Positions 1 to 64,000 of a stretch of 64,000 nucleotides of DNA are shown in pieces. The stretch lies in NCBI RefSeq assembly GCF_000424005.1, contig NZ_AUJB01000016.1, positions 1-64,000 of the forward strand, read 5' to 3'. The translations under genes and the position numbers were made by a program. Under the pieces are notes generated by a model that was not told the DNA's origin, ran no database searches, and was given only the letters and a program-made list of their open reading frames with translations. This DNA comes from Pseudobutyrivibrio ruminis CF1b (lineage in GTDB: Bacteria > Bacillota > Clostridia > Lachnospirales > Lachnospiraceae). Position 1 is the stretch's first letter. Every line of letters starts with the position of its first letter.

Positions 1-306
<306 letters not shown>

Positions 307-383
307 TTCTATAAAGATGTTTAGCGAATAATTCTCGCATGACTGTGTGAAGTTTTGAGGTTGCTAGTCAGCCAAAGTAATAT

Positions 384-456
384 TCCTCAATAGCTCAGTT
401 GGTAGAGCACTCGGCTGTTAACCGAGTTGTCGTAGGTTCGAGTCCTACTTGGGGAG
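384..456 (+). tRNA. tRNA-Asn (GTT)
   Basis: Full cloverleaf: acceptor TCCTCAA pairs with TTGGGGA, D arm AGCTCAGTTGGTAGAGCA, anticodon loop CTGTTAA with GTT, and T loop GTTCGAGTC. CCA is not encoded. First of eight tRNAs behind the 23S gene. Confidence 0.97.
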
Positions 457-537
457 CTCATATGAGGTTGATTATTTCAATTTTGTATGTTATCATTAAT
501 CAGTCGCTGAATTCAGGCGTTGGATTTCAGCTAGTTT

Positions 538-609
538 GGCTCCGTGGTCAAGCGGTTAAGACATCGCCCTTTCACGGCGGTAACACGGGTTCAATTCCCG
601 TCGGAGTCA
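538..609 (+). tRNA. tRNA-Glu (TTC)
   Basis: Cloverleaf with acceptor GGCTCCG/CGGAGTC, anticodon loop CTTTCAC (TTC) and T arm CGGGTTCAATTCCCG. CCA is not encoded. Confidence 0.97.
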
Positions 610-637
610 TTTGCCTAAAGGCAATACTTAGTATTAA

Positions 638-710
638 GCCGATGTGGCTCAATTGGCAGAGCAGCTGATTTGTAATCAGCAGGTTATCGGTTCGAGTCCG
701 ATCATCGGCT
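638..710 (+). tRNA. tRNA-Thr (TGT)
   Basis: Cloverleaf with acceptor GCCGATG/CATCGGC, anticodon stem CTGAT/ATCAG with TGT in the loop, and T loop GTTCGAGTC. Confidence 0.97.
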
Positions 711-776
711 TTTTTCTATTGAGTAGAAAGAGGCCAATTTTTTTTGTAAGGGTCTTGCTTGTTATTGTTACAATAT

Positions 777-850
777 GGACCTTTAGCTCAGTTGGTTAGA
801 GCAACCGGCTCATAACCGGTCGGTCCAGGGTTCGAGTCCCTGAGGGTCCA
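777..850 (+). tRNA. tRNA with CAT anticodon (Met, or Ile2 if lysidine-modified)
   Basis: Cloverleaf with acceptor GGACCTT/AGGGTCC and anticodon stem CCGGC/ACCGG flanking CTCATAA. CAT may be elongator Met, or Ile decoding AUA after TilS modification. The GGACCTT acceptor resembles Firmicute Ile2 tRNAs, but sequence alone does not settle it here. Confidence 0.95.
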
Positions 851-873
851 CTTTCTATTTCAGTTTTTAATAT

Positions 874-947
874 GGCCTCATGGCTCAGTTGGTTAGAGCG
901 CCGCCCTGTCACGGCGGAGGTCGAGGGTTCAAGTCCCTCTGGGGTCG
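874..947 (+). tRNA. tRNA-Asp (GTC)
   Basis: Cloverleaf with acceptor GGCCTCA/TGGGGTC, anticodon loop CTGTCAC (GTC) and T arm GAGGGTTCAAGTCCCTC. Confidence 0.97.
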
Positions 948-966
948 TTTCCAGTTTTAACATTAT

Positions 967-1039
967 GGGATCTTAGCTCAGCTGGGAGAGCATCTGCCTT
1001 ACAAGCAGGGGGTCACAGGTTCGAGCCCTGTAGGTCCCA
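967..1039 (+). tRNA. tRNA-Val (TAC)
   Basis: Cloverleaf with acceptor GGGATCT/AGGTCCC, anticodon stem CTGC/GCAG and TAC in the loop. Confidence 0.97.
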
Positions 1040-1055
1040 TTAGCCTTTTGGCTAT

Positions 1056-1139
1056 GCCGTAGTGGCGGAACTGGCAGACGCGCGGGACTTAAAATCCCGT
1101 GGTGGCGACATCGTACCGGTTCGATTCCGGTCTACGGCA
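1056..1139 (+). tRNA. tRNA-Leu (TAA)
   Basis: Class II tRNA with a long variable arm (TGGCGACATCGTA). Acceptor GCCGTAG/CTACGGC; anticodon stem GGGA/TCCC with TAA in the loop. Confidence 0.97.
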
Positions 1140-1166
1140 TTTACTCACTGGAGTAATAAATTATAT

Positions 1167-1240
1167 GTGTGTGTAGCTCAGCTGGATAGAGCACTTGGCT
1201 ACGGACCAAGGTGTCGGGGGTTCGAATCCTCTCACGCACG
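1167..1240 (+). tRNA. tRNA-Arg (ACG)
   Basis: Cloverleaf with acceptor GTGTGTG/CACGCAC, anticodon stem CTTGG/CCAAG and ACG in the loop (A34 is expected to become inosine). Last gene of the cluster, directly before a terminator. Confidence 0.97.
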
Positions 1241-1249
1241 CTTTATTTG

Positions 1250-1282
1250 AAAGAGATAGGTTTTAACCTATCTCTTTTTTTG
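1250..1282 (+). terminator. Rho-independent terminator of the rRNA-tRNA operon
   Basis: AAGAGATAGG, a short TTTTAA loop, CCTATCTCTT, then a run of T. It ends the tRNA array. Nearly the same stem recurs at 5220 and, with one changed pair, at 8951. Confidence 0.92.
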
Positions 1283-1387
1283 TTTTAAATTTAAGAATAT
1301 ATTTGAAATATCTTATTGCATAATATATAATTTCAATCACTTGTCTATTATAATTGTTAAATAACATAGAGTGACTTGGAGGGGAAT

Positions 1388-1933
1388 ATGATTATTTTGA
1401 TGCGACATGGCGCAGATGATGATTCCAGACTGGGTGGTTGGAGCGATGCAGGTCTGTCACAAAAAGGAAAAGAGCAGGTAGAGAAATCCTGTAAGTTAAT
1501 AGATGAAAATAATTTTAATATAAAGTATATTTATTCCAGTGATTTACCTCGAGCTAGAGAAACAGCAGAAATAGTTTCAAAGCACCTGGGATTACCAGTT
1601 ACTTTACTTGAAGGATTTAGAGAGACAAATAATGGAGATTTGGCAGGTATTCCAAAAGTGAGATTTGAAAAAGAATATCCTGGTCTTTATTTCTCTTCGC
1701 TGGATTGGGAGCAGCAGTATCCTAACGGTGAAAGCCCTAAGCAGGTCTATAATCGCATAAAGGAAGCCTGGAATAAGTTTAAGATTAGTACAGAAGCATT
1801 AGAAGGTGATATTCTTCTAGTTACCCATGCAGGAGTGATTAATATCATTCGCTGCATAGAGGAAGGAATCGAATATACAAATAAAGAAGTACATTTTAAA
1901 ACTGCTCATGCTGAAATTGTACCAATAAAATAA
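1388..1933 (+). CDS. Histidine phosphatase family protein (phosphoglycerate mutase-like)
   Basis: 181 aa. The N-terminal LMRHGADD holds the family's RHG phosphohistidine motif. YSSDLPRARETAE near residues 52-65, LEGFRETNNGD, and VTHAGVINIIRC near residue 145 supply the other catalytic Arg, Glu and His positions of this superfamily. I start at ATG 1388 because GGAGGGG (1378-1384) sits 3-5 nt upstream; the longer TTG reading would begin just before that Shine-Dalgarno sequence. Likely a cytosolic small-molecule phosphatase, such as alpha-ribazole phosphatase or a sugar-phosphate phosphatase; the substrate cannot be told. Monocistronic, facing a convergent methyltransferase 9 bp away. Confidence 0.9.
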   Translation: MIILMRHGADDDSRLGGWSDAGLSQKGKEQVEKSCKLIDENNFNIKYIYSSDLPRARETAEIVSKHLGLPVTLLEGFRETNNGDLAGIPKVRFEKEYPGLYFSSLDWEQQYPNGESPKQVYNRIKEAWNKFKISTEALEGDILLVTHAGVINIIRCIEEGIEYTNKEVHFKTAHAEIVPIK

Positions 1934-1942
1934 GCTTTGTTA

Positions 1943-2737
1943 TTATTTTCTAGCCAGTTGAAGGTCGAGGGTATCATAAAGTTTTATGGTATCTCCGTAT
2001 GCTTCAATAGCCTTTTCAATCTCATTAAAGAACTTTTCTCTTATTGATGATTCTATGGCAATGTGATCAGAATAAGTGCCAAGAAGCTGTATATATTCCT
2101 GAGCATTAAATTCTCTAATTCTATGAAAGAGTTTATAGGTGACATCCTTAAAGCCATATTTTAAAGCTATATCAGCTCGAAGTTTAGCATCTTCCTCTGT
2201 ATATTCAGAAGGTGCTGCAGGAGCCTTATCGTAATAGCTATAATAGTACTGCTCATATATTTCATCTATTGCTTTTGATAATTCAGGATCATTTTTACAT
2301 CTGAATGGATGGTTTGCAAATCTGGCAAATACACCACCACTTACTAAAGAATTATAGACTTTGGTGTATCCGAGTTCTTCTGGTACCCAGTGAAATGCTG
2401 AGGCAGAATAGATAAGGTCATAAGTATTCTCAGGTATTTCAATGTCCTCAAATTTCCCAGTAATAACTTTAAATTTTGGATAGTCTTTGAACTTGTCTCT
2501 ACAAAGCTTGGAAAGCTTTTCACCATACTCAATTGCTGTTAGATCACATCGTGTTTTAAGAAATGGAGGTGTGGCTTGGCCACCGCCAATGCCAATTTCT
2601 ATTAGCTTGCTGTTGTCATCAACATTAAAATAATCAAAAATGCATTCATATAACTCAGTAGGATAAGATGGTCTGATTTTTGCATATAGTTCTGGAACTT
2701 TATCAAAGGTCCATTCTAAATTATCTATCGTTGGCAT
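1943..2737 (-). CDS. Class I SAM-dependent methyltransferase
   Basis: 264 aa. KLIEIGIGGGQATPPFL (about residues 45-61) is the glycine-rich SAM-binding motif I; TAIEYGEKL is motif II with the acidic ribose-binding residue; YDLIYSASAFHWVPEE matches the Methyltransf_11/25 motif that follows. ATG 2737 is preferred because AAGGGAG lies just upstream, inside the sequence a longer ATG at 2755 would read through. The substrate is unknown; the HW motif resembles trans-aconitate or other small-molecule methyltransferases. Convergent with the histidine phosphatase and divergent from the next methyltransferase. Confidence 0.88.
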   Translation of the reverse strand: MPTIDNLEWTFDKVPELYAKIRPSYPTELYECIFDYFNVDDNSKLIEIGIGGGQATPPFLKTRCDLTAIEYGEKLSKLCRDKFKDYPKFKVITGKFEDIEIPENTYDLIYSASAFHWVPEELGYTKVYNSLVSGGVFARFANHPFRCKNDPELSKAIDEIYEQYYYSYYDKAPAAPSEYTEEDAKLRADIALKYGFKDVTYKLFHRIREFNAQEYIQLLGTYSDHIAIESSIREKFFNEIEKAIEAYGDTIKLYDTLDLQLARK

Positions 2738-2887
2738 TAGCTTTCTCCCTTCCATTATGTGATATGTTAAATATTGTATTTTATTAATCGAAAAATATCT
2801 ATATAAAAAGCAACTATTATTGTATTATGTAGATTAAACACTTATAAGAAAAATTAAATTAGAAGGTATTATTTAGAAGGAACGAGC

Positions 2888-3616
2888 GTGAGGTTTAATG
2901 GGAAAATGGATTCACGTATATCAAGAATTAGGCAAAATGAAGAAAAATCTCATACTGAAGTTTATACCAAAGAGAAGCTTTATGATTCCGATACATGGCT
3001 GAGGAAACCTATAAAAACTGTTGAGGAATTAGTTCCTTTATTTGTACATTATGAAGAAGTAAGGATTTTAGATTTAGGGGCTGGAGTAGGAAGAAATAGT
3101 ATTTTTCTTGCACAGGAATTAAAGGAAAATAATTGTCAGATTGACTGTGTGGATATTCTTGAAATAGCTGTTGAGATACTTGTAAGTAATGCGGAACAAT
3201 ACGATGTTAGTGGGAATATTAGTGGGATTATTAAACCTATTGAAGAATACAAAATACAAGCGAATTCATATGATTTGATTATGGCTATTTCAGCTCTGGA
3301 ACACATAGATACAGAGGAACATTTCTTTGATAAACTAAGAGAGATAGAGCTAGGGATTCGTAAATACGGAATAGTGTGCTTGGTTATAAACACTGAGGTT
3401 ACTGAATTTAATATAAATAATGTGGCTGAAATAGAGCCTAACTTCGAAGTAAATTTGGCTACTGAGGTCCTTTTAAAAAGGCTGGATAGTATTTTCAAAG
3501 ATTGGAAAATTCTTAAAAAGAATGTGGTTCAGCAGAACTATGAGATTCCAAGAGAAAATATAAGAAGCTCTTTATCCACAAATGTAGTAACTTTTGTTGC
3601 AAGGAAAAATAATTAA
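2888..3616 (+). CDS. Class I SAM-dependent methyltransferase
   Basis: 242 aa. VRILDLGAGVGRNSIFLAQ (about residues 58-76) is SAM-binding motif I, followed by IDCVDILEIAVEIL (motif II) and YDLIMAISALEHI (motif IV region). The GTG start at 2888 is supported by AGAAGGA about 6 nt upstream. Together with the next gene it forms a small plus-strand pair of unrelated methyltransferases. No substrate-defining motif is visible; it may act on a small molecule or an antibiotic. There is no sign of frameshift. Confidence 0.87.
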   Translation: MRFNGKMDSRISRIRQNEEKSHTEVYTKEKLYDSDTWLRKPIKTVEELVPLFVHYEEVRILDLGAGVGRNSIFLAQELKENNCQIDCVDILEIAVEILVSNAEQYDVSGNISGIIKPIEEYKIQANSYDLIMAISALEHIDTEEHFFDKLREIELGIRKYGIVCLVINTEVTEFNINNVAEIEPNFEVNLATEVLLKRLDSIFKDWKILKKNVVQQNYEIPRENIRSSLSTNVVTFVARKNN

Positions 3617-3682
3617 AAAGTAGTATTGACCTTAACGCAGCGTAAAGGTGTAAACTCAGAAAAAATTAAACAAGGAGAGGTA

Positions 3683-4450
3683 ATGAAGGACTGGAATAAA
3701 GAAGTTGGCTATTTAGAAAATACTCGTAAAAGAATGTGGAATGATGACTATTTTGAATTTCTGGTTAAGCAGGTATGGAAGATAGATCATCCAGTAAAGA
3801 TTCTCGATGTGGGCTGTGGATATGGTGATTTAGGTACAAGATTATTACCTATAGTTCCTGATGGAAGCAGCTATAAAGGAATAGATATCGCTGAGGATTT
3901 GATAGAAAAAGCTAGAGAAGATTTTAAGGAGACAAAATACAATACAGACTTTGAGGTGATAAATCTTCTAGAATACGAACCCACAGATAAATATGATATT
4001 GTAATATGTCAGTCTGTACTCCGCCATATTCCGGAAGTAAAAGAAGTTTTACAGAAGATGATAGATTCTGCAGTCACTGGAGGTCTGGTAATATGTATAG
4101 AGCCTAGCAGAAGAATGGAAAATGCAGGGCTTTATATCGATGACAAGGATTTTGATGTTTTTGAGAATGATGAATTCTTAAAAGAGAGATGGCAGCAGGA
4201 ATATTCAAATGGTGGAAGAGACTTTTTGGTGGGATTGAAAATACCTGGCTATATGAATCAGCTGGGATTGAAAAATGTTTCAGTCAGAGTCAATGACTAT
4301 GTGGATTTTATTAGCAAAAGTGGGACCGAAAACTACAAGGAAGGCAAAGAATCCTTTATGCATAACCATGGCATAGATGAAAAATATAGTGATGCCACAA
4401 ATTATTTTTCTGCCAGATGTCATTTGATTTCATTTGGTGTAAAATCCTAA
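3683..4450 (+). CDS. Class I SAM-dependent methyltransferase
   Basis: 255 aa. VKILDVGCGYGDLGTRLL (about residues 35-52) is the SAM-binding loop, then YKGIDIAEDLIEKA and YDIVICQSVLRHIPEV. The start at ATG 3683 follows AAGGAGAGG at ideal spacing; an upstream in-frame extension has no Shine-Dalgarno sequence. The C-terminal third (DYVDFISK onwards) is typical of the lid region in UbiE-like enzymes. It lies 66 bp behind the preceding methyltransferase and may share its transcript. The substrate is not recognisable. Confidence 0.87.
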   Translation: MKDWNKEVGYLENTRKRMWNDDYFEFLVKQVWKIDHPVKILDVGCGYGDLGTRLLPIVPDGSSYKGIDIAEDLIEKAREDFKETKYNTDFEVINLLEYEPTDKYDIVICQSVLRHIPEVKEVLQKMIDSAVTGGLVICIEPSRRMENAGLYIDDKDFDVFENDEFLKERWQQEYSNGGRDFLVGLKIPGYMNQLGLKNVSVRVNDYVDFISKSGTENYKEGKESFMHNHGIDEKYSDATNYFSARCHLISFGVKS

Positions 4451-4483
4451 AAGAGTTATTTAAAGAAAAGAGGATTTTGAAAA

Positions 4484-5200
4484 TTGTTTTTATGGATACT
4501 AGCAACGTTGGCAGCTTTTTATATTAAGGGGCTGTGCGGGTTTGCAAATACATTGGTGTTTACTTCAATATTGGGATTTGGAGTTAATAATATTGCCATA
4601 TCGCCGGTGGAGCTTATGCTTGGTTATCCCACAAATCTCATACTCACATACAGACATAGAAAGCAGCTGGATATAAAAATATTTCTTCCATTATCAATAT
4701 TAGTACTACTTGGAAGTATTCCAGGGGCGTTGCTTTTGAAGAATGCAAACACAAATCATATTAAAGCATTCTTTGGAGTGATAATAATTCTTCTTGGGAT
4801 AGAGATGTATTTGAGAGAAGTTCAGACGCTAAAATTCAAAGAATCTAAAGTACTTTTGTTGATTATTGGAATATTGTCAGGTGTCCTTTGTGGATTATTT
4901 GGCGTAGGAGCATTACTGGCAGCATACATAGGGAGAGTGGCAGACACCAGCAATGAATTCAAAGCTAATATCAGTGCAGTATTTATAGTTGATAATACAT
5001 TCAGATTAATTCTATATAGTGTGCTGGGGATCATTACATTTTCAAGCATAAAACAAGCAGCCATTTTATTGCCATTTGTACTTATAGGATTATTTACAGG
5101 TATTAAAAGTGCCACTATTATTGATGAAAAAATAGTAAAGAGAATAGTGATAATTCTTTTGATTATTTCAGGAGTAATGCTAATCCTAAAGAGCGTTTAA
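4484..5200 (+). CDS. TSUP (TauE/SafE) family membrane permease
   Basis: 238 aa with about seven or eight hydrophobic helices. The paired repeats GLCGFANTLVFTSILGFG near the N-terminus and GVLCGLFGVGALLAAYIG near residue 135 are the signature glycine-rich segments of the TauE/SafE anion exporter family. A TTG start at 4484 is used, with a weak AGAGGA upstream; the N-terminus is less certain than the rest. Members move sulfite, sulfoacetate or related organic anions across the membrane; the substrate here is unknown. It ends at a strong terminator before the copper module. Confidence 0.85.
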   Translation: MFLWILATLAAFYIKGLCGFANTLVFTSILGFGVNNIAISPVELMLGYPTNLILTYRHRKQLDIKIFLPLSILVLLGSIPGALLLKNANTNHIKAFFGVIIILLGIEMYLREVQTLKFKESKVLLLIIGILSGVLCGLFGVGALLAAYIGRVADTSNEFKANISAVFIVDNTFRLILYSVLGIITFSSIKQAAILLPFVLIGLFTGIKSATIIDEKIVKRIVIILLIISGVMLILKSV

Positions 5201-5219
5201 TAACATAGCGATTCAAACA

Positions 5220-5252
5220 AAAAGAGATAGGTCAAAGCCTATCTCTTTTTTA
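5220..5252 (+). terminator. Rho-independent terminator after the TSUP permease
   Basis: AAGAGATAGG-TCAAAG-CCTATCTCTT followed by T residues. The stem is the same as that of the tRNA-array terminator at 1250. Confidence 0.92.
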
Positions 5253-5254
5253 GG

Positions 5255-5315
5255 TTGACAGGATACCCTATGGGGGTATATAATCCAATCAATAAAGATA
5301 CCCCATAGGGGTATC
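5255..5315 (+). promoter_or_regulatory. csoR-copA promoter with two CsoR-type operators
   Basis: A near-consensus promoter has TTGACA at 5255-5260 and TATAAT at 5279-5284, spaced 18 bp. The spacer contains GATACCCTATGGGGGTATA (5262-5280). A second, perfect palindrome GATACCCCATAGGGGTATC lies at 5297-5315, where the transcript starts. Both match the G/C-tract palindrome flanked by ATAC/GTAT bound by copper-sensing CsoR repressors. Apo-CsoR would block RNA polymerase, and Cu(I) would release it. Confidence 0.9.
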
Positions 5316-5353
5316 TGGGATACCCGGTTAGAAATGTAAAAGGAGTTATTCTT

Positions 5354-5689
5354 ATGGCAGAGAATACAAATAAAGAGAACATGATGCAGGAGGAATGTTG
5401 CTGCTGCTCAGGAAAGACAAAGGAAAGAGATGATAAAGAGTTTAAGGATCTCATGAACAGGCTCAAGAGAATCGAGGGCCAGGTGAGAGGTGTAGAGAAC
5501 ATGCTTGAGAATGATGCGTACTGTACAGATATTCTCGTACAGGTTTCAGCTATTACATCTGCATTAAACAGCTTTAACAAGGTCTTACTGGCAAATCATA
5601 TGAAGACCTGTGTGGCTGATAATATTCGTGAAGGCAATGACGAGGTTATCGATGAGCTTGTATGCACATTACAAAAATTAATGAAATAA
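5354..5689 (+). CDS. csoR: Copper-sensing transcriptional repressor CsoR
   Basis: 111 aa, the usual size for DUF156/CsoR proteins. LKRIEGQVRGVENML (37-51) is the DNA-binding helix signature. Cys57 (in AYCTDIL), His82 and Cys86 (in NHMKTC) form the Cu(I)-binding C-H-C triad that distinguishes CsoR from formaldehyde- or persulfide-sensing relatives. An unusual N-terminal run of four cysteines (residues 15-18, ECCCCSG) precedes the core and might bind extra metal. ATG 5354 follows AAAGGAG. It lies directly under a promoter with two CsoR-type operators and 114 bp ahead of copA, consistent with autoregulation of a copper-efflux operon. Confidence 0.95.
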   Translation: MAENTNKENMMQEECCCCSGKTKERDDKEFKDLMNRLKRIEGQVRGVENMLENDAYCTDILVQVSAITSALNSFNKVLLANHMKTCVADNIREGNDEVIDELVCTLQKLMK

Positions 5690-5803
5690 AAGGATAATCA
5701 TTGCAATTAAGTATGAATTAGAAATTAATAAAAATTCTTACAATTAAGTGGTGATTAAAAGTAGGACTTAGAAATTAGCTTTTAGAAGAATCTAGGTGAT
5801 TAT

Positions 5804-8350
5804 ATGGAACAATACAAAGTAACAGGAATGAGCTGCGCTGCCTGCCAGACCAGAGTAGAAAAGGCAGTTAGTGCTGTGGAAGGTGTGGACAGCTGTGCAG
5901 TCAGCTTATTAACAAATTCTATGGGAGTAAAGGGAACAGCATCTCCCGAGGCAATCATAGCAGCTGTTGAGGCAGCAGGCTATGGTGCAAGCATTAAGGC
6001 AGAAGGTGGCAAAAAGACGCAGGCCCAATCCGATGATTCCCTAAAAGACACAGAGACACCAAAGATGAAGAAGAGATTGATTGCTTCAATTATTCTTTTG
6101 ATTCCACTTTTATATGTGTCTATGGGACATATGCTGTGGGACTGGCCACTTCCAGGATTTCTTGATGGCAATCACGTGGCAATGGGATTGTATCAGCTTA
6201 TTTTAGCTGGACTTGTCATGGTGATTAACCAGAAGTTTTTCATCAGTGGATTTAAGGGCTTGATTCACAGATCTCCTAATATGGATACGCTGGTGGCATT
6301 AGGTGCCACAGCATCATATGTGTACAGCGTGGTTGCACTTTTTGCCATGACATCAGCCGTGCTGGCAAATGACGAAACGCAGGTAATGTATTTCATGAAG
6401 CAGTTCTATTTTGAGGCTGCAGCCATGATTCTTACACTGATTACAGTTGGTAAGATGCTTGAGGCAAAATCAAAAGGAAAGACTACGGATGCCTTAAAGG
6501 GATTGATGAACCTTTCTCCAAAAACAGCAGTAATCCTCAGAGATGGAGTGGAGACCACAGTAGCTATTGAAGAGGTGCAGGTGGGCGACAGATTTGTAGT
6601 AAGACCTGGAGACAGCATACCGGTGGACGGTATCGTAGTGGAAGGTGAAAGTGCTGTAAATGAAGCGGCCCTCACAGGCGAAAGCGTTCCAGCTGAGAAG
6701 GCTGTAGGCGACAAAGTATACGCTGCCACAATCAACTCATCGGGATATATGGTCTGCGAGGCTCAGCGAGTAGGAGAGGACACAACACTTTCTGCCATTA
6801 TAAAGATGGTAAGTGATGCGGCAGCCACAAAAGCACCTATCGCAAAGATTGCTGACAGGGTGTCTGGAGTGTTTGTGCCAGCGGTAATTTCTATTTCGGT
6901 TATAACATTTATTGCCTGGCTTTTGGTCGGACAGACTGTAGGTTATGCCATAGCAAGGGCTGTATCAGTGCTGGTAATCAGCTGCCCATGTGCACTTGGC
7001 CTGGCAACACCAGTAGCCATCATGGTTGGAAATGGTGTGGCAGCAAAGACTGGAGTACTTTTCAAAACTGCAGCTTCTTTGGAGCAGGCTGGCAAGACTC
7101 AGATTGTGGCTCTGGATAAGACTGGCACAATCACAACAGGCGAGATGAAGGTCACAGACATCACTCCTGTAGCTGACATTTCACAGGAGGAATTGTTGAC
7201 AATTGCTTATGCACTTGAGTCAAAAAGTGAACATCCTATCTCAAAGGCCATTACAGAATATGCCTCTGAGAAGAATTTAGAGCTGAAAGAGACTACAGAA
7301 TTTGAAGTACTTTCAGGCAGTGGATTGAAGGCAAGAATAGATGGCAAGATTGTGTATGGTGGAAATGCCAAATACATTAAGAGTGTTGCCGGTGAACTTA
7401 GCCAGGAGAATAAGAAGGTAATCGATGATTTGGCAAGAATGGGCAAAACACCACTACTTTTTGCCAGGGAAGGTGAGCTTCTAGGCATAATCGCAGTAGC
7501 TGATGTAATCAAGGAAGATTCCAAAGAAGCCATCACAGAGCTTAAGAACATGGGAATCCATGTGGTAATGCTGACAGGTGACAATGAAATTACGGCAGAT
7601 GCTATTGCCAAGCAGGCAGGAGTTGACCAGGTTGTGGCATCAGTGAAGCCTGATGGAAAGGAAACTGTGGTAAGACAGCTTATGGAACATGGCATGACTA
7701 CCATGGTAGGTGATGGCATAAATGATGCGCCAGCACTTACCTCCGCAAATCTTGGAATAGCCATTGGTGCAGGAACAGATATTGCAATTGATGCTGCAGA
7801 TGTAGTATTAATGAAGAGTAGTATTAAAGATGTGGCAGCTGCCATAAGGATTTCCAGAAAGACTCTCACAAATATTCATGAGAACCTGTTCTGGGCATTC
7901 TTCTACAATGTACTTGGCATTCCTCTTGCAGCAGGATGCTACGTAGCTGCATTTGGATGGGAGCTTAATCCAATTTTTGGCGCAGCAGCTATGGGGCTAT
8001 CAAGTTTTTGCGTGGTAAGTAACGCACTGAGACTTAACCTGATTAAGCCATATGATAGCTCAAAAGATAAAATGATTAAGAACCCTGTATCAGGGATTTT
8101 AATAGAACAAAATAATAAAGTTGAAGATAGAAAGGAAGAGAAAAAAATGAAGATTAAAGTTACTGGAATGATGTGTGGACATTGTGAGGCTCATGTACAG
8201 AAGGCACTTGAGGCTATCGATGGTATTGACAGCGTAGTAGCATCACACGAGGAGAACCTTGTGACAATCAATAACTCAAAGGATGTTGATGAGGCAGCTA
8301 TCAAGTCAGCAGTTGAGGAAGCTGGTTACGAATACGGCGGATTATTATAA
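5804..8350 (+). CDS. copA: Cu(+)-exporting P-type ATPase with N- and C-terminal HMA domains
   Basis: 848 aa, longer than the usual 730-800. The N-terminal heavy-metal-associated domain has GMSCAAC (Cys11, Cys14). The P1B-ATPase core follows: TGES actuator motif, ion-binding CPC at residues 394-396 (SCPCALGLATP), phosphorylation site DKTGT starting at Asp438, an SEHPI-type HP motif, and the hinge GDGINDAPAL. A second HMA domain (about 782-848, GMMCGHC) is joined by a charged linker (NKVEDRKEEKK). It exports Cu(I) from the cytosol using ATP. The C-terminal domain looks like a fused CopZ chaperone, and a ribosome binding site precedes its first Met. Copper control through CsoR is expected. Confidence 0.95.
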   Translation: MEQYKVTGMSCAACQTRVEKAVSAVEGVDSCAVSLLTNSMGVKGTASPEAIIAAVEAAGYGASIKAEGGKKTQAQSDDSLKDTETPKMKKRLIASIILLIPLLYVSMGHMLWDWPLPGFLDGNHVAMGLYQLILAGLVMVINQKFFISGFKGLIHRSPNMDTLVALGATASYVYSVVALFAMTSAVLANDETQVMYFMKQFYFEAAAMILTLITVGKMLEAKSKGKTTDALKGLMNLSPKTAVILRDGVETTVAIEEVQVGDRFVVRPGDSIPVDGIVVEGESAVNEAALTGESVPAEKAVGDKVYAATINSSGYMVCEAQRVGEDTTLSAIIKMVSDAAATKAPIAKIADRVSGVFVPAVISISVITFIAWLLVGQTVGYAIARAVSVLVISCPCALGLATPVAIMVGNGVAAKTGVLFKTAASLEQAGKTQIVALDKTGTITTGEMKVTDITPVADISQEELLTIAYALESKSEHPISKAITEYASEKNLELKETTEFEVLSGSGLKARIDGKIVYGGNAKYIKSVAGELSQENKKVIDDLARMGKTPLLFAREGELLGIIAVADVIKEDSKEAITELKNMGIHVVMLTGDNEITADAIAKQAGVDQVVASVKPDGKETVVRQLMEHGMTTMVGDGINDAPALTSANLGIAIGAGTDIAIDAADVVLMKSSIKDVAAAIRISRKTLTNIHENLFWAFFYNVLGIPLAAGCYVAAFGWELNPIFGAAAMGLSSFCVVSNALRLNLIKPYDSSKDKMIKNPVSGILIEQNNKVEDRKEEKKMKIKVTGMMCGHCEAHVQKALEAIDGIDSVVASHEENLVTINNSKDVDEAAIKSAVEEAGYEYGGLL
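8131..8149 (+). promoter_or_regulatory. Possible internal ribosome binding site for a free CopZ-like domain inside copA
   Basis: AAAGGAAGAG (8131-8140) is followed 6 nt later by an in-frame ATG at 8147 (codon 782 of copA). Starting there would give a 67-aa protein beginning MKIKVTGMMCGHC, the length and layout of stand-alone copper chaperone CopZ. The purine-rich linker could yield this match by chance, so internal initiation is an inference. Confidence 0.45.
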
Positions 8351-8445
8351 TTTTCTTTCACGTCACAGAATGGGCACTCAATAGTGCTATTATAGAAGTC
8401 ACCAAAATATAAAGACTTGGATTTGGCACGAATTGGGGGTATCAC

Positions 8446-8946
8446 ATGGACATAGCTGGTTTTTCAAAAAATTACGTTGTGAGAAAATTGCAGCAGGATG
8501 ACATACCGGTAATATATAATCTGTGTAGCAAGAATAAAATGTATTATGATTATTGCCCGCCATATGTTACTGAGCAGAGCATAGAATCTGATATGAAAGC
8601 TGTGCCTTTTGGTAAGAATATCTCAGATAAATTTTATGTGGGATATTATGATGGGGACAAGCTTATAGCAGTACTGGATTTGATTCGCAAATATCCAAGT
8701 CCACAGACTGCTTATATAGGGTTTTTCATGGTAGATGCTGATTTGCAAAAGCAGGGCATCGGAAGTGATATTATAGCCCAGCTGTCAGCTGTTCTTGTGA
8801 ATGATGGCTTTAGTACCATTCAGTTGGCGTGGGTGGATGGAAACCCACAGGCAGAGGCCTTTTGGATAAAGAATGGCTTTGCTAAATTTGGGGACGTTTG
8901 TGAATTAGAAAAGTATTCAGTGATTAGAGCTAAAAAAACTTTATAA
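8446..8946 (+). CDS. GNAT family N-acetyltransferase
   Basis: 166 aa. The acetyl-CoA-binding region is visible as GFFMVDADLQKQGIGSDIIAQL (cut here at its ends: DADLQKQGIGSDIIAQL, about residues 102-118), with the Q-x-x-G-I-G pyrophosphate loop, followed by the C-terminal AFWIKNGFAKFG strand seen in many GNATs. ATG 8446 follows a GGGGG stretch. The acceptor substrate cannot be predicted. It stands alone between copA and a terminator, about 95 bp from copA, and has no evident functional link to copper. Confidence 0.87.
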   Translation: MDIAGFSKNYVVRKLQQDDIPVIYNLCSKNKMYYDYCPPYVTEQSIESDMKAVPFGKNISDKFYVGYYDGDKLIAVLDLIRKYPSPQTAYIGFFMVDADLQKQGIGSDIIAQLSAVLVNDGFSTIQLAWVDGNPQAEAFWIKNGFAKFGDVCELEKYSVIRAKKTL

Positions 8947-8948
8947 GC

Positions 8949-8983
8949 TGAGAGACAGGTTTATATACCTGTCTCTTTTTTTT
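8949..8983 (+). terminator. Rho-independent terminator
   Basis: GAGAGACAGG-TTTATATA-CCTGTCTCTT followed by eight T residues. It closes the GNAT unit and insulates the next promoter. Confidence 0.92.
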
Positions 8984-8984
8984 G

Positions 8985-9060
8985 TTGACAAAAAGCTTAT
9001 GACCCATTATACTTCCGTATATTTTTGAAAAAATAAAAATGATTAACTAAATGGTTAATC
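8985..9060 (+). promoter_or_regulatory. Promoter and inverted-repeat operator of the ABC-2 exporter operon
   Basis: TTGACA (8985-8990) and TATACT (9008-9013) are spaced 17 bp. Downstream, in the 5' UTR, GATTAAC (9041-9047) and GTTAATC (9054-9060) form a perfect 7+7 inverted repeat. It is a good candidate site for the ArsR-type regulator encoded as the last gene of this operon. Confidence 0.75.
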
Positions 9061-9074
9061 AAAAGGGAGGGTAA

Positions 9075-9887
9075 ATGGACTTAAAAGTTTTGAACGCAAC
9101 AATTAAAAAGGAGTTTCAAATAAGACTCCACGCCTACCCAATGAGCTTCATGGTGGGATGCATTTTGACATCCTTCTATACCACCTTTGGTGCATGGCTT
9201 ATGTATCATTATTTTTTTAGAAAACGATTAGCCGTGGATTTTACGGAGCTGGCAGGAACCAGTGATTACATGAGTTATGCCATTGTTGGTAGCTTGATGT
9301 ATCTGTTTGTGGTCAGGACTTGCCTGAATGTAAGCAGGACATTGATTACGGAACTGAGGGAGGGAACACTGGAAAGTCTGATGTTGGCTCCTTTCAAACG
9401 AACATCATATTTTCTGGGAAACATGCTTCTTCAGACGTTTATGACCTTTGGTGAGACAGCAATAGCCACATTAATCGGAGTATTTTTTGGACTTAGAATA
9501 CACGATTTTTCATTATTGAAATTTGTGGTAGCCACATTACTTTCCTTATATGGTTTCTTCGGATTATCACTAATGCTTGGATGCTTGATGCTCTATGCCA
9601 GAGATACATACATTTCCCAAAACACTTTGTTTACGGCAATGTTTTTAGTGTGTGGAATCACATTTCCTAAGGAATATTTACCTAGTTGGTTGCAGCTTAT
9701 AGGAAGCATAATTCCTGTTACAGATGCACTTACCTTGATGCGCGGAGCTTTATTAGGTGGGTTATCCACAGAAAGCTTTATGCTAGTAAGTTTGAGAGTA
9801 TTTATTCTAGGAACAATATATATTGTGGTGGGATTTCCACTGATGAAACAGGTGGAGAGAATAGCGTTGGAAAAGATGGAGGGCTAG
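9075..9887 (+). CDS. ABC-2 type transporter permease
   Basis: 270 aa with about six hydrophobic helices. The LITELREGTLESLMLAPFKRTSYFLG segment (here ELREGTLESLMLAP, near residue 95) is the cytoplasmic motif typical of ABC2_membrane permeases, and the DTYISQNTLFTAMFLVCGIT/FPKEYLPSWLQ region matches the family's C-terminal half. ATG 9075 is preceded by GGGAGGG. It pairs with the ATPase 3 bp downstream and a second permease, suggesting a heterodimeric exporter of a lipid, peptide or drug. It is the first gene behind a promoter with an inverted-repeat operator. Confidence 0.88.
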   Translation: MDLKVLNATIKKEFQIRLHAYPMSFMVGCILTSFYTTFGAWLMYHYFFRKRLAVDFTELAGTSDYMSYAIVGSLMYLFVVRTCLNVSRTLITELREGTLESLMLAPFKRTSYFLGNMLLQTFMTFGETAIATLIGVFFGLRIHDFSLLKFVVATLLSLYGFFGLSLMLGCLMLYARDTYISQNTLFTAMFLVCGITFPKEYLPSWLQLIGSIIPVTDALTLMRGALLGGLSTESFMLVSLRVFILGTIYIVVGFPLMKQVERIALEKMEG

Positions 9888-9890
9888 AAG

Positions 9891-10886
9891 ATGATTGAAG
9901 TACATAATTTAAAGAAAACCTATGACGTAAAGAGAAGACAGAACTTTTTCCATTCAACAAGGGAGAAGGTGGAAGCCGTAAAAGATATTTCCATGAAAAT
10001 AGAAGCGGGGCAGATAGTAGGTCTGCTTGGAATAAATGGAGCAGGAAAAACAACGACAATCAAGATGCTTACAACACTGATAGAACCAACTTCTGGCTCA
10101 TATATGTTTGATGGAATGGATGCGTTGATGAATCCTCATCAGGTTAAAAAGCAGATAAATATGATTGCTGGTGGCGAGAGAATGATTTACTGGCGACTGA
10201 CAGCCTATGAAAATCTCTGGTACTATGGCCAGCTATATGGAATTGAAAACAATGAGCTTCGCCGTAGAATCGATAAGCTTTTAAAGCTGGTAGGATTGGA
10301 GGATAAGGCAAATCTTCCTGTGGAGACTTTTTCGAAAGGCATGAAGCAGCGTTTGCAGATAGCCAGAGGAATGATAAATAATCCAAAGTACATTTTCTTA
10401 GATGAGCCAACAATAGGCCTGGATGCTGTGGTAACTCAGGAGCTTCATGAGGAAATCAAAAATCTTGCCAAGGAGCAGGGAAAAGGAATCCTATTAACAT
10501 CTCATTATTTGTCAGAAGTGGAAGAGCTTTGCGATTATATCTATATGGTAAATAATGGTGAGCTGGTTGTGGAAGGAACAAAGAAGGAATTGACTGACTT
10601 CGTATTTACGAAGAAGTATTATGCATTCTCAGTGCAGGGGATGGATGAAGCTGTTGTGGCAAAGCTGAGAAATCATTTGTTAATCCTTGATGGTGATTCA
10701 AGTGTAGAGCTGGAAGGAAGGACTGCCAATATATCATCACGCTTGGAATTATCATCCATACTTGCAGAGTTTGCAGTTAGAGAGGGTCTTGTTATTAACG
10801 AGCTTCACAAGCTGGAGCCATCCTTGGAGCAGGCAGTGATAAAGCTATCAAAAAATATTGAAAGAGAGGAAAAGGGCATCGCATGA
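9891..10886 (+). CDS. ABC transporter ATP-binding protein (ABC-2 exporter)
   Basis: 331 aa. Walker A GINGAGKTT, a Q-loop region replaced by a YWRLTAYENL segment as in drug/lipid exporters, signature FSKGMKQRLQIARG, Walker B YIFLDEPTIGLD and switch His in LLTSHY are all present. The extra C-terminal 90 residues are typical of DrrA/CcmA-type ATPases. It energises the two flanking permeases. It starts 3 bp after the first permease and overlaps the second by 4 bp (ATGA), so translation is coupled. Confidence 0.93.
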   Translation: MIEVHNLKKTYDVKRRQNFFHSTREKVEAVKDISMKIEAGQIVGLLGINGAGKTTTIKMLTTLIEPTSGSYMFDGMDALMNPHQVKKQINMIAGGERMIYWRLTAYENLWYYGQLYGIENNELRRRIDKLLKLVGLEDKANLPVETFSKGMKQRLQIARGMINNPKYIFLDEPTIGLDAVVTQELHEEIKNLAKEQGKGILLTSHYLSEVEELCDYIYMVNNGELVVEGTKKELTDFVFTKKYYAFSVQGMDEAVVAKLRNHLLILDGDSSVELEGRTANISSRLELSSILAEFAVREGLVINELHKLEPSLEQAVIKLSKNIEREEKGIA

Positions 10887-11692
10887 AATATTTTATGAAA
10901 GTTTTATTGGCTGAAAGCTACAAGCAACATAGAAATTATTTTAATAACAGGCTGATATATGTATCCCTATTTGTATGGCCAATGTTTAGCTTTTTGGCAG
11001 CCTATTACAGCTATAGAGCATTTGATTTTGGTGGAAATATTATTTCGTATATCAGCACAGAAAACATTTTGGTATTTATACTTTTAGGCTATATGGCCAT
11101 GAGCTTTTTTAGATCAGTAGTGCAGTCCGCATGGAATTTTTCCCGGGAGAGACAGAGCGGAACACTGGAGTACATTTACCTTTCACCAGCAAACAGACTG
11201 GCGGTTCTACTGGGAAATGCCCTTTCATCTGTATTTGAAAGTGCGGTGGTAATGTTTATTTTTGGAATGCTCATCATACTGTTCAACAGAAGTGCACTTA
11301 ATGTAAATATTGTAGGACTGATTTTGGTGTTGGCGATTTTTATGGTGATGGCACTTTTGTGGGGAGTATTTTTGAATGCGTGCTTTTTATATTCGAGAGA
11401 TACAGATTTTCTGTTTACTATCTTGGAGGAGCCAATGGAAATATTTGCTGGGGTGAAGGTTCCTGTGGTGATTTTCCCAGGATGGGCAAGAATAATCAGC
11501 TGCATTTTCCCTTTGACCTATGTACTGGAAGCCCTTAGACAGGTTTCATTAAATGCAGCCAGCATATCCTCAATAAAGACAACAATTTTAATCAGCTTGG
11601 TAATAATTATGGTGCTTTTAGGTGCAACATTGATTACAATACAAATAGTTGAAAAACATATGAGAAAGACAGGAAACGTTGTCCTGTTTTAG
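10883..11692 (+). CDS. ABC-2 type transporter permease (second subunit)
   Basis: 269 aa, six predicted helices. SRERQSGTLEYIYLSPANRLAVLLG (here RERQSGTLEYIYLSP, near residue 95) is the paralogous counterpart of the motif in the first permease. The start ATG overlaps the ATPase stop as ATGA. With its partner it should form the membrane channel of one exporter. The transported substrate is unknown. Confidence 0.88.
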   Translation: MKYFMKVLLAESYKQHRNYFNNRLIYVSLFVWPMFSFLAAYYSYRAFDFGGNIISYISTENILVFILLGYMAMSFFRSVVQSAWNFSRERQSGTLEYIYLSPANRLAVLLGNALSSVFESAVVMFIFGMLIILFNRSALNVNIVGLILVLAIFMVMALLWGVFLNACFLYSRDTDFLFTILEEPMEIFAGVKVPVVIFPGWARIISCIFPLTYVLEALRQVSLNAASISSIKTTILISLVIIMVLLGATLITIQIVEKHMRKTGNVVLF

Positions 11693-11703
11693 AAAGTAGT
11701 TTT

Positions 11704-12687
11704 ATGAGGATAGGCATTTGCACTGATAGAATTGAAGATTCGTTGACTTATCAAATGAGTGGGGAGATTTTCTTTTCCCCACTTTTTGAGATGTTTGCGG
11801 CTATGCATGTAATCTGCAATCCTGAGCATCACACGGCGAGGCTCCATTGGTGGGAAAGATTGCAGCAGCAGATAGACGAAGAGCTGATAGAGGAAATTCG
11901 AGGGTTGTCAGATTGTACGGATGAATGGCTTGCACCGATGGATTTTGCCTTTGGCGATGCATCGGTGGAAATCAGAGATATGAATGTACCTGAGGCGTTG
12001 ATAACTTTAGAAGCCTATCCCATTAGTAATTGGAAAAGAATTTTTGAAGACAATGGTAAAACAATTACGCCAACGCAAAAGAAAAAAATTATTCAGGTTG
12101 CCAGAGAGTTTTATGATAAATATTTTTATCAGGAGATAATTATAATTGAGCCTCTTATGAATTCAGCCTTAAGAAAAATGTTGAAGTCATGGGAGGATGA
12201 GGGGATGGCAAAATCCCTGTCAGAAATTCATGAGCGATTAAAGCTTACCCAGGAAGAAATTATTTTTTATAAGAACAAGGAATATCATTTCGAATATGAG
12301 AATGTGGGGAAAGTATATGTGACAGGAAGTATTTTCCTCAGTCCACATTTGATACTTGGATTGCATAAGAATAATTTGTTTACAGTGAAGCACTTTTATG
12401 CGGAGGCTGTGGATACATGTCCTCCTGAGGAGCTGGTGAAGCTCTACAAGGGCTTGGCAGATGGCACCAGATTGAAAATCCTTAGAAGCCTGAAAAATAT
12501 GCCGGACACAACTCAACATTTGGCTTTGAAGCTGGGAATATCTGAGGCTGCTGTATCAAAGCAGTTAAAAGTATTGAGTGCAGGCGGGCTAGTATCAAAA
12601 AGTCGCAAGGGTAGCTTCATGATTTATTCGGTGGATGAAGAAGCATTAGACTTTTTGACATACAGAATTTATGAATATTTAATGTAA
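11704..12687 (+). CDS. ArsR-type winged-helix regulator with large N-terminal domain
   Basis: 327 aa. The C-terminal about 85 residues form a winged helix-turn-helix: KLYKGLADGTRLKILRSL, then a recognition helix ISEAAVSKQLKVLSAGG and the wing KSRKGSFMIYSV. The N-terminal 230 residues resemble the uncharacterised domain found in front of ArsR HTHs in Firmicutes (probable ligand-binding region). It lacks the metal-binding ELCVCDL motif of true metal sensors. As last gene of the exporter operon, it probably senses the exported compound and acts at the inverted repeat at 9041-9060. The 11-bp gap has only a weak Shine-Dalgarno sequence. Confidence 0.82.
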   Translation: MRIGICTDRIEDSLTYQMSGEIFFSPLFEMFAAMHVICNPEHHTARLHWWERLQQQIDEELIEEIRGLSDCTDEWLAPMDFAFGDASVEIRDMNVPEALITLEAYPISNWKRIFEDNGKTITPTQKKKIIQVAREFYDKYFYQEIIIIEPLMNSALRKMLKSWEDEGMAKSLSEIHERLKLTQEEIIFYKNKEYHFEYENVGKVYVTGSIFLSPHLILGLHKNNLFTVKHFYAEAVDTCPPEELVKLYKGLADGTRLKILRSLKNMPDTTQHLALKLGISEAAVSKQLKVLSAGGLVSKSRKGSFMIYSVDEEALDFLTYRIYEYLM

Positions 12688-12754
12688 GACACAAAGTGAT
12701 TACATATTGGATATATGCTATAAATATTTAAAAGGAATTTTTTAAAATTATGTG

Positions 12755-12785
12755 TTGACTCTTCCCTTGGGGCATACTTTATTCT
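12755..12785 (+). promoter_or_regulatory. MerR-type promoter with 19-bp spacer
   Basis: TTGACT (12755-12760) and TATTCT (12780-12785) are separated by 19 bp, the overlong spacing characteristic of MerR-activated promoters. The spacer starts with CTTCCCTTGGGG, which resembles the imperfect palindromes bound by drug- or signal-sensing MerR proteins. It drives a MerR-methyltransferase gene that is now broken. Confidence 0.65.
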
Positions 12786-12860
12786 TCTATTTGTAAACAA
12801 GAAGAGCAAGGGGAAACAAAACATGCGCATGAAATCTTTCCTCGGAAAGGGAAAACTAAA

Positions 12861-13587
12861 ATGGAAAAGAAAATGACATCAGGAGAGATCGCTGAGAAGA
12901 CAGGAGTATCACAGAAGGCTTTAAGATTATATGACGAGAAGGGATTATTAAAGCCAGTAGGATACACAGAAGGGAATTATCGTTTATACGATAATGAATC
13001 TCTTGCAGTTTTGGAGAAGATAATTGCACTTAAGCATGTAGGCTTCACTTTCAAAGGATACAGAGATTAACCTTTACTGGGGAGACCTGGAGCAGGAAGC
13101 TACATGGGACACTATTCCAGAAAATACTTATGACAAGGTGATTGCACATTATCTTTTGAATTTCTTCAGTGACATGAAGGCTTTTGTAAAGCGTGCAGCA
13201 AAGACTTTAAAGCCAGGCGGAATGTTCTCTGTAAATTATTATGGAGTTGTAGAAGAGTATGGCTACTGGGAGTGTATTCTCAAGGATGCAGGAGTGAATC
13301 CAGCATTTGCGGTGGAGGAGCGTGTAGCCATGGAGCAGCGTCAGGCTCAGACTAAGGAGATGCTTTCCGAATTTTTTCGTGAGATTGAGGTAGATATTCT
13401 TCCTCAGCCACTTAGATTTACTACTGTAGAAGAGCTGATGGAGCGTCTCAACAGACGCTACCCAAACAGCGGAAAATACATTAAGGCTAACAGCAAAAAG
13501 CTTGAAGAATATTTTGCCAAATTACTGGAAAAGGATGGACAGGTAGTGGTAGATATTGCTACTATCTTTTATCATTGCTATAAGTAG
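12861..13587 (+). pseudogene. MerR regulator-methyltransferase fusion, broken by internal deletion
   Basis: The first 69 codons (12861-13070) encode a MerR HTH (SGEIAEKTGVSQKALRLYDE, then GLLKPVGYTEGNYRLY) and stop at a TAA just after the second helix pair. Immediately downstream in another frame, without a start of its own, the reading INLYWGDLEQEATWDTIPEN leads into AHYLLNFFSDMKAFVKRAAK and LKPGGMFSVNYYG, the C-terminal half of a class I methyltransferase ending at 13587. The end of the MerR domain and the SAM-binding motif I region are missing. MerR-methyltransferase fusions of about 390 aa exist in Firmicutes, so an internal deletion with frameshift is the simplest reading. Confidence 0.75.
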
Positions 13588-13605
13588 TCGATGAAAGGAG
13601 TCTTT

Positions 13606-14094
13606 ATGGCAGAATTATGGGATGCGTACAACAAAGATTTTACTAAAATAGAAGGCACCACACTTGTACGTGGACAGCATATTCCTGACAATATCTATCA
13701 CCTGGTTTGCGATATTATCGTAAGACATGTAGATGGAACCTACCTGATAATGCAGCGCGACCATGAGAAAACTCATGGTGGTCAGTGGGAACTTTCTGCT
13801 GGAGGCTCAGCACTACAGGGCGAAGGACCAGAGGTGGCATCAAAGCGAGAGCTTAAAGAGGAAACCGGCATAGAAGGAACACTAAGAGAAATCGGTCGTA
13901 TGTCAATTGATAAGAATCATTCTATCTACGTTCTGTACCTTTGTGAGACTGATTGCAAAAAAGATTCTATTGTTTTGCAGGAGGGTGAGACAATTGATTA
14001 CAGATGGATTTCACGAGATGAACTTTTGGCCATGACAGATGATGAGTTGATTTCCTATAGAGCCATGAAATTAGTTCATGAGCAGAATATTTAA
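13606..14094 (+). CDS. NUDIX hydrolase
   Basis: 162 aa. The NUDIX box GGSALQGEGPEVASKRELKE followed by ETGIEG is complete, with the REx2EE metal-binding glutamates. The region before it (DGTYLIMQRDHEKTHGGQWE) is typical of the branch related to isopentenyl-diphosphate isomerase and other small NUDIX enzymes. ATG 13606 is chosen because AAAGGAG at 13594-13600 precedes it. It hydrolyses an unknown nucleoside-diphosphate-linked compound in the cytosol. It lies 18 bp behind the MerR-methyltransferase pseudogene and may have formed an operon with it. Confidence 0.88.
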   Translation: MAELWDAYNKDFTKIEGTTLVRGQHIPDNIYHLVCDIIVRHVDGTYLIMQRDHEKTHGGQWELSAGGSALQGEGPEVASKRELKEETGIEGTLREIGRMSIDKNHSIYVLYLCETDCKKDSIVLQEGETIDYRWISRDELLAMTDDELISYRAMKLVHEQNI

Positions 14095-14103
14095 AATAAA
14101 GAT

Positions 14104-14155
14104 AAAAAAAGAGCTAAGACAATGCATATCGCAAATGTCTTAGCTCTAATTTTTT
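14104..14155. terminator. Bidirectional terminator between convergent genes
   Basis: A 12-bp stem AGAGCTAAGACA/TGTCTTAGCTCT is flanked by an A-run on the left and a T-run on the right, so it can serve both the NUDIX gene and the opposing symporter gene. Confidence 0.9.
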
Positions 14156-14163
14156 GTAGTTAT

Positions 14164-15699
14164 TTAAGCTGTTTTTTCTTTTTCTTTTAATTCTTTTTGG
14201 AGAGCTTTCTCAAGGAGCTCCTGCTCATGTAATTCCTGAATGTCTTCTAAAGCAGAAAGCATAGGCTTTACGTTCATATGAAGGATATTTCTCTGAACAT
14301 AGTTGTGTGTAATCTTCATAACAGTACCGCTAAGAGTAACTACACCGATAAGGTTTGGTATAGCCATAAGTCCATTGAATGTATCTGAAAGATCCCATGC
14401 AAGTGTCAAATCCATAGTGGCACCAACTACGATAAAAGCAACGAAAACTATATGGTAGAACTTGATTGTTTTTCTGCCAAAAAGATACTCAAAAGCCTTG
14501 CTACCATACTGGCTCCAGCCGAGAACAGTAGAAAAAGCAAATGGAATTATTGCGATAGCGATAAAGGCAGAACCAAATTTTCCAAATACAGTAGAGAAAG
14601 CCTCTGCAACAAGTGCAGTAGAAACCTGATCTGAAATTACCTTTCCAGTTTCCAAATCAACCAATCCACTTGAAAGGACAGCAAAAGCTGTAACACTACA
14701 AACAATGATTGTATCAGCAAAAACCTCGAAGATTCCCCACATACCCTGTACTACAGGCTCTCTTACATTTGAGCTTGAGTGAACCATTACGGAAGAACCA
14801 AGACCTGCCTCATTTGAGAAAACGCCTCGCTTCATACCAAACTGTACAGCCATGGCAACACCACTACCAACGATACCACCACCAACAGCACGCATACCAA
14901 AGGCACTCTTGATGATAGAAGTGAAAACTGCTCCGAACTGGTCAATATGGAAGGCACATACAATAAGTGCACAAACCATGTAGATAAGAGCCATAAATGG
15001 AACCAACTTTTCTGTAACAGCGGCGATTCTTTTTAAACCACCTACAATTACCAGAGCGGCGAAAATCATAAGGAAAATACCGGTAACGATATAAGGAATT
15101 CCAAAAACGGAATTTAAATTCACAGCGATGGAATTAATCTGTCCCATGTTTCCGATACCAAATGAAGCTAAAATACAGAAAACTGAGAACAGAACTGCAA
15201 GGCCAGAGCCAAGATGTCTATAGCCCTTCTTTCCGCCAAGACCATCGCGAAGATAGTACATGGCACCACCACACCACTCGTTCTTTTCATTTCTTCTACG
15301 GTAGTAGATACCGAGAACATTTTCAGAGAAGTTTGTCATCATTCCAAAGAATGCAACAATCCACATCCAGAAAATCGCACCAGGACCACCGGAAGCGATG
15401 GCAGCAGCAACACCTGCGATATTACCAGTACCAATTGTTGCAGCTAAGGCTGTGCAAAGACTCTGGAACTGAGAAATCTGAGTATCTTCTTTATCAGTGT
15501 GAGCTGTTACGTGAGAATCTTTGAAGATACCACCTATAGTGTTCTTAATCCAATGTTTAAAATGTGAAATCTGAAAGAATCTTGTAAGACAGGTCATAAG
15601 AATACCAGTACCTACCAAAAGGATAAGCATAGGTAGTCCCCAGACGAAACCATTCACTGCATTATTGATGTTTTCGACAGAAGCTAAAAAGTTTTCCAT
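14164..15699 (-). CDS. Alanine/glycine:cation symporter (AGCS family)
   Basis: 511 aa with about eleven transmembrane helices. Family signatures are clear: ALAATIGTGNIAGVAAAIAS near residue 90 and GGPGAIFWMWIVAFFGM next to it, and the GVFSNEAGLGS segment near residue 290. These mark the Na+:alanine symporter family, which imports alanine or glycine with sodium. ATG at 15699 is used: the alternative TTG at 15705 abuts the GGAGGG Shine-Dalgarno sequence. Transcribed opposite to yitT from a 175-bp intergenic region that holds an 11-bp inverted repeat pair. Confidence 0.93.
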   Translation of the reverse strand: MENFLASVENINNAVNGFVWGLPMLILLVGTGILMTCLTRFFQISHFKHWIKNTIGGIFKDSHVTAHTDKEDTQISQFQSLCTALAATIGTGNIAGVAAAIASGGPGAIFWMWIVAFFGMMTNFSENVLGIYYRRRNEKNEWCGGAMYYLRDGLGGKKGYRHLGSGLAVLFSVFCILASFGIGNMGQINSIAVNLNSVFGIPYIVTGIFLMIFAALVIVGGLKRIAAVTEKLVPFMALIYMVCALIVCAFHIDQFGAVFTSIIKSAFGMRAVGGGIVGSGVAMAVQFGMKRGVFSNEAGLGSSVMVHSSSNVREPVVQGMWGIFEVFADTIIVCSVTAFAVLSSGLVDLETGKVISDQVSTALVAEAFSTVFGKFGSAFIAIAIIPFAFSTVLGWSQYGSKAFEYLFGRKTIKFYHIVFVAFIVVGATMDLTLAWDLSDTFNGLMAIPNLIGVVTLSGTVMKITHNYVQRNILHMNVKPMLSALEDIQELHEQELLEKALQKELKEKEKTA

Positions 15700-15744
15700 A
15701 TACAACCCTCCAAAATTAAAGCCATAATAAATTACGGACAGTTT

Positions 15745-15859
15745 AGCACATTAAAGCAGCAAAGTCTACAAGAAATTTTAACAGATAGTTTTCTTGAAAA
15801 GGAGAAGTTGTACGATTAGAATGTTGTTATACACCTTCAGACAGATAATTTAATGTGCT
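15745..15859. repeat. Distant inverted repeat in a divergent intergenic region
   Basis: AGCACATTAAA at 15745-15755 and its exact complement TTTAATGTGCT at 15849-15859 lie 93 bp apart, one near each divergent gene. Two operators bound by one regulator with DNA looping, or two similar promoters, would give this arrangement; it could also be chance. Confidence 0.45.
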
Positions 15860-15880
15860 TTTTAGTGAGAGGAATCGCCT

Positions 15881-16720
15881 ATGAAAGAGAAGAAAAATCT
15901 GTTGGTTTCCTATGTTGAGCTTACTTTAGGTGCTATTATAGCGGCATTTGCTATTGAAGAGTTCTTGGTTCCAAATAAGATTTTTGATGGTGGAGTTACT
16001 GGTATAAGTATGATTGTGTCTCACTTTATACAACTTCCACTTGGAATAATGATTGTAATTATAAATGCACCATTTGTTATAGTGGCTTTCAGAAAAATGG
16101 GACATCAGCTGGTTGTCAGAATGGTTTACGCCATCATTCTTTTCTCTGTAATGACAGGAGTTTTTGAGCCAGTTGAAAATGCTACAGGTGAGATGTTGCT
16201 TGCCATTACATACGGCGGAGTTCTTCTTGGTCTGGGTGTTGGTCTGGTACTTAAAGGTGGTGGCTGCCTGGATGGAACAGAAGTTGTTGCTGTTATCCTA
16301 AACAGGAATTTTTCTATATCCACAGGTCAGGTTATTTTGATTTTTAATGTATTTATTTTTACAGTTGCCGGAGTTGTATTTGATTTTGACAGAGGAATGT
16401 ATTCTTTGTTGATGTATTTTATTTCTTCAAAGGTGATTGATGTTGTTGAAATAGGCTTTGGCAGTGCAAAGTCTGTAATGATAATTACTGACGAGGGAAG
16501 TAAGCTGGCTGACGAGATATTCACAAAGCTGGGGCGCACTGTAACATTTATGCACGGCGAAGGCCTTGTTTCAAACAATGAGAAGGATATTCTATATTGT
16601 GTTGTAACCCGTGCTGAGATTTATGAGCTCAAGGCACTGCTTAATGATTTTCCAGGAAGTACCTTCACCACCATTTCAGATGTTTCTGAGGTTGTGGGAA
16701 GCCATATAAAGTCTATATAG
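15881..16720 (+). CDS. YitT family membrane protein (DUF161/DUF2179)
   Basis: 279 aa. Five or six hydrophobic helices fill the first 190 residues (GAIIAAFAIEEFLVPNKIFD, with GGVTGISMI after it), and the soluble C-terminal DUF2179 domain begins near VIDVVEIGFGSAKSVMIIT. This domain pair defines the YitT family, widespread in Firmicutes and of unsettled transport function. ATG 15881 follows GAGAGGA. The gene is followed after 60 bp by a promoter and leader hairpin of the next gene; that hairpin could also terminate yitT transcripts. Confidence 0.88.
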   Translation: MKEKKNLLVSYVELTLGAIIAAFAIEEFLVPNKIFDGGVTGISMIVSHFIQLPLGIMIVIINAPFVIVAFRKMGHQLVVRMVYAIILFSVMTGVFEPVENATGEMLLAITYGGVLLGLGVGLVLKGGGCLDGTEVVAVILNRNFSISTGQVILIFNVFIFTVAGVVFDFDRGMYSLLMYFISSKVIDVVEIGFGSAKSVMIITDEGSKLADEIFTKLGRTVTFMHGEGLVSNNEKDILYCVVTRAEIYELKALLNDFPGSTFTTISDVSEVVGSHIKSI

Positions 16721-16748
16721 ACTAATCAATGATGAATCTGGCCAAGTA

Positions 16749-16830
16749 TTGCAAAATTAAATCATAAGTTTTAAAATCTTAAAAGACAAAGGCGTCTGCT
16801 ATGATAGCGGGCGTCTTTTATTTTTTTTCG
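16749..16830 (+). promoter_or_regulatory. nadE promoter and start-proximal leader hairpin/terminator
   Basis: TTGCAA (16749-16754) and TAAAAT (16772-16777) are spaced 17 bp, predicting a start near 16784. Four nt later begins a 14-bp stem, AAAGGCGTCTGCTA/TAGCGGGCGTCTTT (16788-16818), with a TGA loop and a T-run. It is one of six related leader hairpins (others at 18810, 23661, 32997, 35758, 38095). It may act as an attenuator, or terminate yitT, or both. Confidence 0.65.
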
Positions 16831-16844
16831 GGAAGGAAATTAAA

Positions 16845-18761
16845 TTGAAAGACGGATTTATAAAAATTGCATGTGCTACACCTGATATTAAGGTGGCAGA
16901 TACAGAGCACAATGCAGATGAAATAATTAGATTAGTCAAAGAAGCCCAGGAAAAGGGAGTAAAAATTATATGTTTTCCAGAGCTTTGTGTTACAGGATAT
17001 ACCTGTGGAGATTTGTTCTTACAGGATGTTTTGTTAAAGGGGGCGGTGAAGGCAGTAGAGGATATTGCCAGTGCTACAGCCACCTTAGATATTGTCAGCA
17101 TTGTAGGCTTGCCGTATCAGGTGAGAAATAAGCTATATAACATTGCAGCAGTTATTAAGGGTGGCAAAGTAATCGGTGCCACAGCAAAAAGGAATATTCC
17201 AAACTACAGCGAGTTCTATGAGCTGAGACATTTCACACCAGCAGATGACAGCCTTTATGAAGAGATTAGCTTTGGTGCAGCAGGGATCGCAGTACTTTGC
17301 AGCAATCACATTTTTGTTTGCCAGGAGCTTAATAATCTGAAATTTGGAATAGAGATTTGTGAGGATCTTTGGGTGGCAGAGACTCCATCGGTAAATCTGG
17401 CTAAAAGCGGAGCCATTATTATTTTCAATCTTTCAGCAAGTGATGAGGTGATAGGAAAGGCTGATTACAGAAGAAATCTTATTAAGGCAAAATCGGGAAG
17501 TCTTCTTTGTGCCTATGCATATGCAGATGCAGGTGTGGGAGAGTCCACACAGGATATGGTTTTTGCAGGTCACAATATCATTGCAGAAAATGGTACCGTA
17601 TATGCGGAATCAAAGATATTCGATAATGAGATGATAATTGCTGATGTAGATGTGGATAGACTGGCTCATGAGCGCAGGCGCATGAATACTTTTATCGTAA
17701 ATACGGATTGTGAAAGTCATCAGTCAGAGTTTTCATTAAAGCCAGTGGAGACAAAGATAACATTTGCTCCACCAAAGACACCATTCGTTCCTACTGTAAA
17801 ATATGATTTGGAAAGCCGATGTGAGGAGATTCTTACTATGCAGGCAGTAGGTCTCATGACTAGAATCAGACATATTGGTTGCAAAAATGTGATTATTGGT
17901 TTGTCCGGAGGTCTTGATTCTACACTTGCTCTTATTGTTACAGTTCATGCCTATGACAGATTGGGACTTGATAAAAAGGGAATCCACTGTATTACAATGC
18001 CATGCTTTGGTACTACAGATAGAACCTACATCAATGCCTGCAGACTAGCAGAAGCATATGGCACAACCCTTGAGGAGATTAACATTATAGCAAGTGTCAG
18101 CCAGCACTTTGAAGATATTGGTCAGGATAGTAATAATCATGATGTCACCTACGAGAATGGTCAGGCACGAGAGCGCACCCAGATTCTTATGGATAAGGCA
18201 AACATGCTTGGTGGAATTGTAATTGGTACGGGTGATTTATCGGAGCTTGCACTGGGATGGGCTACCTATAATGGTGATCATATGTCAATGTATGCTGTTA
18301 ATTCGTCTATTCCAAAGACCCTTGTAAGATGGCTTGTGGAATATGAGGCAAACAGAACAGAGGGAATTCTCAGCAGTACACTAAAAGATATTTTTGATAC
18401 ACCAGTCAGCCCAGAGCTTATTCCACCAGATGAAGATGGAAAGATTTCGCAGAGGACAGAAGACTTGGTGGGACCATACGAGCTTCACGATTACTTTTTG
18501 TATTACATGCTTCGCTTTGGATTTTCACCATCAAAGATTTTCAGGCTTGCACAAAAATCCTTTGATGGTGACTACAGTCGTGAAGAAATCCTTAAATGGT
18601 TGAAGAAGTTCTACTGGAGATTCTTCACTCAGCAGTTCAAGAGAAGCTGCATGCCAGATGGTCCCAAGGTTGGTACAGTAACATTATCTCCAAGAGGAGA
18701 TTTCAGAATGCCAAGTGATGCAGCAGTAAATCTTTGGATGAAAGAAATTGAGATAATTTAA
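16845..18761 (+). CDS. nadE: Glutamine-dependent NAD+ synthetase
   Basis: 638 aa, the normal size of two-domain NadE. The N-terminal nitrilase-fold glutaminase carries the E-K-C triad: Glu in FPELCVTGY, Lys in AKRNIPNYSEF, Cys172 in GIEICEDLW. The C-terminal ATP-pyrophosphatase domain has the PP-loop SGGLDS at 354-359 and GTGDLSELALGW. It converts nicotinate adenine dinucleotide to NAD+ with ATP, using ammonia released from glutamine. The TTG start at 16845 follows GGAAGGAAA. It sits behind a leader hairpin shared with nitrogen-related operons, fitting its dependence on glutamine. Confidence 0.96.
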   Translation: MKDGFIKIACATPDIKVADTEHNADEIIRLVKEAQEKGVKIICFPELCVTGYTCGDLFLQDVLLKGAVKAVEDIASATATLDIVSIVGLPYQVRNKLYNIAAVIKGGKVIGATAKRNIPNYSEFYELRHFTPADDSLYEEISFGAAGIAVLCSNHIFVCQELNNLKFGIEICEDLWVAETPSVNLAKSGAIIIFNLSASDEVIGKADYRRNLIKAKSGSLLCAYAYADAGVGESTQDMVFAGHNIIAENGTVYAESKIFDNEMIIADVDVDRLAHERRRMNTFIVNTDCESHQSEFSLKPVETKITFAPPKTPFVPTVKYDLESRCEEILTMQAVGLMTRIRHIGCKNVIIGLSGGLDSTLALIVTVHAYDRLGLDKKGIHCITMPCFGTTDRTYINACRLAEAYGTTLEEINIIASVSQHFEDIGQDSNNHDVTYENGQARERTQILMDKANMLGGIVIGTGDLSELALGWATYNGDHMSMYAVNSSIPKTLVRWLVEYEANRTEGILSSTLKDIFDTPVSPELIPPDEDGKISQRTEDLVGPYELHDYFLYYMLRFGFSPSKIFRLAQKSFDGDYSREEILKWLKKFYWRFFTQQFKRSCMPDGPKVGTVTLSPRGDFRMPSDAAVNLWMKEIEII

Positions 18762-18771
18762 TAGAAAACGG

Positions 18772-18856
18772 TTGCATATTCTTTGAATTTCCGTATACTT
18801 TAATCAAACAAAGGCGTTTTGAGTCACAATTGTGGCTTGAGGCGCCTTTTTATTTT
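18772..18856 (+). promoter_or_regulatory. Promoter and leader hairpin/terminator of the ATP-grasp cluster
   Basis: TTGCAT (18772-18777) and TATACT (18794-18799), 16-bp spacing, predict a start near 18806. The hairpin begins about 4 nt later: AAAGGCG (18810-18816) pairs with CGCCTTT (18843-18849), and the inner arms also pair, mostly with G-U pairs, around an AATT loop, giving up to 18 bp. A T-rich tract follows. Because the hairpin starts almost at +1, it cannot be the terminator of an upstream gene on this transcript. Confidence 0.7.
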
Positions 18857-18877
18857 ACAGAAAGGAGGAGAGAGAGC

Positions 18878-20236
18878 ATGACAACATACGCAGACATTTT
18901 TAGTAAAAAAGAACGGGTTGAGGATATGGAAATCTATGCAGGTTCTGGGGCTGTTAATGAGCAATTGGCCAGGTATGGTGTTAAGTTTGGAATTTATAAA
19001 AACAATGAATTCAAAGAGCAGCTTTTTCCGTTTGATATGATTCCAAGAATCATTGATAAGGATGAGTTTACTTACCTTGAAAAGGGATTGAAGCAAAGAG
19101 TTGTAGCTCTAAATTGTTTTATTAACGACATCTATGGCGATAAGCATATTGTTAGAGACGGCATCATACCGGAGGAATTCATTTACGCCGGTAGCGGATA
19201 CTTACCTCAGTGCGATGGAATTAAGCCACCAAAGGGAATATATGCCCACATAGCAGGTATTGATTTAGTTCAGGCGAAGGATGGAGACTGGTATGTTCTG
19301 GAGGATAATCTAAGAATTCCTTCAGGCGCATCTTACCCAATGATTGCGCGAATGATTTCCAGAAGAAGTTCACCGGATCTTTTTACAGGAAAACATGTTG
19401 AGGATAACAGAAACTATGCCGCTATGCTACGTCGTACTATGGACCATGTGAATATGGGAGGACACACGGTCATCTTGACTCCAGGCAGATATAATGCAGC
19501 TTATTTTGAACACTCGTATCTTGCAGAAAAGACAGGTGCGCATTTGGCTTCTGGACACGAGCTGATAGTTGAAAATGATCACTTGTATTTTATTGATTAT
19601 TCTGGACGTAAAGAGAGAGTAGGAGCTGTATACAGACGAATATCAGATGAATATCTTGACCCAATGACCTTTAGGAAGGATTCAGTAATTGGCATTCCTC
19701 ACATTTTTGATATTTACAGAAAGGGAAATGTTGCACTTATCAATGCACCAGGAAATGGTGTGGCTGATGATAAGGGAATATATTATTTCGTTCCAAAGAT
19801 GGTGAAGTATTATTTGGGAGAGGAACCAATATTACAGAATGCACCAACCTATTTACCATATTACAAAGAGGATATGAAGTATGTGCTTGAGAACTTTGAC
19901 AAGCTAGTTTTAAAGGATGTGGCAGAGGCTGGTGGTTACGGAGTAGTGTTCGGCAGCAAGATGAGTTCAGAGGAAAAAGTAAACTTCAAGGAGATGTTGA
20001 AGAGTGAGCCTCGAAGATTTATTGCACAGGAGGTTATAGATTTTCTGGATATCGATATCATGGAAAAATGCGAGCTTCTTCCAAGAAAAGCGGACTTGAG
20101 AGCCTTTGTACTTATGGGGGATGAACCAATGGTATGGAAAAGTGGATTGACCAGATTTTCCAGAAATCCAGATTCATTTATTGTTAATTCTTCGCAGGGA
20201 GGAGGATTTAAAGATACATGGGTATTATCTCAGTAG
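18878..20236 (+). CDS. Circularly permuted ATP-grasp protein (COG2308 type)
   Basis: 452 aa. Conserved segments of the family appear in order: VLEDNLRIPSGASYPM (about residue 144), LTPGRYNAAYFEHSYLA (about 203), VYRRISDEYLDP, NAPGNGVADDKGIYYF, LKDVAEAGGYGVVFG (about 346), and the C-terminal VNSSQGGGFKDTWVL. These are nucleotide- and magnesium-binding parts of a circularly permuted ATP-grasp fold, predicted to form an amide bond between unknown partners. The start ATG 18878 follows AAGGAGGAGAG. It overlaps the alpha-E gene and heads a five-gene coupled operon. Confidence 0.9.
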   Translation: MTTYADIFSKKERVEDMEIYAGSGAVNEQLARYGVKFGIYKNNEFKEQLFPFDMIPRIIDKDEFTYLEKGLKQRVVALNCFINDIYGDKHIVRDGIIPEEFIYAGSGYLPQCDGIKPPKGIYAHIAGIDLVQAKDGDWYVLEDNLRIPSGASYPMIARMISRRSSPDLFTGKHVEDNRNYAAMLRRTMDHVNMGGHTVILTPGRYNAAYFEHSYLAEKTGAHLASGHELIVENDHLYFIDYSGRKERVGAVYRRISDEYLDPMTFRKDSVIGIPHIFDIYRKGNVALINAPGNGVADDKGIYYFVPKMVKYYLGEEPILQNAPTYLPYYKEDMKYVLENFDKLVLKDVAEAGGYGVVFGSKMSSEEKVNFKEMLKSEPRRFIAQEVIDFLDIDIMEKCELLPRKADLRAFVLMGDEPMVWKSGLTRFSRNPDSFIVNSSQGGGFKDTWVLSQ

Positions 20237-20892
20237 AGAACACAGACAGATTATACTGGCTTGGCAGATATACAGAGCGAGTGTATACAACTATAAAGGT
20301 TTTTGAAGCCAGATTTGATTCAATGATTGATATTGATGATTTGGAGTACGAAAAGTTTTGTGAAAGTCAGGATATTCCAAACATCTACAAGAGCAAGGAG
20401 GATTTTGTTGCTCGATATTGCTTTTCTTTGGAGGATGAGAATTCAATCTTTTCTAACCTGATGAGGGCCTATGATAATGCGATTGTGCTAAGGGAAGAAA
20501 TCGGAAGTGAATCCCTTTCATATATCCAATTGGCGGTATATGCCATGAATCAGGCGGCAATTAACAAATCACCATTAATTGGCTTGCAGCATGTGACGGA
20601 CAATATAGCTGCATTCTGGGGAATGGCGGATGATGACATTGAGGAGTCCTCAATACGGAACATGATACGTGTTGGTAAGCTTGTGGAACGAATTGATTTA
20701 TATTCACGACTAAAAGTATTTCCGGAGAGGATTCGTAAGGAGACAAGAAGACTAACTAATCGTATCGATAAAAGCACCATGCGATATGACAGTACGAGGA
20801 TGGCACACATAAATTATCTGGTCCAGTTGGATGATATGCCTTATGAGACGTTAACAGATGAGATTGAACAATTGGTAGGTGAGGAGCTTTGA
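20218..20892 (+). CDS. Alpha-E domain protein (COG2307)
   Basis: 224 aa, mostly helical. The N-terminal NTDRLYWLGRYTERVYTTIK is the recognisable start of the family (RLYWLGRYxER), and the later GKLVERIDLYSRL repeats the pattern with its conserved Glu and Arg. This family occurs almost always beside a COG2308 ATP-grasp protein, and a joint role in peptide- or amide-tag synthesis has been proposed from genomics. It is shorter than many members (about 310 aa). Its start lies 19 bp inside the preceding gene and its stop overlaps the transglutaminase start, so the three are translationally coupled. Confidence 0.87.
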   Translation: MGIISVENTDRLYWLGRYTERVYTTIKVFEARFDSMIDIDDLEYEKFCESQDIPNIYKSKEDFVARYCFSLEDENSIFSNLMRAYDNAIVLREEIGSESLSYIQLAVYAMNQAAINKSPLIGLQHVTDNIAAFWGMADDDIEESSIRNMIRVGKLVERIDLYSRLKVFPERIRKETRRLTNRIDKSTMRYDSTRMAHINYLVQLDDMPYETLTDEIEQLVGEEL

Positions 20893-21701
20893 AAAAGCTA
20901 CAGTTTGGCTATCATATGAAGCTTACTTTTAGTGACTACGTAAAAAATCATAGATTTTCACTTAAGTGTGTTCCACATGATAATGATTTACAAAAAATTG
21001 AAAATATGTCGGTGGAGGTATATCCAGATAATGTGACCAGTGAGGATGAGGATTCCTACGGAAACATTACCTTATTTGGATATACAAATGAGCTCCATAA
21101 CAGTTTCGGATTTGACGTAAAAGGAATTGCCGTAACTGGCAGAGAAGAGTACGAGAAAGCAGATGAACTTCATAAGATAGGTATATTTAAGTACCAGACT
21201 CAAAAGACAAAACCGGGGCTCAGAATATTGGAGTTCTATCAGAAATTAGATTTAAAAAGATTTGGTAGCGCCACTGATAAAGCCACAGCCATCATGGATA
21301 GCCTCAGTGAAGCCTTTCAGTATGTTCAGGGAATTACAGATATGGAAACCACTGCGGAGGAAGCATTCGCAGGTGGATGTGGAGTATGTCAGGATTATGC
21401 CCACATTATGCTTTCATTATGCAGGATGGAAAGAATTCCTTGTCGATATGTGGCGGGAATGATGATGGGAGAAGGATTATCCCATGCATGGGTGGAGATA
21501 TGGAATGAAGGCAGATGGATTGGCTATGACCCTACAAATCATAAGCTTGTAAATGATGAGTATATTAAGATTTCCAACGGACGGGATTCGGAGGATTGTC
21601 TCGTAAATCAGGGTATATTCACGGGAAATGTCAGTCAGATGCAGGAAATTAATGTTGTGGTAGAAGAGGTTTTTGATGAATGGAATAATAGAATCAATTG
21701 A
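20889..21701 (+). CDS. Transglutaminase-like cysteine protease family protein
   Basis: 270 aa. The C-terminal half is a transglutaminase core with Cys167 (GGCGVCQDYAHI), His199 (GLSHAWVEIW) and Asp214 (IGYDPTNH) as the expected triad. The N-terminal part matches the beta-rich domain found in bacterial transglutaminase-like proteins of this cluster. A TTG start overlaps the previous stop and follows GAGGAG. Members either hydrolyse or transfer amide bonds; here it may trim or load the product of the ATP-grasp/alpha-E pair. No signal peptide is visible, so it is probably cytosolic. Confidence 0.9.
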   Translation: MKKLQFGYHMKLTFSDYVKNHRFSLKCVPHDNDLQKIENMSVEVYPDNVTSEDEDSYGNITLFGYTNELHNSFGFDVKGIAVTGREEYEKADELHKIGIFKYQTQKTKPGLRILEFYQKLDLKRFGSATDKATAIMDSLSEAFQYVQGITDMETTAEEAFAGGCGVCQDYAHIMLSLCRMERIPCRYVAGMMMGEGLSHAWVEIWNEGRWIGYDPTNHKLVNDEYIKISNGRDSEDCLVNQGIFTGNVSQMQEINVVVEEVFDEWNNRIN

Positions 21702-22653
21702 AGATGTGGTACGACTTTCCCTTCCAGTGGATGAAGAATTCGTAATTACGAAGCACAGGCTGATGTCATCTAAAAAGGAAGGACTCAGACGAATTTGTAT
21801 AGTGACCGGAATTCATGGAGATGAACTTGAGGGACAATATGTCTGCTATGAGCTGTCAAGGCGTATTAGAGAATGTGCAAGCAGCTTAAACGGCATAGTA
21901 GACATATATCCTGCCATGAATCCCTTTGGAATTGATTCTATAACTAGAGGAATTCCAGCCTTTGATCTTGATATGAACAGGATATTTCCAGGAAATTTCG
22001 AGGGAGATATGAATGAGTATGTGGCATCAAGAATCATCGAGGAACTGGAGGGAGCAGACCTTGTAATTGATATTCATGCCAGCAATATTTTCCTGACGGA
22101 AGTTCCACAAATTCGTATAAACGAATTGAATGCAGATGTGCTTGTTCCAATTGCCAAAAGAGCAAACATGGATTTGATTTGGGTACATGGAGCAAGCACA
22201 GTTCTTGAGTCTACACTTGCATATTCTCTTAACAACAAAGGAACGAATACACTTGTTGTGGAGATGGGTGTGGGAATGAGAATCACGGAAGAATATGGAA
22301 ATCAGCTTACAGACGGTATTTTTTCTCTTATGAGCGAACTGGGAATATGGACTGGAGAGGTGCCTGAAATAAGAAATGCTATAGTAGCATATGACGCCAA
22401 TGAAGAAGATGTATGCTATCTCAATGCTCCTTGTTCCGGAATTTACATGAAGGAAAAGGACCATGGAAGCAGGGTGAAAAAAGGAGAATCTGTAGGTAAA
22501 ATTATTAATCCATTAAGTGGGGCTGTATTGGCAGAAATAACGGCTCCTGAGAAGGGGATGATTTTTACAGTCAGGGAATACCCAGTAGTTGAAGAAGGTT
22601 CTCTGATGGGACGAATTCTCAAAGAAAAAGTATTATTGGAGAATCAGGTATGA
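21676..22653 (+). CDS. Succinylglutamate desuccinylase/aspartoacylase family protein
   Basis: 325 aa. The zinc-site residues of AstE/AspA (M14-like) enzymes are present: His47 and Glu50 in TGIHGDELEG, and His134 in VIDIHASN. The substrate-binding DMNRIFPG follows, with a family catalytic-Glu motif VVEMGVG near residue 195. The C-terminal part (residues about 245-320) is a beta-barrel of lipoyl/RnfC type seen in this family. It should release an acyl or amide group from an N-acyl amino acid. ATG 21676 follows GAAGAGG. It overlaps the transglutaminase by 26 bp. Confidence 0.88.
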   Translation: MNGIIESIEDVVRLSLPVDEEFVITKHRLMSSKKEGLRRICIVTGIHGDELEGQYVCYELSRRIRECASSLNGIVDIYPAMNPFGIDSITRGIPAFDLDMNRIFPGNFEGDMNEYVASRIIEELEGADLVIDIHASNIFLTEVPQIRINELNADVLVPIAKRANMDLIWVHGASTVLESTLAYSLNNKGTNTLVVEMGVGMRITEEYGNQLTDGIFSLMSELGIWTGEVPEIRNAIVAYDANEEDVCYLNAPCSGIYMKEKDHGSRVKKGESVGKIINPLSGAVLAEITAPEKGMIFTVREYPVVEEGSLMGRILKEKVLLENQV

Positions 22654-23576
22654 AGGAAGAAACTATTTATTCGTTTAACGGATTATACAGAGACAGCTTC
22701 CGGGTGAAGGGCTTTAAATTTGGAGAAGGTGAAAAATCAGTCTGCATCGTTGGAAGTCTGAGAGGTAACGAATACCAGCAGATATACGTGTGCAGCTTGT
22801 TGATAAAGGAACTAAAGAAGCTTGAAGAAGCGGGAAAGATTAGGCAGGGCAAATCAATCATGGTAGTTTCCTGCGGAAATCCATATTCTGTAAATATCAA
22901 GAAACGATTCTGGAGCATTGACAATACAGATATAAACAGGATGTTTCCAGGATATGATAAAGGCGAGACCACACAGAGAATCGCTGCAGGAATATTTAAC
23001 CAGATAAAGGATTACAGATATGGAATTCAGTTTGCATCCTTTTATATGCCAGGGCATTTTGTGCCGCAGGTAAGAATCATGAAAACTGGAAATGAAAACG
23101 TGGAGATGGCGAAGGAGTTCGGATTACCATTTGTGGTACTTCACAACCCAAGACCCTTTGATACAGCAACCCTAAACTACAACTGGCAAATCTGGGACAC
23201 CTTTGCCTTCTCTATTTATACTTCCAGTACGGAAAAGATAAACAGGAAAAGCGCCAGACAGGGAGTGGATGCAGTCCTTGCATTCCTGGAAAAAGAAAAA
23301 ATAATAGATTATGAAAACAGTCAGGGATGTCAGTCTAAAGTGATTGACAGTAATAATTTTATTAGTGTCAGAACCAGTTCGGCAGGCTTTATGGAATCGC
23401 TGGTTCAGGCAGGAGATGTGGTTATCAGGGGACAGGTAATGGCACATGTCACAGAGCCACTAACAGGTGATATCATCCAGATTGTGACAGCACCGGAGGA
23501 TGGCATCATAGCCTTTGAATATGATAGCCCGATAGTGTATCAGAACACAGCGGCTTTTAAATTGATACCATTATAA
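22650..23576 (+). CDS. AstE/AspA-like protein lacking the zinc site (probable pseudoenzyme)
   Basis: 308 aa. It is homologous to the preceding protein along its length: INRMFPG corresponds to MNRIFPG, and both end with the same barrel (SAGFMESLVQAGDVVIRGQ). The HxxE zinc motif is altered to LRGNE (Arg38 replaces His, Glu41 kept), the third ligand region reads GIQFAS with Gln127 in place of His, and the catalytic-Glu motif is replaced by FSIYTSSTEK. The reading frame is intact, so it probably works as a non-catalytic partner or binding protein. The start overlaps the previous stop as ATGA. Confidence 0.82.
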   Translation: MKEETIYSFNGLYRDSFRVKGFKFGEGEKSVCIVGSLRGNEYQQIYVCSLLIKELKKLEEAGKIRQGKSIMVVSCGNPYSVNIKKRFWSIDNTDINRMFPGYDKGETTQRIAAGIFNQIKDYRYGIQFASFYMPGHFVPQVRIMKTGNENVEMAKEFGLPFVVLHNPRPFDTATLNYNWQIWDTFAFSIYTSSTEKINRKSARQGVDAVLAFLEKEKIIDYENSQGCQSKVIDSNNFISVRTSSAGFMESLVQAGDVVIRGQVMAHVTEPLTGDIIQIVTAPEDGIIAFEYDSPIVYQNTAAFKLIPL

Positions 23577-23605
23577 TGATTGCCAAATGTTAAATATAAA
23601 TTGTA

Positions 23606-23693
23606 TTGACATTAATGGGCATAACTAATAAAATACAGAAAAATATATTTTGCTTTCGACAAAGGCGTCGCTATTTTTTAGCGGCGCCTTTTT
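23606..23693 (+). promoter_or_regulatory. Promoter and leader hairpin/terminator of the Liv-type operon
   Basis: TTGACA (23606-23611) and TAAAAT (23629-23634) are spaced 17 bp. Downstream, AAAGGCG (23661-23667) pairs with CGCCTTT (23685-23691) through TCGCTA/TAGCGG, with a T-rich loop, followed by a T-run. It is the same CAAAGGCG hairpin class as at 16788 and 18810, here about 20 nt from the predicted start. Confidence 0.7.
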
Positions 23694-23745
23694 GCGTATT
23701 CATATATGCATTTCGAAAGTGAAATTACCAAGGAGGAAATGTAAT

Positions 23746-24948
23746 ATGAAAAGATCTAAATTGTTTGGAATCGCTCTTGGATGTTTGATGGCTGTGAACC
23801 TGATTGGCTGTGGTGCGTCTTCATCGTCCTCTTCAACCGGCTCAGATGCGGCATCAGGAGATACTATAAAGATTGGAATCTTTGAGCCAAAGACAGGTGA
23901 GAATGGTGGCGGTGGCGCACAGGAAGAATTGGCTATCGAATATGCGAATTATGTTCGCCCAACCGTAACTGTTGGAGGTAAGGAATATAAAATTCAACTT
24001 GACTGGCAGGATAATCAGTCAGATAAGACAGTGGCAGTTACAGCTGCACAGAAGCTTATCGCTGACGGCGTTGTTGGAGTTGTAGGTGGATACGGTTCAG
24101 GTGTATGTATAGCAGCAGGTTCTTACTATTCCAATGCAAAGATTCCAGCAATCGGAACATCCTGCACAAATGCAAATGTTACTCTTGGAAATGATTACTA
24201 CTTCAGAGCATGTTATCTTGATCCATTCCAGGGCGAGGTAATGGCAAACTGGGCATACAGTAATGGCTTCACAGAAGTAGCAACAATCGATAACATCGGT
24301 AACGAATATACATCAGGTCTAGTAAAGACCTTCACAGATTCATTCACAGCTTTAGGTGGTACAGTTGTAGATTCGGAAACATTCCAGACAAACGAAAGTG
24401 ATTTTAAGGCTATTCTTACAAACATAAAGAACAGCGGTGTTAAGGCTGTATTCGCTCCTACTGATTATCTTTATGCTCCACTTCTTTTGAATCAGGCTCA
24501 TGACTTAGGTCTTGATGTTCAGTGGATTGCAGGAGATACCTGGTATTCAAACGTTCTTATTCAGGATGCTGGTGATAATGCAAATGGAGTTGTAGCTGAT
24601 ACATTTTATTCAGAGGGTGGTAATCCAGAATTTGATGCAGGCTTTAAGGAATGGCTCAATGCAGATGCTTCAAGAAAAGCTACCAACCTTGATACAGATG
24701 CAATTGTAGGTAATCATGCAGTATCCTACGATGCATACATGTTGTTATGTGACGCTATCGAAGCTGCAGATTCATTAGAGGGTCCGGCAATTAGAGATGC
24801 GCTGGCTGCTTTGGATGAGAGCGAAGGATACGCATGCGGACCATACAAATTTGATGCTAATGGTGATGCAATTAAAGATACATCATACATCTGCCAGATT
24901 ACTTCTGGTGAATGGACATATCAGAGTACTGAGACAGTACAAAAATAG
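23746..24948 (+). CDS. Branched-chain amino acid-type ABC transporter substrate-binding lipoprotein
   Basis: 400 aa. A lipoprotein signal peptide is clear: MKRSKLFGIALGCLMAVNLI followed by the lipobox Cys (LIGC, about residue 22) and a Ser-rich linker. The mature part has the Peripla_BP_6 features: IKIGIFEPKTGENGGGG, WQDNQSDKTVAVTAAQKLI, GVVGGYGSG, and IGTSCTN. It should bind a branched-chain or other neutral amino acid outside the membrane and deliver it to the LivHM-like permease. ATG 23746 follows AAGGAGG; a longer upstream reading lacks a signal peptide. Confidence 0.92.
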   Translation: MKRSKLFGIALGCLMAVNLIGCGASSSSSSTGSDAASGDTIKIGIFEPKTGENGGGGAQEELAIEYANYVRPTVTVGGKEYKIQLDWQDNQSDKTVAVTAAQKLIADGVVGVVGGYGSGVCIAAGSYYSNAKIPAIGTSCTNANVTLGNDYYFRACYLDPFQGEVMANWAYSNGFTEVATIDNIGNEYTSGLVKTFTDSFTALGGTVVDSETFQTNESDFKAILTNIKNSGVKAVFAPTDYLYAPLLLNQAHDLGLDVQWIAGDTWYSNVLIQDAGDNANGVVADTFYSEGGNPEFDAGFKEWLNADASRKATNLDTDAIVGNHAVSYDAYMLLCDAIEAADSLEGPAIRDALAALDESEGYACGPYKFDANGDAIKDTSYICQITSGEWTYQSTETVQK

Positions 24949-24965
24949 CATTTGATTGCAAAATG

Positions 24966-24988
24966 GGGCTGTGCATTACACACAGCCC
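24966..24988 (+). other. Intercistronic stem-loop after the binding-protein gene
   Basis: GGGCTGTG, a 7-nt loop, then CACAGCCC, an 8-bp perfect stem with no U-tract. Such hairpins often stabilise the upstream binding-protein mRNA and lower expression of the following permease genes. Confidence 0.65.
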
Positions 24989-25016
24989 TAAAACTATAGA
25001 TAAGGTGGAAAACTAT

Positions 25017-25895
25017 ATGATTTCATATTTGTTGCAGCAGCTTTTGAATGGATTATCCTTAGGAGGAGCCTATGCACTCATAGCTATTGGTTACACTATG
25101 GTATACGGAATACTTAGGATGATTAACTTTGCTCACGGCGATGAATTCATGATGGCAGGATACTTCATGATTTTTTCGTTAGCTGTTTTTCCTTGGTATT
25201 TTGCGATACCTTTTGTCATTTTATGCACAATCGTACTAGGTGTGGTAATCGAGAGAGTAGCATATAAGCCACTTAGAAATGCACCTCGTATGTCTGTAAT
25301 GATTAGTGCCATAGGAATATCATATCTATTACAGAATCTTGCAAACTATCTTTTTACAGCAATGCCTCAGAGCTATCCTCAGATTGATATCCTAAAACAT
25401 GTTTATACATTCGGAAATATAAGTGTTTCCAGAGTAACTATAATAGCCCCAGTGCTTACCATAGTTCTTACATTCCTACTTATTATGCTTGTAAATCATA
25501 CTAAACTTGGTATGGCCATGAGAGCCTGCAGTAAGGATCAGGAAACTGCAAGAATCATGGGAATTAAGGTTGATAACATCATTACAACAACCTTTGTAAT
25601 TGGATGTGGTCTGGCAGCTGTAGGTTCAATTCTATATTTCACAGACCGCAATACAGTTCAGCCTTATTCCGGCTCACTTCCAGGATTGAAATGCTTTGTC
25701 GCAGCAGTCATAGGTGGTATTGGAAATATTCAGGGTGCTGTTATTGGAGGATTTATTGTAGGTATCTGCCAGATTGTCATCACGGCTATGGGTTATTCAG
25801 TATTTAGTGATGCTTTTACCTTTGCCTTGCTGGTACTTATTCTTATATTCAGACCATCAGGTTTGTTTGGTGAAAAAGCGGTACAGAAAGTGTGA
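25017..25895 (+). CDS. livH: Branched-chain amino acid ABC transporter permease LivH-type
   Basis: 292 aa, about eight hydrophobic helices. The start LQQLLNGLSLGGAYALIAIG and GYTMVYGILRMINFAHGDEF are hallmark LivH sequences, and VIGGIGNIQGAVIGGFIVG is the conserved cytoplasmic loop that contacts the ATPases. The start ATG 25017 follows AAGGTGG; a longer ORF begins in the intercistronic hairpin and is disregarded. It forms the membrane channel with LivM. The gene name states family resemblance; the exact substrate has not been shown. Confidence 0.92.
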   Translation: MISYLLQQLLNGLSLGGAYALIAIGYTMVYGILRMINFAHGDEFMMAGYFMIFSLAVFPWYFAIPFVILCTIVLGVVIERVAYKPLRNAPRMSVMISAIGISYLLQNLANYLFTAMPQSYPQIDILKHVYTFGNISVSRVTIIAPVLTIVLTFLLIMLVNHTKLGMAMRACSKDQETARIMGIKVDNIITTTFVIGCGLAAVGSILYFTDRNTVQPYSGSLPGLKCFVAAVIGGIGNIQGAVIGGFIVGICQIVITAMGYSVFSDAFTFALLVLILIFRPSGLFGEKAVQKV

Positions 25896-25904
25896 GGTAG
25901 GCAT

Positions 25905-27032
25905 ATGAAAGTAAAAGAGAAGAGAAACTTAATACTCAGCATAGCAGCGGTTTTACTATGCTGTTTATACTTATTTATTTTGGAGTCTGATAGTGTGGCT
26001 CATTCCTATGCAATTACCATTATTGAAAGAAGCTGTATTTATGCAGTGGCAGCTGTATCCATGAATTTAATTATTGGATTCACTGGACAGTTTTCACTTG
26101 GAACAGCTGGTTTTATGTGCATTGGAGCATATATCACTGGTGTCTTAACTATTCCTGTAGAGATGAGAGACCAGATTTTCTACCTGTATGGAATGGCATC
26201 ATGGCTACATGATATCAAGCTTCCACTTATCGTAACTCTTATTTTATGTGCAGTGGTCTGTGCAGGAATTGCAGCCTTGATTGGCTGGCCGGTGCTTCGT
26301 TTGAAGAGTGATTATCTGGCAATAGCAACTCTTGGTTTTTCAGAGATAATAAGAGCAATTTTTGGCTGGGATGGCTTGGGAAAAATTACAAATGCATCTT
26401 ATGGAGTTTCTAATATTCCAGAGTTTAAAAGTATTTTTGAATGCGTTATTATTTCGGCTGTCTGTATTGTTATTATGATTCTTTTGGTGAACAGTAGTTA
26501 TGGACGTGCTTTTAAAGCGATTCGTGATGATGATGTTGCTGCTGAAGCTATGGGAATAAATCTATTTAGAACCAAGCAGCTTTCATTTGTTGTATCAAGT
26601 GCCTTTGCCGGAGTGGCAGGAGGACTTCTAGCAGTATATATGAGATCAGCAGTTACAAGTACATTCACTGTTGCTTTGACATATAACATTTTGTTGATGG
26701 TAGTACTTGGTGGAATTGGAAGTATAAGTGGTTCGATTCTGGGAGCATTTATAGTAACTGGTTCGCAGGAGTGGTTACGTTTCTTAGACAGAGAGTACAC
26801 CTGGTCAGAACTTATTCCAGGCATTGGAAATACAGGCTTTGGTGCCATGAATGTTCCTTTGCTACGAAATGGATTTCGAATGGTTGTGTTTAGTTTACTT
26901 CTTATGCTGGTGGTACTTTTTTGGAACCATGGACTTACAGGAAGTAAAGAGATTACTTGGGACAGATTAATAAATGGTGCTAAGAAACTAATGCGAAGCA
27001 AGAAAGAAAAAGCTGTATCGGAGGCTGAATAG
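25905..27032 (+). CDS. livM: Branched-chain amino acid ABC transporter permease LivM-type
   Basis: 375 aa. LIIGFTGQFSLGTAGFMCIG (near residue 55) is the LivM signature, LKSDYLAIATLGFSEIIRAI and VVLGGIGSISGSILGAFIVT are further family segments. About ten helices are predicted, with a basic C-terminal tail. The gene is 9 bp behind livH and directly abuts livG. The product completes the heterodimeric permease in the cytoplasmic membrane. Confidence 0.92.
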   Translation: MKVKEKRNLILSIAAVLLCCLYLFILESDSVAHSYAITIIERSCIYAVAAVSMNLIIGFTGQFSLGTAGFMCIGAYITGVLTIPVEMRDQIFYLYGMASWLHDIKLPLIVTLILCAVVCAGIAALIGWPVLRLKSDYLAIATLGFSEIIRAIFGWDGLGKITNASYGVSNIPEFKSIFECVIISAVCIVIMILLVNSSYGRAFKAIRDDDVAAEAMGINLFRTKQLSFVVSSAFAGVAGGLLAVYMRSAVTSTFTVALTYNILLMVVLGGIGSISGSILGAFIVTGSQEWLRFLDREYTWSELIPGIGNTGFGAMNVPLLRNGFRMVVFSLLLMLVVLFWNHGLTGSKEITWDRLINGAKKLMRSKKEKAVSEAE

Positions 27033-27821
27033 ATGGCAGATAAAAACGTAGTATTAAATATAGAACATCTTACCATGCAGTTTGGAGGTGTAATTGCTGT
27101 CAATGATCTTTCAGCACAGGTAAAAGAGGGCGAGATAGTTGCTCTAATTGGACCAAACGGAGCGGGAAAAACTACAGCTTTTAACTGCATTACAGGTGTG
27201 TATCATCCAACTAATGGAAAGGTGGATTTTTGCGGTGAAACTATAGCAAACAGCTTTAAGATTTCTCATACACCAGATGAAATTACAAAGCTTGGTATTG
27301 CCAGAACCTTTCAAAATATAAGACTGTTTCCAAAACAGTCAGTTTTTGACAATGTGTTGATAGCAAAGCATATGAGGGCAAAGCAGAATCCTTTTACTGC
27401 TACATTTAGATTAAATAAGAGTGAGGAGCAGCGAAGCAGAGAAGAAACCTGGCAGCTTTTAAAAGAGCAGGGGCTGGATAAGTATGCTGACTGGGAGGCA
27501 GGAAGTCTTCCATATGGAATGCAAAGAAGACTGGAGATTGCCAGAGCACTTGCTACAGGGCCAAAGCTTTTATGCCTTGATGAGCCTGCTGCTGGTATGA
27601 ATCCACAGGAGACAGATGAGCTTGCTGAATTCATCTGTCAGATAAGAGATAAGTATAATCTTACAGTACTTTTGATTGAGCATCATATGAATCTTGTAAT
27701 GGGCATTTCAGATCATATTTATTGTATAGATTTTGGAAAAATGATTGCGCAGGGTAAGCCGGAAGCTGTTGCTTCTGATCCAAAGGTTATTGAAGCTTAT
27801 CTTGGAACACAGGAGGAATGA
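27033..27821 (+). CDS. livG: Branched-chain amino acid ABC transporter ATP-binding protein LivG-type
   Basis: 262 aa. Walker A GPNGAGKTT, the LivG-specific GIARTFQNIRLF, signature LPYGMQRRLEIARAL, Walker B LLCLDEPAAGMNP and switch His in LIEHHM are present. The start ATG follows the livM stop immediately. It hydrolyses ATP as one of two different nucleotide-binding subunits of the importer. Confidence 0.94.
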   Translation: MADKNVVLNIEHLTMQFGGVIAVNDLSAQVKEGEIVALIGPNGAGKTTAFNCITGVYHPTNGKVDFCGETIANSFKISHTPDEITKLGIARTFQNIRLFPKQSVFDNVLIAKHMRAKQNPFTATFRLNKSEEQRSREETWQLLKEQGLDKYADWEAGSLPYGMQRRLEIARALATGPKLLCLDEPAAGMNPQETDELAEFICQIRDKYNLTVLLIEHHMNLVMGISDHIYCIDFGKMIAQGKPEAVASDPKVIEAYLGTQEE

Positions 27822-27822
27822 G

Positions 27823-28527
27823 ATGCTTGAGATTAAAGGATTATCTATAAATTATGGTGGAATAGAGGCTGTAAGGGATATAAGTTTTGTGGTCCCATCA
27901 GGACAGATTGTAACTTTGGTTGGTGCCAATGGTGCAGGAAAATCAAGTACACTCCGTTCAATCATTGGTCTTGTAAAGGCAAAGTCAGGAAGTATAAAGC
28001 TTGCAGGTAAGGAGTTGATGGGTTCCAGCACAGATGAAATTGTTCGAAATGGAATAACACTTGTTCCAGAAGGACGTCATGTATTTCCAGACCAGACAGT
28101 TCTTGAAAATTTAAAAATAGGAGCTTATCTGAGAAAAGGAAATCTGGATGAAGACATAGAAAAGGTTTATTCCATCTTCCCAAGATTAAAAGAAAGATCA
28201 TGGCAGGCTGCCGGAACTTTATCAGGTGGAGAGCAGCAGATGCTTGCTGTAGGACGAGCTCTTATGGCAAATCCTAAGCTTATTATGATGGATGAACCAT
28301 CACTGGGACTTGCTCCAATAATCGTAAACGAAATATTTGAAATTATTAAAAGAGTAAATGAGGCTGGAACTACGGTTTTACTGGTAGAGCAAAATGCAAA
28401 TATGGCATTACATGTGGCAGATAAAGCCTATGTTATTGAAAATGGCAGAATTACCATTGAAGGCACTGGTAAGGAACTGTTAAAGGATGAAAGAGTAAAG
28501 AAGGCATATTTGGGTACAACGGCATAA
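27823..28527 (+). CDS. livF: Branched-chain amino acid ABC transporter ATP-binding protein LivF-type
   Basis: 234 aa, typical LivF length. It starts MLEIKGLSINYGGIEAVRDI and has Walker A GANGAGKSS, LVPEGRHVFPDQTVLENL (LivF-specific), signature LSGGEQQMLAVGRAL, Walker B LIMMDEPSLGL and VEQNA. ATG 27823 is chosen because AGGAGG precedes it at good spacing; the longer ORF would overlap livG by 77 bp. It pairs with LivG. Confidence 0.94.
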   Translation: MLEIKGLSINYGGIEAVRDISFVVPSGQIVTLVGANGAGKSSTLRSIIGLVKAKSGSIKLAGKELMGSSTDEIVRNGITLVPEGRHVFPDQTVLENLKIGAYLRKGNLDEDIEKVYSIFPRLKERSWQAAGTLSGGEQQMLAVGRALMANPKLIMMDEPSLGLAPIIVNEIFEIIKRVNEAGTTVLLVEQNANMALHVADKAYVIENGRITIEGTGKELLKDERVKKAYLGTTA

Positions 28528-28555
28528 GTACAAGTATTAAATTCGGAGGTAAAAA

Positions 28556-29257
28556 TTGAAACCGGTTATTGGATTAATACCTTTGTATGATGACGAAAAA
28601 GAGAGCTATTGGATGCTTCCAGGATATATGAAGGTTGTGGAAAAATGCGGGGGACTTCCTATAATGCTTCCCCTTACCACAGATAAAGAAGAGCTTGAAC
28701 AGGCATATAACCTTTGTGCTGGTATTCTTTTTACTGGAGGACATGATGTATCTCCCACACTGTATGGTGAGAAAAAGAAGAGTACCTGCGGCATGGATTG
28801 TTTTGAAAGGGATTCCATGGAATGTTTTCTTTTGAAAAAATGTATTGAAGATGACAAACCATTACTTGGAATATGCAGAGGTATTCAATTCGTAAATGCG
28901 TATTTAGGAGGAACACTTTATCAAGATCTTCCTACAGAATATCAGTGTAAAGTGGAGCATCACATGGAACCTCCATATGACAGGGCGGCCCATAAGGTTG
29001 AAATATTAAAAGGGACAAAGCTGGCAGAAATATTGGGCGAGGGTATTCATGAAGTGAACAGTTATCATCATCAGGCCATAAAAGAATTATCACCTGAGGT
29101 GGAAAAGATGGCAGTATCAGAGGATGGACTTGTTGAGGCAATAGGAGTGAAAAATCAAACATTCGCTATAGCTGTTCAATGGCACCCAGAGTTTTCTTAT
29201 GAGAGTAATGAGGACAGCATGAAGCTGGTAAGTGCTTTTATAAATAAATGTAAATAA
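28556..29257 (+). CDS. Gamma-glutamyl-gamma-aminobutyrate hydrolase family protein (peptidase C26)
   Basis: 233 aa class I glutamine amidotransferase-like fold. The nucleophile Cys107 lies in LLGICRGIQFVNAYLGG, with LFTGGHDVSPTLYG before it, EVNSYHHQA, and the His/Glu pair in VQWHPEFSY. This matches PuuD-type enzymes that release glutamate from gamma-glutamyl compounds. The TTG start at 28556 follows GGAGG. It is 28 bp behind livF, so the transporter may bring in gamma-glutamyl derivatives or the operon may scavenge glutamate under nitrogen limitation. Confidence 0.9.
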   Translation: MKPVIGLIPLYDDEKESYWMLPGYMKVVEKCGGLPIMLPLTTDKEELEQAYNLCAGILFTGGHDVSPTLYGEKKKSTCGMDCFERDSMECFLLKKCIEDDKPLLGICRGIQFVNAYLGGTLYQDLPTEYQCKVEHHMEPPYDRAAHKVEILKGTKLAEILGEGIHEVNSYHHQAIKELSPEVEKMAVSEDGLVEAIGVKNQTFAIAVQWHPEFSYESNEDSMKLVSAFINKCK

Positions 29258-29274
29258 TGTACGGAGAAGGCAGC

Positions 29275-30264
29275 ATGATTAAACTTAATGACTATTTATA
29301 TGACGGAGAAACAATTTTTAGGATACTTCAGAAATACATAGATGATTTGGAATCAAATGCGCTAGAAACTCATAATCAGATTGATTTGGTACACTGCTCA
29401 TTTCTTGAAACTATTTATGAGTTGTTAGAGCATAATGAGTTTTTGACTTCCCAGTCCCAGAGAATTCGTGAGTTTTATAAGTACATGGTGGTGGAGTATC
29501 CATATCTGGCTTTTACATTTAAGGGAAGAATAAAATCTATTATCAGATCTGAGGAAAAGTTTAACAGGTACATTGTAGATTTTATTTATGATTATTATCA
29601 GATGTATCATCACTTTCCAGCACTTCAGGAAATCAAGGAGAAGCTCAGCTGTTTCAGAGACATAATTGCATACAGGATAGTTATCTCTTTGCCTAAGTGT
29701 CATTTGAAAGAAGGACAGAATATAGAAGAGGAAGAGATTAAACTCTTATATGAGATTGCAAATAAATTACCGACCTTCCTGGAGGGGCAGGGATTTACCA
29801 TTGTAAAAGCAAATACCACCGGACGAGAGTGCTCGGACCTTTTGGATATGAGTTTGTGGACCACCTATAGAGACTATGTTTATAAGCCAACAAGTGCAGG
29901 CTACAGGTCTTTACATTTGACTTTGTTTGATGATATGGCAAGGTGCCATGTGGAGGTTCAGCTAAGAACAAAATCAATGGATGATAGTGCAGAAATTGGT
30001 GTATCAAATCACCTGAGATATGTGGAGTCACAGGAACAGGAAAAGAATAGAAGACAGGAGATTCCTGTAGGCGAATGTAAATACTTTGATGAGGCTTATG
30101 AGAGAGTTGTTTCACTGGAGGATATAGAGTTGTCAGAGCTGGATGTAAATATGTTTACAGCGGTGAATAACAGTTTAATTAATGATGGCTGTGGTCTTTT
30201 CAGAGGACGACAGATTTTACCTTTCGAACATTTGTCAAGATTTCAAAATGGATTGGTGGATTAA
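29275..30264 (+). CDS. RelA/SpoT synthetase-domain protein
   Basis: 329 aa. The (p)ppGpp synthetase signature is spread across the middle: FKGRIKSIIRSEEKF, CFRDIIAYRIVISL with the catalytic Asp region, KPTSAGYRSLHLTL and the VEVQLRT strand carrying the catalytic Glu. No HD hydrolase, TGS or ACT domain is present. It is larger than small alarmone synthetases (about 210 aa), with extra N-terminal helices and a C-terminal tail. ATG 29275 follows GGAGAAGG. Located at the end of an amino-acid import operon, it may tie alarmone synthesis to nitrogen supply. Confidence 0.85.
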   Translation: MIKLNDYLYDGETIFRILQKYIDDLESNALETHNQIDLVHCSFLETIYELLEHNEFLTSQSQRIREFYKYMVVEYPYLAFTFKGRIKSIIRSEEKFNRYIVDFIYDYYQMYHHFPALQEIKEKLSCFRDIIAYRIVISLPKCHLKEGQNIEEEEIKLLYEIANKLPTFLEGQGFTIVKANTTGRECSDLLDMSLWTTYRDYVYKPTSAGYRSLHLTLFDDMARCHVEVQLRTKSMDDSAEIGVSNHLRYVESQEQEKNRRQEIPVGECKYFDEAYERVVSLEDIELSELDVNMFTAVNNSLINDGCGLFRGRQILPFEHLSRFQNGLVD

Positions 30265-30269
30265 AACTA

Positions 30270-30776
30270 TTGAAGAGACTGAAAGAATTACATTTAGAGT
30301 TTCCAAGAATTGGAATGCGAATAATTAAATCTTCCATAGCAGTTCTTTTGTGCTTTGTAGTTGATTACTTTCGAAATGGAGCAGGAATTGTTTTCTATTC
30401 ACAGTTGTCTGCTCTATGGTGCATGCAAGCCACAAAGGAGAGCACGATTAAGAATGCAAAGCAGCGAATGATTGGAACATTTATTGGGACCTTCTATGGG
30501 TTTCTTTATATTGTTATTAAGCAATTATTTTTGCGGGAAATAGGAACCTATGATTATATTGGCTCTGTTATGATTTCTGCGATGGTGATTCTTGTTATCT
30601 ATTCCTCGGTAATAATAAAGAAAAAGCAAGCGTCATATTTCTCCTGTGTGGTTTTCTTAAGTATTGTTGTAAATCACATTGGGGATTCCAATCCATATTT
30701 ATTTGCCTGCAACAGATTTTTGGATACTGTAATAGGTATTGCAATAGGCGTGCTGGTAAATATTTTAGGATTCTGA
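30270..30776 (+). CDS. FUSC/aromatic acid exporter-like membrane protein
   Basis: 168 aa with four predicted helices. RIIKSSIAVLLCFVVDYFR and YSQLSALWCMQATKESTIKN (near residues 18-65) resemble the N-terminal membrane half of FUSC/ArAE-type proteins, including the QRMIGTFIGTFYGF segment. The soluble half is absent, as in the short Firmicute members. A TTG start at 30270, 5 bp behind the RelA/SpoT-domain gene, is preceded by a weak GGTGG. Function is not established. A terminator follows. Confidence 0.7.
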   Translation: MKRLKELHLEFPRIGMRIIKSSIAVLLCFVVDYFRNGAGIVFYSQLSALWCMQATKESTIKNAKQRMIGTFIGTFYGFLYIVIKQLFLREIGTYDYIGSVMISAMVILVIYSSVIIKKKQASYFSCVVFLSIVVNHIGDSNPYLFACNRFLDTVIGIAIGVLVNILGF

Positions 30777-30784
30777 CAGAGATG

Positions 30785-30807
30785 GCACACCTGAGGGTGT
30801 GCTTTTT
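30785..30807 (+). terminator. Rho-independent terminator of the Liv/C26/RelA-domain operon
   Basis: GCACACC-TGAG-GGTGTGC followed by TTTTT, directly after the last gene of the operon. Confidence 0.88.
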
Positions 30808-30809
30808 AA

Positions 30810-30838
30810 TTGACAGGGGTTATAAGGTATACTAGAAT
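30810..30838 (+). promoter_or_regulatory. glmS promoter
   Basis: TTGACA (30810-30815) and TAGAAT (30833-30838), 17-bp spacing. The predicted start near 30845 lies upstream of the glmS ribozyme. Confidence 0.8.
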
Positions 30839-30887
30839 CATTTTTGTTGTAGATTGAAAATTTAATAGGTCTTGAAATCACGTATTT

Positions 30888-31060
30888 ATTCCTCGTTTTA
30901 GCGCCATGCACCAGTTAATACTGGTTAACGAGGAGGAGGGATTTTCGAAAATTCGGCGGGTGCCCTCCCGTGCAGCCTAGCGCGTACGCATTGGCAAATA
31001 TGCAGGTAACTGCAAAACAAAAACAGTGCGATAGGTATTAACAATAAATTTAACAGCGTA
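30888..31060 (+). ncRNA. glmS ribozyme (glucosamine-6-phosphate-activated)
   Basis: The 5' UTR of glmS contains the conserved ribozyme core: CCTCG pairs with CGAGG around the AGCGCC start of the cleaved product (P1), CCAGTTAATACTGG forms P2, and GAGGAGGGATTTTCG, then AATTCGGCGGGTGCCCTCCCG, are the catalytic core and P2.1/P3. Cleavage should fall between A30900 and G30901. Binding of glucosamine-6-phosphate triggers self-cleavage, destabilising the mRNA. The 3' boundary is approximate. Confidence 0.95.
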
Positions 31061-31093
31061 GCTGTCATTCATAGAAAGGATGAGGAATAAATC

Positions 31094-32908
31094 ATGTGTG
31101 GAATTATTGGATTCATTGGAAATGATGCTTTAGCGAATATTTTAAACGGGTTAGAGTTATTAGAGTACAGAGGGTACGACAGTGCTGGACTTGCGGTGCG
31201 ACGAAATAGCGAGGGTCAGTCTGTGATTTATAAATGCCAGGGCAGAGTCAGTGATTTGAGAGAGATTGCTCCATCAAACGCTGATTTTAGCTGCGGCATT
31301 GGTCATACCAGATGGGCGACACACGGTGGTGTCAGCGATAAAAATGCCCATCCTCATAAATCAGGAAAAGTTACTCTTGTTCACAACGGTATTATCGAAA
31401 ACTATGCCCTATTAAAAGAGGAGTTCGAACTGGAAGATAAGCTTGTTTCTGAGACAGATACTGAGGTGGTCGCTGCTCTGATTGATAAATTTTATAAAGG
31501 CAATCCAAAGGAAGCAATCAAACGTACTATCAAAAAGCTAAAGGGTACCTTTGCATTTGTAATTATGTTTGATGATATTCCTGATACCATTTTTGCAGTC
31601 AGAAATGTCAGCCCTATTGTTGTAGCAAAGACCGACGAGCAGACAATTCTTGCATCTGATCCGGCGGCTCTTTATGCCTATGCAAAGGAGTACTATGTCT
31701 TAGGAGAAGACTTAATTCTCACAATGACACCTTCAGGATATACTGTCGAAGATTTTGATGAGAATCCAGTGGAAGTACAGTTGACCAAGGTCGATTGGGA
31801 GGTTTCTGCTGTTGATAAAATGGGATTCCCTTATTACATGGCAAAAGAAATTTTCGAACAGCCTTCCTGCATTCGCAGAATTCTTTCCAATTACTTACTC
31901 AATAATGAAATAGAGTTAGGATTTAATGGTGAGCTGGATAAAGCTCTACAGTCCTTCAACAGAATTTGTATAGTGGCCTGTGGAACAGCTTTGCATGCTG
32001 GCATGATGGGGGCACAGCTCTTTAAGAAATGGTGTGGTATCCCTGTGGAAATCGAGATGGCATCAGAATTTATCTATTCAGACACTGTTCTTGACAGTGA
32101 TACTTTGTTTATCGCTGTTTCCCAGTCAGGAGAGACAATAGACACCCTTGAAGCCATGAACAAGGCTAAGGAAAGCGGAGCACTTTGCATTGCCATTCTT
32201 AATGTTCGTGGTTCTTCCATTTCAAGAGTGGCAGATTATACACTCTATACAGATGCAGGTCCAGAGATTGCTGTTGCCAGTACAAAGGCATATACAACTC
32301 AGCTTCTTATCTTCTATTTGGTCGCATTAAAAACTGCTACTGTCAGAGGTAAGATGAGTGAGGAAGATGTTGCTTCAGCTATTGATAACTTACGAAAAGT
32401 GCCAGAGGCAATTCAGACAGTCCTTGGACAGAAGGACTTTATTCACAGGCTTGCAAAGGAAGTAATTACTGCATCAGACTTGTTTATGATAGGCAGGGGA
32501 CTTGATTATTATGTTCTCATGGAAGGTGCTCTTAAGCTTAAGGAGATTTCATATATTCACTCGGAAGCCTATGCATCCGGTGAACTTAAACACGGACCAA
32601 TTGCACTTATTTCAGAGGGAACTCCGGTTATTGCAGCAGTTACACAGACTCACTTGATACCTAAATCTCTTTCAAATGTTAAGGAGATAAGAGCTCGTGG
32701 GGCAAATGTCGTGCTGCTTGCAAAGAACGAACTAAAAGGAGAGTTTTCTGAGGAATATCATGTTATCGGATTGCCAGATCTGGAAGATGAGTATATGGCG
32801 TTCCCAGAAATCGTAGCCCTGCAGATTTACTGCTATTTTGTTTCTGCTGATAAGGGGCTTGATGTTGATAAGCCAAGAAATTTGGCAAAAGTTGTTACAG
32901 TTGAATAA
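31094..32908 (+). CDS. glmS: Glutamine-fructose-6-phosphate aminotransferase (isomerizing)
   Basis: 604 aa, full length. The N-terminal glutaminase begins MCGIIGFIGN with nucleophile Cys2 and has GIGHTRWATHG. Two SIS isomerase domains follow (SQSGETIDTLEAM, GRGLDYYVLMEGALKLKEIS), and the C-terminus ends DKPRNLAKVVTVE. It makes glucosamine-6-phosphate from fructose-6-phosphate and glutamine, the first step to UDP-GlcNAc for peptidoglycan. The product feeds back through the ribozyme in its own 5' UTR. Confidence 0.98.
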   Translation: MCGIIGFIGNDALANILNGLELLEYRGYDSAGLAVRRNSEGQSVIYKCQGRVSDLREIAPSNADFSCGIGHTRWATHGGVSDKNAHPHKSGKVTLVHNGIIENYALLKEEFELEDKLVSETDTEVVAALIDKFYKGNPKEAIKRTIKKLKGTFAFVIMFDDIPDTIFAVRNVSPIVVAKTDEQTILASDPAALYAYAKEYYVLGEDLILTMTPSGYTVEDFDENPVEVQLTKVDWEVSAVDKMGFPYYMAKEIFEQPSCIRRILSNYLLNNEIELGFNGELDKALQSFNRICIVACGTALHAGMMGAQLFKKWCGIPVEIEMASEFIYSDTVLDSDTLFIAVSQSGETIDTLEAMNKAKESGALCIAILNVRGSSISRVADYTLYTDAGPEIAVASTKAYTTQLLIFYLVALKTATVRGKMSEEDVASAIDNLRKVPEAIQTVLGQKDFIHRLAKEVITASDLFMIGRGLDYYVLMEGALKLKEISYIHSEAYASGELKHGPIALISEGTPVIAAVTQTHLIPKSLSNVKEIRARGANVVLLAKNELKGEFSEEYHVIGLPDLEDEYMAFPEIVALQIYCYFVSADKGLDVDKPRNLAKVVTVE

Positions 32909-32956
32909 TGTTTATGGAATAGATACGGGATTTTCAGGACCGGACTACAACGAGGG

Positions 32957-33033
32957 TTGAATATCAGCCCAAATAGATGTAAAGTTAAATTAAAACAAAG
33001 GCGTTTGCTACAGGTAGCATGCGCCCTTTTTTT
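32957..33033 (+). promoter_or_regulatory. Promoter and leader hairpin/terminator before the PEP/pyruvate-binding gene
   Basis: TTGAAT (32957-32962) and TAAAGT (32980-32985), 17-bp spacing, predict a start near 32992. Five nt on, AAAGGCG (32997-33003) opens a hairpin closed by GCGCCC-TTT (33021-33029) around GCTACAGGTAGC, followed by seven T. It is the fourth copy of the CAAAGGCG leader class. Confidence 0.68.
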
Positions 33034-33063
33034 ATATAGGACTTGGATTGGGGGGAGGTTTTT

Positions 33064-35640
33064 ATGGCAGCGTTTGATAGAGTGTGTTCTGGAATTCCAC
33101 AGATGGATGAGCAGTTTGATAACATTCGACTGGGGGATAATGTGGTTTGGCGTGTGGATAAGCTGGAGGATTTCAAGCTGTTTGCAGGGCCGTATGTGCA
33201 GCAAGCCATAAAGGATGGAAGAAATCTGATTTATATCAGGTTTGCAAGCCATGAACCGCTGTTTGAACCACAGGAAGGTTTGAAGATTGTAAATGTGGAG
33301 CTGTCCCACAGATTTGAAACCTTCACAGTGGACATCCATGAAATAATTGAGAAGGAGGGCTTTGACGCCTTCTATGTATTCGACTGCCTTTCTGAGTTGC
33401 AGACTGCGTGGGCCACAGACCTTATGATGGGCAATTTCTTCCAGGTGACCTGCCCATATCTTTTCCAACTGGATACAGTGGCGTTCTTTCCGCTGATTCG
33501 AGGAAAACATTCTTTTAAAGCAATCGCAAAAATTCGTGATACAACCCAGTTGTTTTTGGATGTATATTCAGATGTTAATAATGTCTTTGTGCGTCCGGAT
33601 AAGGTGTGGAACAGATACTCAGAGACTATGTTTTTGCCTCATGTATATGAGCCATCTACCGGTGCATTCAAGCCAATGCTGGATGGAGTTAGGGCCAGTC
33701 ATTTTTATCAGCTATTGGAAAAGGAGGCCACCAGCTCAGATAGAGATAACAAGGATAGCTGGGACAGATTTTTTGATTTGACTGCAGCCATGCATGAAAA
33801 TGGTATGGATGTGACTGAGCAGTGCAGCAGGATGTGCAATATCATGATGACCAGAGATGAGCGGATGCGTTTCATGATAAAGGAGAACTTCAAACCAGAG
33901 GATTATCTTCATGTGAAAAGCAGAATGATAGGTACTGGCATGATTGGCGGTAAGGCATGCGGAATGCTTTTGGCAAGAAAGATAATAGAGAATAACAGAC
34001 CTGATATGTTTGAAAAGTTCGAACCACATGATTCCTTCTATGTGGGCTCTGATGTGTTCTATACATTTATAGTGGAAAATCATTTTTGGGATATTAGGGT
34101 GCGTCAGAGAAAGCCAGAAGAATACTTCAGTCTGGCTGATGAATTTGCTCAGAGATTGTTAGATGGAAAATTCTCCCGAGATATGGAAGAGGAGCTGGTA
34201 AAGCTTTTGGAGTACTATGGTCAGGATCCAATTATCGTAAGGTCCAGCTCTATTCTGGAGGATGGTTTTGGAAATGCATTTGCTGGAAAATACGAATCGG
34301 TTTTCTGCCCAAATGCCGGTGATATGGATCAGAGATTAAATGAGCTGGAGGATGCTATCAGAACTGTTTATGCCAGCACAATGAGTAAGTCTGCATTGGA
34401 TTACAGAAATAGACGTGGTCTTCAGGCCCGTGATGAGCAGATGGCACTTTTGATTCAGAGAGTTTCAGGCTCCTATTACGGAGAATTTTATATGCCTTGT
34501 GCAGCAGGTGTTGGCTATTCCTACAGTCCATACAGATTTATGGAAAGCCTTGATCCTGAGGCAGGTATGCTGCGTCTTGTAATGGGACTTGGAACATCGG
34601 CAGTAGATAGAACGGAAGGCTCCTATCCAAGACTTGTAAGTTTGGATAATCCAAAGGCTACCACTGCAAGAGACTGTGGGGAGAAGCATAAATATTCACA
34701 GAAGAAGCTGGAACTGATAAACAGAGGTGAAGGAAAATTGCAGCAGGTGGAGCTGGATGTGATTAAGCCGTTTATGCCGTATTATCTTCAGCGCCTATTG
34801 TTGGAGCATGACTTTGATGTGGAGCGATTATTCAGGGAACAGGGACACAACCGTGATATCCAGTTTATTTCCTGTCAGGGTATTGTGGAAAAACAGGAAA
34901 TTATGGCTCAGATGAAAGATATATTGGGGACAATTCAGAGGGAATACGACTACCCTGTGGATACTGAGTTTACCATTAATTTTTCCGAGGATGGAGACTA
35001 TGTAATAAACATTCTGCAGTGCAGACCACTACAGGTTTTCGAGGATTCGGGAGACTTTGAAATGCCTGATGAGATTGGAGCTGAAAAGGTACTGTTCGAA
35101 TGCGAGAAGTCGGCCATGGGACTGTCCCGTTCGGAGAAGCTTGATATGATTGTCTATGTGGATCCTGTAAATTATTACAACATGGACTACAAGGACAAAT
35201 ATACCATCGCAAATGCTATTGGAACTATAAACTGGAAGATGAGGGATTCTGGCAAGAAGCTGCTTCTTATGGTGCCGGGCCGCATTGGTACCACTTCACC
35301 AGAGCTTGGCGTGCCTACATCCTTTGCTGATATTAGTGAATTTGAGGCCATATGTGAGATTGCAAATTCTGAGGCAGGATACAATCCGGAGCTTTCTTAT
35401 GGCAGCCATTTCTTTCAGGATTTAGTGGAATCAGGAATTCTTTATAATGCCATTTTTGAAAATGACAAGACAAAGATTTTCAATGTTGAGCTGTTGAAAG
35501 ATTGTAAAAATATTCTTGAGGAGTTTGATTCCAAATATGAAAATTTGAAAGATATAATTCGTATATACGATGTGAGCGATATGGGATTTATGTTATGCAA
35601 TGACATGAAAAAAGAGAGAATAATTTGCTATAAAAATTAA
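33064..35640 (+). CDS. PEP/pyruvate-binding (PPDK N-terminal ATP-grasp) domain protein
   Basis: 858 aa. The middle (about 300-510) has the PPDK_N ATP-grasp features: GGKACGMLLARKIIENN, IIVRSSSILEDGFGNAFAGK and YESVFCPN, then a lobe with RLVMGLGTSAVDRTEGSYPR. VINILQCRPLQVFED (about 660) is the conserved end of the ATP-grasp part (QxRPL). No phosphohistidine swivel domain or PEP-binding barrel is recognisable, so it is not a complete PEP synthase or PPDK. The first 280 residues are unassigned. ATG 33064 follows GGGGGGAGG. It probably phosphorylates or ligates an unknown partner. Confidence 0.8.
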   Translation: MAAFDRVCSGIPQMDEQFDNIRLGDNVVWRVDKLEDFKLFAGPYVQQAIKDGRNLIYIRFASHEPLFEPQEGLKIVNVELSHRFETFTVDIHEIIEKEGFDAFYVFDCLSELQTAWATDLMMGNFFQVTCPYLFQLDTVAFFPLIRGKHSFKAIAKIRDTTQLFLDVYSDVNNVFVRPDKVWNRYSETMFLPHVYEPSTGAFKPMLDGVRASHFYQLLEKEATSSDRDNKDSWDRFFDLTAAMHENGMDVTEQCSRMCNIMMTRDERMRFMIKENFKPEDYLHVKSRMIGTGMIGGKACGMLLARKIIENNRPDMFEKFEPHDSFYVGSDVFYTFIVENHFWDIRVRQRKPEEYFSLADEFAQRLLDGKFSRDMEEELVKLLEYYGQDPIIVRSSSILEDGFGNAFAGKYESVFCPNAGDMDQRLNELEDAIRTVYASTMSKSALDYRNRRGLQARDEQMALLIQRVSGSYYGEFYMPCAAGVGYSYSPYRFMESLDPEAGMLRLVMGLGTSAVDRTEGSYPRLVSLDNPKATTARDCGEKHKYSQKKLELINRGEGKLQQVELDVIKPFMPYYLQRLLLEHDFDVERLFREQGHNRDIQFISCQGIVEKQEIMAQMKDILGTIQREYDYPVDTEFTINFSEDGDYVINILQCRPLQVFEDSGDFEMPDEIGAEKVLFECEKSAMGLSRSEKLDMIVYVDPVNYYNMDYKDKYTIANAIGTINWKMRDSGKKLLLMVPGRIGTTSPELGVPTSFADISEFEAICEIANSEAGYNPELSYGSHFFQDLVESGILYNAIFENDKTKIFNVELLKDCKNILEEFDSKYENLKDIIRIYDVSDMGFMLCNDMKKERIICYKN

Positions 35641-35699
35641 CGCTAAATTCCACTTTTAACACAGTATAAATATACACAAAAGTGTTATAAACATTCTTG

Positions 35700-35794
35700 T
35701 TGACAAACAAAATAAAGGATAGATATAATTTTGCACATAAATAAAACGTCGATGTGCAAAGGGGCATATGTCAAATGACATGTGCCCCTTTTTT
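35700..35794 (+). promoter_or_regulatory. Promoter and leader hairpin/terminator of the amino-acid ABC operon
   Basis: TTGACA (35700-35705) and TATAAT (35724-35729) are spaced 18 bp; the start is near 35736. AAAGGGGCA (35758-35766) pairs with TGCCCCTTT (35783-35791) and the stem continues through ATGTC/GACAT; a T-run follows. This is the CAAAGGGG variant of the leader hairpin class, about 22 nt after the start. Confidence 0.75.
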
Positions 35795-35842
35795 GTATTC
35801 AAAAACGCATTTACGTTAATAAACGAAAAGGAAGGTAATGGT

Positions 35843-36619
35843 ATGATGGATCGAAAAAAATTAGTAGCATTGATAATGACACTGGTAGTTGCTATGGCAG
35901 TGATGACAGGCTGTGGGTCTGCAGCTAGTGTGACAAAGGCTGGAGACTATGAAGGTGAGTTGATAATGGCAACAAATGCTACATTCCCTCCATATGAATT
36001 CGTTGAAAATGGAGAGTACGAAGGAATTGACGTTGAGATAGCTGAAAAGATCGCAGAAGAATTGAACTTTGAACTTGTTATTGAGGATGTGGAGTTTGGT
36101 TCTATTATCGCAGGTGTAGAAAGTGGTAAATACAGCATGGGAATGGCTGGTATGACAGTTACAGATGAGAGAAAAAAGAGTGTAAAATTCTCAGATACAT
36201 ATGCGGTGGCTGTTCAGTCAGTTATAGTTCCAGCAGGTTCTGATATCAAATCCATTGATGATATTTCAGCTGACATAAAGATTGGTGTTCAGCAGGATAC
36301 AACGGGTGATATTTATGCTACAGACGATTATGGCGATGATGCAATTGTTCGTTACAAAGCAGGCCCAGATGCAGTTCAGGCTTTGGCATCAGGTAAAGTT
36401 GATTGCGTAATCATTGATAACGAGCCAGCAAAAGCATATGTAAAGGCAAATGATGGACTTGAATTACTTGATTCAGCATACGCCGAAGAAGAATATGCAA
36501 TCTGTGTTTCAAAGAATGATGATGAGCTTCTTGAAAAGATTAATGATGCATTAGCTAAGCTTAAGGCTGATGGAACAATCGATTCAATTGTAAGCAAATA
36601 TATTTCTGCTGAGGACTAA
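35843..36619 (+). CDS. Amino-acid ABC transporter substrate-binding lipoprotein
   Basis: 258 aa. The signal peptide runs MMDRKKLVALIMTLVVAMAV and ends in a lipobox (MTGCGS, Cys about 25). The SBP_bac_3 fold follows: LIMATNATFPPYEF, GIDVEIAEKIAEEL, MGMAGMTVTDERKKSVKFS and KIGVQQDTTGD. These are typical of polar amino-acid binders (glutamine, cystine, arginine). Of three nearby ATGs, 35843 gives the best Shine-Dalgarno distance from AAGGAAGG. It is the first gene of a three-gene importer with the two genes that follow. Confidence 0.92.
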   Translation: MMDRKKLVALIMTLVVAMAVMTGCGSAASVTKAGDYEGELIMATNATFPPYEFVENGEYEGIDVEIAEKIAEELNFELVIEDVEFGSIIAGVESGKYSMGMAGMTVTDERKKSVKFSDTYAVAVQSVIVPAGSDIKSIDDISADIKIGVQQDTTGDIYATDDYGDDAIVRYKAGPDAVQALASGKVDCVIIDNEPAKAYVKANDGLELLDSAYAEEEYAICVSKNDDELLEKINDALAKLKADGTIDSIVSKYISAED

Positions 36620-36621
36620 AG

Positions 36622-37353
36622 ATGATGTGGCTCAGTAAATTTATTTCAGATTTCAAATTTGTTTTTCTTGAGAGCGAACGCTATAAGCTAATCATTGAAG
36701 GATTGTTAGTAACCCTTGAAATTACATTGTTCGCAGTGCTAATCGGTATTGCTCTTGGAACAGTGGTGGCTTCAATTCGTTCGACCTATGATAAGAACAT
36801 TGAAAGTCTGAAGAAAAGAAAAAATTTAGGTTACTACATATTATGTGTTTGTAATGTAATCTGCAAAATCTACCTGACAGTAATTCGAGGAACACCTACC
36901 GTGGTGCAGCTGTTGATTGCTTACTTTATTGTATTTGCCACATCAAATAACGATGTTCAGATAGCAGTATTTGCTTTTGGAATTAACTCAGGTGCCTATG
37001 TGGCAGAAATCATCCGTGCAGGAATTATGGCTGTGCCGGAGGGGCAGTTTGAAGCAGGACGTTCATTAGGATTTAATTACGTGCAGACAATGTTCCACAT
37101 AATCATCCCACAGATGGTAAAGAATGTTTTACCAGCTCTTTGTAACGAGTTTATCGTGTTGATTAAGGAAACATCAATTGCAGGTTATATTGGAATTACG
37201 GATTTAACAAAGGCTGGAGATTTAATTCGAGGACGTACATTTTCAGCGTTCCTTCCACTTTTCGGAGTGGCAGCTATCTACCTTCTTTTAGTACTTGTAT
37301 TGACATATCTTGTTGGAAAACTGGAAAGGAGGTTACGCGCTAATGAAAGATAA
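36622..37353 (+). CDS. Amino-acid ABC transporter permease
   Basis: 243 aa, HisM/GlnP-like. [20 protein letters not shown], then [17 protein letters not shown] and the [20 protein letters not shown] loop (the EAA motif contacting the ATPase) are diagnostic. About five helices. It starts 2 bp after the binding protein and overlaps the ATPase gene by 11 bp. It should form a homodimeric channel for polar amino acids. Confidence 0.93.
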
Positions 37354-38086
37354 CAAAATCATTCGAGTGGAAAACCTGAAGAAATATTATAAGGGTGGAA
37401 CGATCAAGGCCCTGGATAATATTTCAATAAATGTAGATGAGGGTGAGGTTGTTGTAATTATCGGGCCTTCTGGTTCGGGAAAATCCACGTTACTTCGTTC
37501 GTTGAATCTACTGGAGATTCCAACAGAGGGAAATATTTTTGTAGATGATGTTTTAATTACAGATCCTAAGACGGATATTAATAAGCATCGACAAAAAATG
37601 GGAATGGTATTCCAACACTTCAATCTGTTTCCTAACATGAACATTTTGAAAAATCTCACTATCGCACCAACCAGACTTTTAGGAAAGTCAAAGGATGAAG
37701 CTACAGAATATGCAATGGAGCTTTTGGAAAGAGTTGGCTTGGCAGATAGGGCTGCAGCGTATCCTAGTCAGCTTTCAGGTGGTCAAAAACAGCGTATTGC
37801 AATTGTAAGAGCACTTTGCATGAATCCTAAGATTATGTTGTTTGATGAACCGACATCAGCTTTGGATCCAGAGATGGTAGGAGAAGTTTTAGATGTAATG
37901 AAAGAACTGGCATCCCAGGGAATGAGTATGGTGGTTGTTACCCATGAGATGGGCTTTGCAAGGGAAGTAGCAGACAAGGTAGTCTTCATGGATGCAGGCC
38001 AGCTAATTGAGCAGGGAACACCGGAGCAGATTTTCGAGCATCCACAGTCAGAAAGACTTAAAACATTTTTAGACAAAGTAATATAG
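37343..38086 (+). CDS. Amino-acid ABC transporter ATP-binding protein
   Basis: 247 aa, GlnQ-type. Walker [11 protein letters not shown]-loop [13 protein letters not shown], signature [15 protein letters not shown], Walker [17 protein letters not shown] and switch His in VVTHEMGFA are all intact. ATG 37343 follows AAAGGAGG, which lies inside the permease gene. It powers polar amino-acid import. The sixth leader-type hairpin begins 8 bp after its stop codon. Confidence 0.95.
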
Positions 38087-38136
38087 GAGAAAGCAAAGGC
38101 GCTTTACATTGTAAGAGATGTAGTGCCTTTTTATTT
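38079..38136 (+). promoter_or_regulatory. Leader-type hairpin/terminator between the ABC operon and the RocB-like gene
   Basis: AAAGGC (38095-38100) pairs with GCCTTT (38125-38130), with inner TTACAT/ATGTAG pairs, then TTATTTT. It closes the ABC transporter unit but has the same CAAAGGCG start as the leader hairpins. A TAATAT (38079-38084) would place a start about 4 nt before the stem, but I see no good -35, so its own promoter is doubtful. Confidence 0.55.
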
Positions 38137-38143
38137 TGGGAAA

Positions 38144-39781
38144 ATGTTGAAAATAAATGAAGAAATGTTGCAGCTGACAAAAGATATGGTGGCTGTAAGC
38201 AGTGTAAATACTACAAAGGGAGAAAAGGATATAGGGCTCTTCATTGAAGATTATTTAAGAGCGATACCATATTTTAAAGAACATCCCAATCAGGTTATTG
38301 TGCAGACACTTAAGAACGATAAGTTGGAACGAAGAAATGTGTTTGCACTGTTGCTTGGCCAGAAGGATAAAAATAGTAAAACCATAATTTTCCATGGCCA
38401 CACCGATACGGTGGGAGTGGAAGATTATGGGGCTCTTGCCGGCTATGCCTTTGATTGTGATGGCTTGGCAGAACAGTTAAAGGAAATTGAATTGCCAGAG
38501 GAAGTAAAAAAGGATTTAGAGTCTGGTGAGTATCTTTTTGGTCGCGGTGCCTGTGATATGAAGAGCGGAGATGCAGTATTCATGATTTTGCTTAAGGAGC
38601 TTTCAGAGCACGTCAGTGATTTATCGGGAAATATTCTTTTGTCTTTGAATCCTGTTGAAGAAAATCTTCATACTGGAATTATTGAGGGAATAGAAGTAAT
38701 TGAAAAGCTAAAGAAAGAATATGACTTAGATTATGTACTTGCCATAAATAATGACTACACCTGTCCTATGTATCCTGGAGATAAGCATCATTATATATAC
38801 ACAGGAGTGGGCGGAAAGCTTCTTCCCTGTTTTTATATTCAGGGTCGAGAGACTCATGTGGGACAGTGCTTCGAGGGCTATGATCCTACTACAGTGATGG
38901 CAGAGTTAATAAAGGAAATGAATTTAAATCCTGAGTATTCGGACGTCTATGAAGGTGAATATGCATTGCCACCTACTTTATTAAAAAGTAAGGACTTGAA
39001 GGGCTGGTATAACGTGCAGACAGCCAAGGAAGCTTTGGTATATTTTAATTATTTTGTTTTGAATTCAGATGTTCGTGACATTACTAAAAAGCTTGTGTCT
39101 GCAGGGGATAAGGCTGTTAGACGAGCATCGGCAGATTTGAATATTAAGTACAAGGCCTTTTGTGAAAAGTCTGGAAAAGATTTTCAGCAGATAAAAAACA
39201 ACTGGTCGGTTATGTCATATGAAGATTTATATCAGATGGTAAAGAATCATGATGAATACATAGATAAAATTCTTGCTGAGGAGACTGTAAAGCTACAGGA
39301 GGCTGGAGTGGATAAAAGGGAGATTCCTGTATCGTATATACGAATTTTGCTTGCAAGGGCAAATATTTATCATCCAGTTGTAGTGCTTTACTATGCAACT
39401 CCTTATTGTCCACATAATACCTTAGAGAAAAATGATGAGGCTGTAGAGAAGCTGGAAAAGATTCTCAAGGTAGTGGAGGAAGAAAATAACATTGAATATA
39501 GAATGGACGGATTCTTCCCTAGCCTGTCCGACAGCAGTTATTTATCCTTGGATGATTCCATGGAATCTATAGAGACACTTAAGCATAACTTTCCACAGAT
39601 GCAGCAGTTGTATCCACTTCCATTGGAACAGATTAAAAAGCTGAATATTAAGGCAGTCAATTTTGGAGTTTACGGAAAAGATGCTCATAAAAGCACAGAA
39701 AGATTACAGATACCATACAGCTTTGGAGTGTTGCCTGAGCTGATTATGAAAACTACGGAGGTATTTTTAAATGTTTGTTAA
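38144..39781 (+). CDS. M20 family peptidase, RocB (arginine utilisation)-like
   Basis: 545 aa, the length of RocB proteins and longer than typical M20 peptidases (about 400-470). Zinc-site motifs are present: IIFHGHTDTVGVEDYG (His/Asp), FGRGACDMKSGDAVFM, and NPVEENLHTG with the catalytic Glu pair region. The product probably hydrolyses an amide or peptide bond in a nitrogenous substrate; RocB is linked to arginine catabolism in Bacillus but its reaction is not firmly known. ATG 38144 has only a weak GGGA upstream, so the start is uncertain. It overlaps the next gene by 11 bp. Confidence 0.85.
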   Translation: MLKINEEMLQLTKDMVAVSSVNTTKGEKDIGLFIEDYLRAIPYFKEHPNQVIVQTLKNDKLERRNVFALLLGQKDKNSKTIIFHGHTDTVGVEDYGALAGYAFDCDGLAEQLKEIELPEEVKKDLESGEYLFGRGACDMKSGDAVFMILLKELSEHVSDLSGNILLSLNPVEENLHTGIIEGIEVIEKLKKEYDLDYVLAINNDYTCPMYPGDKHHYIYTGVGGKLLPCFYIQGRETHVGQCFEGYDPTTVMAELIKEMNLNPEYSDVYEGEYALPPTLLKSKDLKGWYNVQTAKEALVYFNYFVLNSDVRDITKKLVSAGDKAVRRASADLNIKYKAFCEKSGKDFQQIKNNWSVMSYEDLYQMVKNHDEYIDKILAEETVKLQEAGVDKREIPVSYIRILLARANIYHPVVVLYYATPYCPHNTLEKNDEAVEKLEKILKVVEEENNIEYRMDGFFPSLSDSSYLSLDDSMESIETLKHNFPQMQQLYPLPLEQIKKLNIKAVNFGVYGKDAHKSTERLQIPYSFGVLPELIMKTTEVFLNVC

Positions 39782-40607
39782 GAATGGAACGGGGGAATTA
39801 AAAAAGGTTTTGGTTTCAAGGCCAGAATATTTAAAGCCAGCTCCAATAAATGAGATAGCAAAGAAGTGGAAGGATACCACTATGGATGTGGATGTGATGC
39901 TTCGTGAACATCAGGAGTTTGTAAAAAGCTATGAGGATGCTGGTGTCGAAGTAGAGTTTTTAGATGCGGATGATGAGCGTCCAAACTCAGTTTTTGCAAG
40001 AGATTTTGGTGGCTGTGTGAAGGAAGGCTATATACTTGGAAACTTTAAGCTAGATATGCGCTATAAGGAGCATGTTGATTATGAAAAGCGCATGGCGGAG
40101 CTTGGAATTCCTAAAATTGGAGAAGTGAAGGAAGGTCTCTTTGAGGGGGGCGACTTCATGTTTATGAATGAAAAATGGGTGGCAGTTGGCATGGCTGAAA
40201 GAAAAGATGAGGCTGGACTTGCGGAGTTGAAAGCAATTCTTGAGCCACTTGGATACGAGGTTACTGGAGTTCCTCTTAAGCGGGAATATTTACATTTGGA
40301 CATGTGCTTCAATCTGGTGGATGACCATCTGGCTGTGGCATATGTGGATGGATTACCAGAGGAATTCAAGAAGCTCCTTGCAGAGAGAGGAATAGAGCTT
40401 ATTCCCGTTCCAGAGGAGGCAATTTTCCTCCATGGATGTAATTTGCAGGCTCTTGGAAATCACTGCGTGCTATCGCTGAAACAAAATAAAAAGGTTAATG
40501 AGGAGCTTGTTAAGCGAGGCATGAAGGTAATCGAAATGGATATTACCGAAATCTTAAAAGCGGGCGGTGGACCACACTGTATGACATTTCCACTTGTACG
40601 CATATAA
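39771..40607 (+). CDS. Amidinotransferase-fold hydrolase (dimethylargininase/arginine deiminase-like)
   Basis: 278 aa, the size of DDAH rather than arginine deiminase (about 410). The pentein-fold catalytic elements appear: FARDFGG, EGLFEGGDFMFMN, YLHLDMCFN with the catalytic His, and C-terminal GGGPHCMTFPL with nucleophile Cys270. It should cleave a guanidino or related group, yielding citrulline or ammonia-type products. ATG 39771 follows ACGGAGG and overlaps the RocB-like gene. Its company suggests degradation of arginine or a modified arginine taken up by the upstream transporter. Confidence 0.87.
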   Translation: MFVKNGTGELKKVLVSRPEYLKPAPINEIAKKWKDTTMDVDVMLREHQEFVKSYEDAGVEVEFLDADDERPNSVFARDFGGCVKEGYILGNFKLDMRYKEHVDYEKRMAELGIPKIGEVKEGLFEGGDFMFMNEKWVAVGMAERKDEAGLAELKAILEPLGYEVTGVPLKREYLHLDMCFNLVDDHLAVAYVDGLPEEFKKLLAERGIELIPVPEEAIFLHGCNLQALGNHCVLSLKQNKKVNEELVKRGMKVIEMDITEILKAGGGPHCMTFPLVRI

Positions 40608-40632
40608 ATAATTATGAAGGGACACTATTGTA

Positions 40633-41703
40633 ATGAGCATTTTTTTAGTAGATGAATATAAAGAGATGGAGCCTTATGTTCCAGGTGAGCAGCCAAAGGA
40701 TAAGCTGTATATCAAATTAAACGCCAATGAGACTTCTCTTCCACCTTCACCAAAGGTATTTGAGGCTATTTCAAAAAGTGAGATTTGGAACATGAGCTAC
40801 TATGCTGATCCACATTGTCACGAATTTAGAAAGGCAGTGGCATCTGTTTATGGGGTGACAGAGGAAGAGGTTTTTGTTGGAAATGGGGCTGATGAGGTTC
40901 TTTCCTTTGTACTTATGAGTTTCTTCAGAAGAGGAATGAAGATTTATTTCCCAGATATTACCTATGGTTTTTATCGTACATATGCTAAAACATACGGACT
41001 TGATATGGAAGAGATTCCTGTAAAGGATGATTTTTCAATCAACATAAATGATTATATGGATTTGGAAGGGGATATTATTTTTGCAAACCCTAATAATCCT
41101 ACAGGACGAGCAATTCCAATCGATGATATCGAAAAGCTTGTTAAAAAGAAGCCAGAGAGAATGGTAATTGTGGATGAGGCATATGCAGATTACTGGGGCG
41201 AGACATGCTTGCCACTTGCTACAAAATACCCAAATCTTGTTGTTGTCCGTACATTCTCTAAGTCAAGAAATATGGCGGGAACACATATTGGATTTGCTAT
41301 TGCTTCAAAAGATATCATTGCAGATATGAATAGTATCAAGTTCTCATTTAACCCATTTAATCTCAATTCGGTGACAATGGCAGCTGGAATTGCAGCAGTA
41401 AAGGATACCTATTATTTGGATAAATGTATTAACCGAATTGTAACTAATCGAGAGCAGTTCAAATCAGATTTGGAGAACTTGGGATTCCATGTTATTCCAT
41501 CAAAGGCAAACTTTGTATTTTGTTATCATGATGCTATTTCTTCATCGGAACTTTGTGAGAAGCTGAAAGAAGAAGGAATTCTCACTCGTCACTTTGCAGA
41601 TGCAAAACTGGATAAATATTTAAGAATCACCATTGGAACAGAGCAGGAGATGGCAGTGGTGCTGATTGCCATCAAAGAGATACTTGCGGAGGTTAAGGTT
41701 TGA
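40633..41703 (+). CDS. Class I/II PLP-dependent aminotransferase (HisC-like)
   Basis: 356 aa. Conserved features in order: KLNANETSLPPSP near residue 30, VGNGADEVLSFVL, NPNNPTGRAIP, VDEAYADYWGE and the PLP-lysine segment TFSKSRNMAGTHIGFAIA near residue 210. This is the histidinol-phosphate aminotransferase branch. No other his gene is nearby, and it sits in an amino-acid degradation/transport cluster, so a broader amino-acid transaminase role is likelier than histidine synthesis. Its stop overlaps the dehydrogenase start. Confidence 0.88.
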   Translation: MSIFLVDEYKEMEPYVPGEQPKDKLYIKLNANETSLPPSPKVFEAISKSEIWNMSYYADPHCHEFRKAVASVYGVTEEEVFVGNGADEVLSFVLMSFFRRGMKIYFPDITYGFYRTYAKTYGLDMEEIPVKDDFSININDYMDLEGDIIFANPNNPTGRAIPIDDIEKLVKKKPERMVIVDEAYADYWGETCLPLATKYPNLVVVRTFSKSRNMAGTHIGFAIASKDIIADMNSIKFSFNPFNLNSVTMAAGIAAVKDTYYLDKCINRIVTNREQFKSDLENLGFHVIPSKANFVFCYHDAISSSELCEKLKEEGILTRHFADAKLDKYLRITIGTEQEMAVVLIAIKEILAEVKV

Positions 41704-42677
41704 AGAAAATCGTAATTGCGGATTATGAAAGCGCATTGGAAGAGGATTATACCATCACAATTGAAAGTATTGAGGAGGCGCTTGGCGAGCCAGTAGACTC
41801 TATCGTATATGCGTATAAGGACAAGAATGATTTTATCAGCGCTATGCAGGATGCAGATGGTTTGGTAACTGGTTTTATTGAGGCTGATGAAGAGATACTG
41901 GCCGCATGTCCAAGCTTAAAATGTATTTCAGTTAGTGGTGTGGGATATTCAAATATCAATCTTGAGAGCGCTAAGCAGAACAATGTGGCAGTGTGCCATA
42001 TTCAGGAATATTGTACGCAGGAGGTGGCAGAGCATGCCATCGCATTGATGTGCGCGCTGAATCGTAATCTGAAATTCTATGACAGACAGATTAATGATAA
42101 GAAGGAATGGAAATATTATTCCATAGATGGAAATCCTAATCTTAGCAGCCAGACACTGGCAATTTTTGGATTTGGAAGAATAGGCAGACGTGTGGCTACT
42201 ATAGCTCTGGCTCTTGGAATGAAAGTCCTGGCGGTGGACCCATATGCTGCCAGCCAGTTTGATGTGGCAGGAGTGGAGTTTGTGGATAAGAAGGAAGCTT
42301 TTGCCAGAGCAGATATAATTACCAATCACATGAATCTTACCGAGGAAAACAGACACTTTTTTAATGAGGATGCTTTTGCTAAAATGAAGCGTAGACCGAT
42401 ATTCATCAACGTGGGCCGTGGCGGCAGTGTTGATGAACATGCACTTGTAAATGCTCTGAACAGAGGATTGATTAGAGGCGCAGGCATTGATGTTCTTGAA
42501 GAAGAGGATCCTGATTTAAGTAAATGTAGTCTGCTTCGCCGAAAAAATGTAATCATAACGCCTCATAGTGCATTCTACAGTCAGGAGTCTATCGAGAAAC
42601 TTCAAAGAATTAGTGGGGCAAATCTTGGTTATTTCCTTGCTGGTAAAAACGAGGAGATAACTGAGTTAGTTAGGTAA
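41700..42677 (+). CDS. D-2-hydroxyacid dehydrogenase family protein
   Basis: 325 aa. The Rossmann motif LAIFGFGRIGRRVATIAL lies near residue 150, followed by VLAVDPYAA with the acidic NAD-binding residue, and the active-site region has FINVGRGGSVDEHALVNAL and a C-terminal NVIITPHSAFYS carrying the catalytic His. It reduces a 2-keto acid with NADH, a sensible partner for the upstream transaminase. The TTG start overlaps the aminotransferase stop (TTGA). Confidence 0.9.
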   Translation: MKKIVIADYESALEEDYTITIESIEEALGEPVDSIVYAYKDKNDFISAMQDADGLVTGFIEADEEILAACPSLKCISVSGVGYSNINLESAKQNNVAVCHIQEYCTQEVAEHAIALMCALNRNLKFYDRQINDKKEWKYYSIDGNPNLSSQTLAIFGFGRIGRRVATIALALGMKVLAVDPYAASQFDVAGVEFVDKKEAFARADIITNHMNLTEENRHFFNEDAFAKMKRRPIFINVGRGGSVDEHALVNALNRGLIRGAGIDVLEEEDPDLSKCSLLRRKNVIITPHSAFYSQESIEKLQRISGANLGYFLAGKNEEITELVR

Positions 42678-42678
42678 G

Positions 42679-43599
42679 ATGAGTGTTTTAGTATCAATTA
42701 CATTAAAAATTTTTGTTTTAATGGCGGCAGGATTTTTTGCTGCACATTTTAAAATCATGGATGAGGCTGTGAAGAGAGGAATGTCAGAAATGCTGATATA
42801 TATATTTCTTCCAGCCAATTTATTTGTGTCATCACAGGCGGATTTTTCAATCAGTCAGATGATAGGAATAGGATATACTATCGTATTTACGTTAGTGTAC
42901 TACGCCATTGTCATCTCTATATGTTATTTTGGCAGTCGTCCATTCTTTAAGAAAAAGACAAAGAGCGGAATGTTTGCACTGCTTATAGCCTTTGCCAACA
43001 CTGGATTCATAGGAATGTCTATTATCAGAGAGACAGTGGCAGGCTCAGGACTTCTATATGCAGCAGTATATAATTGCATTTTTGATGTAGTGTATTTTTC
43101 TATAGGCGTAATGCTTTTGCAGAGCGAAAAGGAAAAGATTTCCATCTATGCAATTATGAAGAATGTAATCATATGGATTGCTATCGCTGCAATTATTCTT
43201 TATGTGATTCCATATCGTTTCCCAGTGGTTTTAACAGAGACAGTAGATGTGTTAGGCGGATGTATGCTTCCAGTTTCAATGATGATTATTGGTGCGGAGC
43301 TTTACACCATCAAGCCTAATGAAGTCTTTACTGATAAGGTGGCCTACATCACTTCATTTTTCAGAATGATTATTGCGCCGGGTATCACTCTGGTGGTGCT
43401 TGCACTATTAAATGTAGAAAAGTCCCTTGCAATGACCATGGTACTTCTCACAGCCATGCCGTCAGGCTCGCTGAATGTAATCATTGGCCGTAAGTATGAT
43501 GCAGATGTAAAATACGCAGCCACTACAATAATGCAAAACACTTTGATAATGCTTGTGACACTGCCAGCATTTATTTATCTGTGTGAGAGATTTTTATAA
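42679..43599 (+). CDS. AEC (auxin efflux carrier) family transporter
   Basis: 306 aa with ten hydrophobic helices. The start (ITLKIFVLMAAGFFAAHFK), FANTGFIGMSIIRETVAG and the SMMIIGAELYTIKP segment are typical of bacterial AEC permeases, which carry malate, lactate or other organic anions. It begins 1 bp after the dehydrogenase stop, so it may export the hydroxyacid made there. It is the last gene of the unit. Confidence 0.9.
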   Translation: MSVLVSITLKIFVLMAAGFFAAHFKIMDEAVKRGMSEMLIYIFLPANLFVSSQADFSISQMIGIGYTIVFTLVYYAIVISICYFGSRPFFKKKTKSGMFALLIAFANTGFIGMSIIRETVAGSGLLYAAVYNCIFDVVYFSIGVMLLQSEKEKISIYAIMKNVIIWIAIAAIILYVIPYRFPVVLTETVDVLGGCMLPVSMMIIGAELYTIKPNEVFTDKVAYITSFFRMIIAPGITLVVLALLNVEKSLAMTMVLLTAMPSGSLNVIIGRKYDADVKYAATTIMQNTLIMLVTLPAFIYLCERFL

Positions 43600-43616
43600 A
43601 TACGCCACTAATGGTG

Positions 43617-43645
43617 TTGACTAGTGGATGAATAACAAGTAAACT
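43617..43645 (+). promoter_or_regulatory. Promoter of the MFS exporter leader transcript
   Basis: TTGACT (43617-43622) and TAAACT (43640-43645) with a 17-bp spacer. The start near 43652 gives a leader of about 233 nt before the MFS start codon. A CCACTA/TAGTGG inverted repeat overlaps the -35 box. Confidence 0.7.
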
Positions 43646-43677
43646 TAAGTCAAATTTTCATTGGAAGGAGCACATGA

Positions 43678-43785
43678 ATGACCTGGAAAACAACTAATAT
43701 TCATCTCATGAAAGGTTCGATTTTAGCTGTTTACGGGGATAGTGCGCTCTTTTTTAGGCAATTCGGTGCAAAAGTAAAGCTGTGA
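43678..43785 (+). CDS. Putative 35-aa leader peptide upstream of the MFS exporter
   Basis: An ORF of 35 codons begins MTWKTTNIHLMKGSILAVYG and ends at TGA 43785. A strong GGAAGGAG (43663-43670) precedes two alternative ATGs (43674, giving a 7-aa reading, and 43678). Its 3' end overlaps a nested structure: CAATTC/GAATTG (43759-43764 and 43812-43817) enclosing GCAAAA/TTTTGC and GCTG/CAGC. This is the arrangement of leader peptides in antibiotic-inducible attenuators; the peptide itself is not one I recognise. Confidence 0.5.
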   Translation: MTWKTTNIHLMKGSILAVYGDSALFFRQFGAKVKL

Positions 43786-43840
43786 AGCAGCGGTTTTGCG
43801 AATAGTGGGCTGAATTGACAGTAGAAAAAAAGATTGGACT

Positions 43841-43884
43841 ATCTCCTTAATTTTGTTAAAACAAATGATTAAGGAGATTTTTTT
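43841..43884 (+). terminator. Attenuator-type terminator overlapping the MFS ribosome binding site
   Basis: ATCTCCTTAAT (43841-43851) pairs perfectly with ATTAAGGAGAT (43868-43878), and the inner TTTGTT/AACAAA also pairs. Seven T follow and end exactly at the ATG of the MFS gene. The 3' arm contains AAGGAG, the Shine-Dalgarno sequence of that gene. The hairpin therefore both terminates transcription and hides the ribosome binding site. Confidence 0.85.
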
Positions 43885-44991
43885 ATGGAATTTTATATGG
43901 ACAAAAATAAAGCTAGAAATCAGATTAAGAAATTATATTTAATAGATAGCCTGGGCGGTCTCATGATAGGTGGTGCATCATGGGTGGCTCTTTTGGCAGC
44001 GAGAGGATTTAGTACTGTTGAGATAGGTTTTGCAGAAAGTATTTTCCATGTGGCAAGCATGATTTTTGAAGTCCCATCAGGGGCATTGGCAGATGTGTTC
44101 GGAAGAAAAAAGATAATGATACTAAGCAGTATTATGACCATTATTTCTTCTACATTTATGATATTATCAAGGTCTTTTGTTGGTATAGCGGTCACTATGA
44201 TTTTTAGCGCACTCAGCTATAATCTAGCTTCTGGTACAAGGGAAGCCTTAGCCTACGACAGCCTAAAGGATGCTGGGATAGAGAACGAATACCAGAAATT
44301 TGCCTCAAACGATTTGATGATTTATCAGATTTTCAGCTCTACAGGAACCCTACTAATAGGTGTAGCACTAATGCTAGGTTATAAGAAGGCAAATTTGGTG
44401 GATATCATACTTGCTATTATTTGCGTAGGAATTGCCGGTACCTTTTTTGAAATCAAAACAAATTTAAATCAAAAGAAAAGTGTAATTGGTAGATTTAAAG
44501 AAGTTGCAGTGGAGAGCACCAGATTTATAAAGAACAATAGAAAAGCCAGATTTATAATCTTTTTCAATGCGCTTACAGGTGCTATATCCATCCTAATATT
44601 GTTCTTTTTGCAGGCGAAGCTTCCTGAATTTGGTCTACCTAAAATATGGCTTGGACCTGCCCTCTTCATCATGGGATTAGGAGCAGCACTTGGTGCAAAG
44701 GTGATTCAGTATTTCTCTAAGCTTAGATATATGATAATCGGAAGTGTGAGTATTTTGGGCGTACTTTTAGCTCTTGCATCTATATTTACAGGAAATGTAT
44801 GGTTGATTATCGTCGGTGGGTTCATTGGTGCCTTTTTCGATAATTTCCTGGAAGTACGCACGGATGTGTTATTAAATGATATGGTGCCATCTGATCAAAG
44901 AGCTACATTGATGTCCATTAATTCATTTACATTTTCCGTGATTATGATTGTGCTTTCACCGATATTTGGATGGATTTTCTCAGCAATATAA
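43885..44991 (+). CDS. MFS transporter (probable drug exporter)
   Basis: 368 aa, about eleven or twelve helices. Between helices 2 and 3 is the MFS motif A, here GALADVFGRKKIMILSS (near residue 67). The start MEFYMDKNKARNQIKKLYLI is cytoplasmic and basic. It belongs with drug:H+ antiporters of about 370-420 aa in Firmicutes. The leader (short ORF, nested stems and a terminator that masks the Shine-Dalgarno sequence) argues for induction by a translation-inhibiting antibiotic. The substrate is inferred only from this context. Confidence 0.87.
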   Translation: MEFYMDKNKARNQIKKLYLIDSLGGLMIGGASWVALLAARGFSTVEIGFAESIFHVASMIFEVPSGALADVFGRKKIMILSSIMTIISSTFMILSRSFVGIAVTMIFSALSYNLASGTREALAYDSLKDAGIENEYQKFASNDLMIYQIFSSTGTLLIGVALMLGYKKANLVDIILAIICVGIAGTFFEIKTNLNQKKSVIGRFKEVAVESTRFIKNNRKARFIIFFNALTGAISILILFFLQAKLPEFGLPKIWLGPALFIMGLGAALGAKVIQYFSKLRYMIIGSVSILGVLLALASIFTGNVWLIIVGGFIGAFFDNFLEVRTDVLLNDMVPSDQRATLMSINSFTFSVIMIVLSPIFGWIFSAI

Positions 44992-45159
44992 GAGATATGA
45001 AAGATACTCATTTACATATTTCTTAATCAAATCTTAAAGATTTACATACTTGGAACTTAAAATAATAACCATTACAATGAATTTGTGATTAATCATAAAG
45101 GAAATCGAGTTGACGAGCTACTTTGTCAAACTCAGTTCCAAAAGGAATCGGGAGAAAAA

Positions 45160-45867
45160 ATGAACAATATTCTAATATGTGATGATGAAAAAGATATTAT
45201 TTCTGCCCTTCGCATTTACCTTGAAAGTGAAGGTATGAATGTCACTGCAGCTTCAAACGGAAGAGAGGCTGTGGACATTATGGCAGGGCCAAATGGAAAA
45301 GATATGCAGCTTATCCTTATGGATGTGATGATGCCAGAGATGGATGGCATAGCTGCTATGGCAGAAATCAGAAAGACTTCCAATGTACCTATCATAATGC
45401 TCACAGCAAAAAGCGAGGATGCTGATAAGGTGATTGGCCTTACCGTGGGAGCTGATGATTACGTGACAAAGCCATTTAATCCTGTAGAGTTAATGGCAAG
45501 AGTGAAGTCTCAGCTTCGCAGATACACTATGCTTGGCTCACAGAACAATGATAATATCGTAAATACGAATACTATTTCCATAGGCGGCATTGAGTTAAAC
45601 GACAAGTCAAAAGAAGTAACATTGGATGGAACTCCGGTATCACTCACCCCATTAGAATATGACATTTTAAAGCTACTTATGACCCACAAGGGTGAAGTTC
45701 TCTCCCCACGCGACATTTATGAGAGTGTCTGGAATGAGACAGGACTTGGAGCAGAAAGTACCGTAGCAGTTCATATCAGACATCTTAGAGAAAAATTGGA
45801 ATATGATAGTGCAAATCCTAGACACTTAAAGGCTGTCTGGGGGCACGGGTATAAATTTGAAGGCTAA
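45160..45867 (+). CDS. Two-component response regulator, OmpR/PhoB family
   Basis: 235 aa. The receiver domain has ICDDEKDI with the acidic pair (Asp8, Asp9), phospho-acceptor Asp55 in LILMDVMMPEMDG, Thr in MLTAKSED and Lys in DDYVTKPFNP. The C-terminal winged helix contains LTPLEYDILKLLMTHKGEVL, VAVHIRHLREKLE and WGHGYKFEG. ATG 45160 follows GGGAGAA. A hairpin (GAGTTGAC/GTCAAACTC, about 45107-45136) lies in its leader. Its kinase partner follows at once. Confidence 0.94.
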   Translation: MNNILICDDEKDIISALRIYLESEGMNVTAASNGREAVDIMAGPNGKDMQLILMDVMMPEMDGIAAMAEIRKTSNVPIIMLTAKSEDADKVIGLTVGADDYVTKPFNPVELMARVKSQLRRYTMLGSQNNDNIVNTNTISIGGIELNDKSKEVTLDGTPVSLTPLEYDILKLLMTHKGEVLSPRDIYESVWNETGLGAESTVAVHIRHLREKLEYDSANPRHLKAVWGHGYKFEG

Positions 45868-45884
45868 TGCCTTTGGAGGATGAT

Positions 45885-48362
45885 ATGAAAATATTTTATA
45901 GAAGTTCCAGGAGATTAATTCTTGCCATATGTAGTTCTGTGTTTGCAGTACTTTTTGTGATTAGTGCAGTGCTTGGACTCATATTAGGCGAGCTGGGATT
46001 GTACGATAGTGATACAGACAGATTTAAGGATGAAATATATCAATATGCAGGGGATAGCTATGCTCCTATGATTTTTTCATCTAAGGATTTTATGCCCCAG
46101 GGAATAGAGACAACCAACTGCTACTATGGGGTGATTGAAGGAAGCAGGGAAACCTATCTTAATAAGGAACAAAATTACATTTATAAAAACTTCAATAATG
46201 TGGAAGTTCCTAAAAATGCATATGTTGGCCATTACTCTATAAGTGATGATACAACTTTTATTACAAGTCCAAAGCTTTTCGATTTGTTTTCAACAAATAG
46301 CATGGACACTAGAAACGAGCCAATGTACAAGGAATTTAGCATAGATGGCATTGGTTATGATTTAGTAGATCAGACAGCATACATATATGCAAATGATCAT
46401 TTTTATACATTAAATGAAGGAAATTATATTTATTCTAGCGGATCTGATGATTCAGGAACTTATAATACAAATTTAATTTATGAAAAAATCTGGGCGAATA
46501 ACAAACCTGATATAGAATCTAATAAAAAGTTACTTGAAGATACAACAGTACAGGATGAAGAATTAATGGAGTCTGCTGATTCAGCAGAAACATTGATTCC
46601 AAACGCATCCGGTGATGACGCTGATAAGTTGTTGTATATAAACGATGTAGGATTTATGCCATTATCAAATACTGTGGATAAGTATTCGCTAACCCTGCAG
46701 ACTCCTGGTGGATCATATGGAGTTCTAAATTTGAAAAATGTAGCAGATTTATCTCCAATACATAAGCAGCTTACTAGCGATAAGAGTATGGATGTAGCAT
46801 ACCTGGAAGAGATTTCCAAGGTTGGAATTTATCTGCCTGATATAAGTGCAAAGCAATATACACTTGTATGCTTTCCTAATGAAGAGAAACTTTCTTCAAA
46901 TACCTACACAAATGATTTCTATGGCCAGGCAAAAGCATTTATAGCAGTGGCTAATACATTAAAAATCATTATTCCGTTTGTTGCTATATTTTCCTTTGTT
47001 CTGTTTTGGGTTACTCTGATACTTTTTATTCGTGCAGCAGGACATAGGAAAGGCGAGGCAGAAATTACAGCTTCATTAACGGATAAGATTCCTACAGACC
47101 TAGCCTTCGTATTGATGTTTACAATCGTAACACTTTCATTGTCAGGCTTTGTGTTATTTATATATAAGATTAGGGAGTATTCGCCAATAATCACAATCAC
47201 TGGAATGGTTAGCATGATGATAATAGGATTTGCAGCAGGTTTCATCTGGCTATCAAACATTTCAGTAAATGTAAAGCTTCACCGGGTATGGAAAAATAGC
47301 TTACTACATAAATTAATTGGGTTATTAAAAAAATGGCTAAACATTTTAAGTAGAGAAACAAAATATATACGCTCCACAATAAAGTGGACTTATAGAATCT
47401 GGGCTATATTTGCAATCCTTGTATTCATAGAGTGGTTTGGAATTATGGCTTTTAATGCGGAGGATATTTTATTCCTTTGGTTTATAGAAAAAGTTCTTTT
47501 TGGAATTGCTTTGTATATTCTTTTAAAAAACTATGCAAAAGTAAAAGGAGCAGCCATTGCATTAGCTAAAGGAAATACTGATGTTCACGTGGATGTAAAG
47601 GGAATGCCACTTTTCCTTGAAGAACATGCAAAAGCTATGAATGATATTCAGTCAGGTATCTCAGTGGCGTTAGAAGAGCGTACAAAGAGTGAGCGAATGA
47701 AGACAGAGCTTATCACAAATGTTTCTCATGATATTAAGACTCCTCTTACCTCTATAATTAATTACGTAGATTTGCTTGAAAAAGAAGAAATTGAAAATGC
47801 AAAAGCTAAAGAATATCTAGAGGTGCTTGATAGACAGTCTAAGAGATTGAAAAAGCTTATTGAGGATTTGATTGAGGCTTCAAAGGTTTCCAGTGGAAAT
47901 ATTAATTTCAATATTGAAACTGTAAATGCTGTGGTTCTTTTGAATCAGTCACTTGGAGAGTTTTCAGATAGACTTGATGCAAATAATATAAGCGTTGTAG
48001 CAAACCTTCCCGAAAAAGATGTTTATCTTAAGGCTGACAACAGATATTTATGGAGAGTTTTCGATAATCTTATGAGCAATATTGTAAAGTATGCTCAGCC
48101 AAATACCAGAGCATATGTGGATTTAGAGCAGGATGATAAGAAGCTTAGATTTGTTTTTAGAAATACTTCAAAGGAAGAGCTGAATATCTCAGCTGATGAA
48201 CTTATGGAAAGATTTGTACGTGGTGACAAATCCCGCTACACAGACGGCAATGGTCTTGGCCTTTCCATCGCCCGCAGCCTAACAGAGGCAATGGGAGGAA
48301 CCTTGAAGCTCTCTATTGATGGAGATTTATTTAAAGCAATCGTAGAATTTAATAAGATATAA
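45885..48362 (+). CDS. Sensor histidine kinase, multi-membrane-spanning
   Basis: 825 aa. One N-terminal helix (about 10-35) precedes an extracytoplasmic domain of about 320 residues, followed by several further helices between about 365 and 565. The kinase core has His615 in LITNVSHDIKTPLTSII, then an N box (RVFDNLMSNIVKYAQ) and a G box (GNGLGLSIARSLTEAMGG). ATG 45885 follows GGAGG. It should phosphorylate the response regulator encoded just upstream. The unusual size and number of membrane helices suggest an envelope-stress or antimicrobial signal, but that is inference. Confidence 0.9.
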   Translation: MKIFYRSSRRLILAICSSVFAVLFVISAVLGLILGELGLYDSDTDRFKDEIYQYAGDSYAPMIFSSKDFMPQGIETTNCYYGVIEGSRETYLNKEQNYIYKNFNNVEVPKNAYVGHYSISDDTTFITSPKLFDLFSTNSMDTRNEPMYKEFSIDGIGYDLVDQTAYIYANDHFYTLNEGNYIYSSGSDDSGTYNTNLIYEKIWANNKPDIESNKKLLEDTTVQDEELMESADSAETLIPNASGDDADKLLYINDVGFMPLSNTVDKYSLTLQTPGGSYGVLNLKNVADLSPIHKQLTSDKSMDVAYLEEISKVGIYLPDISAKQYTLVCFPNEEKLSSNTYTNDFYGQAKAFIAVANTLKIIIPFVAIFSFVLFWVTLILFIRAAGHRKGEAEITASLTDKIPTDLAFVLMFTIVTLSLSGFVLFIYKIREYSPIITITGMVSMMIIGFAAGFIWLSNISVNVKLHRVWKNSLLHKLIGLLKKWLNILSRETKYIRSTIKWTYRIWAIFAILVFIEWFGIMAFNAEDILFLWFIEKVLFGIALYILLKNYAKVKGAAIALAKGNTDVHVDVKGMPLFLEEHAKAMNDIQSGISVALEERTKSERMKTELITNVSHDIKTPLTSIINYVDLLEKEEIENAKAKEYLEVLDRQSKRLKKLIEDLIEASKVSSGNINFNIETVNAVVLLNQSLGEFSDRLDANNISVVANLPEKDVYLKADNRYLWRVFDNLMSNIVKYAQPNTRAYVDLEQDDKKLRFVFRNTSKEELNISADELMERFVRGDKSRYTDGNGLGLSIARSLTEAMGGTLKLSIDGDLFKAIVEFNKI

Positions 48363-48368
48363 CAACAC

Positions 48369-48430
48369 AGCTTCTATCCCTAATGGAACAGACAGAGTAT
48401 CTAGTTCACTTGGGGATAGGAGCTTTATTA
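48369..48430 (+). terminator. Terminator of the two-component operon (long loop)
   Basis: AGCTTCTATCCC (48369-48380) pairs with GGGATAGGAGCT (48413-48424), 12 bp with one G-U pair and a 32-nt loop, followed by TTATTATTG. It is less canonical than the other terminators here. Confidence 0.6.
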
Positions 48431-48447
48431 TTGTGCCTATAACTCCC

Positions 48448-48475
48448 TTGACTTTTTTTTATAAGGTGCTAATAT
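48448..48475 (+). promoter_or_regulatory. Promoter of the ABC-F leader transcript
   Basis: TTGACT (48448-48453) and TAATAT (48470-48475), 16-bp spacing. The start near 48482 gives a leader of about 255 nt before the ABC-F gene. Confidence 0.7.
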
Positions 48476-48520
48476 GAGTTTATACTCAAGAAAGGCGCTA
48501 TGTGTAGCGAAGGTGGAGGA

Positions 48521-48535
48521 ATGATTATTAGATAG
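48521..48535 (+). CDS. Putative 4-codon leader ORF (MIIR) upstream of the ABC-F gene
   Basis: GGTGGAGG (48512-48519) is followed at once by ATG ATT ATT AGA TAG. The spacing is short (1-2 nt after GGAGG), but the Shine-Dalgarno match is among the best nearby. Very short leader peptides with stalling ribosomes control several ABC-F and macrolide-resistance genes. A hairpin (AGGCCC/GGGTCT, about 48567-48582) and a terminator follow. Confidence 0.45.
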   Translation: MIIR

Positions 48536-48679
48536 TTTAATTCGGTAAATGCAAATGAAGTTAGAAGGCCCAAAAGGGTCTGTTTGTGTGTGCCTAATTA
48601 GATTATCGTATTCATTTTGAAGCTTTTGCCATGTGGAAAATCTGTGTGTTAATAGCGTGTTTTCAAATATGTACGTTAG

Positions 48680-48708
48680 TCTGCTTTAGGTGTAAAGCAG
48701 ATTTTTTT
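48680..48708 (+). terminator. Leader terminator (attenuator) before the ABC-F gene
   Basis: TCTGCTTTA (48680-48688), loop GGTG, TAAAGCAGA (48693-48701), then seven T. It lies between the promoter at 48448 and the ABC-F start at 48738, so transcription must read through it. Confidence 0.88.
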
Positions 48709-48737
48709 GTGCCCATTTTTAGACAGGGGTGATATTT

Positions 48738-50270
48738 ATGGCACAAATACAGGTTAGTAATCTCTCTTTTTCATATGAGGGAAGTGCAGACGAGATTTTA
48801 GAAAACGTTTCATTTAATATAGACACAAATTGGAAACTGGGCTTCATAGGTCGTAACGGAAAGGGAAAAACTACACTTCTTCGACTTCTTATGGGGGATT
48901 ACAAATATCAGGGAAGTATTACAAGCAGCACATACTTTGATTATTTTCCTTATAGAATCTCGCAAAAAGATGTGGATAAAACAGCCAGTGAGCTGATTGA
49001 AAAGTGGAAACCAGGGGTAGAAGAATGGCAGATTTTAATTCAGATGAATCAGATTCAGATAGATGCTGAATGTTTGTACAGGCCAATAAAAACTCTTAGT
49101 CATGGGGAACGCACCAGAGTTATGCTTGCGGTATTGTTTGCCGGGGAAAATGAATTTCTTTTAATTGATGAGCCTACAAATCATCTGGATCAGGCAGCCA
49201 GAGATATTGTTAAAAGTTATCTTGCAACTAAGAAGGGGTTTATTCTTGTATCCCATGACAGAGATTTACTGGATGCCGTCTGTGACCATGTTTTGGTTAT
49301 GAACAGAAGTACTATAGAGGTACAGTCAGGAAATTTTTCAACATGGTGGGAGAACAAGGAAAGAAGTGATGCTTTTGCAAAAGCTGAAAATGAAAAGCAT
49401 TTAAAGGAAATCGGAAAGCTCAGAGCTGCTGCTGACAGGACTGGCAGATGGGCAGATAAAAGTGAAAGCTCAAAAATCGGTTACGACCCGATAAAAGAAA
49501 CTGACAGAAGTATATCTACACGCTCTTTTATAGGTGCCAAGACCAAGAAAATGCAGGCAAGGGTCAAGGCTTATGAAAAGAGAGTGGACCGTGAGATTGA
49601 GGAGAAGGAAGGGCTTTTACAGGATATTGAAAATGTAGTGGATTTAAAGGTTATGCCTCTAGAGTTTCATAAGAATATTTTGGTGGATGCACAGAAGCTG
49701 TCACTTTCTTATAAGGATGCAAAGCCCTTATTTGATAACCTTACTTTTCAAATTAAACGAGGAGACAGAATTGTCATTTCAGGGGAGAATGGCTGTGGAA
49801 AATCAAGCATTATTAAAGCTATTTTGCGGAATAACAATGCTAGAGAGTTTGGTGGTCTGGAAAATTTAGAGATAGTAGAGGGAAATCTGAATGTGGCTTC
49901 CGGTTTGATAATATCCTACATAAATCAGGACACTTCATTTTTGAAAGGAACAATCGAGGATTTCTGTCAGACCAGCGGTTTGGAAAAGAGCCTGTTTTTG
50001 GCAATCTTAAGGCAGCTTGATTTTAATAGAGAGCAGTTTTACAAAAATATGGAAGATTTCTCGGAGGGGCAAAAGAAAAAGGTTCTTATAGCAGCCAGCC
50101 TGATAACGCCTGCACATATTTATATCTGGGATGAGCCATTAAATTATATTGATGTTTTTTCTAGAATGCAGATAGAAAAACTGATTCTTGATGCCTGTCC
50201 TACTATGCTTATAGTGGAGCATGATGCGAGATTTCAGGAAAAGGTTGCCACAGAAGTAATTAAGTTATAA
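48738..50270 (+). CDS. ABC-F ATPase, Lsa-like ribosomal protection type
   Basis: 510 aa with two ABC domains and no membrane segment. Domain 1: Walker A GRNGKGKTT, signature LSHGERTRV, Walker B LLIDEPTNHLD. A charged linker helix (about 205-300) follows. Domain 2: GENGCGKSS, FSEGQKKKV, IYIWDEPLNYID. The opening VSNLSFSYEGSADEILENVS and NWKLGFIGRNGKGKTTLLRL are very close in pattern to Lsa proteins that displace lincosamides, pleuromutilins and streptogramins A from the ribosome. ATG 48738 follows AGGGGTGAT. The attenuator leader supports a resistance role. Confidence 0.9.
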   Translation: MAQIQVSNLSFSYEGSADEILENVSFNIDTNWKLGFIGRNGKGKTTLLRLLMGDYKYQGSITSSTYFDYFPYRISQKDVDKTASELIEKWKPGVEEWQILIQMNQIQIDAECLYRPIKTLSHGERTRVMLAVLFAGENEFLLIDEPTNHLDQAARDIVKSYLATKKGFILVSHDRDLLDAVCDHVLVMNRSTIEVQSGNFSTWWENKERSDAFAKAENEKHLKEIGKLRAAADRTGRWADKSESSKIGYDPIKETDRSISTRSFIGAKTKKMQARVKAYEKRVDREIEEKEGLLQDIENVVDLKVMPLEFHKNILVDAQKLSLSYKDAKPLFDNLTFQIKRGDRIVISGENGCGKSSIIKAILRNNNAREFGGLENLEIVEGNLNVASGLIISYINQDTSFLKGTIEDFCQTSGLEKSLFLAILRQLDFNREQFYKNMEDFSEGQKKKVLIAASLITPAHIYIWDEPLNYIDVFSRMQIEKLILDACPTMLIVEHDARFQEKVATEVIKL

Positions 50271-50356
50271 ACGAATCATTAATTTTGTGGCTTTTTCATC
50301 TATAAACAGGTAGAATAGTCCTAATTTAGAATGAAAGAGTATTTAGAGGTGATGGG

Positions 50357-51013
50357 ATGAAAAAATTATTAAAGATTGTAGGGGGCATTGTTGCAGCACT
50401 ATTGGTAGTGGTGATTGTAGCCTTGCTTATTGTAGTGATTCGAACAAAACTTACACAGAATGAGTATTCTGACGTATATACGGATGAGAAATATCAAACT
50501 CCTATAGAGATAAAGAATGTGGAAGTCATTAAACAGGATATTTCATGTGGTTATGCAGTTATCGAAATGTTTTCTGCCTGGAATGGAGGTAGCGTAACAG
50601 AAGAAAAACTGTATGAAGAATATGGGAAGATAGTCACATCTACTGGACAGAAATTTTGTGATGAAATGAATAAGCAGTTCCCTGAATATACAACGGAGAT
50701 TCATAAATATGTGTCTAACACAGAGTTCATAGACATCATGTATGACACACTCTCTTCAGGAAAGCCAGTTCCATTTGAGTGGGCTGCGCTATATGGTGAT
50801 GAATGGACGTTGCATTACTCATTGATAATAGGTGCAGATATACCAAATGATAAAATTACAGTGGCTAATCCATACGGGTATTATGAGGAACTTACATTGG
50901 AAGAATTGTTTAGCAGGACTAGTTTTGCAGCCTATTCACCTATGCCATTGTTTATGAAAATGGGATTTGCTATCGGGATGTTTGAGAAGAATACTATTTT
51001 TTCGGTTGAGTAA
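50357..51013 (+). CDS. Membrane-anchored C39-like cysteine peptidase domain protein
   Basis: 218 aa. One N-terminal helix (about residues 5-28) is followed by an extracytoplasmic domain. IKQDISCGYAVIEMF supplies Gln60 and Cys64, and WTLHYSLIIGADI has His153 with Asn171 in VANPYG, the layout of C39-like peptidases (Q-C-H-N/D). It is separate from any bacteriocin exporter. The function is unknown; it could process a peptide at the cell surface. ATG sits 8 nt after AGAGGTGAT. Confidence 0.72.
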   Translation: MKKLLKIVGGIVAALLVVVIVALLIVVIRTKLTQNEYSDVYTDEKYQTPIEIKNVEVIKQDISCGYAVIEMFSAWNGGSVTEEKLYEEYGKIVTSTGQKFCDEMNKQFPEYTTEIHKYVSNTEFIDIMYDTLSSGKPVPFEWAALYGDEWTLHYSLIIGADIPNDKITVANPYGYYEELTLEELFSRTSFAAYSPMPLFMKMGFAIGMFEKNTIFSVE

Positions 51014-51045
51014 AAATATAGGTTTGTAGTGAAGGGGAAGGAAGT

Positions 51046-51744
51046 ATGAAAACAGTAATAATTCACGGACAGAGCCATAAAGGTAGCACATACAATATTG
51101 CACGAGAGCTGGCAGAAAAAATTGGTGGTGAAATTAAAGAATTCTTTTTACCAAAAGATTTCGGAGAGTTTTGTGTGGGATGTACTAATTGTTTTGTTAA
51201 GGGTAAAGAGTATTGTCCTCACTTTGAAAAGTTGCAGCCCATAACAGAAGAACTTCTCTCAGCAGATGTGATTATTTTGGCGAGTCCTGTATATGGTTAT
51301 CATGTGACAGGTGCTATGAAGGCATTTCTTGATCATCATTGTTATATGTGGATGGCACATAGACCTGAAGAAGGTATGTTTAAGAAACAGGCAGTGTGCG
51401 TTGCTACAGCAGCGGGGGCAGGAGCAAAATCCACTATTAAGGATATGAAAGACAGTTTGTATTTCTGGGGAGTACCACGAATCTATAAATGTGGTCTGGC
51501 AGTAGCTGCCACAGATTGGGAGGGTATAAGCCCAAAGAAAAAAGCACAGATTGAAAAGACTACATCGAAAATTGCAGAAAAAATAGTAAGAAGCAACGGC
51601 AAAGTAAAGCCGGGATTAAAATTGAGAGTCACATTTGGAATTATGCGTCTCGTCCAGATACATGGCTGGAACCCTTTGGATATGGAGTACTGGAAAGAAA
51701 AGGGTTGGACTGCAAAGAAGAGACCATGGAAAAAGTATGAATGA
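51046..51744 (+). CDS. NAD(P)H-dependent flavodoxin-fold oxidoreductase
   Basis: 232 aa. The N-terminal VIIHGQSHKGSTYNIARELA is the FMN phosphate-binding loop, ILASPVYGYHVTGAMKAFLDH the flavin-ring contact, and CVGCTNCFVKGKEYCP holds extra cysteines that could bind a metal centre, as in iron-sulfur flavoproteins. It probably reduces a quinone, nitro or azo compound. The stop overlaps an in-frame ATG of the next reading frame. ATG 51046 follows GGGGAAGGAAG. Confidence 0.87.
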   Translation: MKTVIIHGQSHKGSTYNIARELAEKIGGEIKEFFLPKDFGEFCVGCTNCFVKGKEYCPHFEKLQPITEELLSADVIILASPVYGYHVTGAMKAFLDHHCYMWMAHRPEEGMFKKQAVCVATAAGAGAKSTIKDMKDSLYFWGVPRIYKCGLAVAATDWEGISPKKKAQIEKTTSKIAEKIVRSNGKVKPGLKLRVTFGIMRLVQIHGWNPLDMEYWKEKGWTAKKRPWKKYE

Positions 51745-51790
51745 CAATAAAGGTAAAGAGATAAATCTACCTTTTAATTTAGGGGGAGAT

Positions 51791-52234
51791 ATGGGAGTAG
51801 AAAATATCATAATAAGTGAAGAACGCATATCAGCAGAAGAATATATAGACTTCCTAAAAAGAACTGATCTGGGTTCCCAGTATCCTAAGGAAAGGTTTAC
51901 TGAAAGGATAGCGAAGCTTGTAAAAAATGTATCCATCAGTCTTGTGGCCAGAAATAAAGATGGTCTTGTTGTTGGTGTACTTTTTGGACTGACAGACTTC
52001 TCTTATTGGTTATATATTACTGATCTTGGTATAGACAGAAATTATGAGAGACAGGGGATTGCTACAAGCATGATGAAAAAGGCTCATGAATTAGCCGGAG
52101 GAGAAAAGGATATTGCAGTTTATCTCATAGCAAATGAAAATGCGGTGCCATTTTATAAAAAGCTGGGAATGAAGTTTTCTGATGATGTTATGCAATACAA
52201 TCATATCGATTGGACAGAGTGGACAGTTAAGTAG
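51791..52234 (+). CDS. GNAT family N-acetyltransferase
   Basis: 147 aa. DLGIDRNYERQGIATSMMKK (about 78-97) is the acetyl-CoA loop (R-x-x-G-I-A), followed by AVYLIANENAVPFYKKLGMK. ATG 51791 follows a very strong AGGGGGAG, so I prefer it to a possible upstream ATG at 51737 that would couple to the previous stop. The acceptor is unknown. It is part of a run of small accessory genes on the plus strand. Confidence 0.87.
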   Translation: MGVENIIISEERISAEEYIDFLKRTDLGSQYPKERFTERIAKLVKNVSISLVARNKDGLVVGVLFGLTDFSYWLYITDLGIDRNYERQGIATSMMKKAHELAGGEKDIAVYLIANENAVPFYKKLGMKFSDDVMQYNHIDWTEWTVK

Positions 52235-52256
52235 GGACAACATGGAGGGCAGAAAA

Positions 52257-52673
52257 ATGATACTTGAAAAATCTTGTGGAGCAATCGTTTATACAGTAGA
52301 AGATGGAGATATTAAATATCTTCTTGTGGAGGAGATGAGTGGTTGCCATAGTTTCCCAAAAGGACATATGGAAAATGATGAGACAGAAGAAGAAACAGCA
52401 CTTCGTGAGATAAAGGAAGAGACCAATCTTGAGGTTGAGCTTAACACTGATTTTAGGGTGAGTGAACAATATGACCCTGCTGAAAAGCCAGGTGTTACAA
52501 AGCAGGTTGTATATTTTCTTGCTAAATATACTGGTGAAAAACCACGTGTAGTAAGACCTAATGAGGTTAAAGCTTTGAAAAGCTTAAGTCTCAAAGATGC
52601 TATTAAAACTATCGAGCATGACAATAAGAAAGAATTACTTAAACAAGCAGATGTGTATATTAGGAAAGGCTAG
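52257..52673 (+). CDS. NUDIX hydrolase, Ap4A-hydrolase-like
   Basis: 138 aa. The complete NUDIX box GHMENDETEEETALREIKEE (residues 39-58) runs into TNLE. The start SCGAIVYTVEDGDIKYLLVE and SFPKGH directly before the box are characteristic of bis(5'-nucleosyl)-tetraphosphatases. ATG 52257 follows GGAGGGC at good distance. It would degrade diadenosine polyphosphates or a related dinucleotide in the cytosol. Confidence 0.9.
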   Translation: MILEKSCGAIVYTVEDGDIKYLLVEEMSGCHSFPKGHMENDETEEETALREIKEETNLEVELNTDFRVSEQYDPAEKPGVTKQVVYFLAKYTGEKPRVVRPNEVKALKSLSLKDAIKTIEHDNKKELLKQADVYIRKG

Positions 52674-52684
52674 GAGAAAATGAT

Positions 52685-53017
52685 ATGAATTTAGGAGCTT
52701 GGATGTGTGGTGTACTGGTTATACCATTTACGGTAGTAGGTATAATATTTGCAATAATGAAAGAAAAGGCTACCAATATTGTAGGGGGATTTAACACTTT
52801 TTCCGAGGAAGAGCAGGCACTGTATGATAGAGCAGCTATTTCTCGTGATATTAAAAAAGACTGCTTTATTTGGGCAGGTGTGATGTTAGTAGGAGCAGTG
52901 CTTTCATATTTCATTACAACATATATGGCTATACCTACTTTTATAATTTGGCTAGTGTTGTTTATTAAAGAGGCTCATATTGATCCACATAAGGCATTTG
53001 AAAAATATTTGCTGTAA
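52685..53017 (+). CDS. Small membrane protein, function unknown
   Basis: 110 aa. Three hydrophobic helices: an N-terminal one (GAWMCGVLVIPFTVVGIIFA) and a pair near residues 62-100 (VMLVGAVLSYFITTYMAI, then a second). The loop in between is charged (FNTFSEEEQALYDRAAISRD). It looks like the DUF3784-type proteins of Firmicutes, although I am not certain. ATG 52685 follows AGGAGA, 11 bp behind the NUDIX gene. Confidence 0.72.
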   Translation: MNLGAWMCGVLVIPFTVVGIIFAIMKEKATNIVGGFNTFSEEEQALYDRAAISRDIKKDCFIWAGVMLVGAVLSYFITTYMAIPTFIIWLVLFIKEAHIDPHKAFEKYLL

Positions 53018-53069
53018 AATCAGTGTAAATGGAAGAATGGTAGGATAAGATACAAGGGAGGACAATTAA

Positions 53070-53819
53070 ATGCTGAATGATTTTTATGATATTGAAAGTG
53101 AACCAATAGTAAATGTAGAAGCTTTTTATGGACCTCAGAAACATTTGGTAGATAAATGTATTGTTATTTTTTCAAAAGTTATTTATGACCACTTGCTTCA
53201 GAAATATGAATGTACAAAGTTAGATGAAATAAGTGCCTGCAATGGGGCAATACCTATTTGGTCATTTGATAACAAAGGAGAAAAGGTCGCTTTTTATCTA
53301 TCGCCAATAGGCTCAGCAATAGCTGGAGGAACAGTAGCAGAAGTTAATCACATTATAGGTGCGACAAAATTTGTTATGTTTGGTTCATGCGGCAGTTTGG
53401 ATAGTGAGAAAACCGCAGGTAAATTTATCATTCCAACAGAATCTTATCGCGGCGAGGGCCTTTCATATTATTTCGCTGAGGCAAAAGATTATATCAAAAT
53501 AAAAAATTCAGATGCGGTTGCAAATATATTCCAGGAATTAAAAGTTCCATTTGTACAGGGAAGAATCTGGACTACCGATTCTATGATTCGTGAAACAGTA
53601 AATCTTGTAAATAAAAGAAAGCAAGAAGGTTGCATTGCAGTAGAAATGGAAGTTGCTGGAGTTCAGGCAGTATGTGATTTCTATGGATTTGATTTGTATG
53701 ATTTTCTTGCAGCCGGTGATGTCCTTGTTGAGGATGATTATTGCATTGATGATTTGGAAGATGCAAATCACAATCTCGATAAGCTTCAAATCGCACTTAG
53801 AATTTTGGAAAGAATATAG
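53070..53819 (+). CDS. Nucleoside phosphorylase family protein
   Basis: 249 aa. FVMFGSCGSLDSEKTAGKFI matches the glycine-rich phosphate-binding region, PTESYRGEGLSYYF the nucleoside-binding strand, and VEMEVAGVQAVCDF the conserved E-M-E substrate motif of the PNP/UDP family. It most likely cleaves a purine or pyrimidine nucleoside with phosphate. The start ATG 53070 follows AAGGGAGG. It seems monocistronic. Confidence 0.87.
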   Translation: MLNDFYDIESEPIVNVEAFYGPQKHLVDKCIVIFSKVIYDHLLQKYECTKLDEISACNGAIPIWSFDNKGEKVAFYLSPIGSAIAGGTVAEVNHIIGATKFVMFGSCGSLDSEKTAGKFIIPTESYRGEGLSYYFAEAKDYIKIKNSDAVANIFQELKVPFVQGRIWTTDSMIRETVNLVNKRKQEGCIAVEMEVAGVQAVCDFYGFDLYDFLAAGDVLVEDDYCIDDLEDANHNLDKLQIALRILERI

Positions 53820-53906
53820 GAATTACTATGATTAAGGGAATATTTTGATGATGCAATAAGAGATTATGAGTTACTAAGATTTTAGTTGTGAAGATAGAAA
53901 AATGAT

Positions 53907-54533
53907 ATGAATCCATGGGAAGAAATCAGCCTGTCTGATTATGAAAATCATATGAGTTTAGATTCCGTAAAGCAACTTCAGACTTTGAATGAAATGATGA
54001 AGATGCAGTTTGAGGCCTATCCAGTAAAAACAGCAATGGTTTTTGGGGTAGCAGGCGGAAATGGTCTTGAGCATATCAATCAAAAAAAGTATGAGAAGAT
54101 TTACGGGATTGATATTAATGAAGAATATCTTGCTGCAGTAAAGCAGCGTTACTCCTACTTAGAAGAAACTCTTGAATGCTGTAGGATTGATTTAAATGAA
54201 GAATCATATATTCTACCGGAGTCTGAACTTGTTATAGCAAATATATTCATAGAATATGTAGGATATGAGCGATTTAAAAAAGGAATATTGAAATCTAAAG
54301 CAAAATATGTGTCTTGTATTATTCAGAAAAATACAGACGAGGAAACTTGGGTTTCTAATTCTCCATATATTCATGCCTTTGACGGTTTGGATGCAGTCCA
54401 TCATCAAATGGAAGAAAAGAAGCTGACACAAGAGATGGAAGATATTGGATATGGCTTATTAAAAATTGATAATAATCCGCTACCTAATGGGAAGAGGCTA
54501 GTTAGGCTCGATTATGGTAATAAACAATTTTGA
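53907..54533 (+). CDS. Class I methyltransferase-like protein
   Basis: 208 aa. AMVFGVAGGNGLEHINQ (about 45-61) resembles SAM-binding motif I and IYGIDINEEYLAAVKQRY motif II. ELVIANIFIEYVGYERFKKG follows where the catalytic loop should be. The start MNPWEEISLSDYENHMSLDS is common in a family of Firmicute methyltransferases of unknown substrate. About 130 bp of apparently decayed coding sequence separate it from the next gene. Confidence 0.8.
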   Translation: MNPWEEISLSDYENHMSLDSVKQLQTLNEMMKMQFEAYPVKTAMVFGVAGGNGLEHINQKKYEKIYGIDINEEYLAAVKQRYSYLEETLECCRIDLNEESYILPESELVIANIFIEYVGYERFKKGILKSKAKYVSCIIQKNTDEETWVSNSPYIHAFDGLDAVHHQMEEKKLTQEMEDIGYGLLKIDNNPLPNGKRLVRLDYGNKQF

Positions 54534-54665
54534 ATTAGTAGAGGGAGAAATTCTGTGGTAATTTGCGAGGATAATAATGAAAAAGCAACCCAAATCAGAG
54601 CAAATCAGTTGTATCGCTATTGTTATATAAAATGCGGAAGATAGTACATTTAGTGGGGGAATAGC

Positions 54666-55463
54666 ATGCACAGAAATGGTTGTGTAAAAGTCGGAGATAC
54701 AGACATGTATTATGTGGCTTTTGGAGAGGGAAAAAAGAATCTAGTAGTTTTGCCTGGATTATCAGATGGTTTATGGACTGTTAAAGGAAAGGCTTGGTTA
54801 TTATCTGGTTCATATAAGCATTTTTTTAAAGACTATACAGTATATATGTTTAGCCGAAAAAATATACTTCCAGAAAAATATTCAATAAAAGAGATGGCAA
54901 ATGATCAGGCCTTGGCTATGAAGAATTTAGGAATAGATAAAGCTATGGTTATGGGAGTGTCTCAGGGCGGAATGGTGTCACAGTTTTTGGCAGCTTATTA
55001 CCCTGAAATGGTTGAAAAACTTATTCTTGTTGTTACAGCGCCTTATGCTAATGACACAATTAAAAAAGTTGTTGCAAAATGGATTGAGATGACAACTATG
55101 AATACTCACACAGAGCTAATGCTTGATACAGCTGAAAAGGTATACACAAAAGAGTTCAACGAGAAAAATAAAAAATACCTTCCATTGTTAGCCAGATTTA
55201 CAAAACCAGATAATTACAAAAGATTTTGTACAAACGCATATGCGATATTAGATTTTGATGCGAGAGCAGAATTATCAAAAATCAAATGTTCTACATATAT
55301 CATGTCTGGTAACTGTGATAATACTGTTGGAAATGATGCACCATATGAATTAAAAGAAGGCATTGAAAATAGTGAATTACTGATTTTTGATGGTCTAGGG
55401 CATGGCCTATTTGAAGAAGATAAAGGTTTTTACGACAAAGTATTAGCGTTTTGTAATAGATAA
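54666..55463 (+). CDS. Alpha/beta hydrolase
   Basis: 265 aa. The oxyanion region NLVVLPGLSDGLWTVKG lies near residue 25, nucleophile Ser99 is in VMGVSQGGMVSQFLAA (G-x-S-x-G), the acid is likely in YIMSGNCDNTVGND, and His is in DGLGHGLFEED. It is a typical single-domain esterase or lipase-like enzyme in the cytosol; no signal peptide. The substrate is unknown. ATG 54666 is preceded by GGGGG. Confidence 0.87.
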   Translation: MHRNGCVKVGDTDMYYVAFGEGKKNLVVLPGLSDGLWTVKGKAWLLSGSYKHFFKDYTVYMFSRKNILPEKYSIKEMANDQALAMKNLGIDKAMVMGVSQGGMVSQFLAAYYPEMVEKLILVVTAPYANDTIKKVVAKWIEMTTMNTHTELMLDTAEKVYTKEFNEKNKKYLPLLARFTKPDNYKRFCTNAYAILDFDARAELSKIKCSTYIMSGNCDNTVGNDAPYELKEGIENSELLIFDGLGHGLFEEDKGFYDKVLAFCNR

Positions 55464-55504
55464 ATCGGAGTTGACCGAGCTCTTTAGAGCGAAGGATTAA
55501 GAAT

Positions 55505-56287
55505 ATGAATTATTTTATAGAAGGGTTACAAGGAAGCGGCAAAAGTACGTTGGTGGAAAAGCTTTCTAAAAAATATCCTGTATGTACTGTTTTTCGTGAA
55601 GGGGATTATTCACCTATTGAATTAGCCTGGTGTGCATACCTGACTAAAGATAAATTTGATGAAATTCTCGAGAAATATAACAGCATTAGCGCATTAATCA
55701 ATGAAAAAACTCATATTGAAGGTAATCATAGAATTATTTGCTATACGCAAATTATTACTGATGTGCCAGGATTTCATAAAGATTTAGAAAACTACGAAAT
55801 ATACAACGGGCATCTTTCCTTAAATGAGTTTAAGAGAATTATATTTGAAAGATACAAAAACTGGAATGACGATAACATGATTTCAGAGTGCGCTTTATTT
55901 CAAAATATTGTTGAAGATATGATTCTTTACATGGAAGCTTCAGATGAACAAATCATGGCTTTCTACAGGGAACTTGCTGGTATCATAGGCAACAAGCCAC
56001 TACACATCTTCTACCTGAAAACAGAGAACATTGAAGAAAATATTGGTGTTATTAGAAAAGAGCGATCTGATGATAATGGAAATGAAATGTGGTTTCCATT
56101 GATGATGAAGTATTTTGATGAATCCCCTTTTGCAAAAAACAGAAAAATATCTGGTGAAGAAGAATTATATAAACACTTTTCTCACAGGCAGGAGCTAGAG
56201 ATTCGTATCTGCAGAGAGCTCTTCCCAGATAAAGTGACGATACTAGAATCGAAAGCTTATTCAGACAAAATATTTGAAAAATACTAG
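55505..56287 (+). CDS. P-loop NTPase, kinase-like
   Basis: 260 aa. It begins MNYFIEGLQGSGKSTLVEKL, with Walker A GLQGSGKST at residues 7-15. There is no clear Walker B or lid motif, and the rest is unlike adenylate or thymidylate kinases. It belongs with small P-loop proteins often annotated as hypothetical ATPases or antibiotic phosphotransferase-like kinases. ATG 55505 follows GAAGGAT. Function unknown. Confidence 0.75.
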   Translation: MNYFIEGLQGSGKSTLVEKLSKKYPVCTVFREGDYSPIELAWCAYLTKDKFDEILEKYNSISALINEKTHIEGNHRIICYTQIITDVPGFHKDLENYEIYNGHLSLNEFKRIIFERYKNWNDDNMISECALFQNIVEDMILYMEASDEQIMAFYRELAGIIGNKPLHIFYLKTENIEENIGVIRKERSDDNGNEMWFPLMMKYFDESPFAKNRKISGEEELYKHFSHRQELEIRICRELFPDKVTILESKAYSDKIFEKY

Positions 56288-56390
56288 AGAGACACCATCA
56301 TACTTTTCAACAAAGTAATTATCTAAAGCCATGGCAAGATGATAATGGAATTACTTAAAATTCAAAAGGCTCGCTACAAACTTGAATTTG

Positions 56391-56990
56391 TCAATCCGGC
56401 TGCTGACCATCATGTGCTTTCCATACACATTCCGTGATTTTCATATCCGTAAAAACAGCGGTGAAGCTTGAATTCTCCGGGCTACAGGCATAGATACCGA
56501 ATCTAATTATTTCATTTCCCTCCCACATATGGCAGACACGCATTTGACTAAAATGCTCACCATCCGTTGAACACTCGATACAATAATCACTTTCTCTCCG
56601 ACTGAGGCGATACCACATTGTTTTCACATCGGCTGGAATTTCTGTCGTTGCCCAATCAGAATATCCATGATTTGTAACCACTGAACCCAGATGCTGAAAC
56701 TGATCATTCTCGTATTCTACAGAACCTTTCAGCCAGTTCTCGCTATCAAGATACATTACGATTCCGCATTGGTCAAAGCGATGGTGACTACCAGAGAAGT
56801 CCGTTTTCACGATGAAAGAAAAGAATTTCTTATCCGTTTCCATCTGAAGCACGGGTGCATTGTCATTACGAAAATGATAATATGTTCTTTGCCACAAGTC
56901 AGTATGTGGCTCCGTAGTGATTTCTATCCGATCTTCCCGAATCTCATGCACAGCAGGTTTTCTGGTCCATTTTACATTCTCGATAAACAT
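56391..56990 (-). CDS. DUF1349 (concanavalin-like) domain protein
   Basis: 199 aa. The fold-typical segments DLWQRTYYHFRNDNAPVLQM, FDQCGIVMYLDSENWLKGSV and SRRESDYCIECSTDGEHF correspond to the DUF1349 beta-sandwich, often linked to carbohydrate-active proteins. There is no signal peptide, so this is cytosolic. The start at 56990 is chosen because GGAGG lies 9 nt upstream. On the minus strand, TTGAAG (about 57050-57055) and TATAAT (57031-57036) with an 18-bp spacer form a fair promoter. Confidence 0.82.
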   Translation of the reverse strand: MFIENVKWTRKPAVHEIREDRIEITTEPHTDLWQRTYYHFRNDNAPVLQMETDKKFFSFIVKTDFSGSHHRFDQCGIVMYLDSENWLKGSVEYENDQFQHLGSVVTNHGYSDWATTEIPADVKTMWYRLSRRESDYCIECSTDGEHFSQMRVCHMWEGNEIIRFGIYACSPENSSFTAVFTDMKITECVWKAHDGQQPD

Positions 56991-57113
56991 GTGAGCATTC
57001 CTCCAAAAAATTCGATTTGTTGAGTTCAATTATACTTGATTGGGGGATTGTGCTTCAATCTCTATATTTTTTGCCCCAATCAAGAATTTAGTTTTACATT
57101 TTATTGAAAACTA

Positions 57114-57144
57114 TTGATTTGGAGTTAACTCCAAGGTGTATAGT
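57114..57144 (+). promoter_or_regulatory. MerR-type promoter with perfect palindromic operator
   Basis: TTGATT (57114-57119) and TATAGT (57139-57144) are 19 bp apart. The palindrome TTGGAGTTAACTCCAA (57119-57134) fills the spacer and matches the site used by AdhR/NmlR-type MerR regulators that respond to aldehydes or electrophiles. No merR gene is nearby. Confidence 0.8.
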
Positions 57145-57189
57145 ACAGACATAGAGATATAAAAGGCCTTTCAGGAGGTGGAGGAAATT

Positions 57190-57549
57190 ATGGTCATGAA
57201 TATAAATGGGACAGTGGTTCCTGTCACATGGGAAGATAATAATTCCGTTAAAGAACTTAGCAATCTGGCTAAGACCGGTCTTGAAATCTCCATGTCAATG
57301 TATGGTGGTTTTGAGCAGGTGGGTTCCATAGGTTCAAGTATTGCAAGAGATGACAAACAGACCACTACAGAACCGGGAGATATCGTACTTTACTGCGGTA
57401 ATCAGTTGGTTGTATTTTATGGTTCAAATTCATGGGCTTATACAAAGCTTGGAAAGATTGAGTTGTCCGAGGATGAACTCACAAATATCTTAAGCAACGG
57501 AGATGTTACGATTACTTTAAGTGTAGAGAAGGAGGAATCAGAGAAATGA
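57190..57549 (+). CDS. Cyclophilin-like fold protein
   Basis: 119 aa. The sequence MNINGTVVPVTWEDNNSVKE, the QVGSIGSSIARDDKQTTTEP stretch and DIVLYCGNQLVVFYGSNSWA (about 59-100) match the small cyclophilin-like beta-barrel family, which lacks a proven peptidyl-prolyl activity. It is the first gene behind the MerR-type promoter; homologues lie in electrophile-response operons with flavin reductases. The start could be ATG 57190 or 57196; GGAGG precedes both. Confidence 0.8.
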   Translation: MVMNINGTVVPVTWEDNNSVKELSNLAKTGLEISMSMYGGFEQVGSIGSSIARDDKQTTTEPGDIVLYCGNQLVVFYGSNSWAYTKLGKIELSEDELTNILSNGDVTITLSVEKEESEK

Positions 57550-57636
57550 AAAAGTGGATCACAAGAAAGTTACCTTTGTAAATCATTTTAGCATTACACT
57601 TGCTACGGATATGTTTACTCCAAAGAATGTCATATG
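57546..57636 (+). pseudogene. Remnant of an alpha/beta hydrolase gene (N-terminus)
   Basis: A frame starting near 57553 reads VDHKKVTFVNHFSITLATDM and FTPKNVI before a stop. The pattern matches the first strands of dienelactone-hydrolase-like proteins of about 300 aa that commonly sit in such MerR-controlled operons. No catalytic part follows; the sequence up to 57700 has no extended ORF. Confidence 0.45.
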
Positions 57637-57727
57637 AAGGTTGAAAGATTTGTAAGTGCTGATACCCCAGAGTCAGAAAATCAGTTTATAAGAAGGTAAG
57701 ATTATTGTGTAAAAGGAGATTTATCTT

Positions 57728-58089
57728 ATGGCAAAAGTATTGATTATCAACGGAAGTCCACGTGTGGGCGGAAACACAAGCATTGCTTTGAATGAAATGG
57801 TAAAAGTATTTGAGGCAGAAGGTGTTGAAGCAGAGGTGGACTATCTGCAACATTTGATGAACTAAACAAGTATTTCACTATCAGTGGAATGCCTGTTGCA
57901 TCCAGCCAGTACTGGAATAGCGTACATGGCAGAGAAAAAGGACAGGCAGAGCAGGATGCAGAAGGACTTCAGACAATGCGTACTCTTGCGAGAAATATGA
58001 CTTTCCTTATGAAGAGTATCGCACTTGGTAAAGAAAAATATGGCTTGCCTGAAAAAGAAGAGTGGCAGCCGACACATTTTATACGATAA
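57728..58089 (+). pseudogene. NADPH-dependent FMN reductase/flavodoxin gene with internal deletion
   Basis: Codons from 57728 read MAKVLIINGSPRVGGNTSIA, the FMN-binding start of the family, and run to a stop at 57865. In a second frame, overlapping from about 57850, the sequence TFDELNKYFTISGMPVASSQ then YWNSVHGREKG, EGLQTMRTLARNM and a final WQPTHFIR matches the C-terminal third of the same family. The middle portion of about 80-90 residues, including the flavin-ring loop, is missing. One gene has evidently lost an internal segment with a frame change. Confidence 0.82.
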
Positions 58090-58107
58090 GAACAGGAGAA
58101 AATCCAA

Positions 58108-58659
58108 ATGAGCAGAGTTAATTTTGGCGCAAAGCCGCTTATGTATCCACAGCCGGTACTTATTATCGGAACCTATGATGAGAACGGTGTACCTAATGCC
58201 ATGAATGCTGCATGGGGAATTACAACAGACTTTAAGGAGATTACCATAAGTCTGTCCGATCACAAGACGACGGACAATCTTAAAGTTAAGAAGGCATTTA
58301 CCGTCAGTATGGCTACAGAAGATCAGGTAGTGCCTTGCGACTACGTTGGCGTTGAGTCCGGAAGAAAAGTTCCTGAGAAGTTTGCTAAAGCCGGTTTCCA
58401 TGCCACAAAGAGTGAATTCGTAGATGCTCCTCTTATTGATGAGCTTCCTCTTGCCATGGAATGCAGGGTAAAGAGCTTTGAAAATGGAATCCTTGTAGGT
58501 GAAATCGTAAATGTCTCGGCTGACGAAAGTGTTGTAACAGACGGAGCTGTGGATATTACAAAGGTTAAGCCTATCAGCTTTGATCCATTTGGAAATGCCT
58601 ATTTTGGCATAGGTGCTAAGGTGGGTAATGCGTTTAAGGATGGTATGGCTTTGAAGTAA
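58108..58659 (+). CDS. Flavin reductase family protein (FMN-binding split barrel)
   Basis: 183 aa. YPQPVLIIGTYDENGVPNAM (near residue 13), AAWGITTDFKEITISLSDHK and FTVSMATEDQVVPCDYVGVE are typical for the FMN-binding split-barrel flavin reductases. It reduces FMN with NAD(P)H. The reading frame is intact although the operon partner upstream is broken. ATG 58108 follows AGGAGA. It ends before a terminator. Confidence 0.9.
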   Translation: MSRVNFGAKPLMYPQPVLIIGTYDENGVPNAMNAAWGITTDFKEITISLSDHKTTDNLKVKKAFTVSMATEDQVVPCDYVGVESGRKVPEKFAKAGFHATKSEFVDAPLIDELPLAMECRVKSFENGILVGEIVNVSADESVVTDGAVDITKVKPISFDPFGNAYFGIGAKVGNAFKDGMALK

Positions 58660-58710
58660 TCTTCAAAGATGAGAACATAAGAAAATCTAGATGGGAAATT
58701 ATAGAAAGAA

Positions 58711-58741
58711 GAGGACTGTGGTCAAAACCGCTGTCCTCTTT
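58711..58741 (+). terminator. Rho-independent terminator of the flavin operon
   Basis: GAGGAC-T-GTGGT, loop CAAA, ACCGC-T-GTCCTC followed by TTTATTG. Confidence 0.85.
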
Positions 58742-58755
58742 ATTGTTAAAGTATT

Positions 58756-59110
58756 AACTACCACGGTATCTTAAAAGTTAAAACATTCCTACTACCCAAA
58801 AGAAAAATATAAAGTTAGGTAGTAGTATTCATGATGAGATTTACTACCTAGATATAGAAAAGAGGATATAGATAGTAATAGAAAAAGTGGAATCTACTAC
58901 CTGTGTCAGAAAGATTTCTATAGATAGTAGAAAAAAGATTAGGATCTACTACCTTAGCTAAAAATTTGGATGTAGATAGTAAAAAATACAATTAATATTA
59001 CTACCCAAACTGCAATATAGTATGAGAGGTAGTAAAAAGCTGGGGGGAATTTACTACCTGAGACATAAAACAAGATTTAGGTAGTAGAAGAAAGAAAAAA
59101 GTTTACTGCC
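58756..59110. repeat. Periodic array of alternating inverted heptamers TACTACC / GRTAGTA (52.3-bp period)
   Basis: TACTACC starts at 58790, 58842, 58895, 58947, 58999 and 59052 (TACTGCC at 59104). The reverse form GGTAGTA or GATAGTA starts at 58818, 58871, 58923, 58975, 59028 and 59080. The period is 52 or 53 bp throughout (mean 52.3). Each forward heptamer is followed by 21-22 bp, each reverse one by exactly 17 bp. The spacers are A-rich and not conserved. AACTACC at 58756 is a degraded edge. No ORF runs through it, and it lies between convergent genes, the last heptamer overlapping the stop codon of the minus-strand gene. It resembles no CRISPR, integron or iteron element I know. Confidence 0.95.
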
Positions 59111-59657
59111 ACTCTTTTTTCAAAATTGCGTATTGATAAGTATTCTCATAGCGCGGAGTTCCATCAGGATTTTTAACAAAACTGATGAACTCCTTGAAAA
59201 GGCCTTCCTGTCTCATTCCAAGCTTGTCGCAAAGATGCTGGCTTGCCTTATTATTGTCCTCAGTATAGGCATATATACGCCTAGCCCCTTTATCCTTAAA
59301 AAGATAATCAAAAAATGCATGTGCTGCCTCGTAGGCGTATCCTTTTCCCTGATATTCCTTATTTAACATCCAGCAAGGACTGAAGGTATCCAGCACAGAA
59401 TCTGCGCCATGTTCATCTGCAGGTTCAGGATAAGCATCAATCTCGCCTATCACTTTCCCAGATTCTTTGATAACTATCGCAAAATAATACTCTGTCTCAG
59501 ACGTTCTTTTTAAAACTTCTTCTTTTGCTTCTTCCAAGGAATGTAGTTTCATATCAGCAAAACAATTCACTGCCGGTTCATTTAGATATTCAAATACATC
59601 CTCTGCATCGTGCTCTTCAAAGGGGCGAAGATATAGTCTTTCTGTTTCTATTACCAT
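59103..59657 (-). CDS. GNAT family N-acetyltransferase (RimJ/RimL-like)
   Basis: 184 aa. The start VIETERLYLRPFEEHDAEDV is the standard opening of the RimJ/RimL group, WMLNKEYQGKGYAYEAAHAF (about 112-131) is the acetyl-CoA loop, and NNKASQHLCDKLGMRQEG follows. The substrate may be a ribosomal protein N-terminus or a small amine. ATG 59657 follows GGAGA. Its stop codon overlaps the last heptamer of the periodic array. Confidence 0.9.
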   Translation of the reverse strand: MVIETERLYLRPFEEHDAEDVFEYLNEPAVNCFADMKLHSLEEAKEEVLKRTSETEYYFAIVIKESGKVIGEIDAYPEPADEHGADSVLDTFSPCWMLNKEYQGKGYAYEAAHAFFDYLFKDKGARRIYAYTEDNNKASQHLCDKLGMRQEGLFKEFISFVKNPDGTPRYENTYQYAILKKEWQ

Positions 59658-59868
59658 AGTGTTATTTTCTCCTACATTAAAAAACTCTTAAATCCGATTG
59701 GTTGATTCCAATTTTACTTGATTGGGAGGATGATATCTATACGAATTGACAAAGAAATGGGAGAGCAGTGCAGCTAACTCTAGATTTTGAAAAGACGAAC
59801 AGTTAGAATGATTGTAATAAATTTAGTTGCGCTATACGCCAGCAATTATTAAGGTAGTGAGGTTTGAT

Positions 59869-59946
59869 ATGGATTATATTCATACGGTGCAATACTACGA
59901 AACGGATAAGATGGGAATCACACATCATTCCAACTACATAAGGTGT
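59869..59946 (+). pseudogene. N-terminal remnant of a YbgC-type acyl-CoA thioesterase
   Basis: ATG 59869 opens with MDYIHTVQYYETDKMGITHH and SNYIR, the highly conserved first 25 residues of 4-hydroxybenzoyl-CoA thioesterase-like (YbgC) proteins, including the Asp and HH pair. After Arg the sequence changes abruptly to the leader of the GNAT gene while staying in frame. The remaining 100 residues are gone. Confidence 0.7.
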
Positions 59947-60006
59947 GATTTGGAATTTTATACAGAATCAAATTCTTGGAATGAAAAGAAAGGGAGAAAG
60001 ACAACT

Positions 60007-60456
60007 ATGGCAGATTTTGAGGTAAGAGAATGTAAAGATACTGAAGTGGTAAAAGAGTTGTTTATGGAATACTCTCAGATTAAAGGTGCAGAAAGCTGCT
60101 TTGTTTCCTTTGACAAGGAACTAGCTGATTTGGAAGGCTTTTACAGCGGGGGTGCACTTCTTGTTGGCTATGAGAAAAATAATCCGGTAGCGAGTATAGC
60201 AATAAAAAAGTTGAATGATTCTACTTGCGAGGCTAAAAGATTATTTATAAAACCAGATAGTAGAGGTAAAGGGTACGCAAGAACCATGCTGAATACCATG
60301 CTTGATAAGTCAAAAGAACTTGGGTTTTCTGAGGTCACATTTACCACAAAACCAGCTGTAATGCAGATAGGCTATGGCTTGTATAAGCGAATGGGTTTTG
60401 AAGAAGTGTCTGAAATAGAAGGAACTGTCAGCATGAGAATGGCTATAGGAGAGTAA
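60007..60456 (+). CDS. GNAT family N-acetyltransferase
   Basis: 149 aa. CEAKRLFIKPDSRGKGYART (about residues 75-94) holds the acetyl-CoA loop (R-G-K-G-Y-A), and YGLYKRMGFEEV is the usual C-terminal strand. ATG 60007 with GGGAG upstream is chosen; the ORF is open further up and joins in frame to the thioesterase remnant at 59869, so a 195-aa hybrid could also be made. The acceptor is unknown. Confidence 0.85.
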   Translation: MADFEVRECKDTEVVKELFMEYSQIKGAESCFVSFDKELADLEGFYSGGALLVGYEKNNPVASIAIKKLNDSTCEAKRLFIKPDSRGKGYARTMLNTMLDKSKELGFSEVTFTTKPAVMQIGYGLYKRMGFEEVSEIEGTVSMRMAIGE

Positions 60457-60591
60457 AAAGGAGAGGCTATGTTGGCAATTTACCGCGCAAGCATGTAAAT
60501 AAACAAACAGTAGTAGAGATTGAAAAACAATTCACATTTATATGTTACTATCAGTGTGATGTTGTAAATAAATCATAAGGAGTAGTGCCCT

Positions 60592-61545
60592 ATGGAATAT
60601 TTAATCAATCTTCTACTACTGTTTTTTGCTTTTTCATTTATCGGCTGGTGTATAGAGGTTACTCTGAAATATCGCCAGTTTCACAGATTCATTAACAGAG
60701 GCTTTCTCACTGGCCCCTGGCTGCCAATATACGGCTTTGGGGCAGTTCTTATTACAGTTTCAGTGCAGGGGATAGCAGGCTTTGAATCTTCGATTGGTAC
60801 CACATTTGTTATTTCTTTTAATGTATGTGGAATCGTTGAATATCTTGCAAGCTATTTCCTGGAGAAACGTTATCATGCCAGATGGTGGGATTACAGTCAA
60901 AAGCCAATGAACCTTAAAGGTCGAGTATGGATTGGAAATCTGATCCTTTTCGGACTTGGAGGAATTGCTATTATTGAGCTGGCTAATCCAATATTCTACG
61001 ATTTATTCTCCAGAATTAGTCTCATGACAAGAAGCATTATCGCAGGCCTTTTGTCATGTGTTTTTATCACAGATTACATTAGCTCACAGTTTATCATGAA
61101 GATGGTTAAGGCCGGCGTTGAAAACAGTGAGGCTGATAATACTGAAGAAATTAATAAAGAGATTCTTCTTCTCTTCAGTGATAAATCATACTTCTATCGC
61201 AGATTTGCAGATGCTTATCCTGATGTAATCTATCGTACTGAAAAGATTAAAGCCCACATGGAAGAGGTTCGCATCGAGACAGAACGTCTCCGTGCAGAAG
61301 CCGAAGTTCGTCTGAGTGAGATGAATGAAAGATTGGCAGAGAGCAGAGAGCAATTCGCTGCCACTGTGGATCCAGTTGGAACAGCTAAAAATAAGATGAT
61401 TTCAAAACAGGAATCATTAATCGAGCTCCTTTATGATGAGGAAAGTGCCACAGAGGAGATGAAGGGACTTGTGGAAGAAATAGCTGAGTGCAAATCTATT
61501 ATTGAGAAGAGAAGGATTGGAGGGAATTTCCTATGGGAACACTAA
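60592..61545 (+). CDS. Putative ABC transporter permease, CmpB family membrane protein
   Basis: 317 aa. About five N-terminal helices (LLLLFFAFSFIGWCIEVTLK onwards). RGFLTGPWLPIYGFGAVLI near residue 37 and HARWWDYSQKPMNLKGRVWI near residue 97 are the signature stretches of the ABC_trans_CmpB family. The last 90 residues are a charged, probable coiled coil (METERLRAEAEVRLSEMNER region). No ATPase is adjacent. The family's function is not settled. It overlaps the next gene by 13 bp. Confidence 0.85.
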   Translation: MEYLINLLLLFFAFSFIGWCIEVTLKYRQFHRFINRGFLTGPWLPIYGFGAVLITVSVQGIAGFESSIGTTFVISFNVCGIVEYLASYFLEKRYHARWWDYSQKPMNLKGRVWIGNLILFGLGGIAIIELANPIFYDLFSRISLMTRSIIAGLLSCVFITDYISSQFIMKMVKAGVENSEADNTEEINKEILLLFSDKSYFYRRFADAYPDVIYRTEKIKAHMEEVRIETERLRAEAEVRLSEMNERLAESREQFAATVDPVGTAKNKMISKQESLIELLYDEESATEEMKGLVEEIAECKSIIEKRRIGGNFLWEH

Positions 61546-62570
61546 GTGATTATATAAAGTGGCGTGGAGATTTGGAGTTCTGGCAGGATGGTTTCAACGT
61601 GATTGATAACATGGTACTTTCCTGTCTGTCTTATGTGCCATTAGATGGTGTTTTCGAGAAATACGGCGCTGAAGTAATTGATATTCAGGATGTAAATGAC
61701 ATCTATTTTAAAAATTTTCACGATGAAAATAGATATGGGGAAGGCTCTATCCTTCGGGATGCGCCGATTACATTGAAAAGCATCTCTGATACTAACAGAT
61801 ATCGCCATGTGAAAATTCGTAATTACGTTAGTATGCATGAGCTGGATAAAAATCTGCAATTTGCCGCAATGGAATTTCTGCTCCCTGATGGAACAAGCTA
61901 TGTCGCTTTCAGAGGTACAGATGACAGTATTGTGGGCTGGAAGGAAGATTTTATGCTGGCTTTGGAAGAAGTGGAAGCAGAGCGACAGGCAGTTACATAT
62001 CTGAATAATATTGCATCAGAAAATGACAGGATGCTTCGAGTAGGTGGACATTCTAAAGGTGGTCACCTGGCTATGTATGCCACCGCCATGTGTGACGCAG
62101 CCATCCGGGAAAGAATCCTGAATGTTTATAGTAACGACGGCCCTGGATTTATGGAGAAGATTGCAAAATCCAAGGAAATGAGGGCCATATGTCCTAAGCT
62201 GATTAGTATTATTCCTGAGGAGTCAATTGTTGGTCTTCTTATGGAGCCAGTTGACAAACCTATTGTTGTAAAATCCACAGCCCTTGCAGTGGCACAGCAC
62301 AATCTTGCCACCTGGTGTATCGAAGGAAAACAGCTTGTCACTGTAGATGATGTTTCTAAAACAGCAAAATTTGTTGATCAAAAATTAAAGGAAAACATTT
62401 ATAAGATGACTGATGAAGAATTAAATGAGTTTGTAGATAATCTGTTTTCTATTTTTGAATCCACAGGAGCCCTCACTCTTTCAGAGCTGAAAACCAGTGG
62501 CCTTAAGGGACTTAAGGCTATGACAAAAACTGCTGGAAGCTTATCAAAGAAGATTACCAAGAAGCTATAA
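61533..62570 (+). CDS. Lipase-like alpha/beta hydrolase (DUF2974, Mbeg1-like)
   Basis: 345 aa. The lipase nucleophile motif appears as VGGHSKGGHLAMYATAM (G-H-S-K-G-G, near residue 172). FVAFRGTDDSIVGWKEDFML, found before it, is the class 3 lipase type FRGTD oxyanion segment. This matches the DUF2974 family. It overlaps the membrane protein upstream, so the two are probably coupled. The substrate is unknown. Confidence 0.85.
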   Translation: MGTLSDYIKWRGDLEFWQDGFNVIDNMVLSCLSYVPLDGVFEKYGAEVIDIQDVNDIYFKNFHDENRYGEGSILRDAPITLKSISDTNRYRHVKIRNYVSMHELDKNLQFAAMEFLLPDGTSYVAFRGTDDSIVGWKEDFMLALEEVEAERQAVTYLNNIASENDRMLRVGGHSKGGHLAMYATAMCDAAIRERILNVYSNDGPGFMEKIAKSKEMRAICPKLISIIPEESIVGLLMEPVDKPIVVKSTALAVAQHNLATWCIEGKQLVTVDDVSKTAKFVDQKLKENIYKMTDEELNEFVDNLFSIFESTGALTLSELKTSGLKGLKAMTKTAGSLSKKITKKL

Positions 62571-62604
62571 AGACTGGAACAATTACATTTGAGGTAAAAA
62601 ATAA

Positions 62605-62635
62605 GGAGTGATCATCATTTGATCACTCCATTTTT
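62605..62635. terminator. Terminator between convergent genes
   Basis: GGAGTGATCA-TCATT-TGATCACTCC then ATTTTT. The left side has an A-rich tract, so it may also serve the minus-strand gene. Confidence 0.9.
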
Positions 62636-62646
62636 CTTGAGTAAAA

Positions 62647-62841
62647 TTACTGCTCAGTAGCATTTTTCCCTGTTCTGAAAGCGGCTACAACATTAGCAAC
62701 CATAGCATATAAGAAGGTTACAATACCTGCACCGTGGAAGATTCCAATAAAGTATTCTCTGTCGAAAATACGACCTGCAAAAATAATAAGAGCTAATCCA
62801 ATTATCATCATTACTAAGTATCTGTTGTTTACGTTTTTCAT
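62647..62841 (-). CDS. Small membrane protein, function unknown
   Basis: 64 aa. Two hydrophobic helices (YLVMMIIGLALIIFAGRIF and IFHGAGIVTFLYAMVANVVA) connected by a short loop. GGAGG lies upstream at a usable distance. It lies 30 bp behind the XRE regulator on the same strand, an arrangement frequent for HTH regulators with membrane partners. Confidence 0.75.
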   Translation of the reverse strand: MKNVNNRYLVMMIIGLALIIFAGRIFDREYFIGIFHGAGIVTFLYAMVANVVAAFRTGKNATEQ

Positions 62842-62871
62842 TTCAATTATCCTCCGTTTTTTAAATAAAAT

Positions 62872-63462
62872 TTACATTCCTAAATATCTTTTTGTTACAA
62901 ATACAACTGCAAGGCTTATGGCGCCTGCGATTAATCCGCTGCAAATAGTCACTAGAGCAGTCTGATAAGGGCGTTTGCCGATTTCCTGCTGTTTGCTTGC
63001 TTCATCTAATGTTTTGCCGTTCAGGAAAGTGACGATTTCTTTATAAGTAGAAATATCGTTGTACTTTGAAATCTGATTTGCCTTAGTGGCGAAATACATT
63101 AATAATGCGGCAATTATCAATGCTGGAATAAGTGACCATAGGCCGATAAGCAAAAATAATGGACCAAATGATAAAGCAAAGATAATTACAAGAGCAAGCT
63201 GCATTTTCCAGTAGAACTTAAGATTCTTTACATCGTCGTCGTTAATGATCTTTTGCATTTTTTCTACATCTCCTTTGACTAATTGATCTAAGGAAACGTC
63301 AAACAAATTACTAAGTAAAAGAAGACTTTGGATATCTGGATAACTCTTGTCGTTTTCCCAGCTTGAAATTGTTTGTCTCGATACAAACATCTTCTCGGCT
63401 AACTCATCCTGATTCCAATTGAGTGTCTTACGAAGTTCCTTTATTCTTTTTCCTAGTTCCAT
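62872..63462 (-). CDS. XRE-family transcriptional regulator with C-terminal membrane helices
   Basis: 196 aa. The HTH_3 domain fills the first 60 residues (LGKRIKELRKTLNWNQDELA, EKMFVSRQTISSWENDKSYP, DIQSLLLLSNLFDVSLDQLV). Three hydrophobic helices follow near 88-105, 108-122 and 170-192. This layout is common in Firmicutes for regulators sensing membrane signals. ATG 63462 follows GAGGAGACAG. A palindrome upstream may be its operator. Confidence 0.9.
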   Translation of the reverse strand: MELGKRIKELRKTLNWNQDELAEKMFVSRQTISSWENDKSYPDIQSLLLLSNLFDVSLDQLVKGDVEKMQKIINDDDVKNLKFYWKMQLALVIIFALSFGPLFLLIGLWSLIPALIIAALLMYFATKANQISKYNDISTYKEIVTFLNGKTLDEASKQQEIGKRPYQTALVTICSGLIAGAISLAVVFVTKRYLGM

Positions 63463-63550
63463 TTTTCTGTCTCCTCGTTTGTGATTTCAGATTAGCTAAA
63501 TTCTGATGTATTTTCTATCAAATGTCCTTTACAAACCGCGAAAATACGGG

Positions 63551-63570
63551 ATGTAAAGAAGATTTTACAT
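63551..63570. promoter_or_regulatory. Palindrome upstream of the XRE gene, possible operator
   Basis: ATGTAAA (63551-63557) and TTTACAT (63564-63570) are perfect inverted 7-mers with a 6-bp centre. An extra TTTACA half-site lies nearer the gene (about 63529-63534). Binding by the XRE regulator is an inference. Confidence 0.5.
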
Positions 63571-63605
63571 TTTAAATTTGGCCCGGAAAATCGGGATTTT
63601 ACTCA

Positions 63606-64000
63606 TTATTTTGTCAAAAGCTTCTCAAGATTTTCTACAGCGATTTCATGATTGATAACCTGCACTGCATTCATTCCACACTCTTTTGCAGCTTCACAAT
63701 TATCCAATCTGTCATCAAGAAAAACACATTCCTCAGGAATGAGATTGTACTGTTTGATGATTTCTTTGTAGATGGCATGGTCAGGCTTAATCAAATTTAC
63801 CTTGTAAGAAAAAACTCCGCCATCCATTAGTGGCAAAAAGTCTAATTGCTTTGGTGCACATTCTTTTACATGGTGTGACCAGTTTGATAAGAATAAAATC
63901 TGGTAGCCTCGGTTTTTGAGGTCATTGAGCCAGTCTTTAGTAAAATCATATTGCCAAAGAGCATCTCCAAGATTTTCCCAGAAAAGTTTTACTTCATTAG
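63606..64000 (-). CDS. HAD family hydrolase (partial, 5' end outside window)
   Basis: The frame remains open from the stop at 63606 to the window edge, about 131 codons. KNRGYQILFLSNWSHHVKEC holds motif II (Ser in LLSN), IKPDHAIYKEIIKQYNLIPE has the motif III Lys, and CVFLDDRLDNCEAAKECGMN is motif IV with the acidic pair. These fit YihX-type phosphatases. The first part with the nucleophile DxD is not in the window. An internal ATG at 63836 would lack motif II and is not the start. Confidence 0.88.
   Translation of the reverse strand, partial: NEVKLFWENLGDALWQYDFTKDWLNDLKNRGYQILFLSNWSHHVKECAPKQLDFLPLMDGGVFSYKVNLIKPDHAIYKEIIKQYNLIPEECVFLDDRLDNCEAAKECGMNAVQVINHEIAVENLEKLLTK

Follow-up and report, generated by a model that had tools for sequence, protein, structure and literature searches.

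Helically phased palindrome arrays and a linked family of putative PD-(D/E)XK nuclease-like proteins in Lachnospiraceae

Introduction

Plasmid iterons are direct repeats of about two helical turns that lie beside the gene of a replication initiator. In the REP/RAYT system (PMC2817692), a nuclease-type gene is flanked by repeats, gene and repeats co-evolve, and the RAYT protein is proposed to spread the REPs.

Here we describe an array of short palindromes in Pseudobutyrivibrio ruminis CF1b, lying in a 64-kb stretch of DNA (64,000 nucleotides, hereafter the window). Our preferred reading, to which we attach a probability of about 0.67 from sequence analysis, is that this array belongs to a two-part system, a nuclease-like protein and its cognate phased palindromes, and represents one of the dispersed ‘solo’ binding arrays of that system. 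At the level of sequence, the comparisons below establish that the palindromes are phased, that heptamers are conserved over spacers, that arrays are linked to the 5' side of the genes and that the repeated word tracks protein identity.

The array in the window

The array (58790-59086) consists of six TACTACC-N21/22-GRTAGTA palindromes with a period of 52-53 bp, plus a seventh half-site. The features of the region are as follows.

58790..58824, no strand, palindrome 1 (TACTACC ... GGTAGTA)
58842..58877, no strand, palindrome 2 (TACTACC ... GATAGTA)
58895..58929, no strand, palindrome 3 (TACTACC ... GATAGTA)
58947..58981, no strand, palindrome 4 (TACTACC ... GATAGTA)
58999..59034, no strand, palindrome 5 (TACTACC ... 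GGTAGTA)
59052..59086, no strand, palindrome 6 (TACTACC ... GGTAGTA)
59104..59110, plus strand, seventh half-site TACTGCC, degenerate but keeping the register, and overlapping the GNAT stop codon
58108..58659, plus strand, flavin reductase-like flanking gene (PF01613), context, outside the system
59103..59657, minus strand, GNAT acetyltransferase flanking gene (PF13302), context
58709..58740, no strand, inverted repeat whose arms of 14 nt are 86% complementary, with T-rich DNA after it

TACTACC starts at 58790, 58842, 58895, 58947, 58999 and 59052 which, with the TACTGCC at 59104, gives steps of 52, 53, 52, 52, 53 and 52. The reverse heptamers start at 58818, 58871, 58923, 58975, 59028 and 59080 (steps 53, 52, 52, 53, 52), and the distance from a reverse start to the following forward start is 24 in every case. 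This recount reproduces the six forward and six reverse alternating heptamers, with the same steps, of the preliminary description, which was also right to place the array between convergent genes, the flavin reductase-like gene on the plus and the GNAT gene on the minus strand. All six plus-strand copies of TACTACC in the window are inside the array, and the three-site pattern has six matches there as against none in each of 100 dinucleotide shuffles. The inverted repeat at 58709-58740 separates the array from the flavin reductase gene and, by eye, resembles a terminator.

Occurrence and regularity of the arrays

In the genome to which the window belongs (3.27 Mb, 16 contigs; G000 below), the pair pattern is found at six places, in arrays at C1:652945, C7:156653, C8:58790 (the window array) and C8:67196 and additionally at C1:337715 and C11:7456; the reversed control pattern has no match. 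At least one pair is present in 20 of 61 genomes (G000 included), 18 of them of the same genus; since the reversed control gives 0-2 matches per genome over the same 61, low pair counts represent background. The three-site pattern TACTAYC/GRTAGTA/TACTAYC is found in 13 of the 29 genomes of the genus, again counting G000, and in none of the other 16, with no reversed-control match in any of the 29. The search of related genomes proposed in the preliminary description thus does find the array elsewhere. When named genomes were searched, 39 of 42 matching stretches came from Pseudobutyrivibrio; the other three (Chamaesiphon, a Neisseriaceae MAG and SKW194) are close to chance expectation by our own rough estimate and were excluded from later counts. 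One viral contig matched the array pattern.

Both flanking genes could be called, as longest open frames, at 35 of 48 array places, one of which is on a viral contig. They are in tandem at 25, convergent at eight and divergent at two, and with so few arrays between divergent genes, promoter or divergent control was rejected as an explanation. In strain YE44, arrays of 51-bp period at three loci (L038, L041 and L046) contain open frames of 96-132 aa, as 51 bp amounts to 17 codons; these frames are probably spurious.

The spacing of the sites varies little. Over 39 loci and the window, the forward-to-reverse start distance is 28 (177 cases) or 29 (47), with 26, 30 and 32 seen once each, and the reverse-to-forward distance is 24 (175), 23 (13) or 13 (11), with 21 and 10 once each. 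Distances of 28/29 therefore hold for 224 of 227 forward-reverse neighbours and 24/23 for 188 of 201 reverse-forward neighbours, this count being less restricted than two others, which were confined to allowed distances. The variant of 13 is 11 bp, about one helical turn, below 24. A further 16 neighbours of like orientation (six forward-forward, ten reverse-reverse), mostly reflecting one missing site, stand outside the 227 and 201. Pooling 46 distinct arrays (544 sites) gives the palindrome YTACTAYCTRtR, with an A/T-rich centre and a mirror half, and an outer 17-bp spacer holding nearly no information. The frequency of C or T at position 6 varies among genomes. Two long composite arrays, G011:C1:218944-220018 and G019:C11:32809-33231, have TACTAYC-type and TACTGCC-type stretches side by side.

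A nuclease-like protein family

Several of the arrays separate comEC from a gene that encodes a protein of 262 aa; in G000 this gene is found downstream of comEC at G000:C1:653314-654099. By tblastn, the family has a match in 28 of the 29 genomes of the genus and at nine places in G000, and so is multi-copy. Sampling Lachnospiraceae with one genome per genus gave matches in 56 of 150, extending over at least 200 residues in 45; the remaining 11 have partial matches only, some in the tail of frames of 1100-1240 aa. A phylum-wide profile search hit 19 of 348 genomes, with full-length matches confined to G000, G343, G422 and G446, four genomes that belong to one and the same family.

No Pfam model scored above cut-off in 11 members scanned (best sub-cut-off E 0.0028), nor any NCBIfam model in 10 (best E 0.022). 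Among 74 proteins, however, R155, S156, K157, E159, Y175, E176, P189, D190, F191, E205, H206, G208, Y215 and E242 are invariant. E159, D190 and E205 are presumed, by likeness to PD-(D/E)XK motifs, to form the active site; in the region of the (D/E)XK lysine the motif reads E-H-x-G, while K157 is invariant and K222 is 95% conserved in the same 74 proteins. The proteins of about 262 aa are presumed to be PD-(D/E)XK-type and nuclease-like, with an apparently intact signature. Their C-terminal domain is matched by PDC-S68 (PADLOC) in 30 of 30 members, by PDC-S69 in 29 of 30 and by HEAT_CxxC_PDDEXK in 23 of 30; phage endonuclease and Holliday-junction resolvase families match weakly, each in up to 6 of 30.

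A structure model of fair quality, built from 14 sequences, reached a pLDDT of 81.2 and a pTM of 0.51, an earlier choice of five sequences (pLDDT 51.8) being set aside as too poor. Foldseek comparison of the family model with the PDB gave no match below E 1e-3; its top 50, all above that value, include the DNA-cutting Bax1, DrdV, MunI and FAN1 along with V-ATPase subunits and prefoldins.

Seven plasmid records match the family, none over 80% of the protein, as do three phage records, one of them a 4.2-kb contig over 84% at 29% identity. Nine loci on viral contigs match only in the C-terminal part, in frames of about 1250-1300 aa in the two inspected. With these matches few or partial, a phage or plasmid origin of the family was rejected. 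On the viral contigs L224 and L228, the same C-terminal nuclease domain ends proteins of 1298 and 1251 aa that look ATPase/helicase-like by eye.

The presumed active site, invariant in all 74 proteins, and the C-terminal domain in common with PDC-S68, a candidate phage-defence protein, bear on the main functional alternative to our reading, which has the same binding partners. The protein would be a leashed defence nuclease, held by the genomic arrays as an inactive lattice, and the arrays would release it or mark self versus foreign DNA. Judged by eye from translations, however, the neighbours of the members at eight loci in G000 look like ordinary chromosomal genes with no evident defence island, and we think this alternative unlikely, if deserving of attention.

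Most family genes have an array upstream

Arrays were sought beside 85 distinct family genes, drawn from the genus, Lachnospiraceae and phylum-wide searches and from a further set of stretches, with at least 300 bp of flank available upstream in 76 and downstream in 84, as 8-mers repeated at one lag (threshold 25). A tandem array lies just upstream of 53 of the 76 genes and downstream of 19 of the 84, in a sample where genes and arrays are related, so that these counts are not independent; 23 of the 76 have no upstream array at the threshold used. Four of the downstream arrays have periods near 52.5; in seven others the period is 30-45 and close to a multiple of three, so that these may reflect coding sequence. 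A second measure, a 7-mer present at least four times upstream and in both orientations, is satisfied by 55 of 66 genes, compared with 2-10 of 66 in each of five shuffled sets. Eight further members from G000 include one flagged by the first detector and seven flagged by the 7-mer test.

The periods of the 53 upstream arrays fall into classes: 37 at 50.6-54.0, seven at 62.0-64.5, six at 73.0-74.9 and single arrays at 83.2, 31.3 and 37.8, while the ranges 54.0-61.9 and 64.6-72.9 are empty. Of the 16 periods outside the main class, 15 depart by no more than 1.6 bp from some multiple of 10.5, although a Rayleigh scan of the periods points to 10.5 bp only in a broad way, giving 0.86 both at 10.5 and at 11.0 bp.

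Many draft contigs (G061:C103:267, G091:C141:760, G096:C12:700, G130:C21:82 and others) start a few hundred bases 5' of family genes; arrays may break assemblies and hence be under-counted. At locus L145 (G009:C1:1982500-1988900) the gene copy is broken, giving three tblastn pieces and an internal TAA, and an array of the word CTACTGC is still present upstream.

Words tend to follow the protein

In 13 of 30 family loci fetched, comEC is beside the family gene. Ten of these, each from a genome positive for TACTAYC, show arrays of that word in the interval separating the two genes or surrounding them. The other three are in genomes without TACTAYC triples and have, in the corresponding position, arrays of TACTGCC (G012) or, read by eye, a ACTACCCC-like word (G017) and an ACCTGCC-like word (G004). 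The array-positive genomes G005, G023 and G025 are represented by a single fetched locus each, not ComEC-linked. G012 has TACTGCC arrays at five places and no TACTAYC triple, a pattern of concerted change. G011, G013 and G019 have arrays of both words, and are exceptions to any rule that assigns a single motif to each genome and protein.

Other members have other words. The pair pattern of GGCATAAA is found in G000 only at G000:C2:370232-370474, just upstream of its own family member, and further members have GACACG, ATGCATCC, CCCATAC, TTAAGT and others; six loci of G019 have six different words. Pairs of genes share a word in 25 of 1379 cases below 50% protein identity (0/96, 7/390, 14/392, 2/277, 1/160 and 1/64 in the successive bins), in 16 of 65 at 50-60%, in 29 of 38 at 60-90% and in 3 of 3 above, the pairs again being related and their counts not independent. 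Related proteins thus share words where unrelated ones seldom do, and from one species to another a word tends to stay with its paralogue.

Unrelated-looking upstream words often contain a CGTA core (ACCCGTA, AACCGTA, GCCGTAA, AATCGTA), perhaps pointing to a contact that members of the protein family share.

These results bear on whether the arrays instead serve an unlinked DNA-binding protein, as operators or chromosome-organising sites, with the nuclease-like gene merely one of its targets. A place directly upstream of family genes is the usual operator position, and the DNA-binding domain of the nuclease-like protein is itself only putative. However, since paralogues within one genome differ in word, as in G019, and words follow the paralogue, one unlinked regulator would be needed for each paralogue, and we consider such a protein distinctly unlikely.

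Copying and dispersal

The window array has a counterpart 8.4 kb away. The two share 87.5% identity over 337 bp, in a region reaching from about 16 bp before the first site to the last half-site of the window array, and clearly homologous spacers are seen in some other arrays of the family. The preliminary description called the spacers unconserved: it holds that heptamers are kept while spacers drift, but the spacers are compatible with spread by copying, because of the likeness between the window array and that at C8:67196 and the homologous spacers elsewhere. Spacers that are homologous copies, which it had equated with a simple degenerate tandem repeat, are found in some family arrays and between the window array and its copy.

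None of nine flavin-reductase-like loci in other species (66-68% identity, putative orthologues) has a TACTRYC-type array. The window array is not conserved in place, therefore, and is probably a recent copy. No close relative with the same flavin reductase-GNAT gene pair, in which an empty site might be seen, was found. The idea that solo arrays are the scars of excised genes was rejected as unsupported: among the loci fetched, genes with TACTAYC arrays upstream occur only at comEC.

In P. xylanivorans DSM 14809 and in G000, several arrays are found inside a dispersed element of about 690 bp (L081:9300-9991, on G000:C7, and also in L057, L061, L066, L074 and L075). Terminator-like hairpins (AGAGGTTTAG...CTAAACCTCT) bound the element on the outside, long inverted repeats lie within it, and its middle contains a TACTACC array; in L081 and L061 it starts a few bases past a stop codon.

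Constraint on the heptamers

Seven sets of orthologous or copied arrays were compared. The six fixed heptamer bases differ in only 8 of 1062 comparisons (0.8%) and the variable heptamer base in 22 of 177, against 245 of 1833 for inner and 210 of 1292 for outer spacers (13-16%) and 674 of 3238 for flanks. Sites were picked by resemblance to the consensus, which lowers the apparent divergence of the heptamers, an effect that we judge unable to account for the whole of the heptamer-spacer gap.

Such constraint is hard to reconcile with a selfish or neutral tandem repeat that spreads without a bound protein and owes its regularity to its origin by duplication. Arrays are copied whole from one locus to another, the copied stretch stopping close to the edges of the array, and some arrays have homologous spacers, both of which would suit a repeat of this kind. 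Against it, orthologous arrays keep their heptamers as the spacers drift, the periods form several classes of which almost all fall close to whole turns, and the arrays are tied to one gene family with matching words. This origin is highly unlikely in our view.

DNA or RNA?

Might the array instead act as RNA or single-stranded DNA, as a series of hairpins of 7-11 bp in a 3' UTR or a small RNA? Both strands of the window array fold better than 100 shuffles each (z -6.05 and -4.36), as inverted-repeat arrays in general should. The preliminary description had counted the GATAGTA copies as mismatches, which is correct for a plus-strand RNA and not for the minus strand, where G-U pairs accommodate all three, and it is on the minus strand that transcription of the GNAT gene would continue into the array. 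The scarcity of arrays between divergent genes, noted above for 2 of 35 places, also suits an RNA.

However, the halves of the palindromes show no covariation at positions 0, 6 and 8-13 (211 unique forward-reverse pairs, with within-array shuffles), and the RNA reading is unlikely for that reason. The halves of neighbouring palindromes (174 reverse-forward pairs) reach a marginal value at one position of eight (position 12, 17/1000 shuffles). On the strand of the neighbouring gene, wobble-compatible pairs do not exceed mismatches (31 versus 37 and, with both flanks agreeing, 20 versus 28), and none of five Rfam matches in the window (57000-61000) is above its gathering score, the best having 28.2 bits against 47. 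An RNA would also leave the near-whole-turn periods unexplained. With no covariation, no sense-strand bias and no Rfam match above the gathering score, an RNA element was rejected as the main reading, and we would now find it very surprising.

The preliminary description had like sites lying on one face of the helix, favouring a protein lattice. Near-whole-turn units, kept heptamers, the lack of covariation and the lack of a sense-strand bias speak independently in its favour, the lattice itself being something we infer. That description did not include the nuclease-like gene family as the likely binding partner, nor the status of the array as a dispersed copy.

A model for the system

In the two-part system that we prefer, a protein dimer would bind each palindrome of about 36 bp, and successive dimers would stack on one face of the DNA to form a lattice on the double strand. 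The protein binding TACTAYC arrays would be the family member encoded downstream of comEC. With less weight, the protein may maintain and spread the arrays through cutting and recombination, as proposed for RAYT and the REPs, and the array 5' of the gene that encodes it may act as a restraint on the protein.

A wider proposal is that Lachnospiraceae hold an undescribed class of nuclease-array systems in which each gene encodes a sequence-specific PD-(D/E)XK protein that forms a one-faced lattice on its own upstream array of palindromes at five, six or seven turns, protein and word co-evolve, and the arrays of some lineages have been seeded chromosome-wide under selection, amounting to an independent REPIN-RAYT way of life. 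Our belief in this larger picture is evenly poised. Roughly one in three of the sampled Lachnospiraceae genomes has the family. Its words turn over fast and vary from paralogue to paralogue, so that the rules of recognition could be worked out purely from sequence, and the whole-turn period classes make the lattice directly testable.

Comparison with known systems

A search of the open-access literature found, among the papers listed, no description of the array or of the protein family, and PMC3733652 has no occurrence of Lachnospiraceae, Butyrivibrio, Firmicutes or Clostridi; the array-linked nuclease-like family appears to be undescribed. PDC-S68 has the C-terminal nuclease domain in common with all 30 aligned members (best 3.6e-30). 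PDC-S68 models run to about 1200 positions, however, and of 1221 model positions a representative member is matched by just the final ~130, whereas the present proteins have about 262 aa and another N-terminus. T7 endonuclease I has weak profile similarity at the R-S-x-x-E and PDF motifs (PDB E ~0.11, not significant), and the phage Holliday-junction resolvase family PHROG 9019 matches 5 of 30 members, a role at four-way junctions being only putative.

As with iterons, phased repeats lie upstream of a gene whose product is thought to bind them, but here they are mostly inverted pairs at five, six or seven turns, beside a nuclease-like gene and on the chromosome. The TAACTGA repeats of Beggiatoaceae are likewise 7-mer words that occur as numerous intergenic sets in a single bacterial lineage, but they are described as mostly direct repeats, in a summary that mentions no linked nuclease-like family (PMC4679880).

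Membership of the REP/BIME-RAYT system was rejected, with no Y1_Tnp gene and no compensatory hairpin changes: the present proteins are PD-(D/E)XK-type rather than Y1_Tnp (PF01797), for which G000 has no match in a search whose control was positive in 5 of 14 genomes. The units also differ from REPs in being palindromes of ~36 bp, phased at whole turns and without hairpin covariation, and in having few arrays per genome and paralogues with differing words. Nonetheless, the present arrays resemble REPs and BIMEs in alternating orientation, regular spacing and intergenic position. As with RAYT genes, three distinct ComEC-linked genes (L093 = L045; L094; L096 = L040) are flanked by arrays both upstream and downstream; at the other seven TACTAYC comEC loci the array is confined, wholly or very nearly, to the upstream side. 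A nuclease-type gene, cognate dispersed intergenic repeats and gene-repeat co-evolution are features in common with REPIN-RAYT systems (PMC2817692). If our reading is true, the Lachnospiraceae family would be a second, unrelated case of a chromosomal nuclease gene with its own dispersed population of DNA repeats.
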